Assembly: GCF_024168645.1 (NCBI RefSeq)
Contig: NZ_JALJWF010000001.1
Location: forward strand, 6,079,501-6,143,500
Reading direction: 5' to 3'
Length of the DNA stretch: 64,000 nt
Source of the DNA: Pseudomonas sp. GGS8
GTDB lineage: Bacteria > Pseudomonadota > Gammaproteobacteria > Pseudomonadales > Pseudomonadaceae
In this document: positions 1 to 64,000 of the stretch, in pieces
Layout: every line of letters begins with the position of its first letter
Position numbering within the stretch: the stretch's first letter is position 1
The notes under the pieces: generated by a model
Databases searched by the model: none
What the model saw: only the letters and a program-made list of their open reading frames with translations
Told to the model about the DNA's origin: nothing
Position numbers and translations under genes: made by a program

Positions 1-50
1 CAATCTGTCAGGCACACCGCGTCGGCAGGATTGACGACTGCTGCGCAGCC

Positions 51-81
51 GAACGGGGGCAAGCCCCCTCGCCACAGGTTA
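51..81. repeat. partial REP-type palindrome
   Basis: A short palindrome with arms around 'gggggcaag' and 'cccctcgcc', matching the REP-like sequences at 17164-17398. It lies between benR and whatever precedes it. Only part of the region is in the window, so its partner is not visible. Confidence 0.5.
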
Positions 82-101
82 TTCGTCAAACGTCTTGGCA
101 A

Positions 102-1061
102 TCAATGACGGCGCTTGAGGGTGTCGGAAGGCAATTCGCCGAACTGTTTGCGGTAGCGGTCGGAGAACCGTCCCAGGTGCAGAAAGCCGTAATCCATGGC
201 CACTTCGGTGACGTTGCGCACGTTGCAGGTTGGGTCGCTCAGGTTGGCGTGAATGCGTTCGAGTTTCTTCTGCCGGATGTAGTTTTTCGGCGTGTCCCCC
301 GCGTTACGTTCGAACAACCCATACAGCGAACGCAGGCTCATCCGTGCCTGGCGCGCCAGCTCTTCGCTGTCGATATCCTGCTTGAGGTTGCGGGCGATGT
401 AATCGACCAGCGCCTCGAACGTGGCCGAGGCTGAGCCGGGATCGGTGCGCATGACGTTGGTCTTCATCAGGCCGAGCATTTTGCTGACCACGATTTGCGC
501 ATAGTGCTCCTGCACGCGGGGAATCGGCTCGGCGGCTTCCGCTTCCTGGCAAATCATCGCCAGCAGGCCGACGAAACCTTCCAGTTGATTGAGCTGATAA
601 CGGTTCTCCAGAAACCGCACGCCCTGCCCTGGATACCGCCAGCGCTGCTCCTCGCACACCGACTCCAACAGCCGGGTGGGGACTTTCAGGATGAATTTTT
701 CGCAATCACTGGAATAGGTCAGATCCACCGGATCGTCCGGGTTGATCAGCAGCAACTCCCCAGGCGCAAAGTAGTGTTCCTGACCGTGTCCACGCCACAG
801 GCAGTTGCCGCGCAGCAACACTTGCAAGTGATAGATGCTGTCCAGCGCGCCTGAGGTAACCCGCACGCTGGCGCCATAACTGATGCGGCACAGGTCAAGG
901 CTGGCAAATTTGCGATGATCGAGACTGGCCAGCGGTCGACCGACCCTGGGCATCTGCAGGCAATGGTTGCCGACGTGCTGATTGACGTAGCCGGAGACCG
1001 CGTACGGGTCGGCATGGTCGAAGATTCTGCTGCGATGACTCAACAATTGCGTTTGCATCAT
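102..1061 (-). CDS. benR: AraC/XylS-family activator, BenR-like
   Basis: A 319-residue transcription activator of the AraC/XylS family. The N-terminal 200 residues form the effector domain (cupin-like stretch around 75-125). The C-terminal 100 residues carry two helix-turn-helix units, seen as 'SEELARQARMSLRSLYGLFE' and the second unit ending in 'VAMDYGFLHLGRFSDRYRKQ', the XylS/BenR signature. Length and sequence fit BenR, which senses benzoate and activates benABCD. Here it lies downstream of catBCA on the same strand, consistent with linked benzoate-to-catechol genes; the ben genes themselves would be outside the window. Two adjacent ATGs (1061 and 1058) are possible starts. Identity with BenR is by recognition; regulation of cat genes by it is inference. 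Confidence 0.85.
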   Translation of the reverse strand: MMQTQLLSHRSRIFDHADPYAVSGYVNQHVGNHCLQMPRVGRPLASLDHRKFASLDLCRISYGASVRVTSGALDSIYHLQVLLRGNCLWRGHGQEHYFAPGELLLINPDDPVDLTYSSDCEKFILKVPTRLLESVCEEQRWRYPGQGVRFLENRYQLNQLEGFVGLLAMICQEAEAAEPIPRVQEHYAQIVVSKMLGLMKTNVMRTDPGSASATFEALVDYIARNLKQDIDSEELARQARMSLRSLYGLFERNAGDTPKNYIRQKKLERIHANLSDPTCNVRNVTEVAMDYGFLHLGRFSDRYRKQFGELPSDTLKRRH

Positions 1062-1124
1062 CGGATCACTCTCATTGTTGTTATCGGTGGCGTCGCCATT
1101 CTAGGGTACCGCCTGAAACACAGA

Positions 1125-1160
1125 GGGCCACGAGATAAACGGTCGGTTATCTCGCGGCCC
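1125..1160 (-). terminator. putative terminator after catA
   Basis: A 14-bp stem with one mismatch (GGGCCACGAGATAA against TTATCTCGCGGCCC, 8-nt loop) begins about 20 nt after the catA stop codon. There is no clear T-tract, so it may stop transcription weakly or stabilise the catBCA mRNA end. Confidence 0.5.
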
Positions 1161-1180
1161 GGTTCGGCGGGTCGAGGGCA

Positions 1181-2110
1181 TCAGTCCTCGAGTGCGCGGA
1201 CCCGCTCGTGACGTTGCTGCTCCTCAGGCTGGGCGGACGACTGCAGGGTGAAATCGAAATCGATTTCGGCAAAACGACCGCTCACACCATGGGCCGCCGC
1301 ACGCTGCGGATCGTCGCTGAAAGTGATCTTGGCGATCAGCTCGTCACGGGTGGCGTAAGCGAAATCGTCATGCAGGTACTGATCGCCATCGAGGTTGATC
1401 TGGGTGGTCAGATGACGATGGTCCGGGGCCGAAATGAAGAAGTGAATGTGCGCCGGCCGCTGACCATGACGGCCCAGTTGATCGAGCAGTTGCTGGGTCG
1501 GACCGTCCGGCGGGCAACCGTAGCCCGACGGCACGATGCTGCGAAAGCGGTAGCGACCCTCGGCATCGGTGACGATCCGGCGACGCAGGTTGAACTCGGA
1601 CTGGGCGGTATCGAAGTAGGAATAGGTGCCGCCGGTGTTGGCGTGCCAGACATCAACCACCGCCCCGGCCAGCGGTTCGCCGGCGGTGTTGCGCACCTGG
1701 CCTTGCATGAACAGCACCACGCCCGGATCGACGCCATCGTCCAGTCGCGCTTCGAAGTTCGACAGCGGCGCACCCGCCACATACAGCGGCCCTTCGATGG
1801 TCCGCGGGGTGCCGCCGGATTTACCGGCCTGCTCGTCTTCGGCATCCATCAGCAGGTCGAGGTAATGCTCAAGACCAAGCCCGGCCACCAACAGACCGGC
1901 CTCCTGCCGCGCACCCAGCACGTTGAGGTAATTGACGGCGTTCCAGAATTCTTCCGGGGTCACGGCCAGGTCTTCGATGATGTTCACCGAATCGCGCAGG
2001 ATGCGGTAAACCAGCGCTTTGACTCGCGGATCGCCGGCGTCGTTGAGCAGGCCGCTGGCCTCTTCGAGAAACTTCTGGACACTGGCAGTGTGGGAAATCT
2101 TGACGTTCAT
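1181..2110 (-). CDS. catA: catechol 1,2-dioxygenase
   Basis: A 309-residue intradiol ring-cleavage dioxygenase. It opens catechol between the two hydroxyls to give cis,cis-muconate, using a non-haem Fe(III). The N-terminal 100 residues are the helical dimer linker; the rest is the beta-sandwich catalytic domain. The Tyr-Tyr-His-His iron ligands are visible in 'GGTYSYFD', 'SGYGCPPDGPT' and 'RPAHIHFF'. It is the last gene of catB-catC-catA, 51 bp after catC, with a usual order for fluorescent pseudomonads. Length is normal for the family. Expression should follow CatR with muconate. Confidence 0.97.
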   Translation of the reverse strand: MNVKISHTASVQKFLEEASGLLNDAGDPRVKALVYRILRDSVNIIEDLAVTPEEFWNAVNYLNVLGARQEAGLLVAGLGLEHYLDLLMDAEDEQAGKSGGTPRTIEGPLYVAGAPLSNFEARLDDGVDPGVVLFMQGQVRNTAGEPLAGAVVDVWHANTGGTYSYFDTAQSEFNLRRRIVTDAEGRYRFRSIVPSGYGCPPDGPTQQLLDQLGRHGQRPAHIHFFISAPDHRHLTTQINLDGDQYLHDDFAYATRDELIAKITFSDDPQRAAAHGVSGRFAEIDFDFTLQSSAQPEEQQRHERVRALED

Positions 2111-2161
2111 GGTGGTTCCTCATCTTGTAATTATTAGCGTAGCGAACTGAACAGGCTGGGT

Positions 2162-2452
2162 TCAGCGGTCGTCCTCGCGGATGGAAGAAGGATGCCGGCA
2201 CAGCGCGTTGACCTCGATGGCCATGTACGGGTACAGCGGCAATTGCATCAGCAGGTCGTGCAGTTCCTGAACGCTGTCGACGTCGAACACGCTGTAATTG
2301 GCATAGAGCCCGGCGATGCGCCACAGATGACGCCACTTGCCTTGCTCTTGCAGGCGCTGGGCCAGGGCTTTCTCGTCGGCCTTGAGCTGTGCGGCGCGCT
2401 CCGGGTTCATGTCGACCGGTAAATTCACGGTCATTTTTACGTGAAACAGCAT
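2162..2452 (-). CDS. catC: muconolactone delta-isomerase
   Basis: A 96-residue protein that isomerises muconolactone to beta-ketoadipate enol-lactone; the family forms decamers of ferredoxin-like subunits. The sequence begins 'MLFHVKMTVNLPVDMNPERA', the family start, and an AGGAGGGC ribosome site lies 5 nt upstream, so this ATG is preferred over one 24 codons earlier inside catB. It begins 10 bp after the catB stop, which indicates translational coupling in the catBCA operon. Confidence 0.97.
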   Translation of the reverse strand: MLFHVKMTVNLPVDMNPERAAQLKADEKALAQRLQEQGKWRHLWRIAGLYANYSVFDVDSVQELHDLLMQLPLYPYMAIEVNALCRHPSSIREDDR

Positions 2453-2462
2453 GATGCCCTCC

Positions 2463-3611
2463 TCAGGCTTGATGAACGGCAGTGGATATTTTGTCCCGGC
2501 GGAAAAACGCCAGGCGCTCTTCATCCAGGCTCAGGCCCAGCCCCGGTGTTGACGGGACGTGCAGTTGGAAATCGCGGTAGACCAAAGGCTCGCTGACGAT
2601 GTCTTCGGTCAGCAGCAACGGGCCGAACAGCTCGGTATCCCAGCTCAAGGTATTCAGCGTGACGAAGGCATGGGCCGAGGCCAGCGTGCCGATTCCGCCT
2701 TCGAGCATGGTGCCGCCGTACAGACCGATACCGGCCGCCTCGGCAATCGCGGCGGTTCGCAACACGGCGCGCGGGCCGCCGTTCTTGGCGATTTTCAGGG
2801 CGAATACTGAAGCGGCGCCTTCCCGTGCCAGGTTAAAGGCATCTTCCACGCATTCGATGGATTCATCGGCCATGATCGGCGCCGGGCTCATGGCATTCAG
2901 GCGCACCATGCCGGCGCGGTTATTACGCGAGATCGGTTGTTCGATCAGGTCGATACCGTTGCTGCCGAGGATCCGACAGGCCCGCAGAGCTACCGCTTCG
3001 TCCCAGGCCTGATTGACATCGACCCTTACGCTGGCGCGATCGCCCAGCGCCTTTTTGATCGCAATCACGTGGGCCAGGTCGCGGTTGACCTCGCCAGCGC
3101 CGATTTTCAGTTTGAAGATCCGGTGGCGGCGCAGGTCGAGCATTTTTTCCGCTTCGGCAATGTCCTTGGCGGTGTCGCCGCTGGCCAGGGTCCAGGCCAC
3201 CGGCAAGGCATCGCGAACGCGGCCGCCCAGCAGCTCACTGACCGGCAGGCCGAGGCGCTTGCCCTGAGCGTCGAGCAAGGCGCTTTCGATACCCGATTTG
3301 GCGAAGGTGTTGCCGCGAATGCTGCGCTCCAGGCGCAACATCGCGGCATTCACGTTGCCGCTGTCCTGGCCAAGCAGCAGTGGCGCGAAGTGTTTGTCGA
3401 TGTTGGTCTTGATGCTATCCGGGCTTTCGTTACCGTAGGCCAGACCGCCGATGGTGGTCGATTCACCGATGCCCTCAATGCCGTCGGCGCAGCGAACCCG
3501 AATGATCACCAAGGTCTGATTCTGCATGGTGTGCATCGCCAGCTTGTGCGGGCGAATGGTCGGCAGATCGACGATGATCGTCTCGATCGATTCAATGGCA
3601 GTTGCACGCAT
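2463..3611 (-). CDS. catB: muconate cycloisomerase I
   Basis: A 382-residue enolase-superfamily enzyme converting cis,cis-muconate to (+)-muconolactone with Mn2+. The capping domain covers roughly 1-130. The barrel shows the catalytic lysines in 'FKLKIGAG', and metal ligands in 'VRVDVNQAWDE', 'LIEQPIS' and 'PIMADESIE'. The start at 3611 (MRATAIESIETIIVDLPT) matches the CatB amino end; an upstream ATG at 3662 and the longer reading frame would run into the promoter and operator region shared with catR. First gene of catBCA. Confidence 0.95.
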   Translation of the reverse strand: MRATAIESIETIIVDLPTIRPHKLAMHTMQNQTLVIIRVRCADGIEGIGESTTIGGLAYGNESPDSIKTNIDKHFAPLLLGQDSGNVNAAMLRLERSIRGNTFAKSGIESALLDAQGKRLGLPVSELLGGRVRDALPVAWTLASGDTAKDIAEAEKMLDLRRHRIFKLKIGAGEVNRDLAHVIAIKKALGDRASVRVDVNQAWDEAVALRACRILGSNGIDLIEQPISRNNRAGMVRLNAMSPAPIMADESIECVEDAFNLAREGAASVFALKIAKNGGPRAVLRTAAIAEAAGIGLYGGTMLEGGIGTLASAHAFVTLNTLSWDTELFGPLLLTEDIVSEPLVYRDFQLHVPSTPGLGLSLDEERLAFFRRDKISTAVHQA

Positions 3612-3697
3612 GTCGATACCCGTCAGGTTCTTGAAGTTCTGAAACGGATTCTCGTACGGCATTTTCCGGGCGGCCAATATAGAATTGGTCTGGCTCG

Positions 3698-3712
3698 ATA
3701 CCTTAAAGGTAT
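3698..3712. promoter_or_regulatory. candidate CatR operator in the catB-catR divergent region
   Basis: A perfect inverted repeat, ATACC-TTAAA-GGTAT, with the T-N11-A pattern of LysR-type regulators, lies in the 127-bp region between the divergent catB and catR starts. CatR of other pseudomonads binds such a site and activates catBC with cis,cis-muconate. The assignment here is by position and symmetry only. Confidence 0.6.
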
Positions 3713-3738
3713 TCAATAGATCGTCGTTCGGAGGCCCC

Positions 3739-4635
3739 ATGGAACTGCGTCACCTGCGGTATTTTCAGGTGTTGACTCAAACCCTCAACTTCACCCGCGC
3801 CGCCGAACTGCTGCACATCGCCCAACCGCCGCTGAGCCGGCAGATCCAGCAGCTGGAAGACGAACTCGGGGTGTTGCTGCTGGAACGCGGTCGACCGTTG
3901 AAGCTGACCGATGCCGGGCGGTTTTTCCATGAACATTCCACCGCCCTGCTCGAACAACTGGGCAAGGTTTGCGACAACACACGGCGGATTGGCCTGGGCG
4001 AAAAGACCTGGCTGGGCATCGGCTTTGCGCCCTCGACCCTCTATGGCGTGCTACCGGAACTGATTCGCCGGTTGCGCAGCGGCGAGCCTCTGGCGCTGGA
4101 GTTGGGGCTCTCGGAGATGACCACGTTGCAACAGGTGCAGGCGCTCAAGGCCGGGCGCATCGATGTCGGCTTCGGGCGCATCCGCATCGACGACCCAGCC
4201 ATCCTGCAGACCGTACTCACCGAAGATCGGCTGGTCGCCGCCCTGCCCGCCGGCCACCCGCTCCTCGCCAGGCCCATCAGCCTTCGTGAGCTGGCGAAAG
4301 AACCTTTTGTCCTTTACCCCGGCAACCCGCGCCCGAGTTACGCCGACCACGTAATCGCGTTGTTCGAAGCCAGTGGCGTGCACATCAAGGTGGCGCAATG
4401 GACCAATGAGCTGCAAACGGCGATCGGTCTGGTGGGGGCGGGAATCGGGGTGACGCTGGTACCGGCCTCGGTGCAGTTGCTGCACCGCGACGACATTGGC
4501 TTTACCCCGGTGCTGGAAGACAACGCGACCTCGCCAATCATTCTCAGCAGGCGCGTGGGCGATGTCTCGCCGGGGTTGAATTATTGCTTACAGATGATCG
4601 ATGAACTGCTGCCGCGTGACGGACCTGCAAACTAG
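3739..4635 (+). CDS. catR: LysR-type regulator CatR
   Basis: A 298-residue LysR-family regulator starting 'MELRHLRYFQVLTQTLNFTR'. The winged helix-turn-helix occupies residues 1-60, followed by the periplasmic-binding-like effector domain that in this family senses cis,cis-muconate. An ideal GGAGG site lies 5 nt before the ATG at 3739, so longer starts are rejected. Divergent transcription from catB is the classical arrangement for a LysR regulator and its target. Its stop codon overlaps the end of the convergent DUF1652 gene by 4 bp. Confidence 0.95.
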   Translation: MELRHLRYFQVLTQTLNFTRAAELLHIAQPPLSRQIQQLEDELGVLLLERGRPLKLTDAGRFFHEHSTALLEQLGKVCDNTRRIGLGEKTWLGIGFAPSTLYGVLPELIRRLRSGEPLALELGLSEMTTLQQVQALKAGRIDVGFGRIRIDDPAILQTVLTEDRLVAALPAGHPLLARPISLRELAKEPFVLYPGNPRPSYADHVIALFEASGVHIKVAQWTNELQTAIGLVGAGIGVTLVPASVQLLHRDDIGFTPVLEDNATSPIILSRRVGDVSPGLNYCLQMIDELLPRDGPAN

Positions 4636-4883
4636 GCCATGACCCCGGCGAACGCTCGGCGCCCGGCGCGCATTTCTGTACGAAGTTCGCCGATCAGGTT
4701 GGAAATGTCGCGAACACTGGTCAGTTCGTCGGGCGATACGCCGGTGATCAGCAGTTCAATCCGCCCGGTGCTGTGATCGAAGACCTTGATCCGCAAGGTT
4801 TCATCACGGTTCACGGTGCATTCACAGGAGAGCGGCTTGAAACCGGACTCGATAATCTGGCAAAGCTGCGCAATTGGAACCAT
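4632..4883 (-). CDS. DUF1652 family protein
   Basis: An 83-residue small soluble protein of the DUF1652 type, common in Pseudomonas, with the family pattern 'IIESGFKPLSCECTVN' followed by 'RIKVFD' and 'LITGVS'. Function unknown. The start at 4883 has a GGAGGG site 7 nt upstream and matches the family's short length; upstream in-frame ATGs belong to a longer open frame that has no homology I can see. It is convergent with catR (4-bp overlap) and downstream of the polysaccharide deacetylase gene. Confidence 0.8.
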   Translation of the reverse strand: MVPIAQLCQIIESGFKPLSCECTVNRDETLRIKVFDHSTGRIELLITGVSPDELTSVRDISNLIGELRTEMRAGRRAFAGVMA

Positions 4884-4959
4884 GACAGACGCCCTCCCTG
4901 GACGGTTTTCCGATTGGATCCACTCAGAATAGATCAACTTGCGCAACGCACCAGCGAGT

Positions 4960-5859
4960 TCAGTGAGAATCCCCATCCCATATCCAATTCCAGATCCCCG
5001 GCAAACGAACAGGCTCGGAACTCTGCTTGACGGTGCGCGCCATGGCCGCCCGCTGTAGCGCTGCCGTGTCGTCGTAAAACGGTTTCTGCGCCGTGACCAG
5101 ACCTGTGGCACTGGCACTGTCGAGGAGGATTTGCAGGTATTCGCGGGCATGCCGGGCGGTGTAGCGGTTGAGGTCGTGAAAGGTCACCACCACCGGAATC
5201 ACCCCGTCCACCGTCGGCAACTCGCCAAGGGCAATGCGTTCGCGGACTTCGGACAGCTGCCGCAGCATATTGGCTCGCCGACGAGGGCTGGCATTGAAGC
5301 CCCAGATCTTGCCGTCATTGGCGCTCAGGTCGGTCAGCAGTACGTGCATGCCATGCTGCTGATAGGCCGTGAAGGTGCGCTTGTCGTAGTTCCAGAACGG
5401 CGGACGCACCAGGATCGGCGAGACGCCAGTGATCGCCGCAATGTCTGCGCTGCCGTTGGTCAGCGACTGTTCCAGTTGTTCCGGCTCCAGGGAGCGGTGG
5501 TTGGTGTGGTGGGGAGTGGCCGTGTGGAAGCCCAACAGGTGACCTTCGGCCTGTTCGCGCTGCATGATCTGGCGACCAGTGTCACTGCCGCCGGCGCCTG
5601 TGGCATGGGTCTGCACGAAGAACACGGCTTTAATGTCCGGTTGCAGCGGATTGCGCGCAAGGCTGTCGAGCACGGTCACGGTCGGGTTGTAAAAACCGGA
5701 GGCGCTGGGCCCGTCGTCGAAGGTCAGCAGAAAACGGATAGGCGGTTGTGCGCGCAGGCGCTGTTGCGTCTGCGGCGTCATTTCGATGGGCGCGGCGATA
5801 CAGCCAAACAGGCCGACTGCGATGGCGAATATGGATAAAACCTTAATCAACTGCTTCAT
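4960..5859 (-). CDS. polysaccharide deacetylase family lipoprotein
   Basis: A 299-residue NodB-homology (CE4) protein. A lipoprotein signal peptide ends in the lipobox 'LFGC' near residue 19, so the mature protein should be membrane-anchored. The catalytic domain shows the metal-binding 'LLTFDDGPS' motif (Asp-Asp), a 'GFHTATPHHTNH' His region, and 'LVRPPFWNYDKR'. Such enzymes remove N-acetyl groups from peptidoglycan or exopolysaccharide; the substrate here is not evident. The start at 5859 (MKQLIKVLSIF) gives a normal signal peptide, unlike an earlier ATG 20 codons upstream. Confidence 0.85.
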   Translation of the reverse strand: MKQLIKVLSIFAIAVGLFGCIAAPIEMTPQTQQRLRAQPPIRFLLTFDDGPSASGFYNPTVTVLDSLARNPLQPDIKAVFFVQTHATGAGGSDTGRQIMQREQAEGHLLGFHTATPHHTNHRSLEPEQLEQSLTNGSADIAAITGVSPILVRPPFWNYDKRTFTAYQQHGMHVLLTDLSANDGKIWGFNASPRRRANMLRQLSEVRERIALGELPTVDGVIPVVVTFHDLNRYTARHAREYLQILLDSASATGLVTAQKPFYDDTAALQRAAMARTVKQSSEPVRLPGIWNWIWDGDSH

Positions 5860-6026
5860 GTTTTGCCTTGGGCCAGACCTGGCGGCCGTCATGTTCAATG
5901 GCAAAAACCCCTCGCCCATTCATCCTTCAATCGGCCCACCAATCACTGCGGGCCGAGGTTGGATAAGGGTACCAGTGTTTGGTTCCAGTGCCTGGTCCCC
6001 AGGTGATTGCATTTCAAACTACAAAA

Positions 6027-6061
6027 ACAAAAAAGCCCCGCCATCCATTGGTGGGGCTTTG
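6027..6061 (-). terminator. Rho-independent terminator of the 52-aa gene
   Basis: Reading the minus strand, an 11-bp stem AAAGCCCCACC / GGCGGGGCTTT with one G-T pair is followed at once by a run of T. It lies 17-50 nt past the stop codon of the small gene at 6078-6236. Confidence 0.85.
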
Positions 6062-6077
6062 AGTATGTGCAAACCGA

Positions 6078-6236
6078 TCAGGGCTTCAACGGGCGCTCCT
6101 GGTCACGGTCCGACAGTTCTTTACCATCGTCAGGGTGCTTCCAGTCCGGCGTCGAACGCCTCTGCTGCTCGAGCTCTTCCTCCGTCGGTTCATCGATGTC
6201 CTCATCCGGGTCCGGACGCTTTGGTTCAGTGGCCAT
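6078..6236 (-). CDS. small acidic protein, 52 aa
   Basis: A short frame of 52 codons, rich in Asp, Glu and Pro, beginning 'MATEPKRPDPDEDIDEPTEE' and ending in 'RDQERPLKP'. A strong GGGAGG ribosome site lies 6 nt upstream, and a clear terminator follows, so it reads as a complete single-gene unit. The frame is intact over 159 nt while the other frames here look non-coding. No domain can be recognised; the composition suggests an intrinsically disordered cytoplasmic protein. I believe similar short proteins occur across Pseudomonas but cannot verify that here. Confidence 0.75.
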   Translation of the reverse strand: MATEPKRPDPDEDIDEPTEEELEQQRRSTPDWKHPDDGKELSDRDQERPLKP

Positions 6237-6304
6237 GTCCACCTCCCTTCCTCAAAGGATCAGTCATCTATTTTTAAGCGTAGAACAGTTTCGGATGGGA
6301 CGAT

Positions 6305-6619
6305 TCAGAGCCACCAGCGCAGCAAAAAGAAGAACCCCATGCTCAACAACATGCTGAGCAACGTGTTGCGGGTGTGAAGCACCAGGCCCACGGCCACCAG
6401 CGAACTGATCAGGTAAGGGTTGTCCCACTGCAGGTTCAACTGTTTGTCGGGCATGAACACAATCGGCCCGCAGATGGCGGTGAGCATGCCCGGCACCGCG
6501 AAACCGAGAAACTGCCGGGCATTGCTGCTCAAGCGCACCGGCAACCGAGGCTCAAGAAATACGTAGCGGTTCAGGAACACCAGCAGGCCCATCCCGATAA
6601 TCACAGCCCAGACCATCAT
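6305..6619 (-). CDS. azlD: AzlD-family branched-chain amino acid exporter subunit
   Basis: A 104-residue membrane protein with about four hydrophobic segments, beginning 'MMVWAVIIGMGLLVFLNRY'. It is the small partner of AzlC in exporters for branched-chain and other amino acids (YgaH/AzlD type). Its ATG overlaps the azlC stop in an ATGA arrangement, typical for this pair. ATG at 6616 is an equally possible start one codon later. Confidence 0.88.
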   Translation of the reverse strand: MMVWAVIIGMGLLVFLNRYVFLEPRLPVRLSSNARQFLGFAVPGMLTAICGPIVFMPDKQLNLQWDNPYLISSLVAVGLVLHTRNTLLSMLLSMGFFFLLRWWL

Positions 6620-7314
6620 GCGCGCCCCACGTAGAGTTTGTTGCAGATAAAGCCTGCGGTCATGCCCGCCAGCCCCGACAACACCAGCGCCGAGCCCCAT
6701 TGCCAATAGCTGAACAGCACCGAACAGAACAGTGAGACCGCCACACAAACCACTGTCGGAACGTTGCGCACCACCGGCGTGATCAGGGCGATAAAGGTCG
6801 CCGCGATGGAGAAATCCAGCCCCAGGTGTTCAAGGCCCGGAATGCTGCTACCCAACACAATGCCCGCCAGGGTGAAGAGGTTCCATGCGATGTAAAACGT
6901 CAAACCCACACCCAGGGCGTACCAGCGATTGAACAGCTGTTTGTCATGCTGACTGGTCAGGGCGAACAACTCGTCGGTGAGCAAAAAGCCCAGTCCGATA
7001 CGCCAGCGGCCCGGCAACGGGGAAATCACCGAACGCATGCTCATCCCGTACAACAAATGCTGGGAGGTCAGCAGCAACGTGGTCAACAGAATCGAAAAGA
7101 CCCCGGCGCCGCCCTTGAGCATACCGATGGCGACCAATTGCGCCGCGCCGGCAAACACAATGCTCGACAGCCCCTGGCCTTGCAGGGGCGTGAGTTTGGC
7201 CTCGATGGCCATGGAACCGGCCAGCAATCCCCAAGGCGCGGTCGCCAGGGACAGCGGCATGATGGCCGCGGCGCCACGAAGGAATGCAGTGCGCGGCATG
7301 AGTGAGTTGGACAT
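6616..7314 (-). CDS. azlC: AzlC-family amino acid permease
   Basis: A 232-residue inner-membrane protein of the AzlC/YgaZ family, with the family's early motif 'MPLSLATAPWGLLAGSMA' and 'FAGAAQLVAIGML', and about six further membrane spans. With AzlD it should export branched-chain amino acids or analogues. First gene of the azlCD pair; no regulator is adjacent. Confidence 0.9.
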   Translation of the reverse strand: MSNSLMPRTAFLRGAAAIMPLSLATAPWGLLAGSMAIEAKLTPLQGQGLSSIVFAGAAQLVAIGMLKGGAGVFSILLTTLLLTSQHLLYGMSMRSVISPLPGRWRIGLGFLLTDELFALTSQHDKQLFNRWYALGVGLTFYIAWNLFTLAGIVLGSSIPGLEHLGLDFSIAATFIALITPVVRNVPTVVCVAVSLFCSVLFSYWQWGSALVLSGLAGMTAGFICNKLYVGRA

Positions 7315-7709
7315 AACGCTCTACAACCAGGAAAGGACGTCAGACTGTGCCAGCAGTCGTGGCCAATGGCTTGAACAATCTTGCGCACTTGCGACGCCCT
7401 CGGGGCTCTTCGATTTCACGATTGACAAATACCCCGTCGGCTTTTAAAACTGAGCGCCTCATTCAGGGTGTAAGCAACCATGTCCGCAACCTTCAACCTC
7501 AACACTGTCGTCATTGGCTTGATTGCCAAGGCGCAAGGTTGCGTTGCGCACACCCCTAAATCGAAGAAACAGTCGCTCATGTGACCGGGGCGCGCTGTCC
7601 CGTCAGATGAGCTGACAGGACATTGAGCGCGACGGACACCTCTCCTCTTGCTGACTTCCTTCTACGCTTCTGACGGTGACGAAATCGGTCAACCTTCAGG
7701 AGAAAGTGC
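7315..7709. other. intergenic region between azlC and the DapA-like gene
   Basis: The azlC and DapA-like genes diverge from here, so both promoters should lie within it. I see no convincing gene: a 34-codon frame at 7480-7584 lacks a clear ribosome site. No hairpin with a T-tract and no REP element was seen. Confidence 0.5.
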
Positions 7710-8585
7710 ATGTCATCGTTTCAAGGTATCTGGGTTCCCATCGTGACGCCGTTTCACAATGGCGCGATCGACTTCATCGGGCTGCGGCGGCTGGTCAGTC
7801 ATCTGCTGGAAAAAGGCGTCGATGGCATAGTGGTCTGCGGCACCACCGGGGAAGCCGCGGCGCTGGGCAAACACGAGCAACTGGCCGTGCTCGATGCGGT
7901 GCTGGAACAGGTTCCGCCAGAACGCGTGGTCATGGGCCTGGCCGGCAACAACCTCACCGAGTTACTGCAATTTCAAAGCGAAATCCTGAAGCGTCCCCTG
8001 GCGGGCTTGCTGGTGCCGCCGCCTTACTACATCCGTCCTTCCCAGGCCGGCCTCGAAGCCTTTTTCAAGACCGTCGCCGATGCGTCCAGTGTCCCGGTGA
8101 TTCTCTATGACATTCCCTATCGCACTGGCATAGCCTTCGAGCAGGCGACCTTGCTCCGGATCGTCGCCCATGAGCGGATCGTCGCGATCAAGGACTGCGG
8201 CGGCAACCCAGCCAACACCTTCGCACTGCTCTCCAGCGGTAACGTCGACGTGCTGTGCGGCGAAGATAATCAGATCTTCGGCGCGCTATGCCTGGGTGCC
8301 AAAGGCGCGATTGCCGCCTCGGCCCATGTTCATCCCGAGCTATTCGTGACGCTGTATCAACAGATTCGCGACAACCGTTTAGCGGCCGGCCGAACGACCT
8401 TCTTCCAGTTGCTGCCACTGATTCACAGCCTGTTCATCGAGCCCAATCCCGCTCCGGTGAAAACTGCCCTGGCCCTTGGAGGATTGATTCGTGACGAACT
8501 GCGAGCGCCCATGCAACGCAGCAGCGAAAGCACGGCGGTGCGTTTGAAAGAAGTACTGGCAGCGCTTGAAAACAGCAATCGTTAG
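7710..8585 (+). CDS. dihydrodipicolinate synthase family lyase/aldolase
   Basis: A 291-residue (beta/alpha)8 barrel enzyme of the DapA/NAL family. The pyruvate-binding 'GTTGEAAAL' motif, the barrel 'LLVPPPYYIRPS', the Tyr region 'VILYDIPYRTGI' and the Schiff-base lysine in 'VAIKDCGGN' are all present. The gene may encode 4-hydroxy-tetrahydrodipicolinate synthase for lysine and peptidoglycan, but it is monocistronic and divergent from a dapA-purC context, so a paralog acting on another 2-keto acid is equally likely. The ribosome site AGGAGAAA precedes the ATG by 6 nt. Confidence 0.85.
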   Translation: MSSFQGIWVPIVTPFHNGAIDFIGLRRLVSHLLEKGVDGIVVCGTTGEAAALGKHEQLAVLDAVLEQVPPERVVMGLAGNNLTELLQFQSEILKRPLAGLLVPPPYYIRPSQAGLEAFFKTVADASSVPVILYDIPYRTGIAFEQATLLRIVAHERIVAIKDCGGNPANTFALLSSGNVDVLCGEDNQIFGALCLGAKGAIAASAHVHPELFVTLYQQIRDNRLAAGRTTFFQLLPLIHSLFIEPNPAPVKTALALGGLIRDELRAPMQRSSESTAVRLKEVLAALENSNR

Positions 8586-8645
8586 AGCGCAAGCGTCCAG
8601 CCCGAGTACCATGGAGCGATTCACATAACGCGTCAGGGAATCGAC

Positions 8646-9041
8646 ATGCTTTACCGAATCGCCGCCGACGGGCTGGTGCTGTCTCACTTGTTGTTTATTC
8701 TGTTCGTGCTGTTCGGCGGGCTGCTGGTGCTCAAATGGCGCCACCTGATCTGGTGGCACCTGCCCGCCGCTGCATGGGGCGTGATCGTGGAAGTCTTCCA
8801 CCTGACGTGCCCACTCACCGAATGGGAAAACCGCATGCGCCACGCGGCCGGGCAAACCGCTTACGGCGGTGGCTTCATCGAACATTACGTGTGGCCGATC
8901 ATTTATCCGGCCGGGCTGACACCCACGATTCAGCTGGCACTGGGCAGCGTGGTGCTGGCGCTCAATGTGCTGATCTACGCGCATCTGTTCCGGCAATGGA
9001 AGCATCCGACCCGTTCAGGCAGTAACCATCGATCCAGTTGA
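8646..9041 (+). CDS. DUF2784 family membrane protein
   Basis: A 131-residue inner-membrane protein with four predicted spans. The sequence carries the DUF2784 pattern 'ADGLVLSHLLFILFVLFGG', the central 'HLTCPLTEWENRMR' and 'FIEHYVWPIIYP'. Function unknown. It is 60 bp after the DapA-like gene on the same strand and ends 2 bp before the convergent diguanylate cyclase gene. Confidence 0.88.
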   Translation: MLYRIAADGLVLSHLLFILFVLFGGLLVLKWRHLIWWHLPAAAWGVIVEVFHLTCPLTEWENRMRHAAGQTAYGGGFIEHYVWPIIYPAGLTPTIQLALGSVVLALNVLIYAHLFRQWKHPTRSGSNHRSS

Positions 9042-9043
9042 GC

Positions 9044-10621
9044 TCAGTTGGCAATGACGCTCATGTTCCGGCCACTGGCCTTGGCCACATACAGCGCCTT
9101 GTCTGCGGCGCCGACCATGTCATCGGGCTGGGCTTGCGCAGCCGGGTCGTAGGCGCAGACACCCACGCTGACCGTGACCACGCCCTCCACACCTTCAACG
9201 TGTTTGATGCCCGCCTGCTGAACGGCGCGGCGAATTTTTTCCGCTATCAGAAACGCCCCCACATAGTCGGTGCCGGGCAGCACCACCGTAAACTCCTCGC
9301 CACCGAAGCGGGCCGCGAGATCACCGGGGCGCTTGATGTTGTCAGTGATGATGGTGCTGATTTTGCGCAGACACTGATCGCCCGCCAAATGACCGTAGTG
9401 GTCATTGAAACTCTTGAAGTGGTCGACATCGATCATCAGCAGCGCAAGATGGGTCTGGCTACGCCTGGCGCGGCCCATTTCCGCGAGAATGAACAGGTCG
9501 AACTGACGCCGGTTGGAAAGCCCGGTCAGTGCATCTTCCAGCGCCAGCAACTCAAGGCTGCGGTTAACCTCAATGAGTTTGTCCTGAGCCTCCAGCAGAT
9601 CGTTCTGAATATGATTTTGCTGTTTCATGAGGCGGATCAGGCGATAACCGAGAGCGCCCAGAAACCCCAGCAGCAGCAAGACGATGCCCGCACTGAATAT
9701 TGACTCCTGCCGCCAACTGGCCAGGACTTCATCCTTGTCGAGCGCGGCAAAAACGATCAGCGGATAACCCTCGACTCGTCGAAATCCCACGACCCGCACC
9801 ACCCCGTCCACAAAGGACCTGACTGTTGCCGTACCGGAATCGCCCTTGGGCAACAGCTGGGTAAACAGCGGCCCTCTGGCGACGCTGGTGCCGATATCGG
9901 CTTCGTTGAACGGACGCCGAACGACGATGGTGGTGTCATCGGAGATCAGGTTGATCACCCCGTTTTTGCCCATGTCGATGCTGTTGTACAGGTCCAGGAA
10001 ATGGTTGAGGTAGATCGAAGCCACCACCACACCGGCAAACCGGCCATCGGCGTGATTGATCCGGCGTGACACGGTCATGATCCACTCACCGGTCGAGCGA
10101 CTTTTTATCGACGGACCGACATGCGGACCGCGGTCGGTATGATCGCGATGGTAGATGAAATATTCACGGTCGGAATTATTGGCATTGGGTGGTATGACGT
10201 TAATGGCGTTGGCGAGCCAGCGTCCTTCTTCGTCGAACACGAACAGCCCATGGATCTGCACCAGCTCACTGCGCTGGGCATTGAGCAAACGTTGCAGTCG
10301 GGGAAATTTATCCGGTTGCATGCCATCGATTTCGAGGCGCTCCACCAAGGAAAACAGCAGCGTGTCGGCCTGTTTGATCGATGCGTGCGCCTGCGATGCC
10401 AGGGTTTGCGCCAGGTTGGACATCGCCACTTCGCTGTCACGCAAATGGTACTGACGCGAGTTCCAGCTTTCACCGACCACAATGGCCATCAAGGACAGGC
10501 ACACCGCAATCAGCAGAGAAACCGCGTATCGAACCTTGAGCCTTGACTCAACCTGCACCGGTACCCAAGGCGTGGCGAACCGAGTGTGTTCAATACGATC
10601 TTTGACGGACGGATGCCCCAT
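9044..10621 (-). CDS. diguanylate cyclase with Cache-type periplasmic sensor
   Basis: A 525-residue membrane protein. A span near residues 33-50 and another near 305-325 enclose a 250-residue periplasmic domain with dCache features ('YFIYHRDHTDRGPHVGPSIKS', 'WIMTVSRRI'). A short coiled stretch then leads to a GGDEF domain (about 355-520) with the catalytic 'RFGGEEF' and an upstream RPGD inhibitory I-site five residues before. It should make c-di-GMP from GTP in response to a small ligand and be feedback inhibited. Single gene. Confidence 0.92.
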   Translation of the reverse strand: MGHPSVKDRIEHTRFATPWVPVQVESRLKVRYAVSLLIAVCLSLMAIVVGESWNSRQYHLRDSEVAMSNLAQTLASQAHASIKQADTLLFSLVERLEIDGMQPDKFPRLQRLLNAQRSELVQIHGLFVFDEEGRWLANAINVIPPNANNSDREYFIYHRDHTDRGPHVGPSIKSRSTGEWIMTVSRRINHADGRFAGVVVASIYLNHFLDLYNSIDMGKNGVINLISDDTTIVVRRPFNEADIGTSVARGPLFTQLLPKGDSGTATVRSFVDGVVRVVGFRRVEGYPLIVFAALDKDEVLASWRQESIFSAGIVLLLLGFLGALGYRLIRLMKQQNHIQNDLLEAQDKLIEVNRSLELLALEDALTGLSNRRQFDLFILAEMGRARRSQTHLALLMIDVDHFKSFNDHYGHLAGDQCLRKISTIITDNIKRPGDLAARFGGEEFTVVLPGTDYVGAFLIAEKIRRAVQQAGIKHVEGVEGVVTVSVGVCAYDPAAQAQPDDMVGAADKALYVAKASGRNMSVIAN

Positions 10622-10771
10622 GACGCTCCCTGAATCCCTTATGACATGGCGAATTTTCCCGTTCGCCCTTGTAGCGTCAGCCAGCCTTGACCGACGCTCA
10701 AACCATTACAACCCGACACCGATACGATAGGTGATTTGCACAAAAACGCTCATTGCCAGCGATCGTAATCG

Positions 10772-11299
10772 CTACATCGGCGTCTGTTTGATCGCCTCAA
10801 ACCAGACCGGATTCAATCGCGTCTGTTCGGTCTCGATGCCCAACGCGTCCATCCGTGCCTTGTGCTGGTCCATCTCTCGGGTCAGCTGGCTATGGTCGCT
10901 GGAGTTGCCGTCCAACTGGTGCATCTGGCTCAGCCCCAAGTGATAAAAGCGCAGCAGCTTCATGGCGGCAGGGTCGCCCTGCTCCACCGCCGCCGTCACC
11001 TGATGCATGACGTTGGTGACGCTCATCAGGCTACGCTTGAGCTGCCAACCATAGACCGCTGGCGCCATCCATTCCTGGGTCCAGAACTTGCCACGCATCA
11101 GCGCCACCGTCAGCAACAACGCGGCAAACACCCCGCCCACGTTGAACCGCAGATTGTCGCTACCGGGTTCACCGAACAGGGCCACCGCCGCCGTGGACAG
11201 CACCATCGCCAGCGCCAGGAACATCAGAGCGATGATCACCGTGCTACGCCGCGTCTGGCGTCTATAGGTTTCGGCATTCATTGGCTGGATTTCGAACAT
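10772..11299 (-). CDS. DUF3087 family membrane protein
   Basis: A 175-residue protein starting 'MFEIQPMNAETYRRQTRRST', with two hydrophobic segments (about 22-42 and 57-74) and a helical C-terminal half rich in Gln and Met ('LGLSQMHQLDGNSSDHSQL'). It matches DUF3087, whose function is unknown. The ATG at 11299 is chosen because family members begin near this motif; the frame stays open upstream, but without a better ribosome site. Confidence 0.75.
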   Translation of the reverse strand: MFEIQPMNAETYRRQTRRSTVIIALMFLALAMVLSTAAVALFGEPGSDNLRFNVGGVFAALLLTVALMRGKFWTQEWMAPAVYGWQLKRSLMSVTNVMHQVTAAVEQGDPAAMKLLRFYHLGLSQMHQLDGNSSDHSQLTREMDQHKARMDALGIETEQTRLNPVWFEAIKQTPM

Positions 11300-11527
11300 C
11301 GCGACGGGGTTCCTTGCATCGATGGTAAAAGGCGCTGTGACAAAAAGACTGCGGGGCATTATCGCCTCCCCGAAAGATTTAGCTATGCTGGAGCTCCTTT
11401 TCATCTTTTCATCGTCAAACGGGGGCATGGCGATACAGCGCAGTTCGTGCCATCTTCATCATGGATACACACTATTCGGATGCCATGCGCCGTTGCTGGC
11501 GGGTGACATCGTTTTAAGGATCAATGA

Positions 11528-12901
11528 ATGACCCAACGACATGTAATCAACGCCTCGGTCAGCCCTAAAGGCAGCCTGGAAACACTGTCCCAGCGTGAAG
11601 TACAGCAACTGAGCGAAGCCTCATCCGGCATCACCTACACCCTATTTCGCCAGTGCGCCCTGGCCATCCTCAATACCGGCGCCCACGTCGACAACGCCAA
11701 GACCATTCTGGAAGCCTACAAAGACTTCGAAATCCGCATTCACCAGCAAGACCGTGGCGTACGCCTGGAACTGCTGAACGCCCCGGCCGACGCCTTCGTC
11801 GATGGCGAAATGATCGCCAGCACCCGCGAAATGCTCTTCAGCGCCCTGCGCGATATCGTCTACACCGAAAACGAACTCGACGCCTTGAGCATCGACCTGA
11901 GCACGTCCCAGGGCATCAGCGACTACGTCTTCCACCTGCTGCGCAACGCCCGCACCTTGCGCCCCGGCGTCGAACCGAAAATCGTGGTGTGCTGGGGCGG
12001 CCACTCGATCAACACCGAAGAATACAAATACACCAAGAAAGTCGGCCACGAACTCGGCCTGCGCAGCCTGGACATCTGCACCGGTTGCGGCCCTGGCGTG
12101 ATGAAAGGCCCGATGAAAGGCGCGACCATCGCCCATGCCAAGCAACGCATCCACGGCGGTCGTTACCTTGGCTTGACCGAACCTGGAATCATCGCCGCCG
12201 AAGCGCCGAACCCGATCGTCAACGAACTGGTGATCCTGCCGGACATCGAGAAACGCCTGGAAGCGTTCGTGCGGGTTGGCCACGGCATCATCATTTTCCC
12301 AGGTGGCGCGGGCACGGCCGAAGAGTTCCTGTACCTGCTCGGCATCCTGATGCACCCGGACAACCAAGACCTGCCGTTCCCGGTGGTCCTTACCGGGCCG
12401 AAAAGCGCCGCGCCGTATCTGGAGCAACTGCACGCCTTTGTCGGCGCAACCCTCGGTGAAGAAGCGCAGCAGCACTACGAGATCATCATCGACGACCCGG
12501 CTGAAGTAGCGCGGCAAATGACTCAAGGCCTCAAAGCGGTCAAACAGTTCCGCCGCGAGCGCAACGACGCGTTCCATTTCAACTGGCTGCTGAAGATCGA
12601 CGAAGGCTTCCAGCGCCCGTTCGACCCGACCCACGCCAACATGGCCAACCTGAAACTGAGCCGCAACCTGCCGTCCCACGAACTGGCCGCCAACCTGCGC
12701 CGCGCGTTCTCCGGCATCGTCGCCGGCAACGTCAAGGACAAGGGCATCCGCCTGATCGAAGAACACGGGCCATACCAGATTCGCGGTGATGCCGAGGTCT
12801 TGCAGCCGCTGGACCACTTGCTCAAAGCCTTCGTTGCCCAGCACCGGATGAAACTGCCGGGTGGCGCGGCGTATGTGCCGTGTTACCAAGTGGTGGCTTG
12901 A
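11528..12901 (+). CDS. ppnN: nucleotide 5'-monophosphate nucleosidase PpnN
   Basis: A 457-residue protein of the PpnN (YgdH) type: an N-terminal regulatory region, a central LOG/lysine-decarboxylase-like domain with 'CWGGHSINTEEYKYTKKVG', 'TGCGPGVMKGPMKGA' and the signature 'FPGGAGTAEEFLYLLG', and a C-terminal DUF4478-like part. The enzyme cleaves purine and pyrimidine nucleoside monophosphates to base plus ribose 5-phosphate and in E. coli binds (p)ppGpp. A strong GAT-rich leader and an independent terminator show a single-gene unit. Confidence 0.93.
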   Translation: MTQRHVINASVSPKGSLETLSQREVQQLSEASSGITYTLFRQCALAILNTGAHVDNAKTILEAYKDFEIRIHQQDRGVRLELLNAPADAFVDGEMIASTREMLFSALRDIVYTENELDALSIDLSTSQGISDYVFHLLRNARTLRPGVEPKIVVCWGGHSINTEEYKYTKKVGHELGLRSLDICTGCGPGVMKGPMKGATIAHAKQRIHGGRYLGLTEPGIIAAEAPNPIVNELVILPDIEKRLEAFVRVGHGIIIFPGGAGTAEEFLYLLGILMHPDNQDLPFPVVLTGPKSAAPYLEQLHAFVGATLGEEAQQHYEIIIDDPAEVARQMTQGLKAVKQFRRERNDAFHFNWLLKIDEGFQRPFDPTHANMANLKLSRNLPSHELAANLRRAFSGIVAGNVKDKGIRLIEEHGPYQIRGDAEVLQPLDHLLKAFVAQHRMKLPGGAAYVPCYQVVA

Positions 12902-12952
12902 TACGCAAAACCTGTGGAAGCGGGCTTGAGTTGCCGTTTAAACCACCGGAAA

Positions 12953-12982
12953 CAAGAAACCCCGCGTGATGCGGGGTTTCTT
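12953..12982. terminator. terminator after ppnN
   Basis: A near-perfect hairpin, AAGAAACCCCGC - GTGAT - GCGGGGTTTCTT, 50 nt after the ppnN stop. The flanking T/A-rich arms make it usable in both directions. Confidence 0.85.
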
Positions 12983-13044
12983 GCATTTAAGGGGCTTAGT
13001 CAGGAACCCCTCGCCACAACAAGCCCCTTTGCCAAAGATCCTGG

Positions 13045-13404
13045 CTAGTCTTGTGGATCGAAATTATCCAGCACCCGGTTCACAGCCAACTCCCCAAGCA
13101 TGACCACCGATTGAATCCCCAACATCACATTGCGATGTGGCATGTCCATCAAGCCGGCGAACTCACTGAGCATCATGCTCGCTGACGCCAGGGATTCGCA
13201 GGCGTTGACCAGCAGGGTTTCGTTATCGACCTTCGCACCCACATGGTAAATGGTGCTGGGTTTGCGCTGGGTGGCTTTGGGGATGGGGGGTTTGAGGTAG
13301 TGGTCGAGGGCGCGGTCGGCGGCTTCGTGGAGTTTTTTGGAATCGAGGGATTCGTACGGGGACGTCGGATCGGTTTCCGGTGGATTTGGTGTTGGTTTGA
13401 ACAT
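13045..13404 (-). CDS. DUF6124 family protein
   Basis: A 119-residue protein beginning 'MFKPTPNPPETDPTSPYESL', with a proline-rich disordered head (1-45) and a helical body that contains 'VNACESLASASMMLSEFAG' and 'HRNVMLGIQSVVMLGELAVN'. This is the DUF6124 (DUF3077-like) pattern seen in many Pseudomonas genomes, function unknown. A perfect AGGAG site is 5 nt from the ATG. The upstream 300 nt hold several strong hairpins and may be a structured leader. Confidence 0.85.
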   Translation of the reverse strand: MFKPTPNPPETDPTSPYESLDSKKLHEAADRALDHYLKPPIPKATQRKPSTIYHVGAKVDNETLLVNACESLASASMMLSEFAGLMDMPHRNVMLGIQSVVMLGELAVNRVLDNFDPQD

Positions 13405-13501
13405 ATGAAGCTCCTAGAGTTATGGAGCCGCTACAAATCGCTGCTAAACGAAAAAGAGGTGGCGGCTGTACGCGGGTTAGCAGACCAGGACTCTAGAACC
13501 C

Positions 13502-13755
13502 GGCGCACCGAAGTGCCCCACGCAAAGCCGCCATAACATGAACGGTTAACGTTGTACGTCTAGAGATGACCCGGGCTGCTAAACCCGATCGCTGATTGGT
13601 CAGCGACCCGGAAACGATAGAACCCGGCCTCAAGGCGCACAAGCCGGCGGATTCTGGCGTAGTCGTAGGTAGCGGCGCAAGGCTGTGTAGCCTGAGAGAG
13701 TGTCTGGAGATGTCGTTTAAACAATGCTTGTTTAGCGGTCTGACACCCAGCCTTG
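13502..13755 (-). ncRNA. candidate structured leader or small RNA upstream of the DUF6124 gene
   Basis: Four compact hairpins follow one another: GCAC-UUCG-GUGC (13503-13516), TCGCTGA-CCAA-TCAGCGA (13589-13606), a CCGGC/GCCGG hairpin near 13624-13648, and a nested structure at 13678-13755. The nested one has an 8-bp outer stem (CAAGGCTG / CAGCCTTG), a GTGTC/GACAC middle stem, and a TAAACAA-GCA-TTGTTTA inner hairpin. No convincing protein frame is present. The gene it precedes starts about 100 nt away. Strand and transcription are inferred. Confidence 0.4.
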
Positions 13756-13769
13756 TGATGGCTGTACCG

Positions 13770-13900
13770 GCCTCATCGCGGGCAAGTCGGATCGCCGCAC
13801 CGCCGCTCCCACAGTGATCGCTGTCGTTCACAAATCCTTTGGTCAAAGCAGACACCTGTGGGAGCGGCGGTGCGGCGATCCGACTTGCCCGCGATGAGGC
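13770..13900. repeat. REP pair (BIME) with perfect 45-bp arms
   Basis: Two identical 45-bp arms in opposite orientation (13770-13814 and 13856-13900) are separated by 41 nt. The arms contain the REP core 'tcatcgcgggcaagtcgg'. The unit lies just downstream of the FAD oxidoreductase gene, where such elements usually sit. Confidence 0.9.
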
Positions 13901-13927
13901 CCAAAAGAACACCCTCAAAACCCAAGA

Positions 13928-15373
13928 TCAAACCACCGGATACATACCTGCCAACCGCACCGCCAACGCCTTGGCCTGACTCGCCACATCGGTCACCGCC
14001 GTGCTCTCCCACCACATCCCGCGCAACGGCGGGCCCATGGCGAACAAACGGCTGGCGACCTGCCCGTCGGCACCCAGTACCGCGCCATCCACCGCCGCGG
14101 CAATGCCCAGCGCCAATGGACCCGGACGCACCAGCCCGCGAGCGAGCAATTGCTGGGGCAACGGCCGCGCCACCCGGCGCCAATCGTATTCGATGCCGCT
14201 GGAGTTGATCAGCGCCGCGCCATGCACCACGCAGGTTTGCGCCTCGCCACGCCGACGAATGCGGATACTGACCTCGCCGTCCGACGCAGGCTCGAGCCCC
14301 TTGAACGATGCGGCCTGAATCCGCAACCGCCCTTCCCCGTGCAGCCGTGCCACCAACTCGGCACTCAACGGCGGCGAGCGATGGTGATGGCTTTCCCACC
14401 ACGGCCGCACATGCCGCACAAACTGCCGACGCTGCACATCGGTCGCCTGACTCCACAACCGCCCGATATGCGCCCGCACCGTGTCCAGCGGCGCTTGCCA
14501 GTCGATGCCCTGAGCGATGGCGTCGCGGCAATGCCGGCGTAGCTCGCGGACCAACTGACGCGGTGTGCGAATGCTGTGGTCCTCGGCGAGAAAATCCAGC
14601 CACGCCGGTGGCTGCCTGCGCACATGCGGCAGCAGGCCATGGCGGGAAAACACTTCGATCGGCCCGCGATGCCCGGCCTGTTCCAGCGACACCACGGCGT
14701 CGACCATGGTCAGGCCCGAGCCGATGATCAGCACCGTCGACTGCGGATCAAGTTGGCGCATGGCGGCTACATCCCACGGGTCGAGTGCAGCGGCATTCAA
14801 GCCGCTGGATTCGGTTTGTGGCGTGCGGGCGGCGGGAAACATTCCGGTCGCCAACACCGCGTAAGCGCCCTGCAATTGCTGCCCATCACTCAAGCTCAAC
14901 CGCACCGAATCGCTCAACGTTTCCACGTCCACCACCTCGGCCCGCACATGTTCGACACTCGACCCTTTCAATGCGCCCACCGCCTGCGCTTCAGCCAGAC
15001 GCTGCTGCACATAAACGCCAAACAACCCGCGCGGCGGAAACAGTTCACTGACCGGCACATGCTGCTGATCCGACTCCGGCCAGCCACCCGCGGCAATGTG
15101 TTCGGTCAGCCATTGGGTCAGGTCATCGGCGTTGTCCGGGTCGACGCTCATCCGCGCCGCGTTGCCGTTGAGCGTATGCCCCGGTTCCACCGCGCTATAG
15201 GCTTCGCCACGGCCCAGTTCTGCTCGTGGCTCGATCACCAGAACCCGGCGCTGACCGGGCAAACGCAACAACTGCGCCGCCAGCATCGCGCCGCTCAAGC
15301 CGCCGCCAATGATCAGGATGTCAGCGTGGCGGATGGCGTTTGGGGTGTCAGTCATGGCGTTCTCACTGGTCAC
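13928..15373 (-). CDS. FAD/NAD(P)-binding oxidoreductase
   Basis: A 481-residue flavoprotein with the N-terminal dinucleotide fold 'ILIIGGGLSGAMLAAQLL', a second Rossmann motif 'VLIIGSGLTMVDAVVSLE', and 'LINSSGIEYDW' near the C-terminus, the pattern of the FAD-NAD(P)-binding family PF13454. The reaction is not defined. The frame opens with GTG at 15373, preceded by AGGT at a fair distance; an ATG at 15355 is the alternative. Just upstream on the same strand lie a short frame and a decayed coding stretch, so the original operon may be damaged. Confidence 0.75.
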   Translation of the reverse strand: MTSENAMTDTPNAIRHADILIIGGGLSGAMLAAQLLRLPGQRRVLVIEPRAELGRGEAYSAVEPGHTLNGNAARMSVDPDNADDLTQWLTEHIAAGGWPESDQQHVPVSELFPPRGLFGVYVQQRLAEAQAVGALKGSSVEHVRAEVVDVETLSDSVRLSLSDGQQLQGAYAVLATGMFPAARTPQTESSGLNAAALDPWDVAAMRQLDPQSTVLIIGSGLTMVDAVVSLEQAGHRGPIEVFSRHGLLPHVRRQPPAWLDFLAEDHSIRTPRQLVRELRRHCRDAIAQGIDWQAPLDTVRAHIGRLWSQATDVQRRQFVRHVRPWWESHHHRSPPLSAELVARLHGEGRLRIQAASFKGLEPASDGEVSIRIRRRGEAQTCVVHGAALINSSGIEYDWRRVARPLPQQLLARGLVRPGPLALGIAAAVDGAVLGADGQVASRLFAMGPPLRGMWWESTAVTDVASQAKALAVRLAGMYPVV

Positions 15374-15376
15374 TGT

Positions 15377-15490
15377 TTACCTAAATAAAAGTCGTGCAGA
15401 TCGCCCCGCCAGTAACTCATCGGCGGCACCGGACAGCACCACGCGACCGGTATCGAAATCTCTTTGACGATAATAGGCGATCGAGCTCAT
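15377..15490 (-). CDS. possible 37-aa protein upstream of the FAD oxidoreductase
   Basis: A 37-codon frame starting 'MSSIAYYRQRDFDTGRVVLS'. Its ATG overlaps the stop of the preceding frame (ATGA) and it ends 3 nt before the GTG of the oxidoreductase. This spacing suggests translational coupling, but no family is recognised and the stretch may be part of a decayed gene. Confidence 0.3.
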   Translation of the reverse strand: MSSIAYYRQRDFDTGRVVLSGAADELLAGRSARLLFR

Positions 15491-15813
15491 GCAATGTCCC
15501 GTAGCCAGGTCGGCTCGGGCTGGGCGCTGGGGGTGCGAGTGGCTTGCCATATGAAATGCAGGTTGTGGAAGCCCAACAAACGGCGAACGCGGTTTTTGAT
15601 CAACCGTTGCGGGCCTTTTTCCGGATGAGCGATGGCCCAGTCGCAGAGGCGTTGGCACCAGGTGCCTTGGGGTTGCGGGGTTTGCACCGGGCCGAACAGG
15701 TCGATGAAACTGGCCTTGGTTGATCCAGAGTTGCTGCGTCTGTCGCCCCTGGACGAATGCGTGGGTCGGAGGCTGCGCCACAGGGCTTCGGGGCAGTGTC
15801 AGGCTGTCACGGG
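15487..15813 (-). pseudogene. unidentified decayed coding stretch
   Basis: Protein-like sequence is spread over two frames. One frame reads '...QGTWCQRLCDWAIAHPEK' and ends '...PTWLRDIA'. Upstream residues that look coding ('VQGRQTQQLWINQGQF') lie in another frame, meeting near 15720. This suggests a frameshifted 3' part of a gene truncated at its 5' side. I do not recognise the family. Confidence 0.3.
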
Positions 15814-16021
15814 CTGACTCCGGTATCTGGGTATACACCCAACCCCAAAACATAAGTCGCGCCAATAAATTTATCTCCAAGAATTCAAATAGTTACATAG
15901 AACCAAGGTATTAGCTTATTACCTCAATACAACAAACTGTCCTCCCACTGTTGCCCAGCCAACAGCGGGAGGAGCAGGTATTACCCTGAAACCGGGATTA
16001 CACAAATCAGCATTCCGACTA

Positions 16022-16390
16022 TTACTTGACTTTGTAGTTGCCGACAGGCGAACTCAAGTCGCTACCGTCAGTTTTCTTCACCGTATAATCGACCTTAACG
16101 GCCGCACCTGATTTTGCGGTGAAATCATAAGCAGGCAACATCCAAATAACACCTTCAGCCACGTCTTCTTTCGTCACCTCAAGAGGCGTTCTAAAAAATC
16201 CCCCTACCCCTTCAACGTCCATATGTGGAATCACCGAATCCCCAACCTGGATACTTGGTGAAACAGCAATATGAATTGTACAGTCCGTTAAAAAATCCGG
16301 CTTAACAAAGCCGTCCGCAGCCTGCCGAATCGTCGGAGCGAGCAAGCCCCGATCAAACTTATGAAACGTAACCCCTTCTTTCGTCGTCAT
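16022..16390 (-). CDS. hypothetical protein, possible Ig-like fold
   Basis: A 122-residue protein beginning 'MTTKEGVTFHKFDRGLLAPT', with alternating beta-prone segments ('TIHIAVSPSIQVGD', 'VKVDYTVKKTDGS') and no signal peptide or membrane span. It resembles small beta-sandwich proteins, but I cannot name a family. AAGGA lies 8 nt before the ATG. Codon use is AT-richer than neighbours. It stands directly downstream of a partial copy of the XRE-cupin regulator, just as the unrelated-looking gene at 20819-21139 stands downstream of the intact regulator. Confidence 0.7.
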   Translation of the reverse strand: MTTKEGVTFHKFDRGLLAPTIRQAADGFVKPDFLTDCTIHIAVSPSIQVGDSVIPHMDVEGVGGFFRTPLEVTKEDVAEGVIWMLPAYDFTAKSGAAVKVDYTVKKTDGSDLSSPVGNYKVK

Positions 16391-16508
16391 GACACTATTC
16401 CTTTTCCTGTTAATCGTGAGTGAAGACGCGAGAAATGAACTAGCCGATGCCTTCATTTTTTTCAGTAGGTCTTATTGCAAGAGCCACACTAATGCTCGAA
16501 CTAACACG

Positions 16509-16712
16509 CGTCTACTGTCAGAAATAACAGGTAGCCCAACTTTTTCGACGTGCGGTAATCGGCAGTCAAATCACCACATTTCGCACAAACCGCGCCGCCA
16601 CTTCTCCATCATTACGATAGGAATGCGGCTGATGACTGGCAAACATGAAGAACTCGCCAGCCGCAATTTTCTGCGACTGATCGCCCAGCATCAGCATCAG
16701 GCAACCTTCGAA
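16509..16712 (-). pseudogene. duplicated 3' end of the XRE-cupin regulator gene
   Basis: These 204 bp match 21253-21456 closely over their whole length without net gaps: the last ~49 codons of the regulator (ending at the stop codon at 16566) plus 57 bp of downstream sequence including the hairpin 'ctactgtcagaaataacagg'. The copy ends abruptly at a repeated 'gaaaatacggggac' sequence, so only the cupin C-terminus remains. It cannot make a functional protein. Confidence 0.85.
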
Positions 16713-16740
16713 GAAAATACGGGGACGAAAATACGGGGAC
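16711..16740. repeat. tandem 14-bp repeat at a recombination junction
   Basis: 'gaaaatacggggac' occurs twice in direct succession, exactly between the end of the duplicated regulator fragment and the end of the truncated AMP-ligase fragment. Sequences of the kind 'acggggac' are often found at ends of REP-associated or other small mobile elements in Pseudomonas; here that is only a suggestion. Confidence 0.6.
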
Positions 16741-16745
16741 ACCCA

Positions 16746-17089
16746 TTAGCCGCCAGGTCGAGATTGTCCGGCAGTGTCAGCAGTTCGGCGCCGATGTGCC
16801 GGGCAGCCAGCGCGAGAAGTAGCAGATTCGGTTCGAACGCGTCGCTCAGGGCCAGACACGAATCTTCGGTGAAACCTTGCTGACGCAAGCCATCGGCCAG
16901 CCGTTCGACATCGCGCAAGGCATCGATCCAGCGCCAGACGAACCACTGGCCATGGCGTTTGTGGCGCAGCGCCGGTTGCAATGGGCTGACCTGCGCCCAA
17001 TGCTGCAGCTGCTCCAGGGCCCGGGGCACCTTGACCTGCCACTCGGTGGTGTCCGCGATGGGCGGACGCTTGAGTTCATGCACGCTCAT
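16746..17089 (-). pseudogene. truncated AMP-binding (acyl-CoA synthetase) gene, 5' end only
   Basis: About 113 codons match the amino end of an acyl-adenylating enzyme: 'LEQLQHWAQVSPLQPALRHK', then 'WFVWRWIDALRDVERLADGL', with the 'ALAARHIGAELLTLP' segment. Start codon and an AGAGG site are intact, but the sequence stops at 'LDLAANG' and continues into foreign junction sequence; the ATP-binding and C-terminal parts (over 400 residues in the family) are gone. Its neighbours point to a former sulfur-compound or fatty-acid role, but this is inference. Confidence 0.75.
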
Positions 17090-17163
17090 TGGCTTACCTC
17101 TTTTCCATGGGCAAAAGCGTGCGGTGGTCCGCCGGGCTGGAATCTGTAAAACGCCACCGTCCC

Positions 17164-17398
17164 CCTGTGGGAGCGGGCTTATGTGGCGAGGGGGCTTGCC
17201 CCCGTTGGGGTGCGAAGCGCCCCTAAAATCAAGCTTCGCGGTCTTGCATTAGAAAGTGCAGTGACCGGTTTACGATTGCTTCGCAATCGAACGGGGGCAA
17301 GCCCCCCTCGCCACAGAGGCTCCCACAGGGTTTTGTGTCGTCCACAAATATCGCCGGCGATACGAAACCTGTGGGAGCGAGGCTTGCCCGCGAAAGCG
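17164..17398. repeat. REP cluster
   Basis: Several REP-like palindromes: 'gtgggagcgggctt' at 17167, two opposed 'cgaacgggggcaagcccc/ggggcttgcccccg' units (about 17188-17205 and 17287-17312), and 'gtgggagcgaggcttgcccgcg' at 17371-17392. They fill the gap between the ligase fragment and the LLM monooxygenase gene. Confidence 0.85.
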
Positions 17399-17399
17399 C

Positions 17400-18803
17400 C
17401 TACGCAGACGCCACTTTCCTCTCCTGCTGACGCAACCCCGCCAGGTATCGATAGCCCGCCCCCGGATGGATATCCGGCAATCGCGCCCCTTCCCCAAACA
17501 ACTTCTCGCGCAACGTCCCCGGCGCGTATTCGGTCTTGTACACCCCGCGCTTCTGCAACTCCGGCACCAGCAATTCCACGGCGTCGATGAAGGTTTCGTG
17601 GGTCAGCGCATACGCCAGGTTGAAGCCGTCCACATCTGTTTCCTCAACCCATTCCTGCAGCAGGTCGGCGACGGTCTCGGGGCTGCCGACAAACAGCGGC
17701 CCGAAACCACCGATCCCGACCCAGTCGGCCAGTTCGTTCGGCGTCCAGACCTTGTTCGGGTCCGCCGTGGAAAACGCCTCCACCGCCGACTGAATGGCAT
17801 TGGTATGCACGTGCTTGAGCGGCTCATCCGGTTTGAACTGGCTGAAATCGATCCCGGTCCAGCCCGAGATCAGTGCCATGGCGCCCTCATAACTGACCCA
17901 GGTTTTATATTCTTCGCGTTTGGCTTTGGCGTTGGCGTCGGTCTCGCCGAGGATCACCGTTTGCAGATTGAAGATCAGGATCTTCGATGGATCGCGCCCC
18001 GCCTCGGCCGCCCGGCGACGGATGTCGGCAACGGTTTTCTTCAGCAGCACTTTCGACGGCGCGGCAACGAACACGCATTCGGCGTGTTCAGCGGCGAACT
18101 GTTTGCCGCGACTGGAGGCGCCGGCCTGATAGAGCACCGGCGTGCGCTGCGGCGAAGGCTCACAGAGGTGAATCCCTGGCACCTGAAAGTGTTTGCCGAC
18201 GTGGCGGATCTCGTGGATCTTGCTCGGGTCGCTGAAGACCCGCCGCTCGCGATCGCGCAGGATCGCGCCCTCTTCCCAGCTGCCCTCCCACAGCTTGTAG
18301 CAAACCTCCAGGTACTCTTCGGCGAGGTCGTAACGGGCATCGTGTTCGGTCTGGTTTTCTTGCCCGAGGTTCTTCGCACCGCTTTCCAGGTACGAGGTAA
18401 CGATGTTCCAGCCAGCGCGGCCCTTGGTCAGGTGATCGAGGGTCGACAGGCGCCGGGCGAACGGATACGGATGCTCGAACGAAAGCGACGCGGTCAGGCC
18501 GAAACCCAGGTGTTCGGTGACCAGCGCCATCGGCGGAATCAGTTGCAGCGGATCGTTGACCGGCACCTGCGCCGCCTGACGGATCGCCGCGTCACCGTTG
18601 CCGTTGTAGACGTCGTAGATGCCGAGCACATCGGCAATGAACAAGCCGTCGAACTTGCCGCGCTCAAGGATTTTCGCCAGATCGGTCCAGTACTCCAGAT
18701 CCTTGTACTGCCATGAGCGATCTCGCGGATGCGCCCACAGGCCGGGCGACTGGTGGCCGACGCAGTTCATGTCAAAGGCGTTGAGACGAATTTCGCGGGC
18801 CAT
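17400..18803 (-). CDS. LLM-class flavin monooxygenase (NtaA/SnaA/DszA family)
   Basis: A 467-residue FMN-dependent monooxygenase. Family marks are 'RLNAFDMNCVGHQSPGLW', 'LEYWTDLAKILERGKFDGLF', 'GWNIVTSYLESGAKNLG' and 'VLYQAGASSRGKQFAAEHAE'. Enzymes of this group use reduced FMN to attack aminopolycarboxylates, sulfones or dibenzothiophene sulfone; with an SfnB-type gene in the same operon a sulfur-scavenging substrate is likely. ATG at 18803 overlaps the upstream stop (TGATG), so translation is coupled. A TTG one codon earlier is rejected. Confidence 0.9.
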   Translation of the reverse strand: MAREIRLNAFDMNCVGHQSPGLWAHPRDRSWQYKDLEYWTDLAKILERGKFDGLFIADVLGIYDVYNGNGDAAIRQAAQVPVNDPLQLIPPMALVTEHLGFGLTASLSFEHPYPFARRLSTLDHLTKGRAGWNIVTSYLESGAKNLGQENQTEHDARYDLAEEYLEVCYKLWEGSWEEGAILRDRERRVFSDPSKIHEIRHVGKHFQVPGIHLCEPSPQRTPVLYQAGASSRGKQFAAEHAECVFVAAPSKVLLKKTVADIRRRAAEAGRDPSKILIFNLQTVILGETDANAKAKREEYKTWVSYEGAMALISGWTGIDFSQFKPDEPLKHVHTNAIQSAVEAFSTADPNKVWTPNELADWVGIGGFGPLFVGSPETVADLLQEWVEETDVDGFNLAYALTHETFIDAVELLVPELQKRGVYKTEYAPGTLREKLFGEGARLPDIHPGAGYRYLAGLRQQERKVASA

Positions 18804-19237
18804 CAAACGGCACTCCCAACGCTTGGGGGATGGATGCCGTTGAGGCGGAAGTTGCCGATGAGGTGGAGTTTCCAGCGCAGCGGGTCGTGCAGTGAGCCGT
18901 GCAATGCAGTGCGTTGGCCGGTGAGTTCGAATTCGGCGTTGCTGACGGCGTTGAGCGCATCTGCGCTAGCCAGATGAGACTCGGCGATGGCAATGCTGAT
19001 TTCCGTGTCATCTTCAAGGCTATTCAGGAAGTCTTCGGCACGTTCGAGCAGCGCGGCGGCGACTTCGATACGGATGTGCAAGTCGCCGAAACGGCTGATC
19101 ACGTAAGGATCGTCCGCAGGTTGTTGCTGACGAACAAAACGCAGGGACGCATCAAACAGGCTCCGAGCGTTGTGCAGATCGTGCTGACTTTTGGCCAGGG
19201 GCTGCCCGGCAACAATCGGTTGGGTCAAGGCGTTCAT
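18803..19237 (-). CDS. stand-alone acyl-CoA dehydrogenase C-terminal domain protein
   Basis: A 144-residue protein similar to the last ~140 residues of the upstream SfnB-like enzyme: 'FELTGQRTALHGSLHDPLRW' with 'LHLIGNFRLNG' here, against 'FELAGTRSVLGKYNLDRHWR' and 'YHLIGNYLLNG' there. It has only the C-terminal helical bundle and no N-terminal or beta FAD-binding domains. It has its own GAGGAG site and is embedded in the operon (10 bp after sfnB-like, overlapping the monooxygenase gene), so it is probably expressed, perhaps as a partner subunit rather than a catalyst. Confidence 0.75.
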   Translation of the reverse strand: MNALTQPIVAGQPLAKSQHDLHNARSLFDASLRFVRQQQPADDPYVISRFGDLHIRIEVAAALLERAEDFLNSLEDDTEISIAIAESHLASADALNAVSNAEFELTGQRTALHGSLHDPLRWKLHLIGNFRLNGIHPPSVGSAV

Positions 19238-19247
19238 GGTTGGCTCC

Positions 19248-20450
19248 TCAGTTCCAGGCGTGGCGCGCAGGCTTCACGCCGTTGAGCAGGTAGTTGCCGA
19301 TCAGGTGGTATTTCCAACGTGCGGGATCGTGCAGGGTGTGCGTCCGGGCGTTGCGCCAGTGACGGTCGAGGTTGTATTTGCCGAGCACCGAGCGAGTACC
19401 GGCCAGCTCGAAGAGTTTGCTGCTGGCAAGCAAGGCGATCTCGGCGGACAGCACTTTGGCCTGGGCGACCACCACCGAAGCACGGGCCACCGTGTCTTCA
19501 TTGGGGGTGAGTAGCGCATGGTCGATTGCGCGGCCAGCCTTTTGCAAAATGGCTTCGGTGCCGTGGACTCGCCATTCGAGGTCGCCAATCGCAGCGATGC
19601 TGAACGGGTCCTGCCAGCCGTGATCCTGCCCACTGTCGATCCAAGGCCGGGCTTCGCGGGCGTAGCGTTTGGTTTCTTCCAGGGCGCCGACGGCGATGCC
19701 GGTGTCCACGGCCGCCTGAATGATCTGCGAGATCGGGCCGTCGGCGGTGGGTTCGTCGAAGGCTTTGTGAGCCGGGATCACAGCACTGAGCGGGACCTTC
19801 ACCGCGTTCAGGGTGACACCGCCGCTGGCCGTGGTGCGTTGGCCGAAACCGTCCCAGCTGTCGATAACGGTCAAGCCGGGAGTGTCGCGCTCGATGAAGG
19901 CTATGAAGGCCTTGTTCTCTTCATTGACCGCCACCGCCGGCACGATGTGCGCGAACAACGCGCCGGTGCAGTAGAACTTCTCGCCGTCGATTTGCGCGGT
20001 GTCTTTGTCGAAACGAATGCGGGTTTCGAAAGCACCGGCGTTTTTGCTTTTGGATTCGGAGAAGGCGTTGCCGAAACGGTAGCCCTGCAAGACTTTGCCG
20101 AAGTAGTAACGCTTCTGCTCTTCGGTGGCGGTTTGCAGCAGGATGTCGAGCACACCAAGGTGGTTTTGCGGGATCTGGCCGAGGGATGAGTCGGCGGCGG
20201 AAATGATCTTGATCACTTCGGCAACGGTCACGTAGGAAACGCCAGCGCCGCCGTATGCCTGGGGTACGGTGATACCCCAGAGGCCGCTGGCGGAGAATTC
20301 GTCGAGTTCGGCGATTGGCAGGCGTCGCTCGCGGTCGCGGAGGCTGGCCTCGATGGCGAAGCGCGCGGCGAGCTTGTGAGCGACGGCGATGGCTTCGGCG
20401 TCCGAGTGGATGATGTGGGCGGTGCGAGGGGGTTGGGCAGAGGCTGTCAT
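19248..20450 (-). CDS. SfnB-family sulfur acquisition oxidoreductase
   Basis: A 400-residue flavin enzyme of the acyl-CoA dehydrogenase fold (DszC/SfnB branch). Helical N-domain 1-125 with 'GLWGITVPQAYGGAGVSYVT', beta-domain with 'FSESKSKNAGAFETRI', and C-domain with 'GTRSVLGKYNLDRHWRNART' and 'HLIGNYLLNG'. SfnB relatives work with FMN reductase and LLM monooxygenases in oxidation of dimethylsulfone and similar compounds under sulfate starvation. A GGAG site precedes the ATG at 20450. It leads a three-gene operon. Upstream is a decayed XRE-cupin regulator, probably the lost local control gene. Confidence 0.88.
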   Translation of the reverse strand: MTASAQPPRTAHIIHSDAEAIAVAHKLAARFAIEASLRDRERRLPIAELDEFSASGLWGITVPQAYGGAGVSYVTVAEVIKIISAADSSLGQIPQNHLGVLDILLQTATEEQKRYYFGKVLQGYRFGNAFSESKSKNAGAFETRIRFDKDTAQIDGEKFYCTGALFAHIVPAVAVNEENKAFIAFIERDTPGLTVIDSWDGFGQRTTASGGVTLNAVKVPLSAVIPAHKAFDEPTADGPISQIIQAAVDTGIAVGALEETKRYAREARPWIDSGQDHGWQDPFSIAAIGDLEWRVHGTEAILQKAGRAIDHALLTPNEDTVARASVVVAQAKVLSAEIALLASSKLFELAGTRSVLGKYNLDRHWRNARTHTLHDPARWKYHLIGNYLLNGVKPARHAWN

Positions 20451-20606
20451 GGGCCGACTCCAGAATTCTGGTGAATACCCCAGAGCTTCTGCAGGAGTCA
20501 TGCCTGAAATTAATTGTGTTTTATTTCAACAATTTGAGAGATTTTCCGAGAAAAAATTGAAACTGTAAAACAGCAAAGTGTCTCTCTAGTGTTGATCGGC
20601 GAACAG
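20451..20606. promoter_or_regulatory. AT-rich upstream region of the sulfur operon
   Basis: The stretch 20505-20600 is AT-rich ('tttatttcaacaatttgag') and lies directly before the SfnB-like gene, so it probably holds the operon promoter. I cannot assign -35/-10 elements with confidence. Confidence 0.4.
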
Positions 20607-20797
20607 TTAGATCACTACGTTTCGGACAACCTCGTGGCATCAAGATCAGGCAGCCTGCGAACACATAGATCTGTTCGCTTCAATCCTCCGATTCAAATCG
20701 CTGAACGCCGTGTCCTGAGCGGCGGCCACGCGTTCGAGGGCTAGGACCCGCCGCTTTGAACGGAGGCTCACCACGTTCAGCGTCACCGCACGCCTGG
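20607..20797 (-). pseudogene. internally deleted relic of an XRE-cupin regulator
   Basis: Three separated pieces match the intact regulator at 21310-21873 in order: 'VTLNVVSLR' (VSLNVRRLR), 'LERVAAAQDTAFSDL' (LDRVAEALDVAFSDL), 'SEQIYVFAGCLILM' (SEQLYVFEGCLTLM), and 'VVRNVVI' plus stop. The sequence between them has been lost and the frames no longer join. The relic is more diverged than the copy at 16509-16712, so it is an older paralog, next to the operon it probably once controlled. Confidence 0.8.
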
Positions 20798-20818
20798 CAC
20801 AATAGGCGAGAAAGGAGA

Positions 20819-21139
20819 TTAAAGATGTAAATTAAAAAGAGCAGTCTCGGAAGTAACTGGATTGATGCCGCGTAAGAAAATCACATACTTAAATTTTCTT
20901 TCCGCCCCCAAATTCCGAAGAAACGCGTCTTTGGGAATCAATACTGCAAAATAACCGTCGATTGGATTTCGCAAATTATGTCGTGTTACGACCTTCTCGT
21001 TTTCAATATACACATCAAGCGTGTCGCGCTCATTATAATCTTCGTATTCTGGAATAAGCGCTGTGCCCCCTTCAAGTGGAATATCCTCCAGCTTGATATC
21101 TTCACCTACAGATTGTTTTATTTTAAGTGGCTCGTACAT
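20819..21139 (-). CDS. hypothetical protein, possible Ig-like fold
   Basis: A 106-residue protein starting 'MYEPLKIKQSVGEDIKLEDI', AT-rich and beta-prone ('TLDVYIENEKVVTRHNLRNP', 'FKYVIFLRGINPV'). No signal peptide or membrane span. AAAGGG lies about 8 nt before the ATG. Its size, beta character and place downstream of an XRE-cupin regulator mirror the gene at 16022-16390, but the sequences do not align convincingly by eye. Function unknown. Confidence 0.65.
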   Translation of the reverse strand: MYEPLKIKQSVGEDIKLEDIPLEGGTALIPEYEDYNERDTLDVYIENEKVVTRHNLRNPIDGYFAVLIPKDAFLRNLGAERKFKYVIFLRGINPVTSETALFNLHL

Positions 21140-21309
21140 TTTCTGATCCCTTTTAAGTAGACGTTCCAATTAATCTCGATTGAGTAATGACAACACATCG
21201 CTTGGAAACTGCTCGCGATGACGTTTTCCATTTAAGGGTCTATCAAGAGCTTCGTCTACTGTCAGAAATAACAGGTAGCTCATCATTCCCGATGAGCGGT
21301 AGTCCGCTA

Positions 21310-21873
21310 TCAAATCACCACATTACGCACAAACCGCACCGCCACGTCCCCATCATTGCGATAGGAATGCGGCTGATGACTGGCAAACATGAAGAACTCG
21401 CCAGCCGCAATTTTCTGCGACTGATCGCCCAGCATCAGCGTCAGGCAACCTTCGAATACATAAAGCTGTTCGCTATAGCCTTCGGCATCCGGTTGCGATG
21501 GGTAAATTTCCCCCGGTTGCAGGCACCATTCCCACTGTTCCACCTCGCGGGTGGCGGTGGCTTTGGACAATAAAACGGCTTTGCTGCCAGGAATCTTCCC
21601 GGCCCAGGCCACTTCGTTGATGCGGCTCGGGTCGCGGGCATCCGGGGCCTGGATCAGGTCGCTGAAGGCCACGTCCAGCGCTTCGGCCACGCGGTCGAGG
21701 GTGGTCAGGCTGACGTTCTTCTCGCCAGCCTCGATGGCCACCAGCATCCGGCGGCTGACCCCGGACTTTTCGGCCAGGGCGCTCTGGCTCATGTCGGCGG
21801 CGTGGCGCAGACGTCGCACGTTCAGGCTGACGTGCTGGAGGACCGAAGCCCGTTGGGTGGAATCTTTGTGCAC
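21310..21873 (-). CDS. XRE-family regulator with cupin domain
   Basis: A 187-residue regulator: an N-terminal helix-turn-helix (about 15-70, 'MSQSALAEKSGVSRRMLVAI') followed by a C-terminal cupin (115-185, 'LYVFEGCLTLMLGD', 'FFMFASHQPHSYRNDG'). Such proteins bind a small effector in the cupin and control neighbouring transport or amino-acid genes; the divergent EamA exporter gene is the likely target. The start is GTG; the one at 21873 has a GGTGAG site 8 nt upstream and is preferred over the GTG at 21885. Two broken copies of this gene lie within 5 kb. Confidence 0.88.
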   Translation of the reverse strand: MHKDSTQRASVLQHVSLNVRRLRHAADMSQSALAEKSGVSRRMLVAIEAGEKNVSLTTLDRVAEALDVAFSDLIQAPDARDPSRINEVAWAGKIPGSKAVLLSKATATREVEQWEWCLQPGEIYPSQPDAEGYSEQLYVFEGCLTLMLGDQSQKIAAGEFFMFASHQPHSYRNDGDVAVRFVRNVVI

Positions 21874-21957
21874 TATATTGCTCACCGGGTGGCGTTGCGC
21901 AGTATACTGCCCAACTTCGGGCGCATTGTGCGTCTCCCTCAGATGGCGCGCAAGGTC

Positions 21958-22893
21958 ATGACGTCAATGAACGCTTCTCATGCTTCCCCCCGTTTCTCCC
22001 GGCTGAGCAAGGCCGAGTGCGTGCTGGTGCTGATTACCATGGTCTGGGGCGGGACCTTTTTGCTGGTGCAGCAGGCGATGACCGTCAGCGGGCCGATGTT
22101 CTTCGTCGGGCTGCGTTTTGCTGCGGCGGCGAGCATCGTCGCGCTGTTCTCCTGGCGACATCTGCGCGAATTGACGCTGTTCGAACTCAAGGCCGGGGCG
22201 TTTATCGGCGTGGCGATCATGCTCGGTTACGGCTTGCAGACCGTGGGTTTGCAGAGCATCCCCAGCAGTCAGTCAGCGTTTATTACCGCGCTGTATGTGC
22301 CGTTCGTACCGCTGCTGCAATGGCTGGTGCTGGGGCGCCGTCCGGGGTTGATGCCGAGCATCGGGATCATGCTGGCGTTTACCGGGTTGATGTTGCTGTC
22401 CGGGCCTTCCGGCGCTTCGCTCAATTTCAGCCCCGGTGAAATCGCCACATTGATCAGCGCCGTGGCGATTGCGGCCGAAATCATATTGATCAGCACCTAT
22501 GCCGGCCAAGTCGATGTGCGCCGGGTGACGGTGGTGCAACTGGCGGTGACCTCGGTGCTGTCGTTCCTGATGGTGGTGCCGACCCAGGAAGTGATTCCGG
22601 ATTTCTCTTGGTTGCTGTTGTGCAGCGCTTTTGGCCTGGGCGCGGCGAGTGCGGCGATTCAGGTGGCGATGAACTGGGCGCAGAAGAGTGTTTCGCCGAC
22701 GCGGGCGACGCTGATCTATGCAGGGGAACCGGTGTGGGCCGGGATTGCCGGGCGGATTGCCGGGGAACGCTTGCCGGCGATTGCGCTGGTTGGCGCGGGG
22801 TTGATTGTGGCGGCGGTGATTGTCAGTGAGTTGAAGACCAAGGGTAAGGTGGCTGCGACTGAAGAAGAGTTGGAGCAGGAAACCCAGGGTTAA
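21958..22893 (+). CDS. EamA-family (DMT) transporter
   Basis: A 311-residue inner-membrane protein with ten hydrophobic spans and duplicated EamA domains: 'LVLITMVWGGTFLLVQQAM' opens the first, 'TRATLIYAGEPVWAGIAGRI' lies in the second. Members export amino acids or other metabolites. The gene is divergent from the XRE-cupin regulator, which probably controls it. ATG at 21967 is an alternative start; AAGG lies 3 nt before the first and 12 nt before the second, so neither is clearly favoured. Confidence 0.88.
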   Translation: MTSMNASHASPRFSRLSKAECVLVLITMVWGGTFLLVQQAMTVSGPMFFVGLRFAAAASIVALFSWRHLRELTLFELKAGAFIGVAIMLGYGLQTVGLQSIPSSQSAFITALYVPFVPLLQWLVLGRRPGLMPSIGIMLAFTGLMLLSGPSGASLNFSPGEIATLISAVAIAAEIILISTYAGQVDVRRVTVVQLAVTSVLSFLMVVPTQEVIPDFSWLLLCSAFGLGAASAAIQVAMNWAQKSVSPTRATLIYAGEPVWAGIAGRIAGERLPAIALVGAGLIVAAVIVSELKTKGKVAATEEELEQETQG

Positions 22894-22923
22894 GCCGCAG
22901 TATCTGCGTTGTTTGATAGAAAG

Positions 22924-23020
22924 CCATCGCGGGCAAGCCCGCTCCCACAGGGTCTGGAGGTGTACACGCGATTTGCGTACGGCTTAAATCTCTGTGGGAA
23001 CGGGCTCGCCCGCGATGGCG
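22924..23020. repeat. REP pair
   Basis: Opposed REP units 'ccatcgcgggcaagcccgct' (22924) and 'aacgggctcgcccgcgatgg' (22999-23018), separated by about 55 nt, in the gap before mrpA. Confidence 0.88.
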
Positions 23021-23165
23021 TTGGCACAGGCGAAATCGCGCGCCCTGAAACAATGTGAATCAGGCTTTTTCCGTCTACCTTGTAGGATTCTGCGACAGCT
23101 TGGCGTTTGGTGATCGGGGAGCTGGCACGTATGATGCTTCATAAACTTCCGCAGATTAGAAGCCT

Positions 23166-26096
23166 ATGTCCCTGATAGTTCTACTGCTTCTGCCTTTTAT
23201 CGGCAGCTGTCTGGCAGCCTTGCTGCCGCACAACGCACGTAATACCGAATCGCTGTTGGCTGGCCTGGTTGCCTTGATCGGCACTGTCCAGGTCGCCCTC
23301 CTGTATCCGCAAATCGCCCATGGCGGCGTCATTCGTGAAGAGTTCTTCTGGCTACCCAGCCTGGGCCTGAACTTCGTGCTGCGCATGGACGGTTTCGCCT
23401 GGCTGTTCTCAATGCTGGTGCTGGGCATCGGCACGCTGGTTTCGCTGTACGCGCGCTATTACATGTCGCCGGACGATCCGGTGCCGCGCTTCTTCGCGTT
23501 TTTTCTGGCGTTCATGGGCGCCATGCTGGGGTTGGTGATCTCCGGCAACCTGATCCAGATCGTGTTTTTCTGGGAGCTGACCAGCCTCTTTTCATTCCTG
23601 TTGATCGGCTACTGGCACCACCGCGCCGATGCGCGACGGGGTGCTTATATGGCGCTGATGGTCACCGGCGCGGGCGGTTTGTGTTTGCTGGCGGGGGTCA
23701 TGCTGCTCGGCCATGTGGTCGGCAGCTATGACCTGGACAAGGTCCTGGCCGCCGGCGATCTGATTCGCGCGCATCCCCTCTACCCTATTCTGCTGCCCCT
23801 GATCCTGATCGGCGCCTTGAGCAAAAGCGCGCAATTCCCCTTCCACTTCTGGCTGCCCCACGCAATGGCGGCGCCAACTCCGGTTTCGGCGTATCTGCAC
23901 TCGGCGACCATGGTCAAGGCCGGGGTGTTCCTGCTCGCGCGCCTGTGGCCGTCGCTGTCCGGCAGTGAAGAATGGTTCTACATCGTCAGCGGGGCCGGCG
24001 CCTGCACCCTGTTGCTCGGCGCTTACTGCGCAATGTTCCAGAACGATCTCAAGGGCCTGCTGGCCTACTCGACCATCAGCCATTTGGGCCTGATCACTCT
24101 GCTGCTGGGTTTGAACAGCCCGCTGGCCGCGGTGGCCGCGGTGTTCCACATTCTCAACCACGCCACGTTCAAGGCCTCGCTGTTCATGGCCGCCGGGATC
24201 ATCGACCACGAAAGCGGCACCCGGGACATTCGCAAACTCAGCGGCCTGGTCAAACTGATCCCGTTCACCGCCACCCTGGCCATGGTCGCCAGCGCCTCCA
24301 TGGCCGGGGTGCCACTGCTGAACGGTTTCCTGTCGAAAGAGATGTTCTTCGCCGAAACCGTGTTCATCAACGCCACGGCCTGGATCGAGATGACCCTGCC
24401 GATCGTCGCGACCATCGCCGGGACGTTCAGCGTGGCCTATTCGCTGCGCTTCACCGTCGACGTGTTCTTCGGCCCGACTGCCACCGACCTGCCGCACACC
24501 CCGCACGAGCCGCCACGCTGGATGCGCGCACCGGTGGAGTTGCTGGTGTTCACCTGTCTGGTGGTGGGGATTTTCCCCGCACAGGTGGTCGGCTCGCTGC
24601 TCGCCGCCGCCGCATTGCCGGTGGTGGGCGGCACATTGCCCGAGTACAGCCTGGCGATCTGGCACGGCTGGAACGCACCGATGTTCATGAGCCTGATCGC
24701 CATGTCCGGCGGCATCGTGCTTTACCTGTTGCTGCGTAATCAACTCAAGCAAGGGCGTTTCACGCACCCGCCGGTGATCAGCCGTTTCAATGGCAAGCGG
24801 CTGTTCGAGCGCTGCCTGGTGATCATGATGCGTCTGGCCCGTCGTCTGGAACGGCGGATCAGCACCCGGCGCCTGCAAACCCAACTGTTTCTGATGGTGC
24901 TCGCCGCGGTGCTGGCCGGGTTGATCCCGATGCTGCACAGCAGCCTGAGCTGGGGCGACCGGGCGAAAATTCCGGGCTCGATCGTGTTTGTGATCCCCTG
25001 GCTGCTGGCCATTGCCTGTGCCCTCGGCGCGGCATGGCAAGCCAAGTATCACCGGCTCGCGGCCCTGACCATGGTCAGCGTCTGCGGCTTGATGACCTGC
25101 GTGACCTTCGTCTGGTTTTCGGCGCCGGACCTGGCCCTGACGCAACTGGTGGTCGAAGTGGTGACCATGGTGCTGATCCTGCTCGGCCTGCGCTGGTTGC
25201 CGCGACGGATCGAAGAGGTGTCACCGTTGCCGAGCAGCCTGCGCAAGGCGCGGGTGCGGCGGGTTCGCGACTTGCTGCTGTCGAGCGCGGTCGGTGGCGG
25301 CATGGCGCTGCTGTCCTACGCAATGCTGACCCGCCAGACGCCCAACGACATTTCCTCGTTCTACCTCAGTCGCGCCCTGCCCGAAGGCGGCGGCAGCAAC
25401 GTGGTCAACGTAATGTTGGTGGATTTCCGTGGCTTCGACACACTCGGCGAAATCACCGTGCTGGTGGCGGTGGCCCTGGCAGTGTTTGCCCTGCTGCGAC
25501 GCTTCCGCCCTCCGAAAGAAAGCCTGCAACTGCCGGCCCAACAGCGTCTGCTGGCGCCCGATGTGGTCACCGATCTGGTCAACCCGCGTCACGCCAGCGA
25601 CACTGCGCTTGGCTTCATGATGGTGCCGGCGGTGCTGGTACGCCTGCTGTTGCCGATCGCCCTGGTGATCTCGTTCTATCTGTTCCTGCGCGGGCACAAC
25701 CAACCGGGCGGCGGTTTCGTCGCCGGGCTGGTGATGTCGGTGGCGTTCATCCTGCAATACATGGTCGCCGGCACCCAGTGGGTCGAGGCGCAAATGAGCC
25801 TGCGGCCGCTGCGCTGGATGGGCACCGGGCTGTTGTTCGCCACCGTTACCGGGCTCGGGGCGGTGGCGGTCGGTTATCCGTTCCTCACCACCCACACCTG
25901 GCATTTCGAATTGCCGCTGCTGGGCGACATTCATATCGCCAGCGCACTGTTCTTCGACATTGGCGTGTACGCCGTGGTGGTCGGCTCGACGCTGTTGATC
26001 CTCACCGCCCTCGCCCACCAATCGGTACGCGGTCATAAAACCAGCGCGCAAGTCAGGCCCGTGGTCAAAGCTGTTGTCACCCAAGGAGCCATCTGA
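23166..26096 (+). CDS. mrpA: Na+/H+ antiporter Mrp subunit A-B fusion
   Basis: A 976-residue membrane protein. It starts with a NuoL-like proton-translocating part (about 15 spans, 'WELTSLFSFLLIGYWHHRAD', 'PFHFWLPHAMAAPTPVSAYL', 'LLAYSTISHLG'), continues with the MrpA C-terminal/MbhE region ('LALTQLVVEVVTMVLILLGL'), and from about residue 810 carries a fused MnhB domain ('FLRGHNQPGGGFVAGLVMSV'). It is the largest subunit of the seven-subunit Na+(K+)/H+ antiporter for pH and sodium homeostasis. First gene of the operon, followed by mrpC with a one-base overlap; the A-B fusion is usual in the PhaAB/ShaAB type of Proteobacteria. Confidence 0.96.
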   Translation: MSLIVLLLLPFIGSCLAALLPHNARNTESLLAGLVALIGTVQVALLYPQIAHGGVIREEFFWLPSLGLNFVLRMDGFAWLFSMLVLGIGTLVSLYARYYMSPDDPVPRFFAFFLAFMGAMLGLVISGNLIQIVFFWELTSLFSFLLIGYWHHRADARRGAYMALMVTGAGGLCLLAGVMLLGHVVGSYDLDKVLAAGDLIRAHPLYPILLPLILIGALSKSAQFPFHFWLPHAMAAPTPVSAYLHSATMVKAGVFLLARLWPSLSGSEEWFYIVSGAGACTLLLGAYCAMFQNDLKGLLAYSTISHLGLITLLLGLNSPLAAVAAVFHILNHATFKASLFMAAGIIDHESGTRDIRKLSGLVKLIPFTATLAMVASASMAGVPLLNGFLSKEMFFAETVFINATAWIEMTLPIVATIAGTFSVAYSLRFTVDVFFGPTATDLPHTPHEPPRWMRAPVELLVFTCLVVGIFPAQVVGSLLAAAALPVVGGTLPEYSLAIWHGWNAPMFMSLIAMSGGIVLYLLLRNQLKQGRFTHPPVISRFNGKRLFERCLVIMMRLARRLERRISTRRLQTQLFLMVLAAVLAGLIPMLHSSLSWGDRAKIPGSIVFVIPWLLAIACALGAAWQAKYHRLAALTMVSVCGLMTCVTFVWFSAPDLALTQLVVEVVTMVLILLGLRWLPRRIEEVSPLPSSLRKARVRRVRDLLLSSAVGGGMALLSYAMLTRQTPNDISSFYLSRALPEGGGSNVVNVMLVDFRGFDTLGEITVLVAVALAVFALLRRFRPPKESLQLPAQQRLLAPDVVTDLVNPRHASDTALGFMMVPAVLVRLLLPIALVISFYLFLRGHNQPGGGFVAGLVMSVAFILQYMVAGTQWVEAQMSLRPLRWMGTGLLFATVTGLGAVAVGYPFLTTHTWHFELPLLGDIHIASALFFDIGVYAVVVGSTLLILTALAHQSVRGHKTSAQVRPVVKAVVTQGAI

Positions 26097-26440
26097 TGGA
26101 AGAAGTCATCGCAATCGCCATCGGCGTGCTGGCCGCGTCCGGCGTATGGCTGATCCTGCGGCCACGGACGTTCCAGGTGGTCATGGGCCTGTGCCTGCTG
26201 TCCTATGGCGTCAACCTGTTCATCTTCAGCATGGGCAGCCTGTTCATCGGCAAGGAGCCGAACATCAAGGACGGCGTGCCTCAGGATTTGCTGCACTACA
26301 CCGACCCGCTGCCGCAGGCGCTGGTGCTGACTGCAATCGTCATCAGTTTCGCCATGACCGCGTTGTTCCTGGTGGTGCTGCTCGCCTCCCGGGGCCTGAC
26401 CGGCACCGACCATGTGGATGGCCGGGAGCCTAAAGAATGA
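26096..26440 (+). CDS. mrpC: Na+/H+ antiporter subunit C
   Basis: A 114-residue NuoK-like protein with three spans, starting 'MEEVIAIAIGVLAASGVWLI', with 'VMGLCLLSYGVNLFIFSMG' in the second span. Mrp complex subunit C. ATG overlaps the mrpA stop and the gene overlaps mrpD by 4 bp. Confidence 0.95.
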   Translation: MEEVIAIAIGVLAASGVWLILRPRTFQVVMGLCLLSYGVNLFIFSMGSLFIGKEPNIKDGVPQDLLHYTDPLPQALVLTAIVISFAMTALFLVVLLASRGLTGTDHVDGREPKE

Positions 26441-28122
26441 TGGCGATGACTCACTTGATCGTTGCACCGATTCTGCTGCCGCTGCTGACCGCCGCCGTGA
26501 TGCTGATGCTGGGCGAAAAACATCGTCCGCTAAAGGCCAAGATCAACCTGTTTTCCAGCCTGCTGGGGCTGGGCATTGCCGTGATGTTGCTGCAATGGAC
26601 GCAAACCACCGGCGTGCCTGGCTCCATCGGCGTGTACCTGCCGGGCAACTGGCAGGCGCCGTTCGGCATCGTGCTGGTGGTCGATCGTCTGTCGGCGTTG
26701 ATGCTGGTGCTGACCGGGATCATCGGCGTCAGCGCCCTGCTGTTCGCCATGGCCCGCTGGGATGGCGCCGGTTCGAGTTTCCACGCACTGTTCCAGATTC
26801 AGTTGATGGGCCTGTACGGCGCCTTCCTCACGGCGGACCTGTTCAACCTGTTCGTGTTTTTCGAAGTGCTGCTGGCCGCCTCTTACGGGCTGATGCTGCA
26901 TGGTTCGGGCCGGGCGCGAGTGTCGTCGGGGCTGCATTACATTTCGATCAACCTGCTGGCCTCGTCGCTGTTTCTGATTGGCGCGGCGCTGATCTATGGC
27001 GTTACCGGCACGCTGAACATGGCCGACCTGGCGCTGAAAATCCCGCTGGTGCCGGAAGCCGATCGCGGCCTGCTGCATGCCGGCGCGGCGATTCTGGCGG
27101 TGGCGTTCCTGGCCAAGGCCGGGATGTGGCCGCTGAACTTCTGGCTGGTGCCCGCCTACTCCGCAGCCAGCGCGCCGGTGGCGGCGATGTTCGCGATCAT
27201 GACCAAGGTCGGCGTCTACACCTTGCTGCGCCTGTGGACGCTGCTGTTCTCCGGCCAGGCCGGGGCTTCCGCGTACTTCGGTGGCGATTGGCTGATCTAC
27301 GGCGGCATGGCGACCATCGTCTGTGCCGCCGTGGCGATCCTTGCCGCGCAACGCCTGGAACGCCTGGCCAGCCTGAGCATTCTGGTGTCGGCAGGCATTT
27401 TGTTATCGGCCATCGGTTTCGCCCAGCCGAACCTGATCGGCGCGGCGCTGTTCTATCTGATCAGCTCGACCCTGGCCTTGAGCGCGCTGTTCCTGCTGGC
27501 CGAGTTGATCGAGCGCTCGCGTTCAGCCAACGAAATGCCACTGTTTGATGACGGCGAGCTGCTGCCACGGCCTCTGGAATCCTTGCAGCCACCCAAAGGC
27601 TTCAATCTCGATGACGACCAGAAAGCCGTGGTCGGTCAGGTGATTCCCTGGACCATGGCCTTCCTCGGCCTGAGCTTCATCGCCTGCGCCTTGCTGATCA
27701 TCGGCATGCCGCCGCTCTCCGGGTTTATCGGCAAACTCAGCCTGCTCAGCGCCCTGCTCAACCCGCTGGGCCTGGGTCATGACAGCGACGAACCGGTGTC
27801 GAACGGTGCGTGGGGCTTGCTGGTGTTGTTGATCCTGTCCGGATTGGCCTCGCTGATCGCTTTCTCGCGTGTGGGCATCCAGCGTTTCTGGACCCCGCAA
27901 GAGCGGCCATCGCCTTTTTTGCGTCGTCTGGAATGCGTGCCGATCATGGTTCTGCTGGGGCTGAGCATCGCGCTGACGTTCAAGGCTGAACCGCTGCTGC
28001 GCTACACCCAGGCCGCCGCTCAAGCATTGAATAACCCTCAGCAATACGTGATGGCGGTACTCGGCACCCGGGCGGTGTCGAGCCCTGAAGCCAGGGCAGT
28101 ACTGGTGGAGGTGCAACCATGA
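26437..28122 (+). CDS. mrpD: Na+/H+ antiporter subunit D
   Basis: A 561-residue NuoN/NuoM-like antiporter subunit with about 14 spans. Core motifs are 'LFNLFVFFEVLLAASYGLML', 'LAKAGMWPLNFWLVPAYSAA' and 'PPLSGFIGKLSLL', with a membrane-embedded lysine and glutamate for proton movement. It overlaps mrpC and mrpE by 4 bp each. Confidence 0.95.
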   Translation: MMAMTHLIVAPILLPLLTAAVMLMLGEKHRPLKAKINLFSSLLGLGIAVMLLQWTQTTGVPGSIGVYLPGNWQAPFGIVLVVDRLSALMLVLTGIIGVSALLFAMARWDGAGSSFHALFQIQLMGLYGAFLTADLFNLFVFFEVLLAASYGLMLHGSGRARVSSGLHYISINLLASSLFLIGAALIYGVTGTLNMADLALKIPLVPEADRGLLHAGAAILAVAFLAKAGMWPLNFWLVPAYSAASAPVAAMFAIMTKVGVYTLLRLWTLLFSGQAGASAYFGGDWLIYGGMATIVCAAVAILAAQRLERLASLSILVSAGILLSAIGFAQPNLIGAALFYLISSTLALSALFLLAELIERSRSANEMPLFDDGELLPRPLESLQPPKGFNLDDDQKAVVGQVIPWTMAFLGLSFIACALLIIGMPPLSGFIGKLSLLSALLNPLGLGHDSDEPVSNGAWGLLVLLILSGLASLIAFSRVGIQRFWTPQERPSPFLRRLECVPIMVLLGLSIALTFKAEPLLRYTQAAAQALNNPQQYVMAVLGTRAVSSPEARAVLVEVQP

Positions 28123-28607
28123 AGCGTCTGTTTCCTGCGCCGTGGTTGTCGTTGTCCCTGTGGCTGCTATGGCTGGTGCTGAACCTGTCGATGAGCCCCG
28201 GCAATGTGCTGTTGGGCGCGGTATTGGGCTTCTGCGCTCCGCTGATGATGCGTAAGCTGCGACCCTTGCCGATCCGCATTCGTCGTCCTGGGGTGATTTT
28301 GCGTTTGTTCTTGCTGGTCGGGCGCGATGTGCTGGTGTCCAACTTCGCCGTGGCCTGGGGCGTGCTCAATGCCGGGCGGCGGGCGCCTCGCTCGCGGTTC
28401 ATCAAGGTGCCGCTGGAGTTGCGCGATGCCAATGGTCTGGCGGCGCTGTCGATCATCTGCACGGTGATCCCCGGCACGGTCTGGTCGGAACTGGCGCTGG
28501 ATCGCAGCATTCTGTTGCTGCACGTTTTCGATCTGGATGACGAAGGCCCATTCATCCAGCACTTCAAGACGACTTACGAGCGCCCCTTGATGGAGATCTT
28601 CGAATGA
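28119..28607 (+). CDS. mrpE: Na+/H+ antiporter subunit E
   Basis: A 162-residue MnhE-type protein: two amino-terminal spans ('LWLLWLVLNLSMSPGNVLLG') followed by 'VPLELRDANGLAALSIICTV' and 'IPGTVWSELALDRSILLLHV'. Mrp complex subunit E. ATGA overlap with both neighbours. Confidence 0.95.
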   Translation: MKRLFPAPWLSLSLWLLWLVLNLSMSPGNVLLGAVLGFCAPLMMRKLRPLPIRIRRPGVILRLFLLVGRDVLVSNFAVAWGVLNAGRRAPRSRFIKVPLELRDANGLAALSIICTVIPGTVWSELALDRSILLLHVFDLDDEGPFIQHFKTTYERPLMEIFE

Positions 28608-28882
28608 GCGAATTGCTGTCGAACGCAATCCTGCTGAGCCTGTTCATCTTTTCGCTGGCGATGATTCTGACCCTGATCCGCCTGTTCAAGGGCCCGTCGG
28701 CCCAGGACCGCGTCCTTGCCCTAGATTACCTGTACATCATCGCCATGCTGATGATGCTCGCGCTGGGCATTCGTTATGCCAGTGACACCTACTTCGAGGC
28801 GGCGCTGCTGATCGCGCTGTTCGGCTTCGTCGGCTCGTTTGCCCTGGCCAAATTCCTGTTGCGCGGCGAGGTGATCGAATGA
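28604..28882 (+). CDS. mrpF: Na+/H+ antiporter subunit F
   Basis: A 92-residue three-span protein with 'LTLIRLFKGPSAQDRVLALD' after the first span, the MnhF mark, and 'ALLIALFGFVGSFALAKFLL' at the end. Mrp complex subunit F, 4-bp overlap with mrpE and mrpG. Confidence 0.95.
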   Translation: MSELLSNAILLSLFIFSLAMILTLIRLFKGPSAQDRVLALDYLYIIAMLMMLALGIRYASDTYFEAALLIALFGFVGSFALAKFLLRGEVIE

Positions 28883-29241
28883 GCGCTGAACTGTCTTTGT
28901 GGGTGGAAATTCCGGTGGCGATTCTGCTGGTGCTCAGCAGTCTGTTTGCGCTGATCGGCGCGGTCGGGCTGCTGCGGATGAAGGATTACTTCCAGCGCAT
29001 GCACCCGCCGGCACTGGCCTCGACATTGGGCGCGTGGTGCGTGGCACTGGCTTCGATCATTTACTTTTCGGCGCTCAAGTCGGGGCCGGTGCTGCATGCA
29101 TGGCTGATTCCGATTCTGTTGTCGATCACCGTGCCGGTGACCACGCTGCTGCTGGCCCGGGCGGCGCTGTTTCGCAAGCGCATGGCGGGGGATGATGTGC
29201 CGGCGGAGGTGAGTAGCCGGCGCACGGAAACCGGCAGTTAA
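28879..29241 (+). CDS. mrpG: Na+/H+ antiporter subunit G
   Basis: A 120-residue three-span protein with 'LIGAVGLLRMKDYFQRMHPP' and 'PVTTLLLARAALFRK', the MnhG/PhaG pattern. Last gene of the mrp operon, followed by a REP pair. All joints in this operon overlap by one to four bases, so subunits should be made in fixed proportion. Confidence 0.95.
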   Translation: MSAELSLWVEIPVAILLVLSSLFALIGAVGLLRMKDYFQRMHPPALASTLGAWCVALASIIYFSALKSGPVLHAWLIPILLSITVPVTTLLLARAALFRKRMAGDDVPAEVSSRRTETGS

Positions 29242-29272
29242 GTTCAGAAGTATTGCTGATTGGGCTGACCTC

Positions 29273-29351
29273 TTCGCGAGCAGGCTCATTCCCACATTGG
29301 ATCTTCAGTGTTCACAAAACCCCTGTGGGAGCGAGCCTGCTCGCGATGGCG
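29273..29351. repeat. REP pair after mrpG
   Basis: Opposed units 'tcgcgagcaggctcattccc' (29275-29294) and 'gggagcgagcctgctcgcga' (29327-29346). They lie between the convergent mrpG and DUF3995 genes. Confidence 0.88.
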
Positions 29352-29366
29352 TTAATCCGGTCGACC

Positions 29367-29804
29367 TCAGATCCAGGCCACTGCCAACAACCCGGCCCCC
29401 AACACCACGCACAACGGTGAATAGGCCCAGGTATCCAGCTGGGCGAACCTGGAATCCTTGACCTGCTTGAAGAACCCCACCAAATTCGAATCACCGATCG
29501 CCCGGGCGAACATCAGCATGGCAATCGCGCTGATCACCCATTGCAACGACCAGTGATGGACTGTGGGCAGATACAGCCCGACCCGCAGGCACACCAGCAT
29601 CGCGATCAGCAGCAAACCCACCGCCACAAGCAACGTGCCAAAGCCCGAAGGCTTGAACGCCGGTCTTGAAACCTCACCGCCCTCCCCGGGTATTCGAGGC
29701 ACCGCCGCCTCGCTGCCCAATTTGCCACCCGCCGCCCAGTACAGGTGGATCAGGCTGATGACCAGAAAGATTGCAGCAATCCATTGCGCGACCAAAAGGC
29801 TCAT
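29367..29804 (-). CDS. DUF3995 family membrane protein
   Basis: A 145-residue inner-membrane protein with four spans, starting 'MSLLVAQWIAAIFLVISLIH' and carrying 'LIHLYWAAGG' and 'ARAIGDSNLVGFFKQVKDSR', the DUF3995 marks. Function unknown. The ATG at 29804 begins a proper first span with GGGA upstream; the longer frame adds 27 non-family residues. Confidence 0.85.
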   Translation of the reverse strand: MSLLVAQWIAAIFLVISLIHLYWAAGGKLGSEAAVPRIPGEGGEVSRPAFKPSGFGTLLVAVGLLLIAMLVCLRVGLYLPTVHHWSLQWVISAIAMLMFARAIGDSNLVGFFKQVKDSRFAQLDTWAYSPLCVVLGAGLLAVAWI

Positions 29805-29903
29805 ATTCAGACGTCCCGTGTGAAATGTCGCAGCAGGATGAACCTCCTTGCCCGAATTTAAAAGCGCACCGGGATTTATGTGCACCCGGGCCTGCCAATC
29901 GGT

Positions 29904-30920
29904 TTATTTCAGCTCGGCAGAGACCTTGTCCGCCACATCCTTGGGCACCCAGGCCTGCCACACCTGCGGGTTCGCCTTCATGAACGCCTCTGCCGCTTGA
30001 CGTGGCGGGGTGTGTTTTTCGCTCATCTGCGCCAGGGCCTTGTTCAATGCGTCGATCGGCAAGTCGACCTTGGTGAAGAACTCGACAATCTGCGGGTACT
30101 GTTTCTGGAACGACGCGGACACACCGATGGACAGCTTCGAGGGCAGTGAGCGAGTCGGTTTCGGATTAGGATTGTCGGCCTCGGTCAGGGTTTTCCAGGC
30201 TTCGGCGTCGAATGGCGGCTCTTGTAGCTGAATCAGTTTGAAACGGCCGAGCAATGGCGTCGGTGACCAGTAATAGAACAGGACCGGTTTGCCACGACGA
30301 ATCGACGAACTGATCTCTGCGTCCAGCGCCGCGCCGGAACCACTGCGGAAGTTCACGTAGCTGTCGTCCAGCCCATAGGCCTTGAGCTTCTGTTTGTTGA
30401 CCACTTCCGACGTCCAGCCGATCGGGCTGTTCAAGAAGCGCCCCTTGCTCGGGGTTTCCGGGTCTTTGAACACGTCCTTGTAGCGCGGCAGATCGGTGAC
30501 GCTGCGAAGGCCCGGCGCCAGCGGCTTGATGCCCTTGGCCGGGTCGCCTTTAACCACGTACTCCGGCACCCACCAACCCTCGGTGGCACCCTTGACCGTA
30601 TCGCCCAGGCTCACGACTTTACCCTCAGCTTCAGCCTTGACCCAGACCGGACTGCGGCCCGCCCATTCTTCGCCAATGACCTGAATATCATTGTTGGCCA
30701 AGGCGGTTTCCAGGGTGATGGTCGTCCCCGGCAAGGTGTCGGTCGGCAAGCCGTAGCCCTTCTCGACGATGATTCGCAGAGTCTCGGTGATCAGACTGCC
30801 GCTTTCCCAGTTCAGGTCGGCGAAGTGGATCGGCGCCTGGGCGGCGAATAATGGAACAGGTGAAACCAACAAGCCGAATGTGGCCAGGGTAGTGGCCAGT
30901 AACCGTCGAAACCCCTTCAT
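29904..30920 (-). CDS. glycine-betaine/choline-type ABC substrate-binding protein
   Basis: A 338-residue periplasmic binding protein of the OpuAC/ProX family. The signal peptide ends near residue 27 ('LVSPVPLFAAQAP'). Mature protein shows 'IHFADLNWESGSLITETLRI', 'IGEEWAGRS', 'EGWWVPEYVVKGD' and 'FYYWSPTPLLGRFKL', where Trp residues form the cage for a quaternary ammonium ligand. No permease or ATPase lies beside it, so it probably feeds a transporter elsewhere. GAGGTG precedes the ATG by 8 nt. Confidence 0.85.
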   Translation of the reverse strand: MKGFRRLLATTLATFGLLVSPVPLFAAQAPIHFADLNWESGSLITETLRIIVEKGYGLPTDTLPGTTITLETALANNDIQVIGEEWAGRSPVWVKAEAEGKVVSLGDTVKGATEGWWVPEYVVKGDPAKGIKPLAPGLRSVTDLPRYKDVFKDPETPSKGRFLNSPIGWTSEVVNKQKLKAYGLDDSYVNFRSGSGAALDAEISSSIRRGKPVLFYYWSPTPLLGRFKLIQLQEPPFDAEAWKTLTEADNPNPKPTRSLPSKLSIGVSASFQKQYPQIVEFFTKVDLPIDALNKALAQMSEKHTPPRQAAEAFMKANPQVWQAWVPKDVADKVSAELK

Positions 30921-31039
30921 GCTCTTGCACCTCGTGCTGTTCACAGCAATAGCAGGATGGCCTGACAAAGAAGACCGCAAGCCTCTGAATACTCAGTCAA
31001 CTGACTGTAGTAGAGGTTTCTGCTTTCGAGGGGCGAGGA

Positions 31040-31243
31040 TTACTTTTCGGAAGGTTCCTGCAGGCGCGCAAGCTCTCTTCTGACCATGCTGGCGTACGCC
31101 GCCGGACGCAACATATAAATCTGTGACGCCACCCAACTCAGCCAAGCCCCCTGCAGAACGGCCCTTTCAGCCAACAGGCGCTGGGCCTCGGCGTGTGCAC
31201 TGGCCTGATTCTGTTCGTGGAAATCGGCGCGGGTCTGGGTCAT
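31040..31243 (-). CDS. hypothetical protein, 67 aa
   Basis: A 67-residue helical protein starting 'MTQTRADFHEQNQASAHAEA' and including 'QGAWLSWVASQIYMLRPAAY'. No family recognised. Its ATG overlaps the stop of the upstream gene (TAATG), so the two are probably co-translated. Positively charged end, no signal peptide. Confidence 0.6.
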   Translation of the reverse strand: MTQTRADFHEQNQASAHAEAQRLLAERAVLQGAWLSWVASQIYMLRPAAYASMVRRELARLQEPSEK

Positions 31244-31713
31244 TACTCGCTGGCCTTGAAGGTCACCAGTTCGCCCTTGCGCCACTTGGCGGCCTTGGCA
31301 GTCACGGCTTTCAGGGTTTTGGTCAGGCCTTCCTGCAGCTGTTGGTGGGCCGCAAACACCATCACCACGCTATGACCTTCCTTGAACACGATGCCGTGGC
31401 CGTCTGCGGTCGTCACGAACGCGTAATCCCCCAGCCCGTACACCGTCAATTTGATTTCGCGGAACTTGATGTCCAGTTTTCCGCCTTCGCGGCTGGGCAA
31501 TACGGAAGCGCTGAAATGATCGCCGACCTTGAGTTTCAGCCCGGGCTTGTCGTCTACCACCAGCGCCGATTCGGTGTCGATCTCGGCAATGTAAATGCCT
31601 TCAGCGTTCTGTTCGGTGATGTAGACGAAACGTGACTGAAACTGTTTAACCAGCTTTGCGCGCAAATCACCCAGTACGAACAAAGCATGCATATCGAGAT
31701 TACTTACTGCCAA
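31243..31713 (-). CDS. hypothetical protein, about 156 aa
   Basis: An unrecognised soluble protein with the stretch 'HALFVLGDLRAKLVKQFQSR' near the start, a beta-rich middle ('VGDHFSASVLPSREGGKLDI') and an amphipathic C-terminus. The start is uncertain: TTG at 31713 has GGGG 8 nt upstream; ATG at 31692 lacks a good site. Its stop overlaps the downstream 67-aa gene, forming a two-gene unit. Confidence 0.6.
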   Translation of the reverse strand: MAVSNLDMHALFVLGDLRAKLVKQFQSRFVYITEQNAEGIYIAEIDTESALVVDDKPGLKLKVGDHFSASVLPSREGGKLDIKFREIKLTVYGLGDYAFVTTADGHGIVFKEGHSVVMVFAAHQQLQEGLTKTLKAVTAKAAKWRKGELVTFKASE

Positions 31714-31799
31714 GGAAACATCCCCACATCTGAAAATGATGCCGTACGCAGGAAACGCGCACAGCAGAAATAAGCGGCAATGCCGAGGTGTAGCCAAAT

Positions 31800-32124
31800 G
31801 ACCCGGGTCGAAATCCTGGAATGAGCAGAGGGCTCATCCATCGCGAGGTTTGGGAAGATTACTGGAACATCCCCCGCGTCGTCTTGCCTGGCGGTCGTCA
31901 GATGTTGAAGGAAAACGCCCTTCTAACGGCCAGAGAAAACCGGACTACCAACTTTAGGGAAAAATCTCTTTAAAAAAAGCACTTTTCCGACATATCGCCA
32001 GAAAAAAATTGCTTTAGATGGGCAGCAATCGCCAACCAGTGACGGCGATTCTAGAGCAGCCATGCTCACCGAGACTACCCAAAACAACGTAAACACGTCG
32101 GTAAAACCACGAAAAGGACTTCAT
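31800..32124. other. non-coding gap
   Basis: Between the divergent genes at 31713 and 32125. It is AT-rich at 31950-32010 ('ctctttaaaaaaagcac') and contains a small hairpin ATCGCC-(10)-GGCGAT at about 32028-32049. I see no gene here; promoters for both sides are expected. Confidence 0.4.
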
Positions 32125-32382
32125 ATGTGCACACTGACTCACTTCGCCCAGCCTCACACACACCACACAAACGGCTCGTCACTTCTGCAATCGATGGTAA
32201 TCCGCCAGCAGGACCTCCTCTCTGAGGCGCATCTTCTCCCGCGTTTTCAGGTGGTATTGGCCGGCAACGCCTTTTTCCATATCAGGGAAATATCCACCGG
32301 ACGTGTCAGAGGTTTCCGCGCCGACCATAACGAAGCCTGCGCCCTTGCCCGCTCGCTCGAGTCGCGCAATGACGCACCCTGA
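32125..32382 (+). CDS. hypothetical protein, 85 aa
   Basis: An 85-residue protein starting 'MCTLTHFAQPHTHHTNGSSL' with a His-rich head and 'FQVVLAGNAFFHIREISTGR' plus 'GFRADHNEACALARSLE' in the body. AAAAGGA lies 6 nt before the ATG, so the start is well supported. The pattern resembles small Pseudomonas proteins that appear to react to stress, but I cannot name a family. Confidence 0.6.
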   Translation: MCTLTHFAQPHTHHTNGSSLLQSMVIRQQDLLSEAHLLPRFQVVLAGNAFFHIREISTGRVRGFRADHNEACALARSLESRNDAP

Positions 32383-32464
32383 GCATTCGCTTCTATAGAC
32401 GTTTCGTCACACCGGCGACTTAACTCAGCCGCCGGCAGGCAACTACTGCCATACTGCCCGCCCC

Positions 32465-32761
32465 ATGAAACCCGTCCCCAGGGCGGACGGCGCTCACTAC
32501 AACATAATATTTCAAAGGGAAGACGGCTACGTGACGGAATTTGATATCGGTGAATTTTTTATCCGGGGCGAAGCCAGAGAGGTCGAGGGCGAATTCCAGG
32601 CAGTCATTATCATGCGCGCCAAACCGCCGTTGACCACGGTGTCGTATCACCAGGTCGAAAAAGATCGCTGGTTCAAAACCGCGGAAGTCGCGGCGATTGC
32701 CGCCCGGGAAGCCGCCAAAGCCCTGAAGCTTGCGGTCGATGAAGGGGCATTGAAAGCCTGA
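32465..32761 (+). CDS. hypothetical protein, 98 aa
   Basis: A 98-residue protein starting 'MKPVPRADGAHYNIIFQRED', an alpha/beta fold with a C-terminal Ala/Lys-rich helix. No signal peptide, membrane span or known motif. Probably a conserved genus protein, but unverified. Confidence 0.55.
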   Translation: MKPVPRADGAHYNIIFQREDGYVTEFDIGEFFIRGEAREVEGEFQAVIIMRAKPPLTTVSYHQVEKDRWFKTAEVAAIAAREAAKALKLAVDEGALKA

Positions 32762-32852
32762 GACGGGACAAGATGAAGCGACGGTTCAGGCCTGAAAGTG
32801 TCTGCGGCGTGCCAACCTTGCACAGATAGCACGCCTTGTTCTGGACAACCGG

Positions 32853-33431
32853 TCAGATCAGCTTGCGTTTGACCGCCTCATCCAGTGTGCTTTGAGTCAG
32901 TTGTTTGAGTACCGCGTCGCCACGTTCATTGAATGGCAAGCCGACAATCAACAGAATCTGCATCCAGGTGCGAGTGCTTTCCTGTTTGACGACTTTACCC
33001 AGCAAGTTGCCGTCCCGGTCCTTGAACACGGTTTCCAGGGTGAAGGTATTGCTGAACGTTGTCGGGATCACGAACAACGTAAAGCCTGTCAGCCAGGCAC
33101 TCGCGATATTGCCCTGCTCGTTATTGGTCAATGTACTCGTCACATAGAGGTTCGAGTCGACCTTGTCTGTGGTCACGTTCTTGAACTGCCCGGACTCCTT
33201 GAACATGGCCAGCATGTTCTGCTCCACCAGCGCCGCATTGCCGACGCCACCCGAGAGTTCGCCGTTGAACTGCTGCTGGGTAGTCACGTGCAGATAAGCA
33301 CTGGGTTTGTCCTGCCTGGCCTGCATTGGCGGCCACTGGTCCACCGGCGTCAGCTCATGCTGGGAATAGGAAATGCAGCCTGTGAGGGTGCTGCTGACCA
33401 AAAGCAGCAGAGTCAGAAGATATTTATTCAT
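32853..33431 (-). CDS. lipoprotein, second of a pair
   Basis: A 192-residue protein with a lipoprotein signal peptide ending in 'LTGC' (Cys near 19). Mature part includes 'AYLHVTTQQQFNGELSGGVG' and a hydrophobic stretch 'WLTGFTLFVIPTTFSNTFTL'. ATG overlaps the previous gene by 8 bp, so it is co-expressed with another lipoprotein of similar length and general pattern. Function unknown. Confidence 0.75.
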   Translation of the reverse strand: MNKYLLTLLLLVSSTLTGCISYSQHELTPVDQWPPMQARQDKPSAYLHVTTQQQFNGELSGGVGNAALVEQNMLAMFKESGQFKNVTTDKVDSNLYVTSTLTNNEQGNIASAWLTGFTLFVIPTTFSNTFTLETVFKDRDGNLLGKVVKQESTRTWMQILLIVGLPFNERGDAVLKQLTQSTLDEAVKRKLI

Positions 33432-34056
33432 GGGCTGCCAGTTCCTTTGACGGTGTACGCAATTGAGGGGTGGCACTGGCCAGCAATTGAGCGATCAGGT
33501 CGCGCAACTGGGAACCGCCCAGACGCGGGTTGAGGTAGTCGGCATTCCACAGACCGACATTTTTGTCGAGTTTGACCTGCTCGACCGACCGGGCCAGTTG
33601 CTTGCCTTGACGATCTTCAATGATCAATTCGCCGGAAAGGTCGTATTTATCGACGTAAATCGGCCCATCGACCCAGATCCAGATGGTCAGCGTCACCAGC
33701 GCGCCGGGGATGTAAGCCGGGTGCATGGTGCGTTTGCCGGCCAGTGAGGTCAGGTTGAACTTGAGCACCACGTCGTCCTCGCCAGCCTTGGCCGGGAACA
33801 CTACGATTCGCTTGAAGTAATCGCTTTTATCAACATATGCGCTGATTTGCTCGGTCAGCTGCCGGCTGCCGGCGACGCGCACCTTGTCGTCCAGCTCAGG
33901 GGCGGAAATCACCACATCGCTGATCTCGGCGCTACGATCGAGCGTCGATGGCGCGGGGCTCAAAGGTTCGCCAATCGGCCCCAGCGGCGTAAACGACACA
34001 CAGCCGGTCAACGACAGGCCAAGTGCGATGACCATCAAATAAACAAGACGCTTCAC
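33424..34056 (-). CDS. lipoprotein, first of a pair
   Basis: A 210-residue protein with a signal peptide ending in 'LTGC' (Cys 19). Mature part has 'VVFPAKAGEDDVVLKFNLTS' and a 'YVDKYDLSGELIIEDRQGKQ' segment like those in uncharacterised outer-membrane-associated lipoproteins. Overlap of 8 bp with the second lipoprotein suggests a functional pair. Confidence 0.75.
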   Translation of the reverse strand: MKRLVYLMVIALGLSLTGCVSFTPLGPIGEPLSPAPSTLDRSAEISDVVISAPELDDKVRVAGSRQLTEQISAYVDKSDYFKRIVVFPAKAGEDDVVLKFNLTSLAGKRTMHPAYIPGALVTLTIWIWVDGPIYVDKYDLSGELIIEDRQGKQLARSVEQVKLDKNVGLWNADYLNPRLGGSQLRDLIAQLLASATPQLRTPSKELAAHE

Positions 34057-34400
34057 TGCTTACATCCTTTTCATGCGGGATCGGGGGGCGGGTCGGCTTG
34101 AAAGAAATCACGCAAGGGATGGACAGATCAGCACCACAAGGGGCTAAACCCGGGGAGCGAGTGACACCGACATCCTTGTACGGACTCTTTGAATGGCGGC
34201 TTGATGACGCCAAAAAAATGCGACGGCATCGTAATCGTTGGAACAGCGACAAGCAATAGCTTATCGCCATCATTGATGACGAATCCGCAGAAAGCTGCTA
34301 AACCCCTATCGAACTCTTGGCGCGCGCCTCCCTCAGATGCAATGAAGCCGCACCTCAGATCTCGCACCCGAGGCGACTGATTATCTGCAAGGAGATGAAG
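34057..34400. other. non-coding gap between divergent genes
   Basis: About 340 bp between the lipoprotein pair and the DUF2789 gene. It should contain both promoters. I see no gene, repeat or clear terminator. Confidence 0.4.
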
Positions 34401-34640
34401 ATGGATTCACCCACACATGACTTGAAAGGCTTGTTCGACCAGCTCGGCCTGGACTCCAGCGAAAAGGCCATCGACGATTTCATTGCCCTACATTCACCGT
34501 TGCCCGATGGCAAGAAACTCATCGATGCCGCGTTCTGGACCTCGCAACAAGCCGGCTTCCTCAAGGAACAACTGCGTGAAGACGCCGATTGGGCACACGT
34601 GGTCGACGAACTGAACCTGCGTATGCACCAAATCCACTAG
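34401..34640 (+). CDS. DUF2789 family protein
   Basis: A 79-residue protein with the DUF2789 pattern: 'LKGLFDQLGLDSSEKAIDDF', 'HSPLPDGKKLIDAAFWTSQQ', 'LREDADWAHVVDELNLRM'. Function unknown. AAGGAG lies exactly 6 nt before this ATG, so the ATG two codons earlier is rejected. Confidence 0.88.
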   Translation: MDSPTHDLKGLFDQLGLDSSEKAIDDFIALHSPLPDGKKLIDAAFWTSQQAGFLKEQLREDADWAHVVDELNLRMHQIH

Positions 34641-34648
34641 CCTGAGGC

Positions 34649-34852
34649 TTAATGCAGGCTGTCGGGCAGTTCGGTGTTCAACTGCGCCAACCAGGCAGCT
34701 CTGCACTCCTCGGCTTCATTGCGGCTGGAGAACACCGTCCCCCGACGCTCACCGTTGAGCAGCACCACCCAACAGACGCTCTGCCCCATCGCACGCAAAC
34801 TGGCAGGTACACCGCTGCCAATCATGACCGCGACATCGACTTTGCTTTGCAT
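34649..34852 (-). CDS. hypothetical protein, 67 aa
   Basis: A 67-residue protein starting 'MQSKVDVAVMIGSGVPASLR', with 'CWVVLLNGERRGTVFSSRNE' and a charged helical tail. AGAGG precedes the ATG by 5 nt. Convergent with the DUF2789 gene. No family recognised. Confidence 0.6.
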   Translation of the reverse strand: MQSKVDVAVMIGSGVPASLRAMGQSVCWVVLLNGERRGTVFSSRNEAEECRAAWLAQLNTELPDSLH

Positions 34853-34973
34853 ACTGACCTCTCGAATTTCATTAGCGACCTAACTATATAGGCATGTTAA
34901 TGAGTTCATCCACGAGGAAACAGCAACGGCGCTGCACAGCTTCGTTGCATTTGCGGTAACAATTGTCAGGCTC

Positions 34974-36578
34974 TCAGCGAGGTTTTTCCGGTTTGTAGCC
35001 CAACCGCAAACCACCCCAATGCCGGCCCTTGAGCATGATCGGCACCGAGAGGTCGTGCATCAGCTCACCGGTGTCGCGGGTGTAGGTCTGTAACAGTACG
35101 GCCTGCTGATGGCTGCCACAGCGAATCCCGGTACGGTCGGCGAACTTGCGCTTGGTACGGTTTTGCAGGGTATCGACCTGCGCGTCACCGGTCAGCGGCT
35201 GACTGAACACGGTGTTGTGGGTCGGCACATAACCCTGCTGCGTGCAGGCAATGGCGAACACCAGGCCTTCGTGGCGCGGCAGCAATGGTTCCTGAATCGC
35301 CGGCAAGACCTGATCGGTGTAGCGGTCGAAACGGGTCTGGTATTTAGCCGAGCTGGTGTTGGGGATCACCTGGTAATTGCGATCGAACAGGTCATCGAGG
35401 CTGATCCGGCCCTGGTCGATATCCGCCTCGAAACGTGCCGCAATCTGACTCGCCCCTTCGCGGGCCAGGTCGTAAATCCGCTGGTGATAGTCATCCAGCC
35501 CGACTTCGGCGAGACGCTCGCTGATGGTTTCGGCCTGCCCTTCCATTTGCACCGCCGCCTGGGCCAGACGCTGGGTTTGCTGGTCACTGATCGCCAGATC
35601 GCTGCGCATTTGTTCGATGGCGTGAAACAGGCTGTCGAGTTGTTCGCGATTGGTGTCCGCGCCCTGGGCGATTTCCCCGACCTGCCTTTCGACACCGGCG
35701 GCCAGGCGCGCGATGTTTTCCAGGTGCTGCCCCGTGTGTTCGACTTGCGCAACGCCGGTATTCAGGTCGCTGGCCAGTTGACGAATCTGCTCCACCACTT
35801 GTGCCGTGCGTTGTTGAATATCGGCGACCATCTCCCCGACTTCGCCGGTCGCCGTCGCCGTGCGCGCGGCCAAGCCACGAACCTCATCGGCCACCACCGC
35901 AAACCCGCGACCGTGCTCCCCGGCCCGCGCCGCTTCAATGGCTGCGTTCAGCGCCAACAGATTGGTCTGGCTGGCGATGGACTGGATCACCAGGGTTACC
36001 CGCTGGATATCGTCACTGCGCAGGCTCAGGGCTTCGATCAACTCGCGGCTGCTGCTGGCACGCTGACTGAGTTGATGCATACGAGCGATGGACTCGATCA
36101 GTTCCGTACGCCCTGCCGCACTGCTCTGATGCGCTTCGCTGGCCGCGCTCAAGGCTTCCCGGCTGAGCTGCGAGGTGGCGTGTTCAGTGACGATCATCAC
36201 TTCAGCGCTGCTGACAATCTGTGCCGCGGCGTCGAGTTGAGATTGCAGTTTGTCGGCCAGTTGCTTGACCGAAAAGGCCACGCCGGCAGCCGACAAGGCG
36301 TTGTGACTGGTGGTGTAGGAAAGATCGCGAGTCAACCCGGCGATGGCGCTGGCGCTGTCCTCTGGGGTTGCCTCGGGGAGTGCGCGCGAACGCAGGCGCG
36401 GTAGCCAGATAATCAGCACGGCCAATGGCAGGCCAAGGTAAAGCGACCAACCGGCCAATGCCATGCCGCACAGCAAGAACATCAGGGCGATGCTTTGCAA
36501 GGTCGGCGTGAGCCACAGGTTTTTCGGCAAAAGTACGGCTGCGGGCACTGCCCCAGCCAGAGACCCGTCTCGCGTCAT
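34974..36578 (-). CDS. methyl-accepting chemotaxis protein with C-terminal sensor region
   Basis: A 534-residue receptor. Two close spans (about 27-45 and 48-62) have almost no periplasmic loop between them. A helical signalling domain follows, with the conserved tip '[20 protein letters not shown]' and '[20 protein letters not shown]'. After it come about 170 residues ('[20 protein letters not shown]', '[18 protein letters not shown]') that look like a soluble ligand-binding domain at the C-terminus. This should make it a receptor for an internal cue rather than an outside ligand. Single gene. Confidence 0.9.
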
Positions 36579-36716
36579 CGTTTGTCACCCCAGGCATCTT
36601 CTAATTGTTGTGTCCGCATTAAACGCCACCACAAGGCCATTATCTATGGTCCGTTAGTAGTGGGGGGTGCAGCAAATCAATAGAAGTGCGTCGGCTTTTT
36701 CGCAGACGTCGAAAAG

Positions 36717-36786
36717 CATCGCGGGCAAGCCCGCTCCCACAAGGTCCGTGCTGAACCTGTGGGAGCGGGCTTGCCCGCGATGGGGG
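36717..36786. repeat. REP pair
   Basis: Opposed units 'catcgcgggcaagcccgctc' (36717) and 'gagcgggcttgcccgcgatg' (36763-36782) with a 26-nt loop. Confidence 0.9.
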
Positions 36787-36796
36787 CGCTACGAAA

Positions 36797-37201
36797 TCAG
36801 GCCTGACGCTGGTGCTTGTCGATCTGCTCGTGACGTTCTTGAGCTTCGATGCAGTACTTGGTGGTCGGGCTGATCAGCAGGCGCTTGAGGCCGATGGGCT
36901 CGCCGCTGTCATCGCACCAGCCGAAGCTGTCTTCCTTGATGCGTTCCAGGGCCTGTTCCAACTGAGGCAGCATGCGCTGGTCGCGATCGATCGCGTTCAC
37001 CAGCCAAGTGCGCTCTTCTTCGACGGAAGCCGCGTCAGCCGGATCGGCCGGGGTGTCCAGGCTCTCGATGGCGATGCGATTCTGTTCGATGCGCTCATGG
37101 GTTTCGACTTTCATGTTCTGCAACAGCTCAGAGAAAAAAGCATGTTGCTCGGCATTCATGTAGTCATCCGCCGGCATGGCCAGCAACTTGTCCTTTGTCA
37201 T
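36797..37201 (-). CDS. DksA-like (TraR/DksA) protein
   Basis: A 134-residue member of the DksA family: an amino-terminal part starting 'MTKDKLLAMPADDYMNAEQH', a coiled-coil middle with an acidic tip ('LDTPADPADAASVEEERT'), and a C-terminal globular part 'FGWCDDSGEPIGLKRLL'. Of the four zinc-finger cysteines only the first and last are present (C-x2-S ... T-x2-C). It resembles the zinc-independent DksA2-type proteins of Pseudomonas that act on RNA polymerase with ppGpp. The start at 37201 is a family-like beginning. Confidence 0.82.
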   Translation of the reverse strand: MTKDKLLAMPADDYMNAEQHAFFSELLQNMKVETHERIEQNRIAIESLDTPADPADAASVEEERTWLVNAIDRDQRMLPQLEQALERIKEDSFGWCDDSGEPIGLKRLLISPTTKYCIEAQERHEQIDKHQRQA

Positions 37202-37527
37202 TGATATCTCTATAAAAAAACGTGCATTAAGGCGAATTAGGGAGCGTTCCGTTGAACCTTGCGCGGTCATTGGAACGGCGCCGTTTATTCCAAGCGCCAC
37301 CCGGCACTCAATTTACGAGGGGCGGCAGTCTAAGGCCGACTTGAGGCCTCAGCAACTGAAAAGACTGCAAATCTGTCCGACAAAGCCCTGAAAGTGCTCT
37401 ATGGCAAGCTTTGAGGCGCTTATCGGAGTGCGTTTATAGCAAGAAATTCAGTTCAGCGGCTGTATATAGAAGACAAACGGCTGCGCCACGCGGGTCAGGC
37501 GTGGCGCATTTTCGTCTTTCGAGTGGC
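37202..37527. other. non-coding gap
   Basis: This region separates dksA-like and the permease gene on the same strand. A weak GC hairpin 'acgcgggtcaggcgtggcgc' lies at 37488-37507, close behind the permease stop and possibly terminating the inositol transport genes. No gene is seen. Confidence 0.4.
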
Positions 37528-38550
37528 TCAGCGCTTGAGTTTGCGCTTGTTGCGGTACTGGTCGATGACCACCGCCACCACAATAATCAGCCCCTTGATA
37601 ATGTCTTGAATATAAGCGTCAACACCGACAAAGGTAAAGCCGCTGGCCATGACCCCGAGAATCAATGCCCCGATCACGGTGCCGGTGATGCGCCCTACGC
37701 CACCGGCCAGGCTGGTGCCGCCGATGACCGCCGCGGCAATCGCGTCCAATTCATAAGACATGCCCATCCCGGCCTGCCCGGTTGCGGCCCGTGCCGACGC
37801 CACCACCCCGGCCAGGCCTGCAAGCAACCCGGCGATGCTATAGACGATCACCAGATGCCGCTTGACGTTGATCCCGGAGGTGCGCGCCGCCTGCATGTTG
37901 CCGCCGATGGCGTAGGTGTACTTACCGTACTTGGTGTAGCGCAGGGCGATGTGAAAGATCACCGCCACCACCAGAAAGATGATCACCGGCATCGCACCAT
38001 GTCCGATGGCCGTGTAGGAATCCGAGAGCATGCTCACCGGTTGACCTTCGGTGTAGTAGCGCGCCAGGCCACGCGCCGAGACCATCATGCCAAGGGTGGC
38101 AATGAACGGTGGAATCCCGGTGATCGCAATGATGCTGCCGTTGATCGCCCCCGCCAGCAATCCCACCCCAAGCCCGGTGATCACTGGAATCCACACCGGC
38201 AAGTCGGTCAGGGACGGAAACACCGCCCGGGCAAAGTCCGAGGTCTGGGCCAGGCTGGCGGCAATCATCGCCGACAGCGCCAGCACCGAACCGGAAGACA
38301 GGTCGATACCGGTGGTGATGATGACTTGTGTCACCCCGATCGCCAGCAGGCCGATGATCGACACTTGCAGGATCATCAACACCAAACGTTGGGAGTTCAT
38401 CAGGAAGCTCTGGTCGCGCACGATCCAGCCGAACAGCTCGAAAACCAGGCCGATGCCGATCAGCACCAGGAAGATACTCAACTCGGTCGGCAAGCGCCGG
38501 CGGCTCTTGACCGGCACCGCTGCAGGCTTGTTTTCCAGTATCGCGTTCAT
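37528..38550 (-). CDS. sugar (inositol) ABC transporter permease
   Basis: A 340-residue RbsC-type permease with about ten spans, carrying 'TTGIDLSSGSVLALSAMIAA', 'NGSIIAITGIPPFIATLGMM' and 'EAA'-like loop 'AAVIGGTSLAGGVGRITGTV'. AAGGGTGAG before the ATG at 38550. It follows ATPase and binding-protein genes on the same strand; position beside iol genes points to myo-inositol uptake. Confidence 0.9.
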   Translation of the reverse strand: MNAILENKPAAVPVKSRRRLPTELSIFLVLIGIGLVFELFGWIVRDQSFLMNSQRLVLMILQVSIIGLLAIGVTQVIITTGIDLSSGSVLALSAMIAASLAQTSDFARAVFPSLTDLPVWIPVITGLGVGLLAGAINGSIIAITGIPPFIATLGMMVSARGLARYYTEGQPVSMLSDSYTAIGHGAMPVIIFLVVAVIFHIALRYTKYGKYTYAIGGNMQAARTSGINVKRHLVIVYSIAGLLAGLAGVVASARAATGQAGMGMSYELDAIAAAVIGGTSLAGGVGRITGTVIGALILGVMASGFTFVGVDAYIQDIIKGLIIVVAVVIDQYRNKRKLKR

Positions 38551-38607
38551 AACCACTCACCCTTCTATTGCGTCGTCGACGGCGGCCATGGCCACAGCCA
38601 GCATCCA

Positions 38608-40173
38608 TTAGTGAACCGCGGACATACCCGAGGCCAGTTGCATCACTCGTTCCTGGGTCGCTTCGCTGCGGTCGAGGGTGCCCATCAGGTCGCCCTCGTG
38701 CATGACCATGACCCGGTCGCTCATGCCCAGCACTTCCGGCAGTTCCGAGGAAATCATGATCACCGCCATGCCTTCGCTGGCGAGGTAAGCGATCAGCCGG
38801 TAGATCTCGGCCTTGGCGCCGACATCGATACCCCGGGTGGGCTCGTCGAGAATCAGGATTCGCGGGTTGGTCATCAGCCAGCGCGCCAGCAAGGCCTTCT
38901 GCTGATTACCGCCGGACAAGGTATCGATGCATTGCTCCAGCGACGGCGTTTTCACCCGCAGCTTCTTGCACATGTCTTCACACAACGCGCGCAGGGCTTT
39001 CTGCTGGATGAAGCCGTTGCCGACGTAATGCGGCAACACCGCCATTTCCATGTTTTCCAGCACCGACAGGCACGGGAACAGGCCGCTGAGCTTGCGATCT
39101 TCGGTCAACAGCGCGAAGCCCCTCTCGATGGCCATATGCGGATCGCTGATGCGCACCACCTCGCCGTCGAGGCGGATCTCGCCACCGTCACTTGGGGTGA
39201 TGCCGAAAATCGCCTCGGCGACATTGGTCCGCCCCGAGCCCATCAACCCGGCAATACCGAGGATCTCGCCGGCATGCAGGTCGAAGGAGACGTCTTTGAA
39301 AATACCGTCCAGCTTGAGGTCGCGTACCGACAGCAACAGATCGCCGATCGGCTTCTCGCGCACCGGGAACAACTGGCTTAGTTCGCGACCGACCATCATC
39401 GAGATCAGGCTGTCGCCGTCCATGCTGTCGGCCCGTTGCAGTCCGATGTAGGCGCCGTCGCGGAACACCGCCACTTCATCAGCGATGCTGAACACTTCGT
39501 TCATTTTATGAGTGATGTAGATGATGCCTTTGCCCTGGCTCTTGAGGTCGGCAATGATCGAGAACAGGTGGGCGACTTCCTTGTCGGTGATGGCCGAGGT
39601 CGGTTCGTCCATGATCAGGATGTCGGAGTCGTAGGACACCGCCTTGGCGATCTCGACCATCTGCCGTTCGGCGATGCTCAGGTTACCCACCTGCTCTTGC
39701 GGGTCGAGATTGATCCGCAGGCGCTCCAGCAGTTTGGCGGTGCAGCGATGCATTTCGCGGTGATCGATCATGTGCAAGCCGTTGAGCTGCTCGCGGCCGA
39801 TCCAGATGTTCTCGGCGATGCTCATGTGCGGCATCAGGTTGAGTTCCTGGTGGATCATCGCGATCCCGGCCTGGAGCGCAGCCAGGGGTGTTTCGAAGAC
39901 CACCGGTTTGCCCCGCAGGCGCAACTCGCCGGCGTCCGGCTGATAGATGCCGGCAATGATTTTCATCAGGGTGGACTTGCCGGCGCCGTTCTCGCCCATC
40001 AGCGCCAGCACGGAACCGGGACGTACCCGCAGCTGTACATCGGACAAGGCCACCACACCGGGAAAACCCTTGCTGACGTTGATGATCTCCAGCAGGTACG
40101 GCTCATCGACAGGTGTTGCGGTTGGCTGGATACCCACCAACGGGGTGCTCGAAGCAGTCGCTGAAGCGAACAT
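38608..40173 (-). CDS. sugar (inositol) ABC transporter ATPase
   Basis: A 521-residue protein with two ABC domains. First domain: Walker A '[10 protein letters not shown]', signature '[14 protein letters not shown]', Walker B '[10 protein letters not shown]'. Second domain: degenerate P-loop '[14 protein letters not shown]', signature '[15 protein letters not shown]', and '[16 protein letters not shown]'. Typical for carbohydrate (CUT2) importers. The ATG at 40173 has GGAG 9 nt upstream; upstream ATG and TTG are rejected. 57 bp before the permease gene. Confidence 0.92.
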
Positions 40174-40242
40174 GATCAGGTACTCCATCAGCAAGGTCGC
40201 ATCGCAACCTTGCGTGCTTATTGTTGTTATCGAACGGAGGGA

Positions 40243-41169
40243 CTATTTGAACTGGTCAACGTTTTGCAGGGTGATCAAGCGATAGGGCACCCACACCGCC
40301 TGCTCGACCGGCTCGTTCTTGGCCATTTTCACCGCGGTGTCGATCGAACCGTCAGCCTGACCCTTGGCATCCTGGAACACCGAGACCAGCAAAGAGCCCT
40401 TCTTCACCGCGTTCAAACCGTCGGGCGTACCGTCGACACCGGCGATCAACACACTGCCTTTGGCGACGCCCGCCTGTTGCAGGGCCATGGCCGCACCGAT
40501 CGCCATCTCGTCGTTGTTAGAGACGACCGCGTCGAATTTGCGGCCCTGGGTCAGCCAGTCGTTGACCAGGGTCATGCCCTTGTCCCGCGACCAGATGCCG
40601 CTCTGCTCTTGCTCGATCTTGATGTTCGGGTACTTGGCCAGCACCTCTTTTACGCCCTTGGTGCGGTTGGTGGTGGAGTTGTTGGCCAAATCACCGAGCA
40701 GAATCACGATGTCGCCCTTGCCGCCCATTTTTTCGGCCAGGTACTGCATCTGCATCTGGCCGGCCTCCAGATCGTTGGAGGCGACAGTGACCACACCTTT
40801 GGGCAGGTTCAAGTCATCGGGGCGGCGATTGACGTACACCAGCGGAATGCCGGCCTTGACCGCCGCTTCGGTGATTTTTTTGGTGGCGGCGGTATCCACC
40901 GGGTTGACCACAATGGCATCGACTTTCTGGCTGATGAAGCTTTCTACCTGGCTCAACTGCCTGACCACGTCACTGCGTGCATCTTCGAACTGCAGCTTGA
41001 CGCCATCGGGATAGGACTTGGCTTTGGTGTCCATGGATTCGCGCAGGTAGGTCAGCCAGGTGTCATCGAACTGCGCCATGCTGACGCCGATCTTCATGTC
41101 AGCGAGTGCGGCACCGCTGGCGAGCAGCAGGGACAAGGCCAGTGAGGCGAAACGGGTCTTGGTCTTCAT
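40243..41169 (-). CDS. sugar (inositol) ABC periplasmic binding protein
   Basis: A 308-residue CUT2 binding protein. Signal peptide 1-23 ('ALSLLLASGAALADMK'). Mature protein starts 'KIGVSMAQFDDTWLTYLRES' and includes 'NPVDTAATKKITEAAVKAGI' and 'FDAVVSNNDEMAIGAAMALQ', the inositol/ribose pattern. First gene of the transporter unit. Substrate by context, since iol catabolic genes were originally contiguous. Confidence 0.9.
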   Translation of the reverse strand: MKTKTRFASLALSLLLASGAALADMKIGVSMAQFDDTWLTYLRESMDTKAKSYPDGVKLQFEDARSDVVRQLSQVESFISQKVDAIVVNPVDTAATKKITEAAVKAGIPLVYVNRRPDDLNLPKGVVTVASNDLEAGQMQMQYLAEKMGGKGDIVILLGDLANNSTTNRTKGVKEVLAKYPNIKIEQEQSGIWSRDKGMTLVNDWLTQGRKFDAVVSNNDEMAIGAAMALQQAGVAKGSVLIAGVDGTPDGLNAVKKGSLLVSVFQDAKGQADGSIDTAVKMAKNEPVEQAVWVPYRLITLQNVDQFK

Positions 41170-41221
41170 GAAAGGTCTTTCTCCACATTCTTGTTGGTTT
41201 TATGGATAAGGCGTGACGATT

Positions 41222-41392
41222 TCAGTGAGCGGGCAAGCGGACTATCGGCGCACCCGGAATGCAGCAGACCAGGGCGCCCTTGCGTTCGACGCAAAGCAAG
41301 CGGGAGACGGAATCAAACGTGACGCGAGGCAGGTCGCGCGAGAGGTGCAGCGCGGAACGTAAAGCATGCAATGCAGAGTTGAAGGTTTTCAT
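41222..41392 (-). CDS. hypothetical small protein, 56 aa
   Basis: A 56-residue frame beginning 'MKTFNSALHALRSALHLSRD', with 'VTFDSVSRLLCVERKGALVC' in the body. It lies between the inositol binding protein and the Gfo/Idh gene. The start has only AGGT upstream, and the frame may be non-coding; a longer start at 41437 is possible. Confidence 0.35.
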   Translation of the reverse strand: MKTFNSALHALRSALHLSRDLPRVTFDSVSRLLCVERKGALVCCIPGAPIVRLPAH

Positions 41393-41536
41393 CGACGGTA
41401 CCTGGCTTTGTTTCTTGTTTTTTGGTGCGTCCTTCACTCGCTCAAGGCCTGCTTGAGCGTGATCGGACGTTGATAGTCGGCAACCTGGAAACGACTTTAT
41501 TAGAAAATAATTTCTATATCAACTCATTTTAGAATT

Positions 41537-42589
41537 TTATTCTGATTTTATTCCATGACTCTCGAATGGGCTCAACGCCACCACTTGATGGCGCTCGAAA
41601 CTGAGCCGCGCAGCGTCTAGCACGCGGGTGGTCGCCAGTGCATCACGGGCCTCGACCGGCAGTGGGCCACCGCTCTGTAACGCGGCTTGTAGCTGCAAAT
41701 AGAACTGGTTCCAGCAGCCTCGCTCGGACGGCACCCGCTCGCGCACCTCGCCCTGTTCGAACCAGCCCCAGCGACGATGCTCTTCGACGCCCCAGCGCTC
41801 GCCCTCGGATTTGGGCGTGAGACCGGCCAGGGTCGACGCCTCTTGCCCGTCCAGACCGTCGACGCTGTAGCAGCCCTGGGTGCCGGTCACGCGAAAGCGC
41901 GGGCCGGGGGTGTTTTGCAGGCAACTGCCGCCCAGGTGCGAGATCACGCCGTTGGCATGGGTCAGGGACATAAAGAAGCCGTTGTCGAAGGGCTGGCCTT
42001 TTTCGAGGTAATCCAGTTCGGCATACACCCGGATGACGGGGCCGAACAACAGCAGCGCCTGATCCACCAGATGGCTGCCCAGATCGCGCAGGAAACCGCC
42101 GCCGCTGCCGTTGTTCACCGACTGCGGCGAGAAGCGTTCGATCCGCGACTCGAAACGGGTGACCTGGCCCAGCGCTCCGGACTCGATGAGTTTGCGCACG
42201 GTGAGGAAGTCCGAGTCCCAGCGCCGGTTCTGGTAGACGCTCAAGTGCACGCCCTGACGCTCGGCCATGGTGATCAGGGTTTGCGCCTGTTGCGTATCGG
42301 CCGCGAACGGCTTGTCACTGACCACCGCCACCCCGTGTTCGATGGCGTCGAGCACCAGCGCCGGGCGACCTTTGAGCGGCGTGGACACCACCAGCACATC
42401 AACCCCGGCTTCAACCAGTTGGCCAATGCTGTCGAAGGCCGGTACGCCGGGATGTTCCGTGGCCAGCAGTTGTCGGCGCTCGGCGGAACGGGTGACCACG
42501 CCGACGAAGGTCGCTGCCGGCAGACTGCTGATCAGCGGAGCATGGAAAAACCGGCCGCCATGGCCGTAACCGACAAGTCCGATACGCAT
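41537..42589 (-). CDS. Gfo/Idh/MocA-family oxidoreductase
   Basis: A 350-residue NAD(P)-dependent dehydrogenase: Rossmann start 'MRIGLVGYGHGGRFFHAPLI', catalytic 'VVSDKPFAADT' (DKP in place of the usual EKP) and 'GGFLRDLGSHLVDQALLLFG'. Likely oxidises a polyol or sugar related to inositol. AAGGAG precedes the ATG by 8 nt. It stands at the end of the left half of the iol locus, where the foreign gene cluster begins. Confidence 0.9.
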   Translation of the reverse strand: MRIGLVGYGHGGRFFHAPLISSLPAATFVGVVTRSAERRQLLATEHPGVPAFDSIGQLVEAGVDVLVVSTPLKGRPALVLDAIEHGVAVVSDKPFAADTQQAQTLITMAERQGVHLSVYQNRRWDSDFLTVRKLIESGALGQVTRFESRIERFSPQSVNNGSGGGFLRDLGSHLVDQALLLFGPVIRVYAELDYLEKGQPFDNGFFMSLTHANGVISHLGGSCLQNTPGPRFRVTGTQGCYSVDGLDGQEASTLAGLTPKSEGERWGVEEHRRWGWFEQGEVRERVPSERGCWNQFYLQLQAALQSGGPLPVEARDALATTRVLDAARLSFERHQVVALSPFESHGIKSE

Positions 42590-42880
42590 AGATAAACTCC
42601 TTATGGTTGGCTTCAACCCAGCCTTGGGGCAGCAGAAAACCCGTAGAGGATTTCAGATAACGCACAGGTATAGCGCTAGAGTGCCCATCCGTGACAGACC
42701 GCAATCAACTTTTATCGTGGCAGAAATGGAATGGCGACACGACTTTGGGTTGGCGCTATCGGCTTCTCCAGTAGCGTTCGCCGGCACACGGCATCAACAC
42801 GCCGAGGTTAAATCGCCATGCCGATGCCGCCGTGACAGCTCAAGAGAATTGCGTCGATAACTTGATCGCGAGGAGAAGAC
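42590..42880. other. junction between iol locus and inserted gene cluster
   Basis: About 290 bp without a convincing gene. It must contain the promoter for the Gfo/Idh gene and the end of the inserted cluster. No obvious terminator, att site or target duplication is visible by eye. Confidence 0.5.
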
Positions 42881-44038
42881 TCAAACGGCAGGCGAAAGGA
42901 ACCGAAGGGCCGACTTTGCCGAAGGTCGCTCGTCATCAATTGAGAGCGGAGCAAGGAAAATACGTTCGAAGTAGGCCGAAGGAATACCCGCGCGACCGAC
43001 ACAGTATTCAATAACATGAGCCCAAGATTTTTCATGCAGTCGTGCGTAATCAATATAGCTCTGTGCCTGACCAAGCTTTGAAGCTATTCGCAAGTCAAAC
43101 GTATGAAAAAGCTCAACGAACGCAACGTCGTCAAGATCTTGGGCTTGCAAGTATTTACGACCGGCAAGTAACAGCACCTCGGTCTCGATGCCAGCCAGAC
43201 GAGAGAGATAAAACATATCATTCATGGCACGCCGCAGTATCGAGGCTCGTTTGGCGGTGGTTTTGTCCACACCAATCGCGCAAAGCGTGGCTGACACCAT
43301 GAGGGAGTCCATGAGCTTTCTCTTCATCGATGGCTGCGTCGAGACGTCAAAATGGTCATGAAGTATTGAAGACTCAAATGGAGAACCCAACCCCCTCAAT
43401 CTGGAGTTCAGCGTCTCCGCGCCAAATCCGAATTCATACCCCAATACACCTGCGTCGTCGCAAATTTCGATAAGGTTGCCGGTATCCCGGTACTCGTCTC
43501 GCTGAATATCATAAACAGCGAACGTTATGCCCTCCCCGCGCACCCCCTCCAGACCGTATCGCCATCGGTAATAGCTGTCAGGGAAACCATCGACTTCAAT
43601 ACTCGCCCCTTTCCAATAATCGCTCACGCACTCATACATGCTCAGAGAGCGACTCATCCGGCACAAAAACTTCGTCTGATGTGTTTCCAGCAGGGAAGTC
43701 AAAAATCTCGTGACAAAATCCAGCATAAGGTTCAAGGACTGCGGACAACCCAGCAAACCCAACTGAGTAAAACAACTCATGTACTGAAGATCGTGATCCC
43801 AGTTTCTCACCACTTTCAAATTCTGGTTTCTGATGCAGCCCTGCGCAATTGAAATGCCAGGAAATGGCAAGCGCCGCGAGACTAAATGTTGCTTGTAACC
43901 GGCAATGGTGGAATTGGCAAACAACAGACTGTCATCCTCACTCAACAACGCCGAGGGTGGCGCGGAGGTGAAGCCGAATTCGGCGGCCATTGTTGTAAAG
44001 TCAGTCACCAATGCATCAAGTTCAATTTTGTTTTTCAC
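42881..44038 (-). CDS. stand-alone alanyl-tRNA synthetase-like catalytic protein
   Basis: A 385-residue protein that follows the class II AlaRS core in order: 'FGFTSAPPSALLSEDDSLLF' (PSSLVP..D.TLLF), 'ISIAQGCIRNQN' (QKCIR), 'FTQLGLLG' (FEMLGN), 'EFGFGAETLNSRLRG' (DTGMGLERL) and 'KRASILRRAMNDMFYLSRLA' (GRGYVLRRILRRA). The editing and C-Ala domains of the ~870-residue enzyme are absent, and several key residues differ, so charging tRNA-Ala is doubtful. It may adenylate an amino acid for a biosynthetic step. Start is GTG with GAGGTG 6 nt upstream. Last gene of the cluster, 24 bp after the ATP-grasp gene. The assignment is by motif reading. Confidence 0.65.
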   Translation of the reverse strand: MKNKIELDALVTDFTTMAAEFGFTSAPPSALLSEDDSLLFANSTIAGYKQHLVSRRLPFPGISIAQGCIRNQNLKVVRNWDHDLQYMSCFTQLGLLGCPQSLNLMLDFVTRFLTSLLETHQTKFLCRMSRSLSMYECVSDYWKGASIEVDGFPDSYYRWRYGLEGVRGEGITFAVYDIQRDEYRDTGNLIEICDDAGVLGYEFGFGAETLNSRLRGLGSPFESSILHDHFDVSTQPSMKRKLMDSLMVSATLCAIGVDKTTAKRASILRRAMNDMFYLSRLAGIETEVLLLAGRKYLQAQDLDDVAFVELFHTFDLRIASKLGQAQSYIDYARLHEKSWAHVIEYCVGRAGIPSAYFERIFLAPLSIDDERPSAKSALRFLSPAV

Positions 44039-44062
44039 ACGATCACCTCAATCGGACGCACT

Positions 44063-45307
44063 TCAAGCTAAACATTTAACCTTCACGGAAAAACGCTTCT
44101 TGATTTCCTGAATGGTAGCGACCACTTCGTCAGCATTGGCCTCGTGGACCACATACATTCCGACTGCGGGATCCTCATAATATTCTTCATTGAAACGTGT
44201 GCCGGCAGTCGCGATTTTCTTCCAAACCACACGGTCGCATAGATCAGGATCGCCATCCACAGACACTATCTCGCAAAAACCCGTTTCCTGAAGTGCCAGT
44301 ACAACCCAGCCACCCGACTGATTGATATCGAGGCCCATGAACCCGCTCGACTTCAGTACCGAGGGCGCCTGAACATCCACATTGAAATTTTCTTTTAATA
44401 GATTGACGCCGTAGATGTTATTGATGCATGGCGCGATAGCTGCTCCACCAGGGCGCGAGGCGATTTCCAGAAACACCAGATCGTTATCCGTCTGCAAAAA
44501 TGCTTCGAGATGGAAGACGATATCGACCGCACCCAGCGAGTGAAGTGTGCGTCGGGTAAAGTTGACTATTTTTTGCTGGAGCATAGGGTCATCAATCAAT
44601 GCTGACGACATTGCTATTTTTTCATGTTGCCAGGCAAAGCAGTCATCTATATAGCGAGAACCGCAGACAAAAATCAGCTCACCTTGTCGACAGATACCAT
44701 CGATATGTATCACTGGCGCATCCACAAACTGTTCCACTAGGTGATCAACGCCAAGCGACCTGAGCAACTCCAATTTTGGCACGAGTTCTTCAGTATTTTT
44801 TACTACATAAACGTGTCTACTACCGGCTTGCGAAGCCGCTTTGACCACGAGAGGATAATCCCCGGCCGCAAACACCTGCGAAACCGCAGATAAACCTTTT
44901 TCCGCCAGTAGCTTTCCACCGATGAACCGGCTGGTTTCAACGCCTTCACCGCGAACAAGCGCCGATTTCATCAGAAACTTATTTCTGAATGCAGACACAT
45001 CTTTAAGCTTTCTACCGGCTATCGCGTAATGATCTCGAACAGCAGCACCGCACAAAATCGTATATTCAGAGTTAGCGATGACGTAATCGATATTGCCAAA
45101 ATCGGAAATAATATCGTTACAAAACAAAAATATATCCAACAACTTTTTGTCATACTCCTCCACGTCAAACAGGGCCGGCAGCGAAAGCACTTTATAGTGC
45201 TCGCACGGGTAAGCAGGTGCCTCTTTCCCTATATAAAACCAGCGTGTTTCGGCGTCAAAAAAATCGGGATCCACGTAGGAATCACCAATAACCAGAACGT
45301 TGCTCAT
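44063..45307 (-). CDS. ATP-grasp ligase
   Basis: A 414-residue ATP-grasp protein: N-terminal pre-ATP domain ('MSNVLVIGDSYVDPDFFDAE'), then 'DVSAFRNKFLMKSALVRGEG', the ATP-binding 'YPLVVKAASQAGSRHVYVVK', 'VEQFVDAPVIHIDGICRQGE', and the metal-binding 'VFLEIASRPGGAAIAPCINN'. The family joins a carboxylate to an amine or thiol through an acyl phosphate; biosynthetic members make dipeptides or amides. The start at 45307 follows a poor ribosome site but matches the fold. Lower GC than iol genes. Confidence 0.85.
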   Translation of the reverse strand: MSNVLVIGDSYVDPDFFDAETRWFYIGKEAPAYPCEHYKVLSLPALFDVEEYDKKLLDIFLFCNDIISDFGNIDYVIANSEYTILCGAAVRDHYAIAGRKLKDVSAFRNKFLMKSALVRGEGVETSRFIGGKLLAEKGLSAVSQVFAAGDYPLVVKAASQAGSRHVYVVKNTEELVPKLELLRSLGVDHLVEQFVDAPVIHIDGICRQGELIFVCGSRYIDDCFAWQHEKIAMSSALIDDPMLQQKIVNFTRRTLHSLGAVDIVFHLEAFLQTDNDLVFLEIASRPGGAAIAPCINNIYGVNLLKENFNVDVQAPSVLKSSGFMGLDINQSGGWVVLALQETGFCEIVSVDGDPDLCDRVVWKKIATAGTRFNEEYYEDPAVGMYVVHEANADEVVATIQEIKKRFSVKVKCLA

Positions 45308-45400
45308 AGGACAATTTTCTCTTGCAATGAATTTTATGGAGCAAAAGTAAGGGTTAGTATTCAAGCTGTCGCACCCGACCACCTCCCCCGTCAAAAATGC

Positions 45401-46186
45401 TTACATCAGAAACTCATCCAACGCTTGAAAGTAATCCCGCGACTGCTCGAGAAAGGGGAAGTGAGCAGCACCTGTAATTTTAACGACTCGGCAGTTAATC
45501 AGCCGGCTCCTGATTTTTTCTGCCTGGTAGTCCGTACAAATATCGTTATCACCGTAAGTCACTAATACGGGGCAACGGAGTTTGCCAAGCAACTCCAGAT
45601 AGGATTCGCGCAATGTAATATCACCCAACGGGGGGCGTTTTATTGCTACAATCTGATCCTCTGCCAGACTGCTTTTATTACAAATGTACGAGTCAAAAAA
45701 CAACTCATCTGCGCCAGCTGAGTTCGCATGCATGGCGAAATTATCAAGGCGCTGCTGATTGACTTTCAGAAATTCTTTTCTCTCTGGACAAAACCCCGAC
45801 AGAACCACTTTGACTCGGCCTTGCGCAAGGTCGTAGCGTTGTAAAACTTCACACAACAGTACAGCACCAAAGGAGTGCGCGATAATGATCAAGTGCTCAT
45901 CGCGCAAATGACACAAATGAAACCACAACTCCTCCACCAACAATAACAACAGTTCTTCTGACCCGGGACAAAACTGTGTATCTTCTTTATATGAGAATTG
46001 GTTATATAAATAGCAACCATACGAATTTTGTACACTCCACGCCTGAAATGGACGCATCAATGAACTGTCGACGGGGCGGCCGTGAATGCATAAGACGTTG
46101 GTTGAACCCTTCGAACCAACCAGCCACTGACGTTTTTTGTAATGCGGAAAGCGTTTAACGACTTCGCGCCTATATTCATCGGACAT
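45401..46186 (-). CDS. alpha/beta hydrolase
   Basis: A 261-residue hydrolase with oxyanion-hole 'LCIHGRPVDSSLMRPF', nucleophile elbow 'IIAHSFGAVLLCEVL' (Ser), acid 'LVTYGDNDICTD' and 'ITGAAHFPFLEQS' (His). No signal peptide. It may release an ester, amide or thioester within the pathway. 93 bp before the ATP-grasp gene. Confidence 0.85.
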   Translation of the reverse strand: MSDEYRREVVKRFPHYKKRQWLVGSKGSTNVLCIHGRPVDSSLMRPFQAWSVQNSYGCYLYNQFSYKEDTQFCPGSEELLLLLVEELWFHLCHLRDEHLIIIAHSFGAVLLCEVLQRYDLAQGRVKVVLSGFCPERKEFLKVNQQRLDNFAMHANSAGADELFFDSYICNKSSLAEDQIVAIKRPPLGDITLRESYLELLGKLRCPVLVTYGDNDICTDYQAEKIRSRLINCRVVKITGAAHFPFLEQSRDYFQALDEFLM

Positions 46187-46238
46187 CGCCCGTCACCTCC
46201 CCATTTTATTGATGCGCCCACGTTAGAAGCAGACGCGG

Positions 46239-46601
46239 TCAAACCTGATTGACTTCCACGTAATTACCATCAGGATCGGTGATATAAAACTGACGAAAAC
46301 CGTTTACTTGTTTTTCATCGAGGATCGATAAGTTCGCTATGGTACTGGCTTCCAGGATGCGTACAGAATCCTCAACAAAAAAACCATAATGCGACATTCG
46401 ACCGGCCTCGGGCTCCTCGAATGGCTGAGCGTTCACAATCAATTCGAGCTTTGGGTATTTGTTATCAGAGAGAAAATACAGATGAAAGGAACCGTCTCCT
46501 GCGGCAAATTCCTCAATGACGTCAAATTTGAATATATCCCGATAAAAGCTGATCATCTGCTCGGGCTTATTTGTTCTGATCGCCAAATGTAAATGACTCA
46601 T
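46239..46601 (-). CDS. VOC-family (glyoxalase/bleomycin resistance) protein
   Basis: A 120-residue vicinal-oxygen-chelate protein starting 'MSHLHLAIRTNKPEQMISFY'. The paired beta-alpha-beta-beta-beta modules and likely metal ligands are visible: His near 5, Glu in 'LELIV', His in 'MSHYGFFV', Glu in 'DPDGNYVEVNQ'. Could be an isomerase, dioxygenase or a resistance binder. ATG overlaps the AKR gene stop by 4 bp. Confidence 0.85.
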   Translation of the reverse strand: MSHLHLAIRTNKPEQMISFYRDIFKFDVIEEFAAGDGSFHLYFLSDNKYPKLELIVNAQPFEEPEAGRMSHYGFFVEDSVRILEASTIANLSILDEKQVNGFRQFYITDPDGNYVEVNQV

Positions 46602-47512
46602 GCTTCACCCCACAGGGACAGTCGTTGCCCTACCTGTGTCTTGAAGAGGTGGGTAATCGCGCTGGCAGCATTCAGCAGTTCGCCGTCGGAAATACGATCA
46701 CGGTTCAATGCATGCAAGTGGTCAGGGTTGTGAAGACCCAAGACCGGGGTCACCCCCTGCGATTGAACCCAACTCACTGCCAGGTTAGACAAGCCGGCTC
46801 CCTCCGGTAGAAGCTTTCTCAGCTCCTTCAACATCTTTTCTATCGCTGGGCGATATTTTTCAGAAAACAGAACGACGTAATTTCGGTGATCTGCTTCGGA
46901 GAAACGCCGATATTCGAGTCGGTCAGTCAAGATGCCCTGAGCCAACGTCGAATAGCCCATCAGCTCCATGTTGCGATCCTTCGCGAACTGGCTGATCCCA
47001 AACTCCACGCTTCTAAAGAACAACGAATACGCGTATTGCAGGCAGTCCAGTTTCACCATGTCGTCAACCCGTTTCAGGTCCGCCAGTTCGTAGTTACAAA
47101 CACCAATTTTTTTGGTGAGACCGGTGGTTCTGGCGTATTCGAGGGCACGAAACGTTTCCTCCAACTCCACAGTGTCTGTCCCCATGGTTCCTGCCGGCCA
47201 ATGGATTAATAGCGTATCCAACTGATCGACGCCCAGCCGGGCCAGGCTTCCTTCAATACTCTCGACAACCTTGGAGCGGGTCATCATGTCGGGCGGCACT
47301 TTACTGACGACCTCAAATTTTCGGGTACTGAAGTGTCTCAGGACCTCACCGACGATCTTTTCAGAGTTGCCATCGCCGTAGGACGGAGCGGTGTCTATTC
47401 GTGAAACCCCTTGGTCAATCGCAGCAAAAAGGGTTTCATAGGCTTTCCAGCTATTAACCGTGGACCAACTATCGCCGCCAACTTGCCAAGTTCCCAAAAT
47501 GATATTTTTCAT
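46598..47512 (-). CDS. aldo/keto reductase
   Basis: A 304-residue AKR with the catalytic tetrad Asp/Tyr ('RIDTAPSYGDGNSEKIVGEV'), Lys ('FEVVSKVPPDM') and His ('TLLIHWPAG'), and the NADPH site near 'AVSWVQSQGVTPVLGLHNPD'. It should reduce a carbonyl in the pathway. One base overlap with the upstream gene, four with the VOC gene. Confidence 0.9.
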   Translation of the reverse strand: MKNIILGTWQVGGDSWSTVNSWKAYETLFAAIDQGVSRIDTAPSYGDGNSEKIVGEVLRHFSTRKFEVVSKVPPDMMTRSKVVESIEGSLARLGVDQLDTLLIHWPAGTMGTDTVELEETFRALEYARTTGLTKKIGVCNYELADLKRVDDMVKLDCLQYAYSLFFRSVEFGISQFAKDRNMELMGYSTLAQGILTDRLEYRRFSEADHRNYVVLFSEKYRPAIEKMLKELRKLLPEGAGLSNLAVSWVQSQGVTPVLGLHNPDHLHALNRDRISDGELLNAASAITHLFKTQVGQRLSLWGEA

Positions 47513-48279
47513 CAGAACTCCGTCTTGTAGGTGCTGATGGTAAAAACCAGACGCCGTTCCGTATCAATAAAGCGCCCGCCCTTATGAATCAGACCAATGC
47601 CCTTGGCAAAATCCTTGAACTTGGCACCTTCACCCAGAACGATATCGACCACAGCCTGATTTCGCGCATCAATGCCTTTGTACATTTCTCCTTTTAGTAG
47701 AATCCAGTTTGATTGGGGTACCACTTGACAGTCAGCATCATCAATCGCTGCGTCTGCATCGTTCAGCGCTATGGAATTCTCATCAAAGTAAGTGCGATTT
47801 GTGTTTTGCTCTCGTAGATAAATAGCGCCTTCACCGTAGAAGCACTTGGTCAGCGTAAGTGCCGCTGCATCGCGGTGGTAAAACTTACTGACGGAGGGAT
47901 GCTCCTTCTCAACATACTCTGAAGTTACAACCCTCAACGACACCAGTGGTTTTTCATCGTAGGTGATAGCGCCAAATAAATCGATTGCCAGGTACAGCTC
48001 GTTCAGAAGCGGGTCGAGCAATGCCGGATTCAAATGCTCGCTCAGCGAACGCTTCAAACCGTCCTTTATAAAAGCGACGTCTTTTCTAAGAAAAATCGCC
48101 TTATAACTATCCGGCAGAGACAAGGCGATGTCACGAGCCCGGTCGTTTGAAATTTTTTCTGCCACGAGGTCTATCAGAACTGCGGGATCATTATTCTGAC
48201 TGAAACCCGACAAATCGGACACTGGAAGCAGATCAAGGTTGAATACCTGGACTATATTGTTCAATGCTAACGTTTTCAT
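47512..48279 (-). CDS. DUF1826-like protein, possible Fe/2-oxoglutarate-type oxygenase fold
   Basis: A 255-residue protein. The second half has 'KFYHRDAAALTLTKCFYGEG', 'NWILLKGEMYKGIDARNQAV' and 'GIGLIHKGGRFIDTERRLVF'. The spacing of H-x-D, an 'LLKGE' strand, a later His and an Arg pair resembles DUF1826 proteins, which have a double-stranded beta-helix pattern. If correct, H-x-D...H would bind iron and the Arg a co-substrate. This is a by-eye assignment. Start 2 bp after the dCTP-deaminase-like gene stop. Confidence 0.5.
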   Translation of the reverse strand: MKTLALNNIVQVFNLDLLPVSDLSGFSQNNDPAVLIDLVAEKISNDRARDIALSLPDSYKAIFLRKDVAFIKDGLKRSLSEHLNPALLDPLLNELYLAIDLFGAITYDEKPLVSLRVVTSEYVEKEHPSVSKFYHRDAAALTLTKCFYGEGAIYLREQNTNRTYFDENSIALNDADAAIDDADCQVVPQSNWILLKGEMYKGIDARNQAVVDIVLGEGAKFKDFAKGIGLIHKGGRFIDTERRLVFTISTYKTEF

Positions 48280-48281
48280 AA

Positions 48282-48800
48282 TCAGGCATAGTCCAGGTAG
48301 GTTTTAGAGGGTTGCGGGCCAGTCGTATTCTGGTATTTACCTTTATAAAGGGTGATTTCTCCTTCGGGCCTCCAAAAGGAAACCTGGGCCAATAGCATTT
48401 TCGGATAAATCTTTACAGGTAGCGTCGCATACAACTGAAAGGTGGTTTTTCCAATGGAGCCAATATCAATCAGGTCCGCGGTGACGTGCACAAAAAGCCC
48501 AGCGCGAGCGGTACCGGATTTGGCATGAATGATCGGAACAAAATGATCACTGCCTATCACCTCCAGCGACTCCGATAATAAAAAGTCTCCCACCTCCAGT
48601 TGCAACCCTTCCTCGGGTATATCGTAGACATCATACAAGTGTTGTTTTTTGAGATCGATGACGCCTTCTCTGTACTTCAGATACTTGTAACCCAATCGCA
48701 AATCATAGGAATTAGTGCTAAGTTGCGACTCATCAAATGGCTCGACAATAATGTTTCCGGCACCAATTTCTTCGCGTATCTTACTTCCTGTAAGAATCAT
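48282..48800 (-). CDS. dCTP deaminase-fold protein A
   Basis: A 172-residue protein of the dCTP deaminase/dUTPase superfamily: 'NSYDLRLGYKYLKYREG', 'HAKSGTARAGLFVHVTADLI' and 'KIYPKMLLAQVSFWRPEGEI'. It keeps the VHVTA and Asp loops but has Gln ('TTFQLY') where the E. coli enzyme has the catalytic Glu138 ('VLEFY'), and Lys for the first Arg. Classic deamination is therefore unlikely alone. ATGA overlap with the next, related gene suggests a mixed trimer. Confidence 0.82.
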   Translation of the reverse strand: MILTGSKIREEIGAGNIIVEPFDESQLSTNSYDLRLGYKYLKYREGVIDLKKQHLYDVYDIPEEGLQLEVGDFLLSESLEVIGSDHFVPIIHAKSGTARAGLFVHVTADLIDIGSIGKTTFQLYATLPVKIYPKMLLAQVSFWRPEGEITLYKGKYQNTTGPQPSKTYLDYA

Positions 48801-49297
48801 GCAAGCAACCTCTCCGTCGGGCTATTGTAAAGGGCGTAGTTTTTGCCCAGACACTTTACTGCACCAGAGTTTGTCCAGAACGATACTTGGCCTATGGGCA
48901 TTTTTGGATAAACCCGAATGGACTTTGTAGCGTGCAATTCTAATGTCCATTGATGACTGGACGTGGTATGCCCCAAGTTGGCGGAAATCTGTAAAAACAA
49001 GCCATACCGCCCCATGGAGCTTCTACCAATGAGAGACATGGCGTATAGAGAACTGCCAATCACCTCATCGGTGACACCCAAGTACATGGCCCCCGGATGA
49101 AGAACGTACCCATCATCTGTCATCTGGACGGTCTCAAATTCCGGCTGCCCATTCGTCATGCAGCCGGTATAAAACTTGATCTCTTCACCTAATAGATAAT
49201 TATAACTATTGGGATTTACGCGATCACTGTCGAAATTAGAGATGGTTATATCACCATTACTCACAGCCTCTATGATTTTTTGCCTAGTAAGAATCAT
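48797..49297 (-). CDS. dCTP deaminase-fold protein B
   Basis: A 166-residue relative of protein A (the two share 'MILT', 'NSY', 'YPKM' and 'QVSFW'). It keeps 'GRSSMGRYGLFL' and the catalytic Glu position ('WTLELHA') but has lost the VHVTA/Asp loop ('QISANLGHTTSSHQW'). The two proteins thus retain different halves of the ancestral active site. ATG at 49297 has GGAAGAG upstream; an ATG at 49309 lacks a site. First of the tightly coupled genes. Confidence 0.82.
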   Translation of the reverse strand: MILTRQKIIEAVSNGDITISNFDSDRVNPNSYNYLLGEEIKFYTGCMTNGQPEFETVQMTDDGYVLHPGAMYLGVTDEVIGSSLYAMSLIGRSSMGRYGLFLQISANLGHTTSSHQWTLELHATKSIRVYPKMPIGQVSFWTNSGAVKCLGKNYALYNSPTERLLA

Positions 49298-49463
49298 GCA
49301 CTCTTCCATTTTTTATTATTAATTACATCCATTTACCCACAACAAACAATTAACACTTGCTACTTATCGGCGCGCACAGAAACAGACGTCAAGGCTATAG
49401 ACTTATCCGTCTGCTTCTGTTCTTTTCAAATCAATCGAGGGTAAAACACGCACGCCTCACTAT
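49298..49463. promoter_or_regulatory. AT-rich gap before the deaminase-like genes
   Basis: About 165 bp with AT-rich sequence ('tttttattattaattacatc' at 49310-49329). A separate promoter for the 48282-49297 and following genes may lie here. No hairpin with T-tract seen. Confidence 0.35.
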
Positions 49464-50276
49464 TTAAAACAGTTCAACATAGCGATTAGGGTAGCGTTGA
49501 GCGTCATAACGTAACACCAACACGTTGTATCCCTGATATTGCCGCAGGTCATTGGACATCTTCTTGATACTGTACAAACGGTCGTACATTGCCGACTTGA
49601 CATTTTCATCGTCAATCTGATGTAAAACACTAGCGCGTTCTACCGTTGACTCGCAGTAGTGATGAAGCTCTTTCTCAGTTTCTGCCAAGGGTTCCAGTCG
49701 CTCCTCAAAATAGACATCAAAGCCTTTATATAACTGCATGACGTCTTTATAGGCCTTAACTGTTGGTGTTATACCGAATACAGTCGCGGCTTGTGTCAGC
49801 ATCTTTTGCGGTATCTCACCGACAGTGTAGAAAGGTGATGCCAGCAAATATCCGGAAGAACCCAACAGACGACAGATGTTATCTACCATCAGCTGCGGCT
49901 GAGGAAAAAACCCCAGACCTGCCCCCACAACGACATGAGAAAATTCATTCTCCGAGGTGAAAAGAGTACCGTCCACAGCCTTGAAGTCGACTTTATCCCC
50001 TAACCCCATTTCGTTTGCGTTGATGCGCGCTTGGCCAACCGAATCCTTACAAAGATCGATACCGACGCCATTGCATCCAACGTCTTTGACCAAGGCATTA
50101 ATGGAAAACCCTGTGGTGCAGGCTACTTCCAGAACTTTCGAATCAGCATTCAGATTAGAGTTATTCTTCCATTTGGTTAACGTACTGTAAGATCCAGGCG
50201 GAACATTAGTCTGATTTACAAAAGCAACAAATGCCGTGTAGCCCATTTCGTTAATGCAGCGAGTATCGGTAATCAT
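49464..50276 (-). CDS. SAM-dependent methyltransferase
   Basis: A 270-residue class I methyltransferase: SAM-binding motif I 'VLEVACTTGFSINALVKDVG', acidic loop 'GVGIDLCKDS', 'FKAVDGTLF', and motif IV region 'FSHVVVGAGLGFFPQPQLMV'. Small-molecule type (UbiE/arsenite-like), substrate unknown. AAGGAAG precedes the ATG by 5 nt. Between the deaminase-like pair and the exporter gene. Confidence 0.85.
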   Translation of the reverse strand: MITDTRCINEMGYTAFVAFVNQTNVPPGSYSTLTKWKNNSNLNADSKVLEVACTTGFSINALVKDVGCNGVGIDLCKDSVGQARINANEMGLGDKVDFKAVDGTLFTSENEFSHVVVGAGLGFFPQPQLMVDNICRLLGSSGYLLASPFYTVGEIPQKMLTQAATVFGITPTVKAYKDVMQLYKGFDVYFEERLEPLAETEKELHHYCESTVERASVLHQIDDENVKSAMYDRLYSIKKMSNDLRQYQGYNVLVLRYDAQRYPNRYVELF

Positions 50277-50410
50277 ATAGCTTCCTTTCCATACAGGGCG
50301 TATTCACGCCGATTGACATTATTGTTATACGAACACGGTGGAAGTGCAGCGGGCGCACCAACATCGGCTGGACTATTAATACGCTAGGGCTTTGGTGGCT
50401 CAGTGGTGGA

Positions 50411-51535
50411 TCAGGTTTTCCACATCCAATGTTTGAAATACTGTCGATGGACATTCACGAGAGCCAGCGCGCAACCAAGCATCGCGATCGCTTGCCATTC
50501 ATTGACAACACTCTCTGAAAAAACTTTTGCTACGCGAATAACTATGATGAGACAGACCTGCAGGGCGGCGAGCACGCCCACAACCAGCAACCGGCTGAGT
50601 GTAGTGTTGGCTTTCGCCAGGTTCGCCGCGATTGACGACATCACGACAGTCGACATCACACCTAATAGAACGACAATAACCGGCATGGAAGGAGACGCTT
50701 CGGTTCCGACGTTGGAGAGCCTGAAACCGAGCAGGCTAATCCCCATCAGCCCCGCCATCAAAAGCTTGTTCTCATCTATTTTCAAACTTGACAGGATACC
50801 CACACTGGCGAGGACACCCATGATGTAGAAGCTGGTCATACCGGACACACTTCCCCACCAATGCGCTGTGTTCAATTCGGCCCAGCGATGGATAGAAACG
50901 TTAAAGCAGTTCACGGAAAACACTGCCAGCATGTAGCACAACACGTAAAATGCGGGCAGTGCTTTTGCCGCAGCGAGTATTTGGCGAAGCGAAGCACGTT
51001 GATAGGGGGCGATACTGACAGACCGGCTGATATAAAAGAGCGGTAAAACAATTGCCGCACAGTACGCTAGTGTCAACCATAAACAAGAGACACTTTCCGA
51101 CAACCATCCTAATGCCGAATACAGCAAAAGTGATTCGACATTTATGATCAGTATCAGAATTGAGGCCGCCCATTTTCCATTATTTACCCGCGATATTTCT
51201 CGCATGGCGAAATAAAAACTGGATGACGCAATCAACCCAGAGCACAACGCTTCCGGCACGATTAATACTGAGCCTGCCAACAGTACATAAGCGCTCAATA
51301 ACATCTGTATCGTCATCGCGACTTGCACCACGCGCTCGCAAGGTACTCCCGCCAACGGGATCAGTAAGACTCCAAGACAGCCAGACAAAAAAATGGCTAG
51401 TACTTCTTGAGCGCTAAATCCGATAGCGGTGATGCTTAGATACAACAGTGTCAGTCCGCCATGAATCGAAATCATACCGCACAGGCACAATGCGAGGCCA
51501 AGCCCGGGTGGGTAAAGACGCTTTTGGATATTCAT
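50411..51535 (-). CDS. MFS-like transporter, probable exporter
   Basis: A 374-residue protein with eleven or twelve hydrophobic spans starting 'MNIQKRLYPPGLGLALCLCG' and an MFS-type arrangement ('LAIFLSGCLGVLLIPLAGVP', 'CAAIVLPLFYISRS'). The family cannot be fixed closely. In this setting it is probably the export pump for the product. Ribosome site weak; AT-rich lead. Confidence 0.7.
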   Translation of the reverse strand: MNIQKRLYPPGLGLALCLCGMISIHGGLTLLYLSITAIGFSAQEVLAIFLSGCLGVLLIPLAGVPCERVVQVAMTIQMLLSAYVLLAGSVLIVPEALCSGLIASSSFYFAMREISRVNNGKWAASILILIINVESLLLYSALGWLSESVSCLWLTLAYCAAIVLPLFYISRSVSIAPYQRASLRQILAAAKALPAFYVLCYMLAVFSVNCFNVSIHRWAELNTAHWWGSVSGMTSFYIMGVLASVGILSSLKIDENKLLMAGLMGISLLGFRLSNVGTEASPSMPVIVVLLGVMSTVVMSSIAANLAKANTTLSRLLVVGVLAALQVCLIIVIRVAKVFSESVVNEWQAIAMLGCALALVNVHRQYFKHWMWKT

Positions 51536-51628
51536 GTATTCACTTTTTTATTTTTGTATTGCACCGACTGGCACCTATAACAAATCTGGTGCCAAACGGT
51601 TCATCGCAACCCTACAGACTTCAACGAC

Positions 51629-54073
51629 TCAAATCGCAGGACCACACAAGAAGTTTACAATTTTATTTGGGGAGTAGATAACTTTGGTGATGGCGCGACC
51701 TTTTAAAGCATCAATCACCTTGTCTTGCGCTCGCTCGACGTCAATTTGCGCCTCTCCTGTGCAGTCTGTCAGGTCATTTACATGCTTACCGTTGATGTAT
51801 ATTTTTGTGGCTTTCACCATCTTCACACGCGCTGTGGGCCACGCAGCGTGGTCAATACCCGACTCCCCAAGACGCTCCCACATTTCCGAGCACACATGCG
51901 GTGCGAAGGGAAACAGGGCTTTTATGAAATCCTTGGCTATTCGCTGGCAAAAATACACTTTATCTTTTTCAGCTTCGTTGATGAATTCCATGAACGCAGC
52001 CACCGCTGTATTGAAGTTCAACGAAGCAAAAGATGCGTCAATCTTCGAGAGCGTGTTCCCCCAAAGGGTTTCCAGTCTTTCATTAGAAACGCTCGCTCGG
52101 TTTACTTGCGGTATCGCCGCAAAGGCGTCATAATCCAGGAGACCTGATACTCTGTTAAGAAATCTTGCACAGCCTTTGATACCCTTTATATCCCACTTTT
52201 TGTTTTGGCCAAGCGGCCCCATGAACATCATGTAAATCCTGAACGTATCGACACCATATTCTTCAATAAGCGTATCTGGAACGACAACATTCAAGAGTGA
52301 TTTCGACATCTTGGTGTTGAACACCTGCAATTCTTCATTGGTATTCTTTAACCAATACTTCCCATCTCGGTGTTCTGCTTCGTCGACGGCGACTATTCTG
52401 CCAGAGGCATCCTTGAAGGCATCAGCAGTCACCAACCCCTGGTTGTAGAGCTTTTTAAACGGTTCGTCGAAGCCCACCAAGCCGACATCAAACAGGACCT
52501 TATGCCAGAATCTTGCATACAGCAGGTGCATCGTCGCATGCGCAGCGCCACCCACGTAAAGATCAACCTGGCTCCAGTACTCGCTACTTTGTTTTGAAAA
52601 AGGTTCCGCCTGATTATGCGGATCCAAGAATCGCAGGTAGTACCAGCAGGATCCTGCCCACCCTGGCATGGTATCGGTGATGCGAAAGAGTCGGTTACCG
52701 GACTTATCTTCGCAATTCACCCATTCCTGAGCGCGTTGCAACGGACTGGCTCCGTCTCGGCCCGGAGAGTAGTTTTCAACGTGAGGTAGCTCTATAGGCA
52801 GTTCGTGATAACCGGCAGTCACTACCTCGCCGTCGGTCCCTCGATACAAAGGGAAGGGTTCACCCCAATACCTCTGCCGAGAGAACAGCCAATCCCTCAT
52901 CTTGTAGCGCACTTTTTTGACAGCCGCGCGGCTCTGAATCAACTCATCAATGACGTGCGCGCGAGCTTGCACTCTCGAAAAACCGTTGATCGAACCAGAG
53001 TTCTTCAGGTTCTGGTCCGGATCAAAAATGGAGACATGTCCGATATCCAAGTGCTGGCAAATTTCCAGGGCTTGGTGATCTGTGGCGGGAACAGACAACA
53101 ATGAGCCTTCATTTCCGTCAATGGTCAGGTAATTCACTACATAGATAGGAATTTCCTTTCCCGTTAAAGGATGCAGGGCAGACCGTTCAACAGAGACACC
53201 CTGCATCCCGTTTTCGGGCGCTTGCATTGACGAGATTCTGGCTTGAACATCGCTTTCTGTGCCAAAAAGCAAATCTTTGACATAGGGATGTTCAGCAGAA
53301 AGAAAAATGGCGTTAACCCCGTACAGGGTTTCCGGCTCGTCGGTAAACACAGTCAGTTGAATGCTGGCGTTATCAAGCACCTTGAAATCTATATCAACAC
53401 CTTCCGTGCGACCGATCCATTCACGCTGCATCTTTTTGACTGATTCCGGCCAGTCCAGCTTGTCCAGGCCGTCGAGCAACTTGTCAGCGTATTGAGTGAT
53501 CTTTACAACCCATTGCTTTAACGGTTTTTTTGTACAGATATAATCGCCGCGTTCAGAGCGACCATCGATGACTTCTTCATTTGCCAGTACGGTCTTGAGT
53601 TCTTCACACCACCAGACATTTTCTTCTTTTTCGTAAACAAGTCCTTGTTCATATAATTTCAGGAACAGAAACTGAGTCCACTTGAAATACTTTTTGTCAG
53701 ATGTGTCTATTTCTCGACTCCAATCGTAACTCAACCCCATCAGCATGAGTTGACGTTTGAAATTCTCACAGTTGATCTTTGTTATCTCTGCCGGATGCAC
53801 ACCGGTTTTTATTGCATACTGTTCCGCTGGCAGTCCAAAAGCGTCCCACCCCATAGGATGCAACACATTAAAACCGTCCATTCTTTTTTTTCTGGCGATG
53901 ATATCGGTGCCTATGTAACCGACCGCATGGCCCACATGCAAGCCGTTACCTGAGGGATACGGAAACATATCGAGCACATAATACGATGGCTTAGCACTGA
54001 AGTTATCCGCCGCATACAGGTTACTGTCAGCCCATTTACTTTGCCACTTGATTCTGAATTGATCGTTATCCAT
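51629..54073 (-). CDS. divergent leucyl-tRNA synthetase paralog
   Basis: An 814-residue class I LeuRS of bacterial type. 'DMFPYPSGNGLHVGHAVGY' holds the HIGH-type motif (HVGH), 'NTKMSKSLLNVVVPDTLIEE' the KMSKS motif, and the CP1 editing domain lies between. In CP1 the T-rich site is altered ('FTDEPETLYG' instead of TTRPDT) and the 'PGHDQRD' region reads 'PATDHQALEI', so the universal editing Asp is lost. It is not the housekeeping gene by context. Most likely it is a resistant copy protecting the host or an enzyme activating a Leu-like amino acid. ATG at 54073 matches family starts; in-frame ATGs at 54094 and 54154 cannot be excluded. Confidence 0.85.
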   Translation of the reverse strand: MDNDQFRIKWQSKWADSNLYAADNFSAKPSYYVLDMFPYPSGNGLHVGHAVGYIGTDIIARKKRMDGFNVLHPMGWDAFGLPAEQYAIKTGVHPAEITKINCENFKRQLMLMGLSYDWSREIDTSDKKYFKWTQFLFLKLYEQGLVYEKEENVWWCEELKTVLANEEVIDGRSERGDYICTKKPLKQWVVKITQYADKLLDGLDKLDWPESVKKMQREWIGRTEGVDIDFKVLDNASIQLTVFTDEPETLYGVNAIFLSAEHPYVKDLLFGTESDVQARISSMQAPENGMQGVSVERSALHPLTGKEIPIYVVNYLTIDGNEGSLLSVPATDHQALEICQHLDIGHVSIFDPDQNLKNSGSINGFSRVQARAHVIDELIQSRAAVKKVRYKMRDWLFSRQRYWGEPFPLYRGTDGEVVTAGYHELPIELPHVENYSPGRDGASPLQRAQEWVNCEDKSGNRLFRITDTMPGWAGSCWYYLRFLDPHNQAEPFSKQSSEYWSQVDLYVGGAAHATMHLLYARFWHKVLFDVGLVGFDEPFKKLYNQGLVTADAFKDASGRIVAVDEAEHRDGKYWLKNTNEELQVFNTKMSKSLLNVVVPDTLIEEYGVDTFRIYMMFMGPLGQNKKWDIKGIKGCARFLNRVSGLLDYDAFAAIPQVNRASVSNERLETLWGNTLSKIDASFASLNFNTAVAAFMEFINEAEKDKVYFCQRIAKDFIKALFPFAPHVCSEMWERLGESGIDHAAWPTARVKMVKATKIYINGKHVNDLTDCTGEAQIDVERAQDKVIDALKGRAITKVIYSPNKIVNFLCGPAI

Positions 54074-54117
54074 GATCGTTATTACACACTCCATATCTCT
54101 TATTTGCCCGCTCCACC

Positions 54118-54155
54118 TTAAAAATAACAGGAAAGGTATTCCTGAATTATTCATG
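54118..54155 (-). promoter_or_regulatory. candidate attenuator hairpin before the LeuRS paralog
   Basis: On the minus strand, AATAATTCAGGAA - TACCT - TTCCTGTTATT folds into an 11-bp stem with a small bulge, followed by T's (TTATTTTT). It looks like an intrinsic terminator 45 nt upstream of the LeuRS start. The sequence also reads Leu codons (CTG TTA ... TTA) in frame. Confidence 0.4.
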
Positions 54156-54491
54156 GGGACAGACGTTTCTTGTATGCAACACATCCTCACTCGCAAAAAA
54201 CACATTGTCAAACGTATTTTTTTAAATTACGCAAACCACCTTTTACAGCGCATCCGCTCTCAAACCGAAACAAGCGGATACAGCCCGCCTTTACGATAAG
54301 AACAAATCGTACAGCCTCTTAATTTCGCTCAATTTGATTTGTTACGGATTATTACTAGGTAATAGGCCCGATTATTTTCATCGCTCTCAAGCCGTATTGT
54401 TTTGCTCCACCCACAAATGTATTACGTCAACTATCGATATTTCGCACACTATAAAAATAAATGTACTACACAGTAAATGTAAATATTCCTA
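54156..54491 (-). promoter_or_regulatory. AT-rich leader and promoter region of the cluster
   Basis: About 335 bp with no gene, very AT-rich compared with flanks, upstream of the first cluster gene. It contains an inverted repeat ATCCGCT-(14)-AGCGGAT at 54252-54279 and a TTGACA at 54203-54208 on the minus strand. The cluster promoter is expected here; exact elements are not resolved. Confidence 0.45.
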
Positions 54492-55435
54492 GGCTCTGTA
54501 CGAAATCCCGAGAAATCCAACAGCCGCCCCTCGGAAGCTGAGATTTTGTAGAGTTCCCAGCCATCCACGGAAAGGAATTCTGTGATGGCAAAGCGTTATG
54601 AACTCTCGGATGAGGCGTGGGATGTGGTCGCCGATCTCTTCACCGAAACCCATGGTAGGGGACGGCCACGCCTCAGCGACCGCCTGATGCTCGATGGCGT
54701 GCTGGGGGTTCTCTGCTCTGGAGCAGCTTGGCGAGATATGCCAGAGCGCTTCGGGCCCTGGTCAACGGTGTACCAGCGGTTTCGAGATTGGCGAAACCGG
54801 GGAACATTCGATCAGATGCTCAAGCGCTTGCACCTGAAGCTGAACGAACAAGGCCTGATCAACTTGCGAACCGGGATGATCGACTCCACAGCCGTACGCG
54901 CAACCCGAGCCTCATCAGGTGCCAGGAAAAAAGGGCCTGATGAGCCTGCCGATCACGCTCTAGGTTGCAGCCGTGGTGGCCTGACCACCAGATCCATATG
55001 CTCAGCGACGCCAACGGCACGCCGTTGCGTTTTGTTCTTTCTGACGGCCAAGCCAGTGACATCAGCTACGCCCAGCCATTGTTGGATGATGTCAGCATCC
55101 CGACGAATCAACGTGGCCGCCCTCGTAAGCGCTGCAAATGGTTGCTCGCCGACAAGGGCTACGACGCCGAAGCACTACGCCGCTACTGCGACCGATATCG
55201 TATGCAGCCAGTCATTCCGCTGCGCTCGATGAAGCGCAAGCCCAAGCCGGGCTTACCGAGGTTGTTTGATAGGCCCAAGTACCGACAGCGAAACATCATC
55301 GAGCGCATGTTTGGCTGGCTGAAAGAGAACCGCCGCATTGTGACGCGCTTCGATAAGCTCACGAAAAGCTACGCAGCCATGGTCTCGCTGGCTTGTTCCA
55401 TGCGGTGTCTACGACATCTCTTTTCATACAGAGCC
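54492..55435 (+). mobile_element. IS5-family insertion sequence (frameshifted)
   Basis: A 944-bp element with terminal inverted repeats GGCTCTGTACGAAA (left) and, read inward on the right, GGCTCTGTATGAAAA. Both ends are flanked by TA, fitting the short TNA-type target duplication of the IS427 group. It holds a single transposase gene broken by a frameshift. It lies exactly between the foreign gene cluster and the right half of the iol locus. Confidence 0.82.
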
Positions 55436-55438
55436 TAG
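54585..55438 (+). pseudogene. IS5-family transposase, one-base frameshift
   Basis: Two overlapping frames form one transposase. The first half reads 'MAKRYELSDEAWDVVADLFT', with 'GAAWRDMPERFGPWSTVYQR' and the first DDE Asp in 'GMIDSTAVRA'. Around 54985 the frame shifts: the first frame gives 'GGLTTRSICSATPT', the second 'IHMLSDANGTPLRFVLSDGQ', as if one A of an AAG codon was lost. The second half has 'LLADKGYDAEALRRYCDRY' (second Asp) and 'RQRNIIERMFGWLKENRRIV' (Glu). Programmed frameshifting is possible in related elements, but here the single-base loss looks like decay. Confidence 0.8.
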
Positions 55439-55489
55439 TTAGGTAAATACGTCGGAGTGTTCGATGTTATTCACAGTGTGATGCGACTC

Positions 55490-56350
55490 TCAGCGGCAGA
55501 GTTCGCTTTTGACCCGTTCGAGCATCATCCGGTTGGACTCGTCCGGCCGATCCTCCCAGGCGAACACCGAGACGGTCGCGATGCCATCGAACTTGATCTC
55601 GCGCAAGGTGCCAAAAAACGCTTCCCAGTCGACCTCGCCCTGGCCGATGTCCAGGTGCTGGTGCACGGTGGCGGTGACGCCCGGCGGGTTGACGATGTAG
55701 CGCAAGCCTGAGGACGCCTTGTGGTTGTAGGTGTCGGCGATGATCAAGTGGCTCAGTTTCGAGCCGGCGTACTTGAGCATCGAGGCGATGTCACCCACGC
55801 CATCGTCATAGAAAAATGTGTGCGGCGCGGCGTAGAGGTAGTTGATCCAGTCGCGGTCCAGGCCGCGAATGATGTCCACCGACTCATTGTTGCGTTCGCA
55901 GAAATCATAAGGGTGGGCCTGGATATCGAGCTTGATGCCTTCGCGTTCGAACTCGGGAATCAGCTCGTCCATGGAGCGCATGAACTGGTTCTCGCAGACC
56001 AATGGGTTGTCCGACTGGCCGGTGAACTCGGTGTTGACCAGCTCGCAGTCCATCTCCACGGCAATCTGGATCGCCCGCTTCCAGTTGCGCACCGCGGCTA
56101 CGCGCAAACCTTCATCGGCGGCGGCCCAGTGGTACATGGGTAATAAGGAAGAGAGTTTGACCCCGGTGTCGCTCAGGGCTTTGCGAAATTCCTTGATCCG
56201 CGCCTTGTCGACCCGCGGGGCTTTGTAGAACGGCAGGAAATCTTCCCGGGGCGACAGCTCGATGTGTTCGTAACCGAGCTCGGCGACCTTGTCGACCATT
56301 TTGCCCAGGGACAGGTTGCGGTACATGTAGGGGTCTAGTGCGATGCGCAT
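55490..56350 (-). CDS. sugar phosphate isomerase/epimerase, IolH-like
   Basis: A 286-residue TIM-barrel protein starting '[20 protein letters not shown]', with '[13 protein letters not shown]', '[11 protein letters not shown]', '[10 protein letters not shown]' and a C-terminal '[20 protein letters not shown]', the IolE/IolH family pattern with metal-binding Glu, His and Asp. It belongs to the inositol genes; exact step unclear (IolH is of uncertain role). It is the gene next to the IS and the inserted cluster. Confidence 0.82.
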
Positions 56351-56378
56351 GTTTTTTTGTTCTCCATCACCTTACGCT

Positions 56379-56409
56379 GATCGTTCCCACGCGGAGCGTG
56401 GGAACGATC
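56379..56409. repeat. 31-bp palindrome
   Basis: A perfect hairpin: GATCGTTCCCACGC - GGA - GCGTGGGAACGATC, in the gap between the IolH-like gene and iolG. Such intergenic palindromes recur in Pseudomonas and may also act as a processing or termination hairpin. Confidence 0.85.
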
Positions 56410-56420
56410 ATTACAGGGGG

Positions 56421-59409
<2,989 letters not shown>

Positions 59410-59440
59410 GCTTGCACCTTTTCCGTATGCAAATCCGATG

Positions 59441-60261
59441 TCAGCTCAGGGATTTCTGCAGATGATCCATACTCGCACCGATCGCCGTCTGGATATCCGC
59501 CAGGCCATGGACGCTGTCGGCAAACGGTTCGAATGACAGGTAGCCGCTGTAGCCGCTACTGAGCAAGGTGTCGATCTGCGCCGCGTTGCCGAGGATGTCG
59601 CCCTCACCCACCAGCACCCGATGGCCGTCACGAATGGTCGCCAGCGGTGCCTCGGCATCTTCGACGCCGGAGATGTGCACCAGCCCGGTCAGCTCGGGGA
59701 AAAACTCATGTTCGCAGGCCAAGTGATGGTGAAAGGTGTCATGCACCAGACGGAACACATCCAGCCCGCCGATGGCCTTGATCGCATCCACTGCCGTGCG
59801 TTTGCGCCGCAGCGAGCACTCTTCGAAACCCAGCGGTTCGATGAAGCCGAGAATGCCGTGCTCGCGCAGGATCGGCGCCAGCTCACTCAACGCCGTGCGC
59901 AGACCAGATGCGCGCTGCGCTTCGGTTCGTGGATCGGCGCGGTCGTTCAATGGGCACATCACCAAGCCCCGTGCGCCGCAATCACGGGCATAAGCGGCAA
60001 GCTTCAGGGCGTGTGCGCGGCGCTCGTCATTCCAGACATCGAACGGATACAGCGCGTTGATCGACAGCACAGTGATGCCTTTGGCCGCGCACAGCTCACG
60101 GACGTGTTCGGGGGCGGTACCGTCCTCGATCTCGACGCCTTTGAGGTCATTGCGAATCTCGATGGCATCGGCCTGAGGGTCACCGCCAACTCAATGAACG
60201 CAGGCAGGGACAAACGTGGGGCGACCATACGGTTCAGGGCGAAACGCAGGGGTTTGCTCAT
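59441..60261 (-). pseudogene. iolI: IolI-like TIM-barrel isomerase, frameshifted
   Basis: The gene begins at 60261 ('MSKPLRFALNRMVAPRLSLP', then 'AFIELAVTL'), but near 60172-60178 one base is missing and translation would run off frame ('RPMPSRFAMTSKAS'). The right sequence resumes in the next frame ('AIEIRNDLKGVEIEDGTAPE') and continues through 'FIEPLGFEECSLRRKRTAVD' and 'HISGVEDAEAP' to the stop at 59441. Total length 821 nt is one short of 274 codons, which fits a single deletion. Family: inosose isomerase/epimerase. Probably inactive, unless the base is a sequencing error. Confidence 0.85.
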
Positions 60262-60287
60262 TTTTTGTTGTTCTCCGCACAAGTGCA

Positions 60288-61790
60288 TTATTTGGCTGTC
60301 GGCATGCTGAACTCAGGGCCCTTGGCAATGCTGTCGGGCCAACGCTGCATCACGCTTTTGTAGCGGCTGTAGAAGCGAATGCCTTCTTCGCCATAAGCGT
60401 GGTGATCACCGAACAGCGAGCGCTTCCAGCCGCCGAACGAGTGCCAGGCCATGGGCACCGGAATCGGTACGTTGATGCCGACCATGCCGACCTTGATGCT
60501 GCGGGCAAACGAACGGGCAATGCCGCCGTCACTGGTGAAGCAGGACACGCCGTTGCCGAATTCATGGGCGTTGATCAGCGCCACGGCGCTGGCGAAATCC
60601 GGCACGCGCACGATGCCCAGCACCGGCCCGAAGATCTCTTGCTGGTAGATGCTCATCTCGGTCGTGACGTTGTCGAACAGCGTCGCGCCGACAAAGAAGC
60701 CGTTCTCGGCGCCCGGCACCTTGAAGTTGCGCCCATCGACAATCAGCTGCGCGCCCTGGGCCACGCCTTCGCCGATAAAGCCCTCGACCTTGGCCTTGTG
60801 TTCGGCGGTCACCAGCGGCCCCATGTCGCTGTCGCCCCGCATGCCGTTGCCGACCTTCAGTTGATCGATGCGCGGCAGCAGTTTGGCAATCAACCGGTCG
60901 CCGACCTCACCGACGGCCACGGCAATCGAAATCGCCATGCAGCGCTCACCGGCCGAGCCGTACGCCGCACCGATCAGTGCGTCCGCCGCCTGGTCCAGAT
61001 CGGCATCGGGCATGACGATCATGTGGTTCTTCGCCCCGCCCAGCGCCTGCACACGTTTGCCGCGCGAGGTCGCTTGCTGGTGGATGTACTCGGCAATCGG
61101 CGTCGAGCCGACAAAGGAAATCGCCTCGATGTCCGGGTGTTGCAGCAAGGCGTCGACCGCCGCCTTGTCGCCCTGGACCACGTTGAACACACCGTCCGGC
61201 AAGCCGGCTTCGGTGAGCAAACGGGCCATCAGCAAACTGGCCGATGGATCGCGCTCGGAGGGCTTGAGAATGAAGCAGTTGCCGGTGACCAGCGCCAGCG
61301 GGATCATCCACAGCGGCACCATCACCGGGAAGTTGAACGGTGTGACCCCGGCGCAGACGCCCAATGACTGGCGCAAGTTCCAGTTGTCGATGCCACCGCC
61401 GATGTTGTCGCTGAACTCGGTCTTCAGCAGGTTCGGTGCGCCACAGGCGTACTCGACGATTTCGATACCGCGGGTCACTTCGCCCTTGGCGTCGGAGAAC
61501 ACCTTGCCGTGTTCGCGGCTGATGATTTCGGCCAGTTCGTTGTGATGGCGGTCGAGCAATTCCTTGAACTTGAACATCACCCGCGAACGGCGCAGGGACG
61601 ATTGCTCGGACCATGCCGGGAATGCCTTCAGGGCCGAAGCGACGGCGTCGTCCACGGTCTTCTGGCTGGCCAGCCCGACCCGCGCCTGAACGCTGCCGGT
61701 GGCCGGGTTGAAGACATTGCTGAACCGCTCGTTGCCGCTGTCCTGCACCTGACCGTCGATGTAATGGCCTATGACCGGGGCGTCGCTCAT
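60288..61790 (-). CDS. iolA: CoA-acylating methylmalonate-semialdehyde dehydrogenase
   Basis: A 500-residue aldehyde dehydrogenase: '[20 protein letters not shown]', NAD site '[20 protein letters not shown]' and catalytic Cys in '[16 protein letters not shown]'. In the inositol pathway it converts malonate semialdehyde to acetyl-CoA and CO2; it also serves valine breakdown (mmsA). Just 26 bp after its downstream neighbour's start region, same strand. Confidence 0.93.
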
Positions 61791-61820
61791 TGTTCTTGTT
61801 CTCCCTTTGAATGTTGGAAT

Positions 61821-62630
61821 TTAGAGATCCAGTAGCCAGCTGTGCTGCGGATCGTTATGGAACTGCCAGACGCGTTTCGGGCCGGCCATCACGTTCAGGT
61901 AATACGACTCATAGCCGTAGGGCACACTGACCGGGTGATAACCCTTGGGCACGACGACCAGGTCGCTGTTTTCCACGGCCATGGCCTGATCGATACTGCG
62001 ATCGTCGGTGTAGACCCGCTGAAACACGAAGCCCTGGGGCGGGTTGATCTGGTGGTAATAGGTTTCTTCCAGAAAGCTCTGGTTCGGCAAATCGTCGGTG
62101 TCGTGCTTGTGCGGCGGGTAGCTCGACGAGTGACCGGACGGCGTACGCACTTCCACCACCAGCAGCGAATGGGCGGGCTCGGTGTCCGGCAGAATGTCGC
62201 AGACATAACGGGTATTGGCGCCCTTGCCGCGCACGCTGCGTTTCATGCTGTCGGGCTTGATCAGCCGTGGGCCAAGGTTTTCGGCGGTCGAACCGGGCGC
62301 CGCGCACACGGCAATTTGCACGTCGCTCAACGCCACTACTTGGGCCTGGCTGCCGGGCGGCAAATACGCCGCGAACGGTGATTTGTCTTCGAACACCGAC
62401 TGGCGATCGCCGATGTTGTCCCAGTCGAACGCGCCCTGCCCCGGCGCCTCACCCTTGATCCCGACCCGACCGCTGAGCAGCACCAGGCACAGTTCTTTGT
62501 CGTCGGCACTGACCGGCAGGGTTTCGCCGAGGCTCAAGCGGTAAGCGGCGAAGCCGACGTATTCCAGCTCCCCCTGCCCCAGCTCAACCATGGTCCGACC
62601 GCGTGCCTTGCTTTTGACCAACAGGCTCAT
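61821..62630 (-). CDS. iolB: 5-deoxy-glucuronate isomerase
   Basis: A 269-residue bicupin protein. First cupin: 'ELCLVLLSGRVGIKGEAPGQ'; second: 'SSSYPPHKHDTDDLPNQSFL' with metal-binding His, 'YYHQINPPQGFVFQRVYTDD' and 'PKGYHPVSVPYGYESYYLNV'. It converts 5-deoxy-glucuronate to 2-deoxy-5-keto-gluconate. ATG at 62630 overlaps the iolE stop (ATGA). Confidence 0.94.
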   Translation of the reverse strand: MSLLVKSKARGRTMVELGQGELEYVGFAAYRLSLGETLPVSADDKELCLVLLSGRVGIKGEAPGQGAFDWDNIGDRQSVFEDKSPFAAYLPPGSQAQVVALSDVQIAVCAAPGSTAENLGPRLIKPDSMKRSVRGKGANTRYVCDILPDTEPAHSLLVVEVRTPSGHSSSYPPHKHDTDDLPNQSFLEETYYHQINPPQGFVFQRVYTDDRSIDQAMAVENSDLVVVPKGYHPVSVPYGYESYYLNVMAGPKRVWQFHNDPQHSWLLDL

Positions 62631-63520
62631 CGCGCGGCCCTCTCGTCGAGCAAGGCACGCAAGGAGTCGTAGCCTTTTTTGGCGTAGACGTAACTCGGTG
62701 CCACAGCCGGATCCTGCTCGGCTTCCACCACTAGCCAGCCGTGGTAGTCGGCGCCCAGCAGCACGTCGAGCAAGGCGCTGAAGTCGATGTCGCCATCGCC
62801 GGGCACGGTGAAGGTGCCGTTGATGATGCAGTCCGGGAAGCTCCAAAGATTGTTGCGCGCCAGTTGCACCACCGGTTTGCGCACGTCCTTGAAATGCACA
62901 TGGCAGACCCGTTCGATGTGTTTGCGCAGCACCTGCAGCGGTTCGCCGCCGCCCATGTAGCAGTGGCCCGAATCGAACAGCAGGCCGACTTCGCTGCTGG
63001 TCAACGCCATCAGTTTGTCGATGTCGGCCGGGGATTCGACGTAGGCGCCCATGTGATGGTGATAGGCCAGACGCACGCCCTGGGACAGGGTGAAACGCGC
63101 CAGTTCGGTGAGTTTGTCGGCGTATGCTTGCCAGGCTCGTTCGGTGTGGAAACGCGGGCGCTCGACCAATGGAATGCGCTGGCCTTGAATGGAGTCGGCG
63201 ACTTCGCCATAGACCAGCACCGTGGCGCCGTTCTTCGCCAGCAGCTCGACATGGCTGCCGATGGCATCGATTTCCTCAGCCACCGAACGGCGGGCCAGAC
63301 GGCTGGAATACCAACCGGACACCAGCGCCAGGTCGTAAGGCCGCAGCACATCGCCGACGCCCTTGGCGTCCTTGGGAAACTTGCCGTTGAGTTCGAAGCC
63401 TTCGTAGCCGATGTCCTTGCCTTCGCTGAGGGCGGTGCTCAACGGCGTCTCGCCACCGAGGGACGGCAGGTCGTCGTTGCTCCAGGAGATCGGGTTAATG
63501 CCAATTCGGATAGTGGGCAT
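62627..63520 (-). CDS. iolE: inosose dehydratase
   Basis: A 297-residue TIM-barrel protein starting 'MPTIRIGINPISWSNDDLPS', with 'GFELNGKFPKDA', 'RLAYHHHMGAYVESPADIDK', 'VGLLFDSGHCYMGGGEPLQV' and 'HVHFKDVRKPVV' giving the Glu/Asp/His metal site. It dehydrates 2-keto-myo-inositol. 4-bp overlap with iolB. Confidence 0.95.
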   Translation of the reverse strand: MPTIRIGINPISWSNDDLPSLGGETPLSTALSEGKDIGYEGFELNGKFPKDAKGVGDVLRPYDLALVSGWYSSRLARRSVAEEIDAIGSHVELLAKNGATVLVYGEVADSIQGQRIPLVERPRFHTERAWQAYADKLTELARFTLSQGVRLAYHHHMGAYVESPADIDKLMALTSSEVGLLFDSGHCYMGGGEPLQVLRKHIERVCHVHFKDVRKPVVQLARNNLWSFPDCIINGTFTVPGDGDIDFSALLDVLLGADYHGWLVVEAEQDPAVAPSYVYAKKGYDSLRALLDERAAR

Positions 63521-63568
63521 GGCTGCACCTTTTATTGTTTTTACATAACCGGTAAAAGCGACACAAAA

Positions 63569-63680
63569 CCCTGTGGGAGTGGCGGTGCGACGATTCGACT
63601 TGCCCGCGATAGCGATCCAGCTGTCACATTAATGTTGAATGTGCCGCCGTCATCGCGGGCAAGCCCGCTCCCACAGGGGT
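63569..63680. repeat. REP pair between iolC and iolE
   Basis: Opposed units 'ctgtgggagtggcggtgcga' (63571) and 'catcgcgggcaagcccgctc' (63651-63670) in the 170-bp gap between iolC and iolE. Confidence 0.88.
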
Positions 63681-63694
63681 ATTGCAGTGTTCAA

Positions 63695-64000
63695 TCAGGC
63701 ACGGGCCATGCGCCAGGCATCGATCAGTTCGACGAAGGTGCCCTGCACTTGGCGGATCAGCGCTTCGTCGTCGATTTCACCGGCCAGCCACGCGCGGCTC
63801 GGTTCCTGGAAAATCGTCCGGCCCACGGCGAAGCCACGGCAGGTCTGGCTCTGGCTGGCCTGCTGAAACCCTTCGGCCAGGGTCGCCGCCGGGGCATTCA
63901 GGCCCAGCAGCACCACGCCACGGCAATACGGATCGCGCGCCTGAATCAGCTCGTCGAGTTGTTTCCACTCCTCGGCGCTCTGCGCTTCGATCTTCCACCA
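63695..64000 (-). CDS. iolC: 5-dehydro-2-deoxygluconokinase, C-terminal part (partial)
   Basis: The last 101 codons of a gene whose start is beyond the window. The sequence 'GVVLLGLNAPAATLAEGFQQ', 'GFAVGRTIFQEPSRAWLAGE' and 'LIRQVQGTFVELIDAWRMAR' matches the DUF2090 aldolase-like C-terminal half of proteobacterial IolC kinases. It acts on 2-deoxy-5-keto-gluconate. Same strand as iolE; gene order suggests it starts the iol operon. Confidence 0.85.
   Translation of the reverse strand, partial: WWKIEAQSAEEWKQLDELIQARDPYCRGVVLLGLNAPAATLAEGFQQASQSQTCRGFAVGRTIFQEPSRAWLAGEIDDEALIRQVQGTFVELIDAWRMARA

Follow-up and report, generated by a model that had tools for sequence, protein, structure and literature searches.

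A putatively mobile eleven-gene cluster in Pseudomonas sp. GGS8 that may produce an aminoacylated, nucleotide-derived compound directed at leucyl-tRNA synthetase

What is made by a compact block of eleven genes in Pseudomonas sp. GGS8 that includes a second leucyl-tRNA synthetase (LeuRS)? The block occupies positions 42881-54073 of the 64,000-nucleotide stretch analysed here (the window), and an initial annotation had read it as an unrecognised biosynthetic cluster for a nucleotide- and amino-acid-derived metabolite, perhaps one targeting LeuRS. This interpretation held in part: the genes recur as a unit, the relatives compared lack them at this place, and a keyword search of the literature gave no pathway that we recognised as describing this gene combination, as had been claimed, whereas the roles of the AlaRS-like protein and of the two dCTP-deaminase-fold proteins (DCDa and DCDb) had to be recast. 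The cluster probably combines an amino acid and a nucleotide into a small molecule, with the spare LeuRS protecting the producer. In a fuller form, which we modestly favour, it would be a horizontally acquired, mobile cassette whose small product, a nucleotide derivative bearing an aminoacyl group, is directed against LeuRS.

All eleven genes are indeed on the minus strand (Table 1), and their GC3 of 0.46-0.60, against 0.76-0.84 in the flanking genes, agrees with the AT-richness first noted. Pseudomonas batumici carries all eleven in identical order at a different genomic place, and a chance order of unrelated genes is therefore ruled out; eight of the gene types also occur on a contig of a Bdellovibrionaceae MAG. 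Within the genus the cluster is rare, occurring in 2 of 398 Pseudomonas genomes (a second genus search overlapped the first almost fully and added no information). By blastn, the 13.8-kb stretch holding the cluster is missing at the corresponding place in all four relatives compared (L011-L014): matches end at 42602-42604 in three of them, L013 having no left-hand gene, and restart at 56421-56427 in all four. The flanking GFO/IDH/MocA oxidoreductase genes adjoin each other in 6 of 7 relative loci. From these comparisons, the stretch is likely an insertion. Plasmid or phage carriage was rejected, as neither the oxygenase (E 1e-5) nor the AlaRS-like protein (E 0.01) had a plasmid match and the oxygenase matched no viral contig.

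Table 1. Features of the cluster and its surroundings, in window coordinates.
Feature	Position	Strand	Remark
Likely insertion	42605..56426	.	No DNA match in four relatives compared (blastn, relative loci L011-L014 vs window)
AlaRS-like core	42881..44038	-	Catalytic and tRNA-recognition domains, editing domain absent; Asp to Glu at amino-acid site
ATP-grasp protein	44063..45394	-	TTG start as listed
Alpha/beta hydrolase	45401..46186	-	Nearest NCBIfam model proline-iminopeptidase-family, below cut-off
VOC / glyoxalase-fold protein	46239..46601	-	PF00903
Aldo-keto reductase	46598..47512	-	PF00248, E 7.6e-49
DUF1826-related protein, predicted Fe(II)/2-oxoglutarate oxygenase fold	47512..48279	-	HxD...H...R invariant
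DCDb, dCTP-deaminase-fold protein	48282..48800	-	Gln replaces catalytic Glu; C-terminal KYQ..GPQ tail kept
DCDa, dCTP-deaminase-fold protein	48797..49309	-	Has the catalytic Glu but lacks the C-terminal KYQ tail
SAM-dependent methyltransferase	49464..50276	-	Relative of methyltransferase adjoining leuS on pAgK84
Membrane protein, putative exporter	50411..51535	-	Membrane character judged by eye
LeuRS2, leucyl-tRNA synthetase paralogue, 814 aa	51629..54073	-	Has intact HVGH and KMSKS motifs but has lost the editing-site residues
IS5-family insertion sequence	54489..55438	+	Two overlapping transposase frames; terminal inverted repeats of 17 bp (94 percent)
Xylose-isomerase-like TIM-barrel ORF	55490..56350	-	GC3 0.836, native-like composition

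LeuRS2 passes the cut-off of the bacterial LeuRS model (TIGR00396, 861 bits), with its signature motifs at residues 46 and 588; several analyses used a form three residues longer, starting at 54082. Its editing site reads TDEPET where TTRPDT is expected, the editing Asp being replaced by Ala in the alignment. That LeuRS copies can give self-resistance, as stated in the initial annotation, finds precedents for extra synthetases in AgnB2 (PMC5059758) and, for AlaRS, in AcmD of the ascamycin cluster (PMC12945691). AgnB2 is the second LeuRS of the agrocin 84 plasmid pAgK84 and is 32 percent identical to LeuRS2; pAgK84 also has the related methyltransferase, and shares in type, although not as BLAST homologs, a class II aminoacyl-tRNA synthetase (aaRS) core protein and an Fe/2OG-type gene. 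No cluster protein beyond the LeuRS and the methyltransferase matches pAgK84 ORFs at E 0.01. Unlike LeuRS2, AgnB2 keeps its editing motifs, and none of the three catalytic-core changes of AgnB2 that we looked for (Q573 in KQSKS, T42, and A102) is present in LeuRS2, which has KMSKS instead of KQSKS, Pro instead of Thr before HIGH, and Asn at the third position (read by eye from the alignment). Resistance via the route of AgnB2 is therefore unsupported, and AgnB2-style changes were rejected on these three positions.

The altered editing site raises the alternative that LeuRS2 is mainly biosynthetic and charges tRNA-Leu, unedited, with leucine or a cluster-made analogue, the AlaRS-like protein then transferring the acyl group to an acceptor. 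In a tree of 25 of the best 120 of 7999 scored matches plus five other sequences, the editing Asp is missing from all nine LeuRS of the inner subclade and kept in 16 of 16 other rows, which speaks for such a role; it is, however, also kept in all five outer members of the LeuRS2 clade, and editing loss is therefore not a condition of that clade. According to PMC12945691, AcmD is a source of Ala-tRNA as well as a more resistant enzyme, and SbzA, an IleRS copy from SB-203208 biosynthesis that like LeuRS2 is a cluster-borne class I synthetase with a possible biosynthetic use, transfers Ile from Ile-tRNA. The motifs of SbzA are HYGH and AMSKA, whereas KMSKS is intact in LeuRS2, and translation would suffer from a mischarged tRNA-Leu pool. 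We consider a mainly biosynthetic LeuRS2 unlikely. In the preferred reading, LeuRS2 would be a catalytically competent enzyme that sustains the producer while the housekeeping LeuRS is inhibited, and may in addition supply Leu-tRNA.

The AlaRS-like core recognised in the initial annotation stands, but an AcmF-type transferase that depends on aminoacyl-tRNA is a likelier identity for this protein than an ordinary synthetase, its likeness to AcmF being judged by described residue changes and domain make-up. It is truncated in the manner of AcmF, and the AcmF change D232E has its equivalent in Glu202, which is found in 11 of 11 AlaRS-like rows (10 of 13 matches plus the window protein) and lines up with the Asp of the own AlaRS in all nine rows of another set (7 of 13 matches, the window protein, and L007). 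At the column of the AcmF change N219Q, which adjoins a gap, the AlaRS Asn is lost in eight of the nine rows, but the Gln of AcmF occurs in none (D in four, K in two, and S, Y, and N in one each). The motif-2 Arg is kept in all nine, and the protein may thus still use ATP.

As described in PMC12945691 and PMC4257720, the ascamycin acm cluster (AcmC/AcmD/AcmE/AcmF) of Streptomyces sp. 80H647 / JCM9888 has in common with the present one an extra aaRS, a membrane transporter, an alpha/beta hydrolase (our hydrolase is possibly the counterpart of AcmE), and a truncated AlaRS-like protein with Asp replaced by Glu. The extra synthetase is an AlaRS there and a LeuRS here, however, and the DCD pair, Fe/2OG oxygenase, aldo-keto reductase, VOC protein, and ATP-grasp protein are additional here. 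We recognised neither sulfamate nor phosphoramidate genes in our cluster.

Both DCD proteins reach PF22769, and DCDb exceeds the TIGR02274 cut-off of 92.8 at 103 bits while DCDa falls below it at 55.8. The fold assigned in the initial annotation is thus retained, but two ordinary deaminases are not what the residues suggest. A dCTP deaminase has a catalytic Glu in each chain. Here the Glu and its Gln replacement are split systematically between adjacent paralogues. One of the comparisons covered 60 loci (with no row from L097 and an L095 row without the catalytic position), and its 55 rows from single-DCD loci (one DCD ORF of at least 100 aa in the fetched stretch) are not independent because they comprise just 46 distinct sequences. 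DCDa and DCDb are a conserved complementary pair, each half-equipped, and from their complementary active-site losses a heteromer with composite active sites is predicted. Such pairs may mark other cryptic clusters. DCDb matched 32 plasmid records, 11 of which were examined (H26-H31, H33-H35, H37, H39): nine have adjacent DCDa and DCDb (L022-L029, L032), L030 has three DCD ORFs, and L031 a single DCD (L029, L030, and L032 are unannotated and were left out of the Pfam scan). In the stretches examined, six of the seven DCD-pair records that carry annotation show no aaRS; the DCD module is therefore not aaRS-specific.

The lack of the catalytic Glu in DCDb would also fit a small, nucleotide-free amide or peptide-like product, the DCD pair and the AlaRS-like protein being scaffolds or having other substrates, and the ATP-grasp, aldo-keto reductase, VOC, oxygenase, and methyltransferase proteins could suffice for an amino-acid-derived compound. 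We find this quite unlikely, given that all 12 aligned DCDb rows retain the KYQ tail typical of nucleotide-binding dCTP deaminases, and that DCD pairs elsewhere are found close to cytidine-deaminase, NUDIX, MazG, uridylyltransferase, and nucleotide-pyrophosphatase-type genes.

The HxD...H motif and an Arg have functional roles in Fe(II)/2OG dioxygenases. The protein initially called a possible oxygenase has both, invariant in an alignment of 15 of 23 matches, together with the predicted fold, although the fold searches do not rule out families beyond those returned. The membrane protein belongs to no transporter family in Pfam or NCBIfam and has a counterpart in L006 with 56 percent identity (BLAST); the L007 cluster has in its stead an MFS_1 protein not matched to it by BLAST. 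For the ATP-grasp protein, an internal ATG agrees better with the start of the P. batumici homolog than does the listed TTG.

From the gene set, its recurrence as a unit, the predicted folds, and the residue patterns, all obtained by computation, we infer a product, a target, the DCD chemistry, and every reaction as follows. The DCDa/DCDb heteromer would act on a pyrimidine nucleotide, and the Fe/2OG oxygenase, aldo-keto reductase, VOC protein, and methyltransferase would tailor the acyl part, the nucleotide part, or both. The ATP-grasp protein may form one amide-type bond using ATP, and the AlaRS-like protein another, taking its aminoacyl group, as AcmF does, from aminoacyl-tRNA rather than by adenylation of a free amino acid. 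The product would leave through the membrane protein, and the alpha/beta hydrolase may take off the aminoacyl cap, as AcmE does. The cluster would thereby unite the logic of agrocin 84 and ascamycin in one small mobile unit, and draws attention to candidate LeuRS-directed natural products, an unexplored class in which the resistance gene would be built in. A bolder variant, to which we give a small chance, is that the editing-dead LeuRS deliberately loads tRNA-Leu with a non-cognate, cluster-made leucine analogue, which the AlaRS-like transferase moves onto a nucleotide prepared by a DCDa/DCDb heteromer, a split-site enzyme of a new kind (catalytic Glu from one chain, nucleotide-binding tail from the other); if true, the nucleotide-derived natural products of Pseudomonas, Rhizobium, and actinomycetes would have in this heteromer a module not yet described.

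A stress, backup-translation, or defence island instead of a biosynthetic cluster would suit the rarity and mobility of the cluster and the intact LeuRS signature motifs but is very unlikely, as the tailoring enzymes and those of ligase type are conserved as a group, and anti-phage defence was rejected on a PADLOC scan of 8 of the 11 proteins: seven were without a match, and the only one, for the methyltransferase, was weak and covered part of a larger model.

Seven relative loci, each some 4 kb long, contain no match to the xylose-isomerase-like ORF. No tRNA genes were found in the window, an Rfam scan of 42000-56500 gave zero matches at gathering scores, and promoter-like sites were at chance level (14, vs 16.0 in shuffles). 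Terminator-like sites numbered 18 (12.4 in shuffles), and one pair of direct repeats of at least 16 bases lies within 42500-55600.

The cluster is a real and mobile unit that combines known logics in a new way. ORF calling recovered the eleven minus-strand genes of the initial annotation, which encode, in order, LeuRS2 (a leucyl-tRNA synthetase paralogue), a membrane protein, a methyltransferase, the adjacent dCTP-deaminase-fold (DCD) proteins DCDa and DCDb, a DUF1826-related oxygenase, an aldo-keto reductase (AKR), a VOC protein, a hydrolase, an ATP-grasp protein, and an AlaRS-like protein. As that annotation had also noted, the cluster is AT-richer than its surroundings, with per-gene GC of 0.424-0.519 and GC3 of 0.463-0.600, compared to 0.592-0.636 and 0.764-0.836 respectively in six flanking genes. 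The host genome (a single contig of 6,719,448 bases) encodes a second LeuRS sharing 38% identity with LeuRS2, as well as its own AlaRS and another Dcd besides the cluster copies. The set had been put forward as matching no described pathway, and a keyword search of open-access literature likewise recognised none (subscription literature and MIBiG lying outside its scope). Seven open-access papers contain "dCTP deaminase" together with "biosynthetic gene cluster", mentioning the former once or twice each; by the opening of their abstracts, none appears to study the enzyme in a cluster.

The gene set is rare but recurs as a unit. Among 5.8 billion proteins, the oxygenase had 23 matches including itself and the AlaRS-like protein 13, although distant relatives may be missed because candidates need short exact words in common with the query. 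Pseudomonas batumici was among the organisms matched in these searches, Photorhabdus viridis was matched by both proteins, and a Bdellovibrionaceae MAG was among the oxygenase matches. The oxygenase is present in 2 of 398 genomes of the genus (its own and one that agrees with P. batumici in contig coordinates), in 1 of 369 genomes of the class (its own), and at two loci in GTDB contigs, a set that may leave out the window's own genome. In P. batumici, all eleven genes occur in identical order with 52-86% protein identity, at a different genomic place whose flanks are unmatched by those of the window. The Bdellovibrionaceae contig (L007) carries a DCDb fragment at its end, followed by AlaRS-like, ATP-grasp, MFS_1, oxygenase, AKR, VOC, and hydrolase genes; seven of these eight proteins match the window's proteins by BLAST, the exception being the MFS_1 protein. 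The LeuRS, methyltransferase, and DCDa genes may lie past the contig end, so their absence is uninformative. Two further protein matches, P0052 (a LeuRS that keeps the editing aspartate) and P0033 (AlaRS-like), each have a longest contig of 6247 bases, and are perhaps from one contig carrying a distant version of the cluster.

For the insertion site, we compared seven relatives that match the right-hand flank over a long stretch, four of them at the DNA level. The flanking GFO/IDH/MocA oxidoreductase genes, presumably of inositol catabolism, adjoin each other in six of the seven, and the left-hand gene is missing from the seventh. From the homology limits (see table), ~13.8 kb is missing from the relatives compared, consisting of the cluster, an IS5-family element, and a xylose-isomerase-like ORF, the last unmatched in the seven relative loci of ~4 kb. 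At the right insertion edge is a short element, presumably REP-like, with many similar short matches in its own and related genomes.

Coordinates of features in the window and in two other records
Feature	Record	Position	Remark
Left homology limit	window	42602-42604	3/4 relatives (DNA comparison)
Eleven-gene cluster	window	42881-54073	minus strand, running from 54073 to 42881
IS5-family element	window	54489-55438	17-bp terminal inverted repeats
Xylose-isomerase-like TIM-barrel ORF	window	55490-56350	native-like composition
Short element	window	56377-56411	
Right homology restart	window	56421-56427	4/4 relatives (DNA comparison)
Class II synthetase-like protein with editing and anticodon domains	L040	8257-9927	in DCD-pair cluster
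D/K/N-type aaRS-core protein	L040	15902-16906	in DCD-pair cluster
leuS	L038	14007-16526	

The pairing of DCD proteins, already apparent in the initial annotation, extends beyond the cluster. On plasmids, DCDb best matches Streptomyces, Rhizobium, Nocardiopsis, and Nonomuraea records (48-52% identity), each of which has two matching places; two adjacent DCD ORFs were found in 9 of the 11 plasmid records opened. The first ORF is nearer DCDa and the second nearer DCDb in eight of these nine pairs; that of NBC_00161 (L028) is divergent and its a/b assignment uncertain. In the alignment, the catalytic Glu is kept in 11/11 DCDa, and Gln occupies this position in 11/12 DCDb (Met in L028; L007, also among the twelve, is cut by the contig end and hence without a visible partner). 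A C-terminal KY(Q/R) tail is present in 12/12 DCDb vs. 1/11 DCDa. When the Glu/Gln rule was tested outside the discovery set, on three same-genus pairs (L106-L108) and L030, each locus had a single Gln alongside one or two Glu (in total, 4 Gln and 5 Glu). Single-DCD loci (55 rows, 46 distinct sequences) have Glu in 52 of the 54 covering the position, His and Ala in one each, and no Gln, which ties Gln to the paired form. As active sites of dCTP deaminases are located between subunits, the simplest reading of these sequences is that DCDa and DCDb would assemble into a mixed trimer whose active sites are composite.

At E 1e-25, 5 of 396 genomes of the genus carry the pair, and a phylum-wide draw of 398 had it in one, the window's own. 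Its neighbours elsewhere, by annotation or match, include cytidine deaminase, NUDIX, MazG, nucleotide pyrophosphatase, P-loop, and methyl- and glycosyltransferase proteins. The three same-genus pairs cluster with other genes, which in L106 encode PPDK/PEP-utiliser-like, nucleotide-pyrophosphatase-like, small P-loop, and ATP-grasp proteins. L106 and L108 each encode a protein with weak similarity to the product of a PEP-synthase-like gene on the agrocin 84 plasmid pAgK84. Viral contigs (L051-L105) also encode DCD-fold proteins, which share 23-54% identity with DCDb in the matched region; almost all of them keep the catalytic Glu.

LeuRS2 proved to be a full bacterial LeuRS with HVGH and KMSKS, as its initial annotation as a LeuRS paralogue implied. 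In a midpoint-rooted tree of 30 LeuRS, it falls inside a 14-member clade (support 100/100) nested among Bdellovibrionota-type LeuRS and two others, P0058 and P0067 (100/99), with no one sister picked out; the host's housekeeping LeuRS and AgnB2, the LeuRS of pAgK84, are far from it, on long branches of unsure placing. The editing motifs of LeuRS2 are changed, with TDEPET instead of TTRPDT and Ala at the column of the editing aspartate (E. coli D345). This aspartate is lost in all nine members of an inner subclade and present in all five outer members and the 16 other rows; editing loss is therefore a derived state that the clade does not require. Like AgnB2, LeuRS2 has Phe at the place of E. 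coli Leu41, but all 29 remaining rows share it, including the housekeeping LeuRS of the host, which makes this residue uninformative on resistance. The AgnB2 changes named in PMC5059758 include three in the catalytic core, none of which occurs in LeuRS2. Another plasmid-borne leuS, on Agrobacterium tumefaciens pAtG3_79b (L038), has no evident biosynthetic neighbours by annotation.

A parallel cluster is found on a plasmid of Streptomyces sp. NBC_00239 (L040), where a DCD pair and a TauD-type oxygenase accompany the two synthetase-related proteins of the table. A synthetase copy, an aaRS-core protein, and a DCD pair have thus been seen together at least twice, with differing synthetase types, which fits aminoacyl-nucleotide products; no aaRS is listed, however, in the opened stretches of the other six annotated DCD-pair records (L022, L023, L024, L026, L027, and L028). 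For the cluster itself, we lean slightly toward a LeuRS-directed aminoacyl-nucleotide, and are more confident that it is biosynthetic at all. The Streptomyces cluster also encodes an S66-type (peptidase) protein related to that of the agrocin plasmid.
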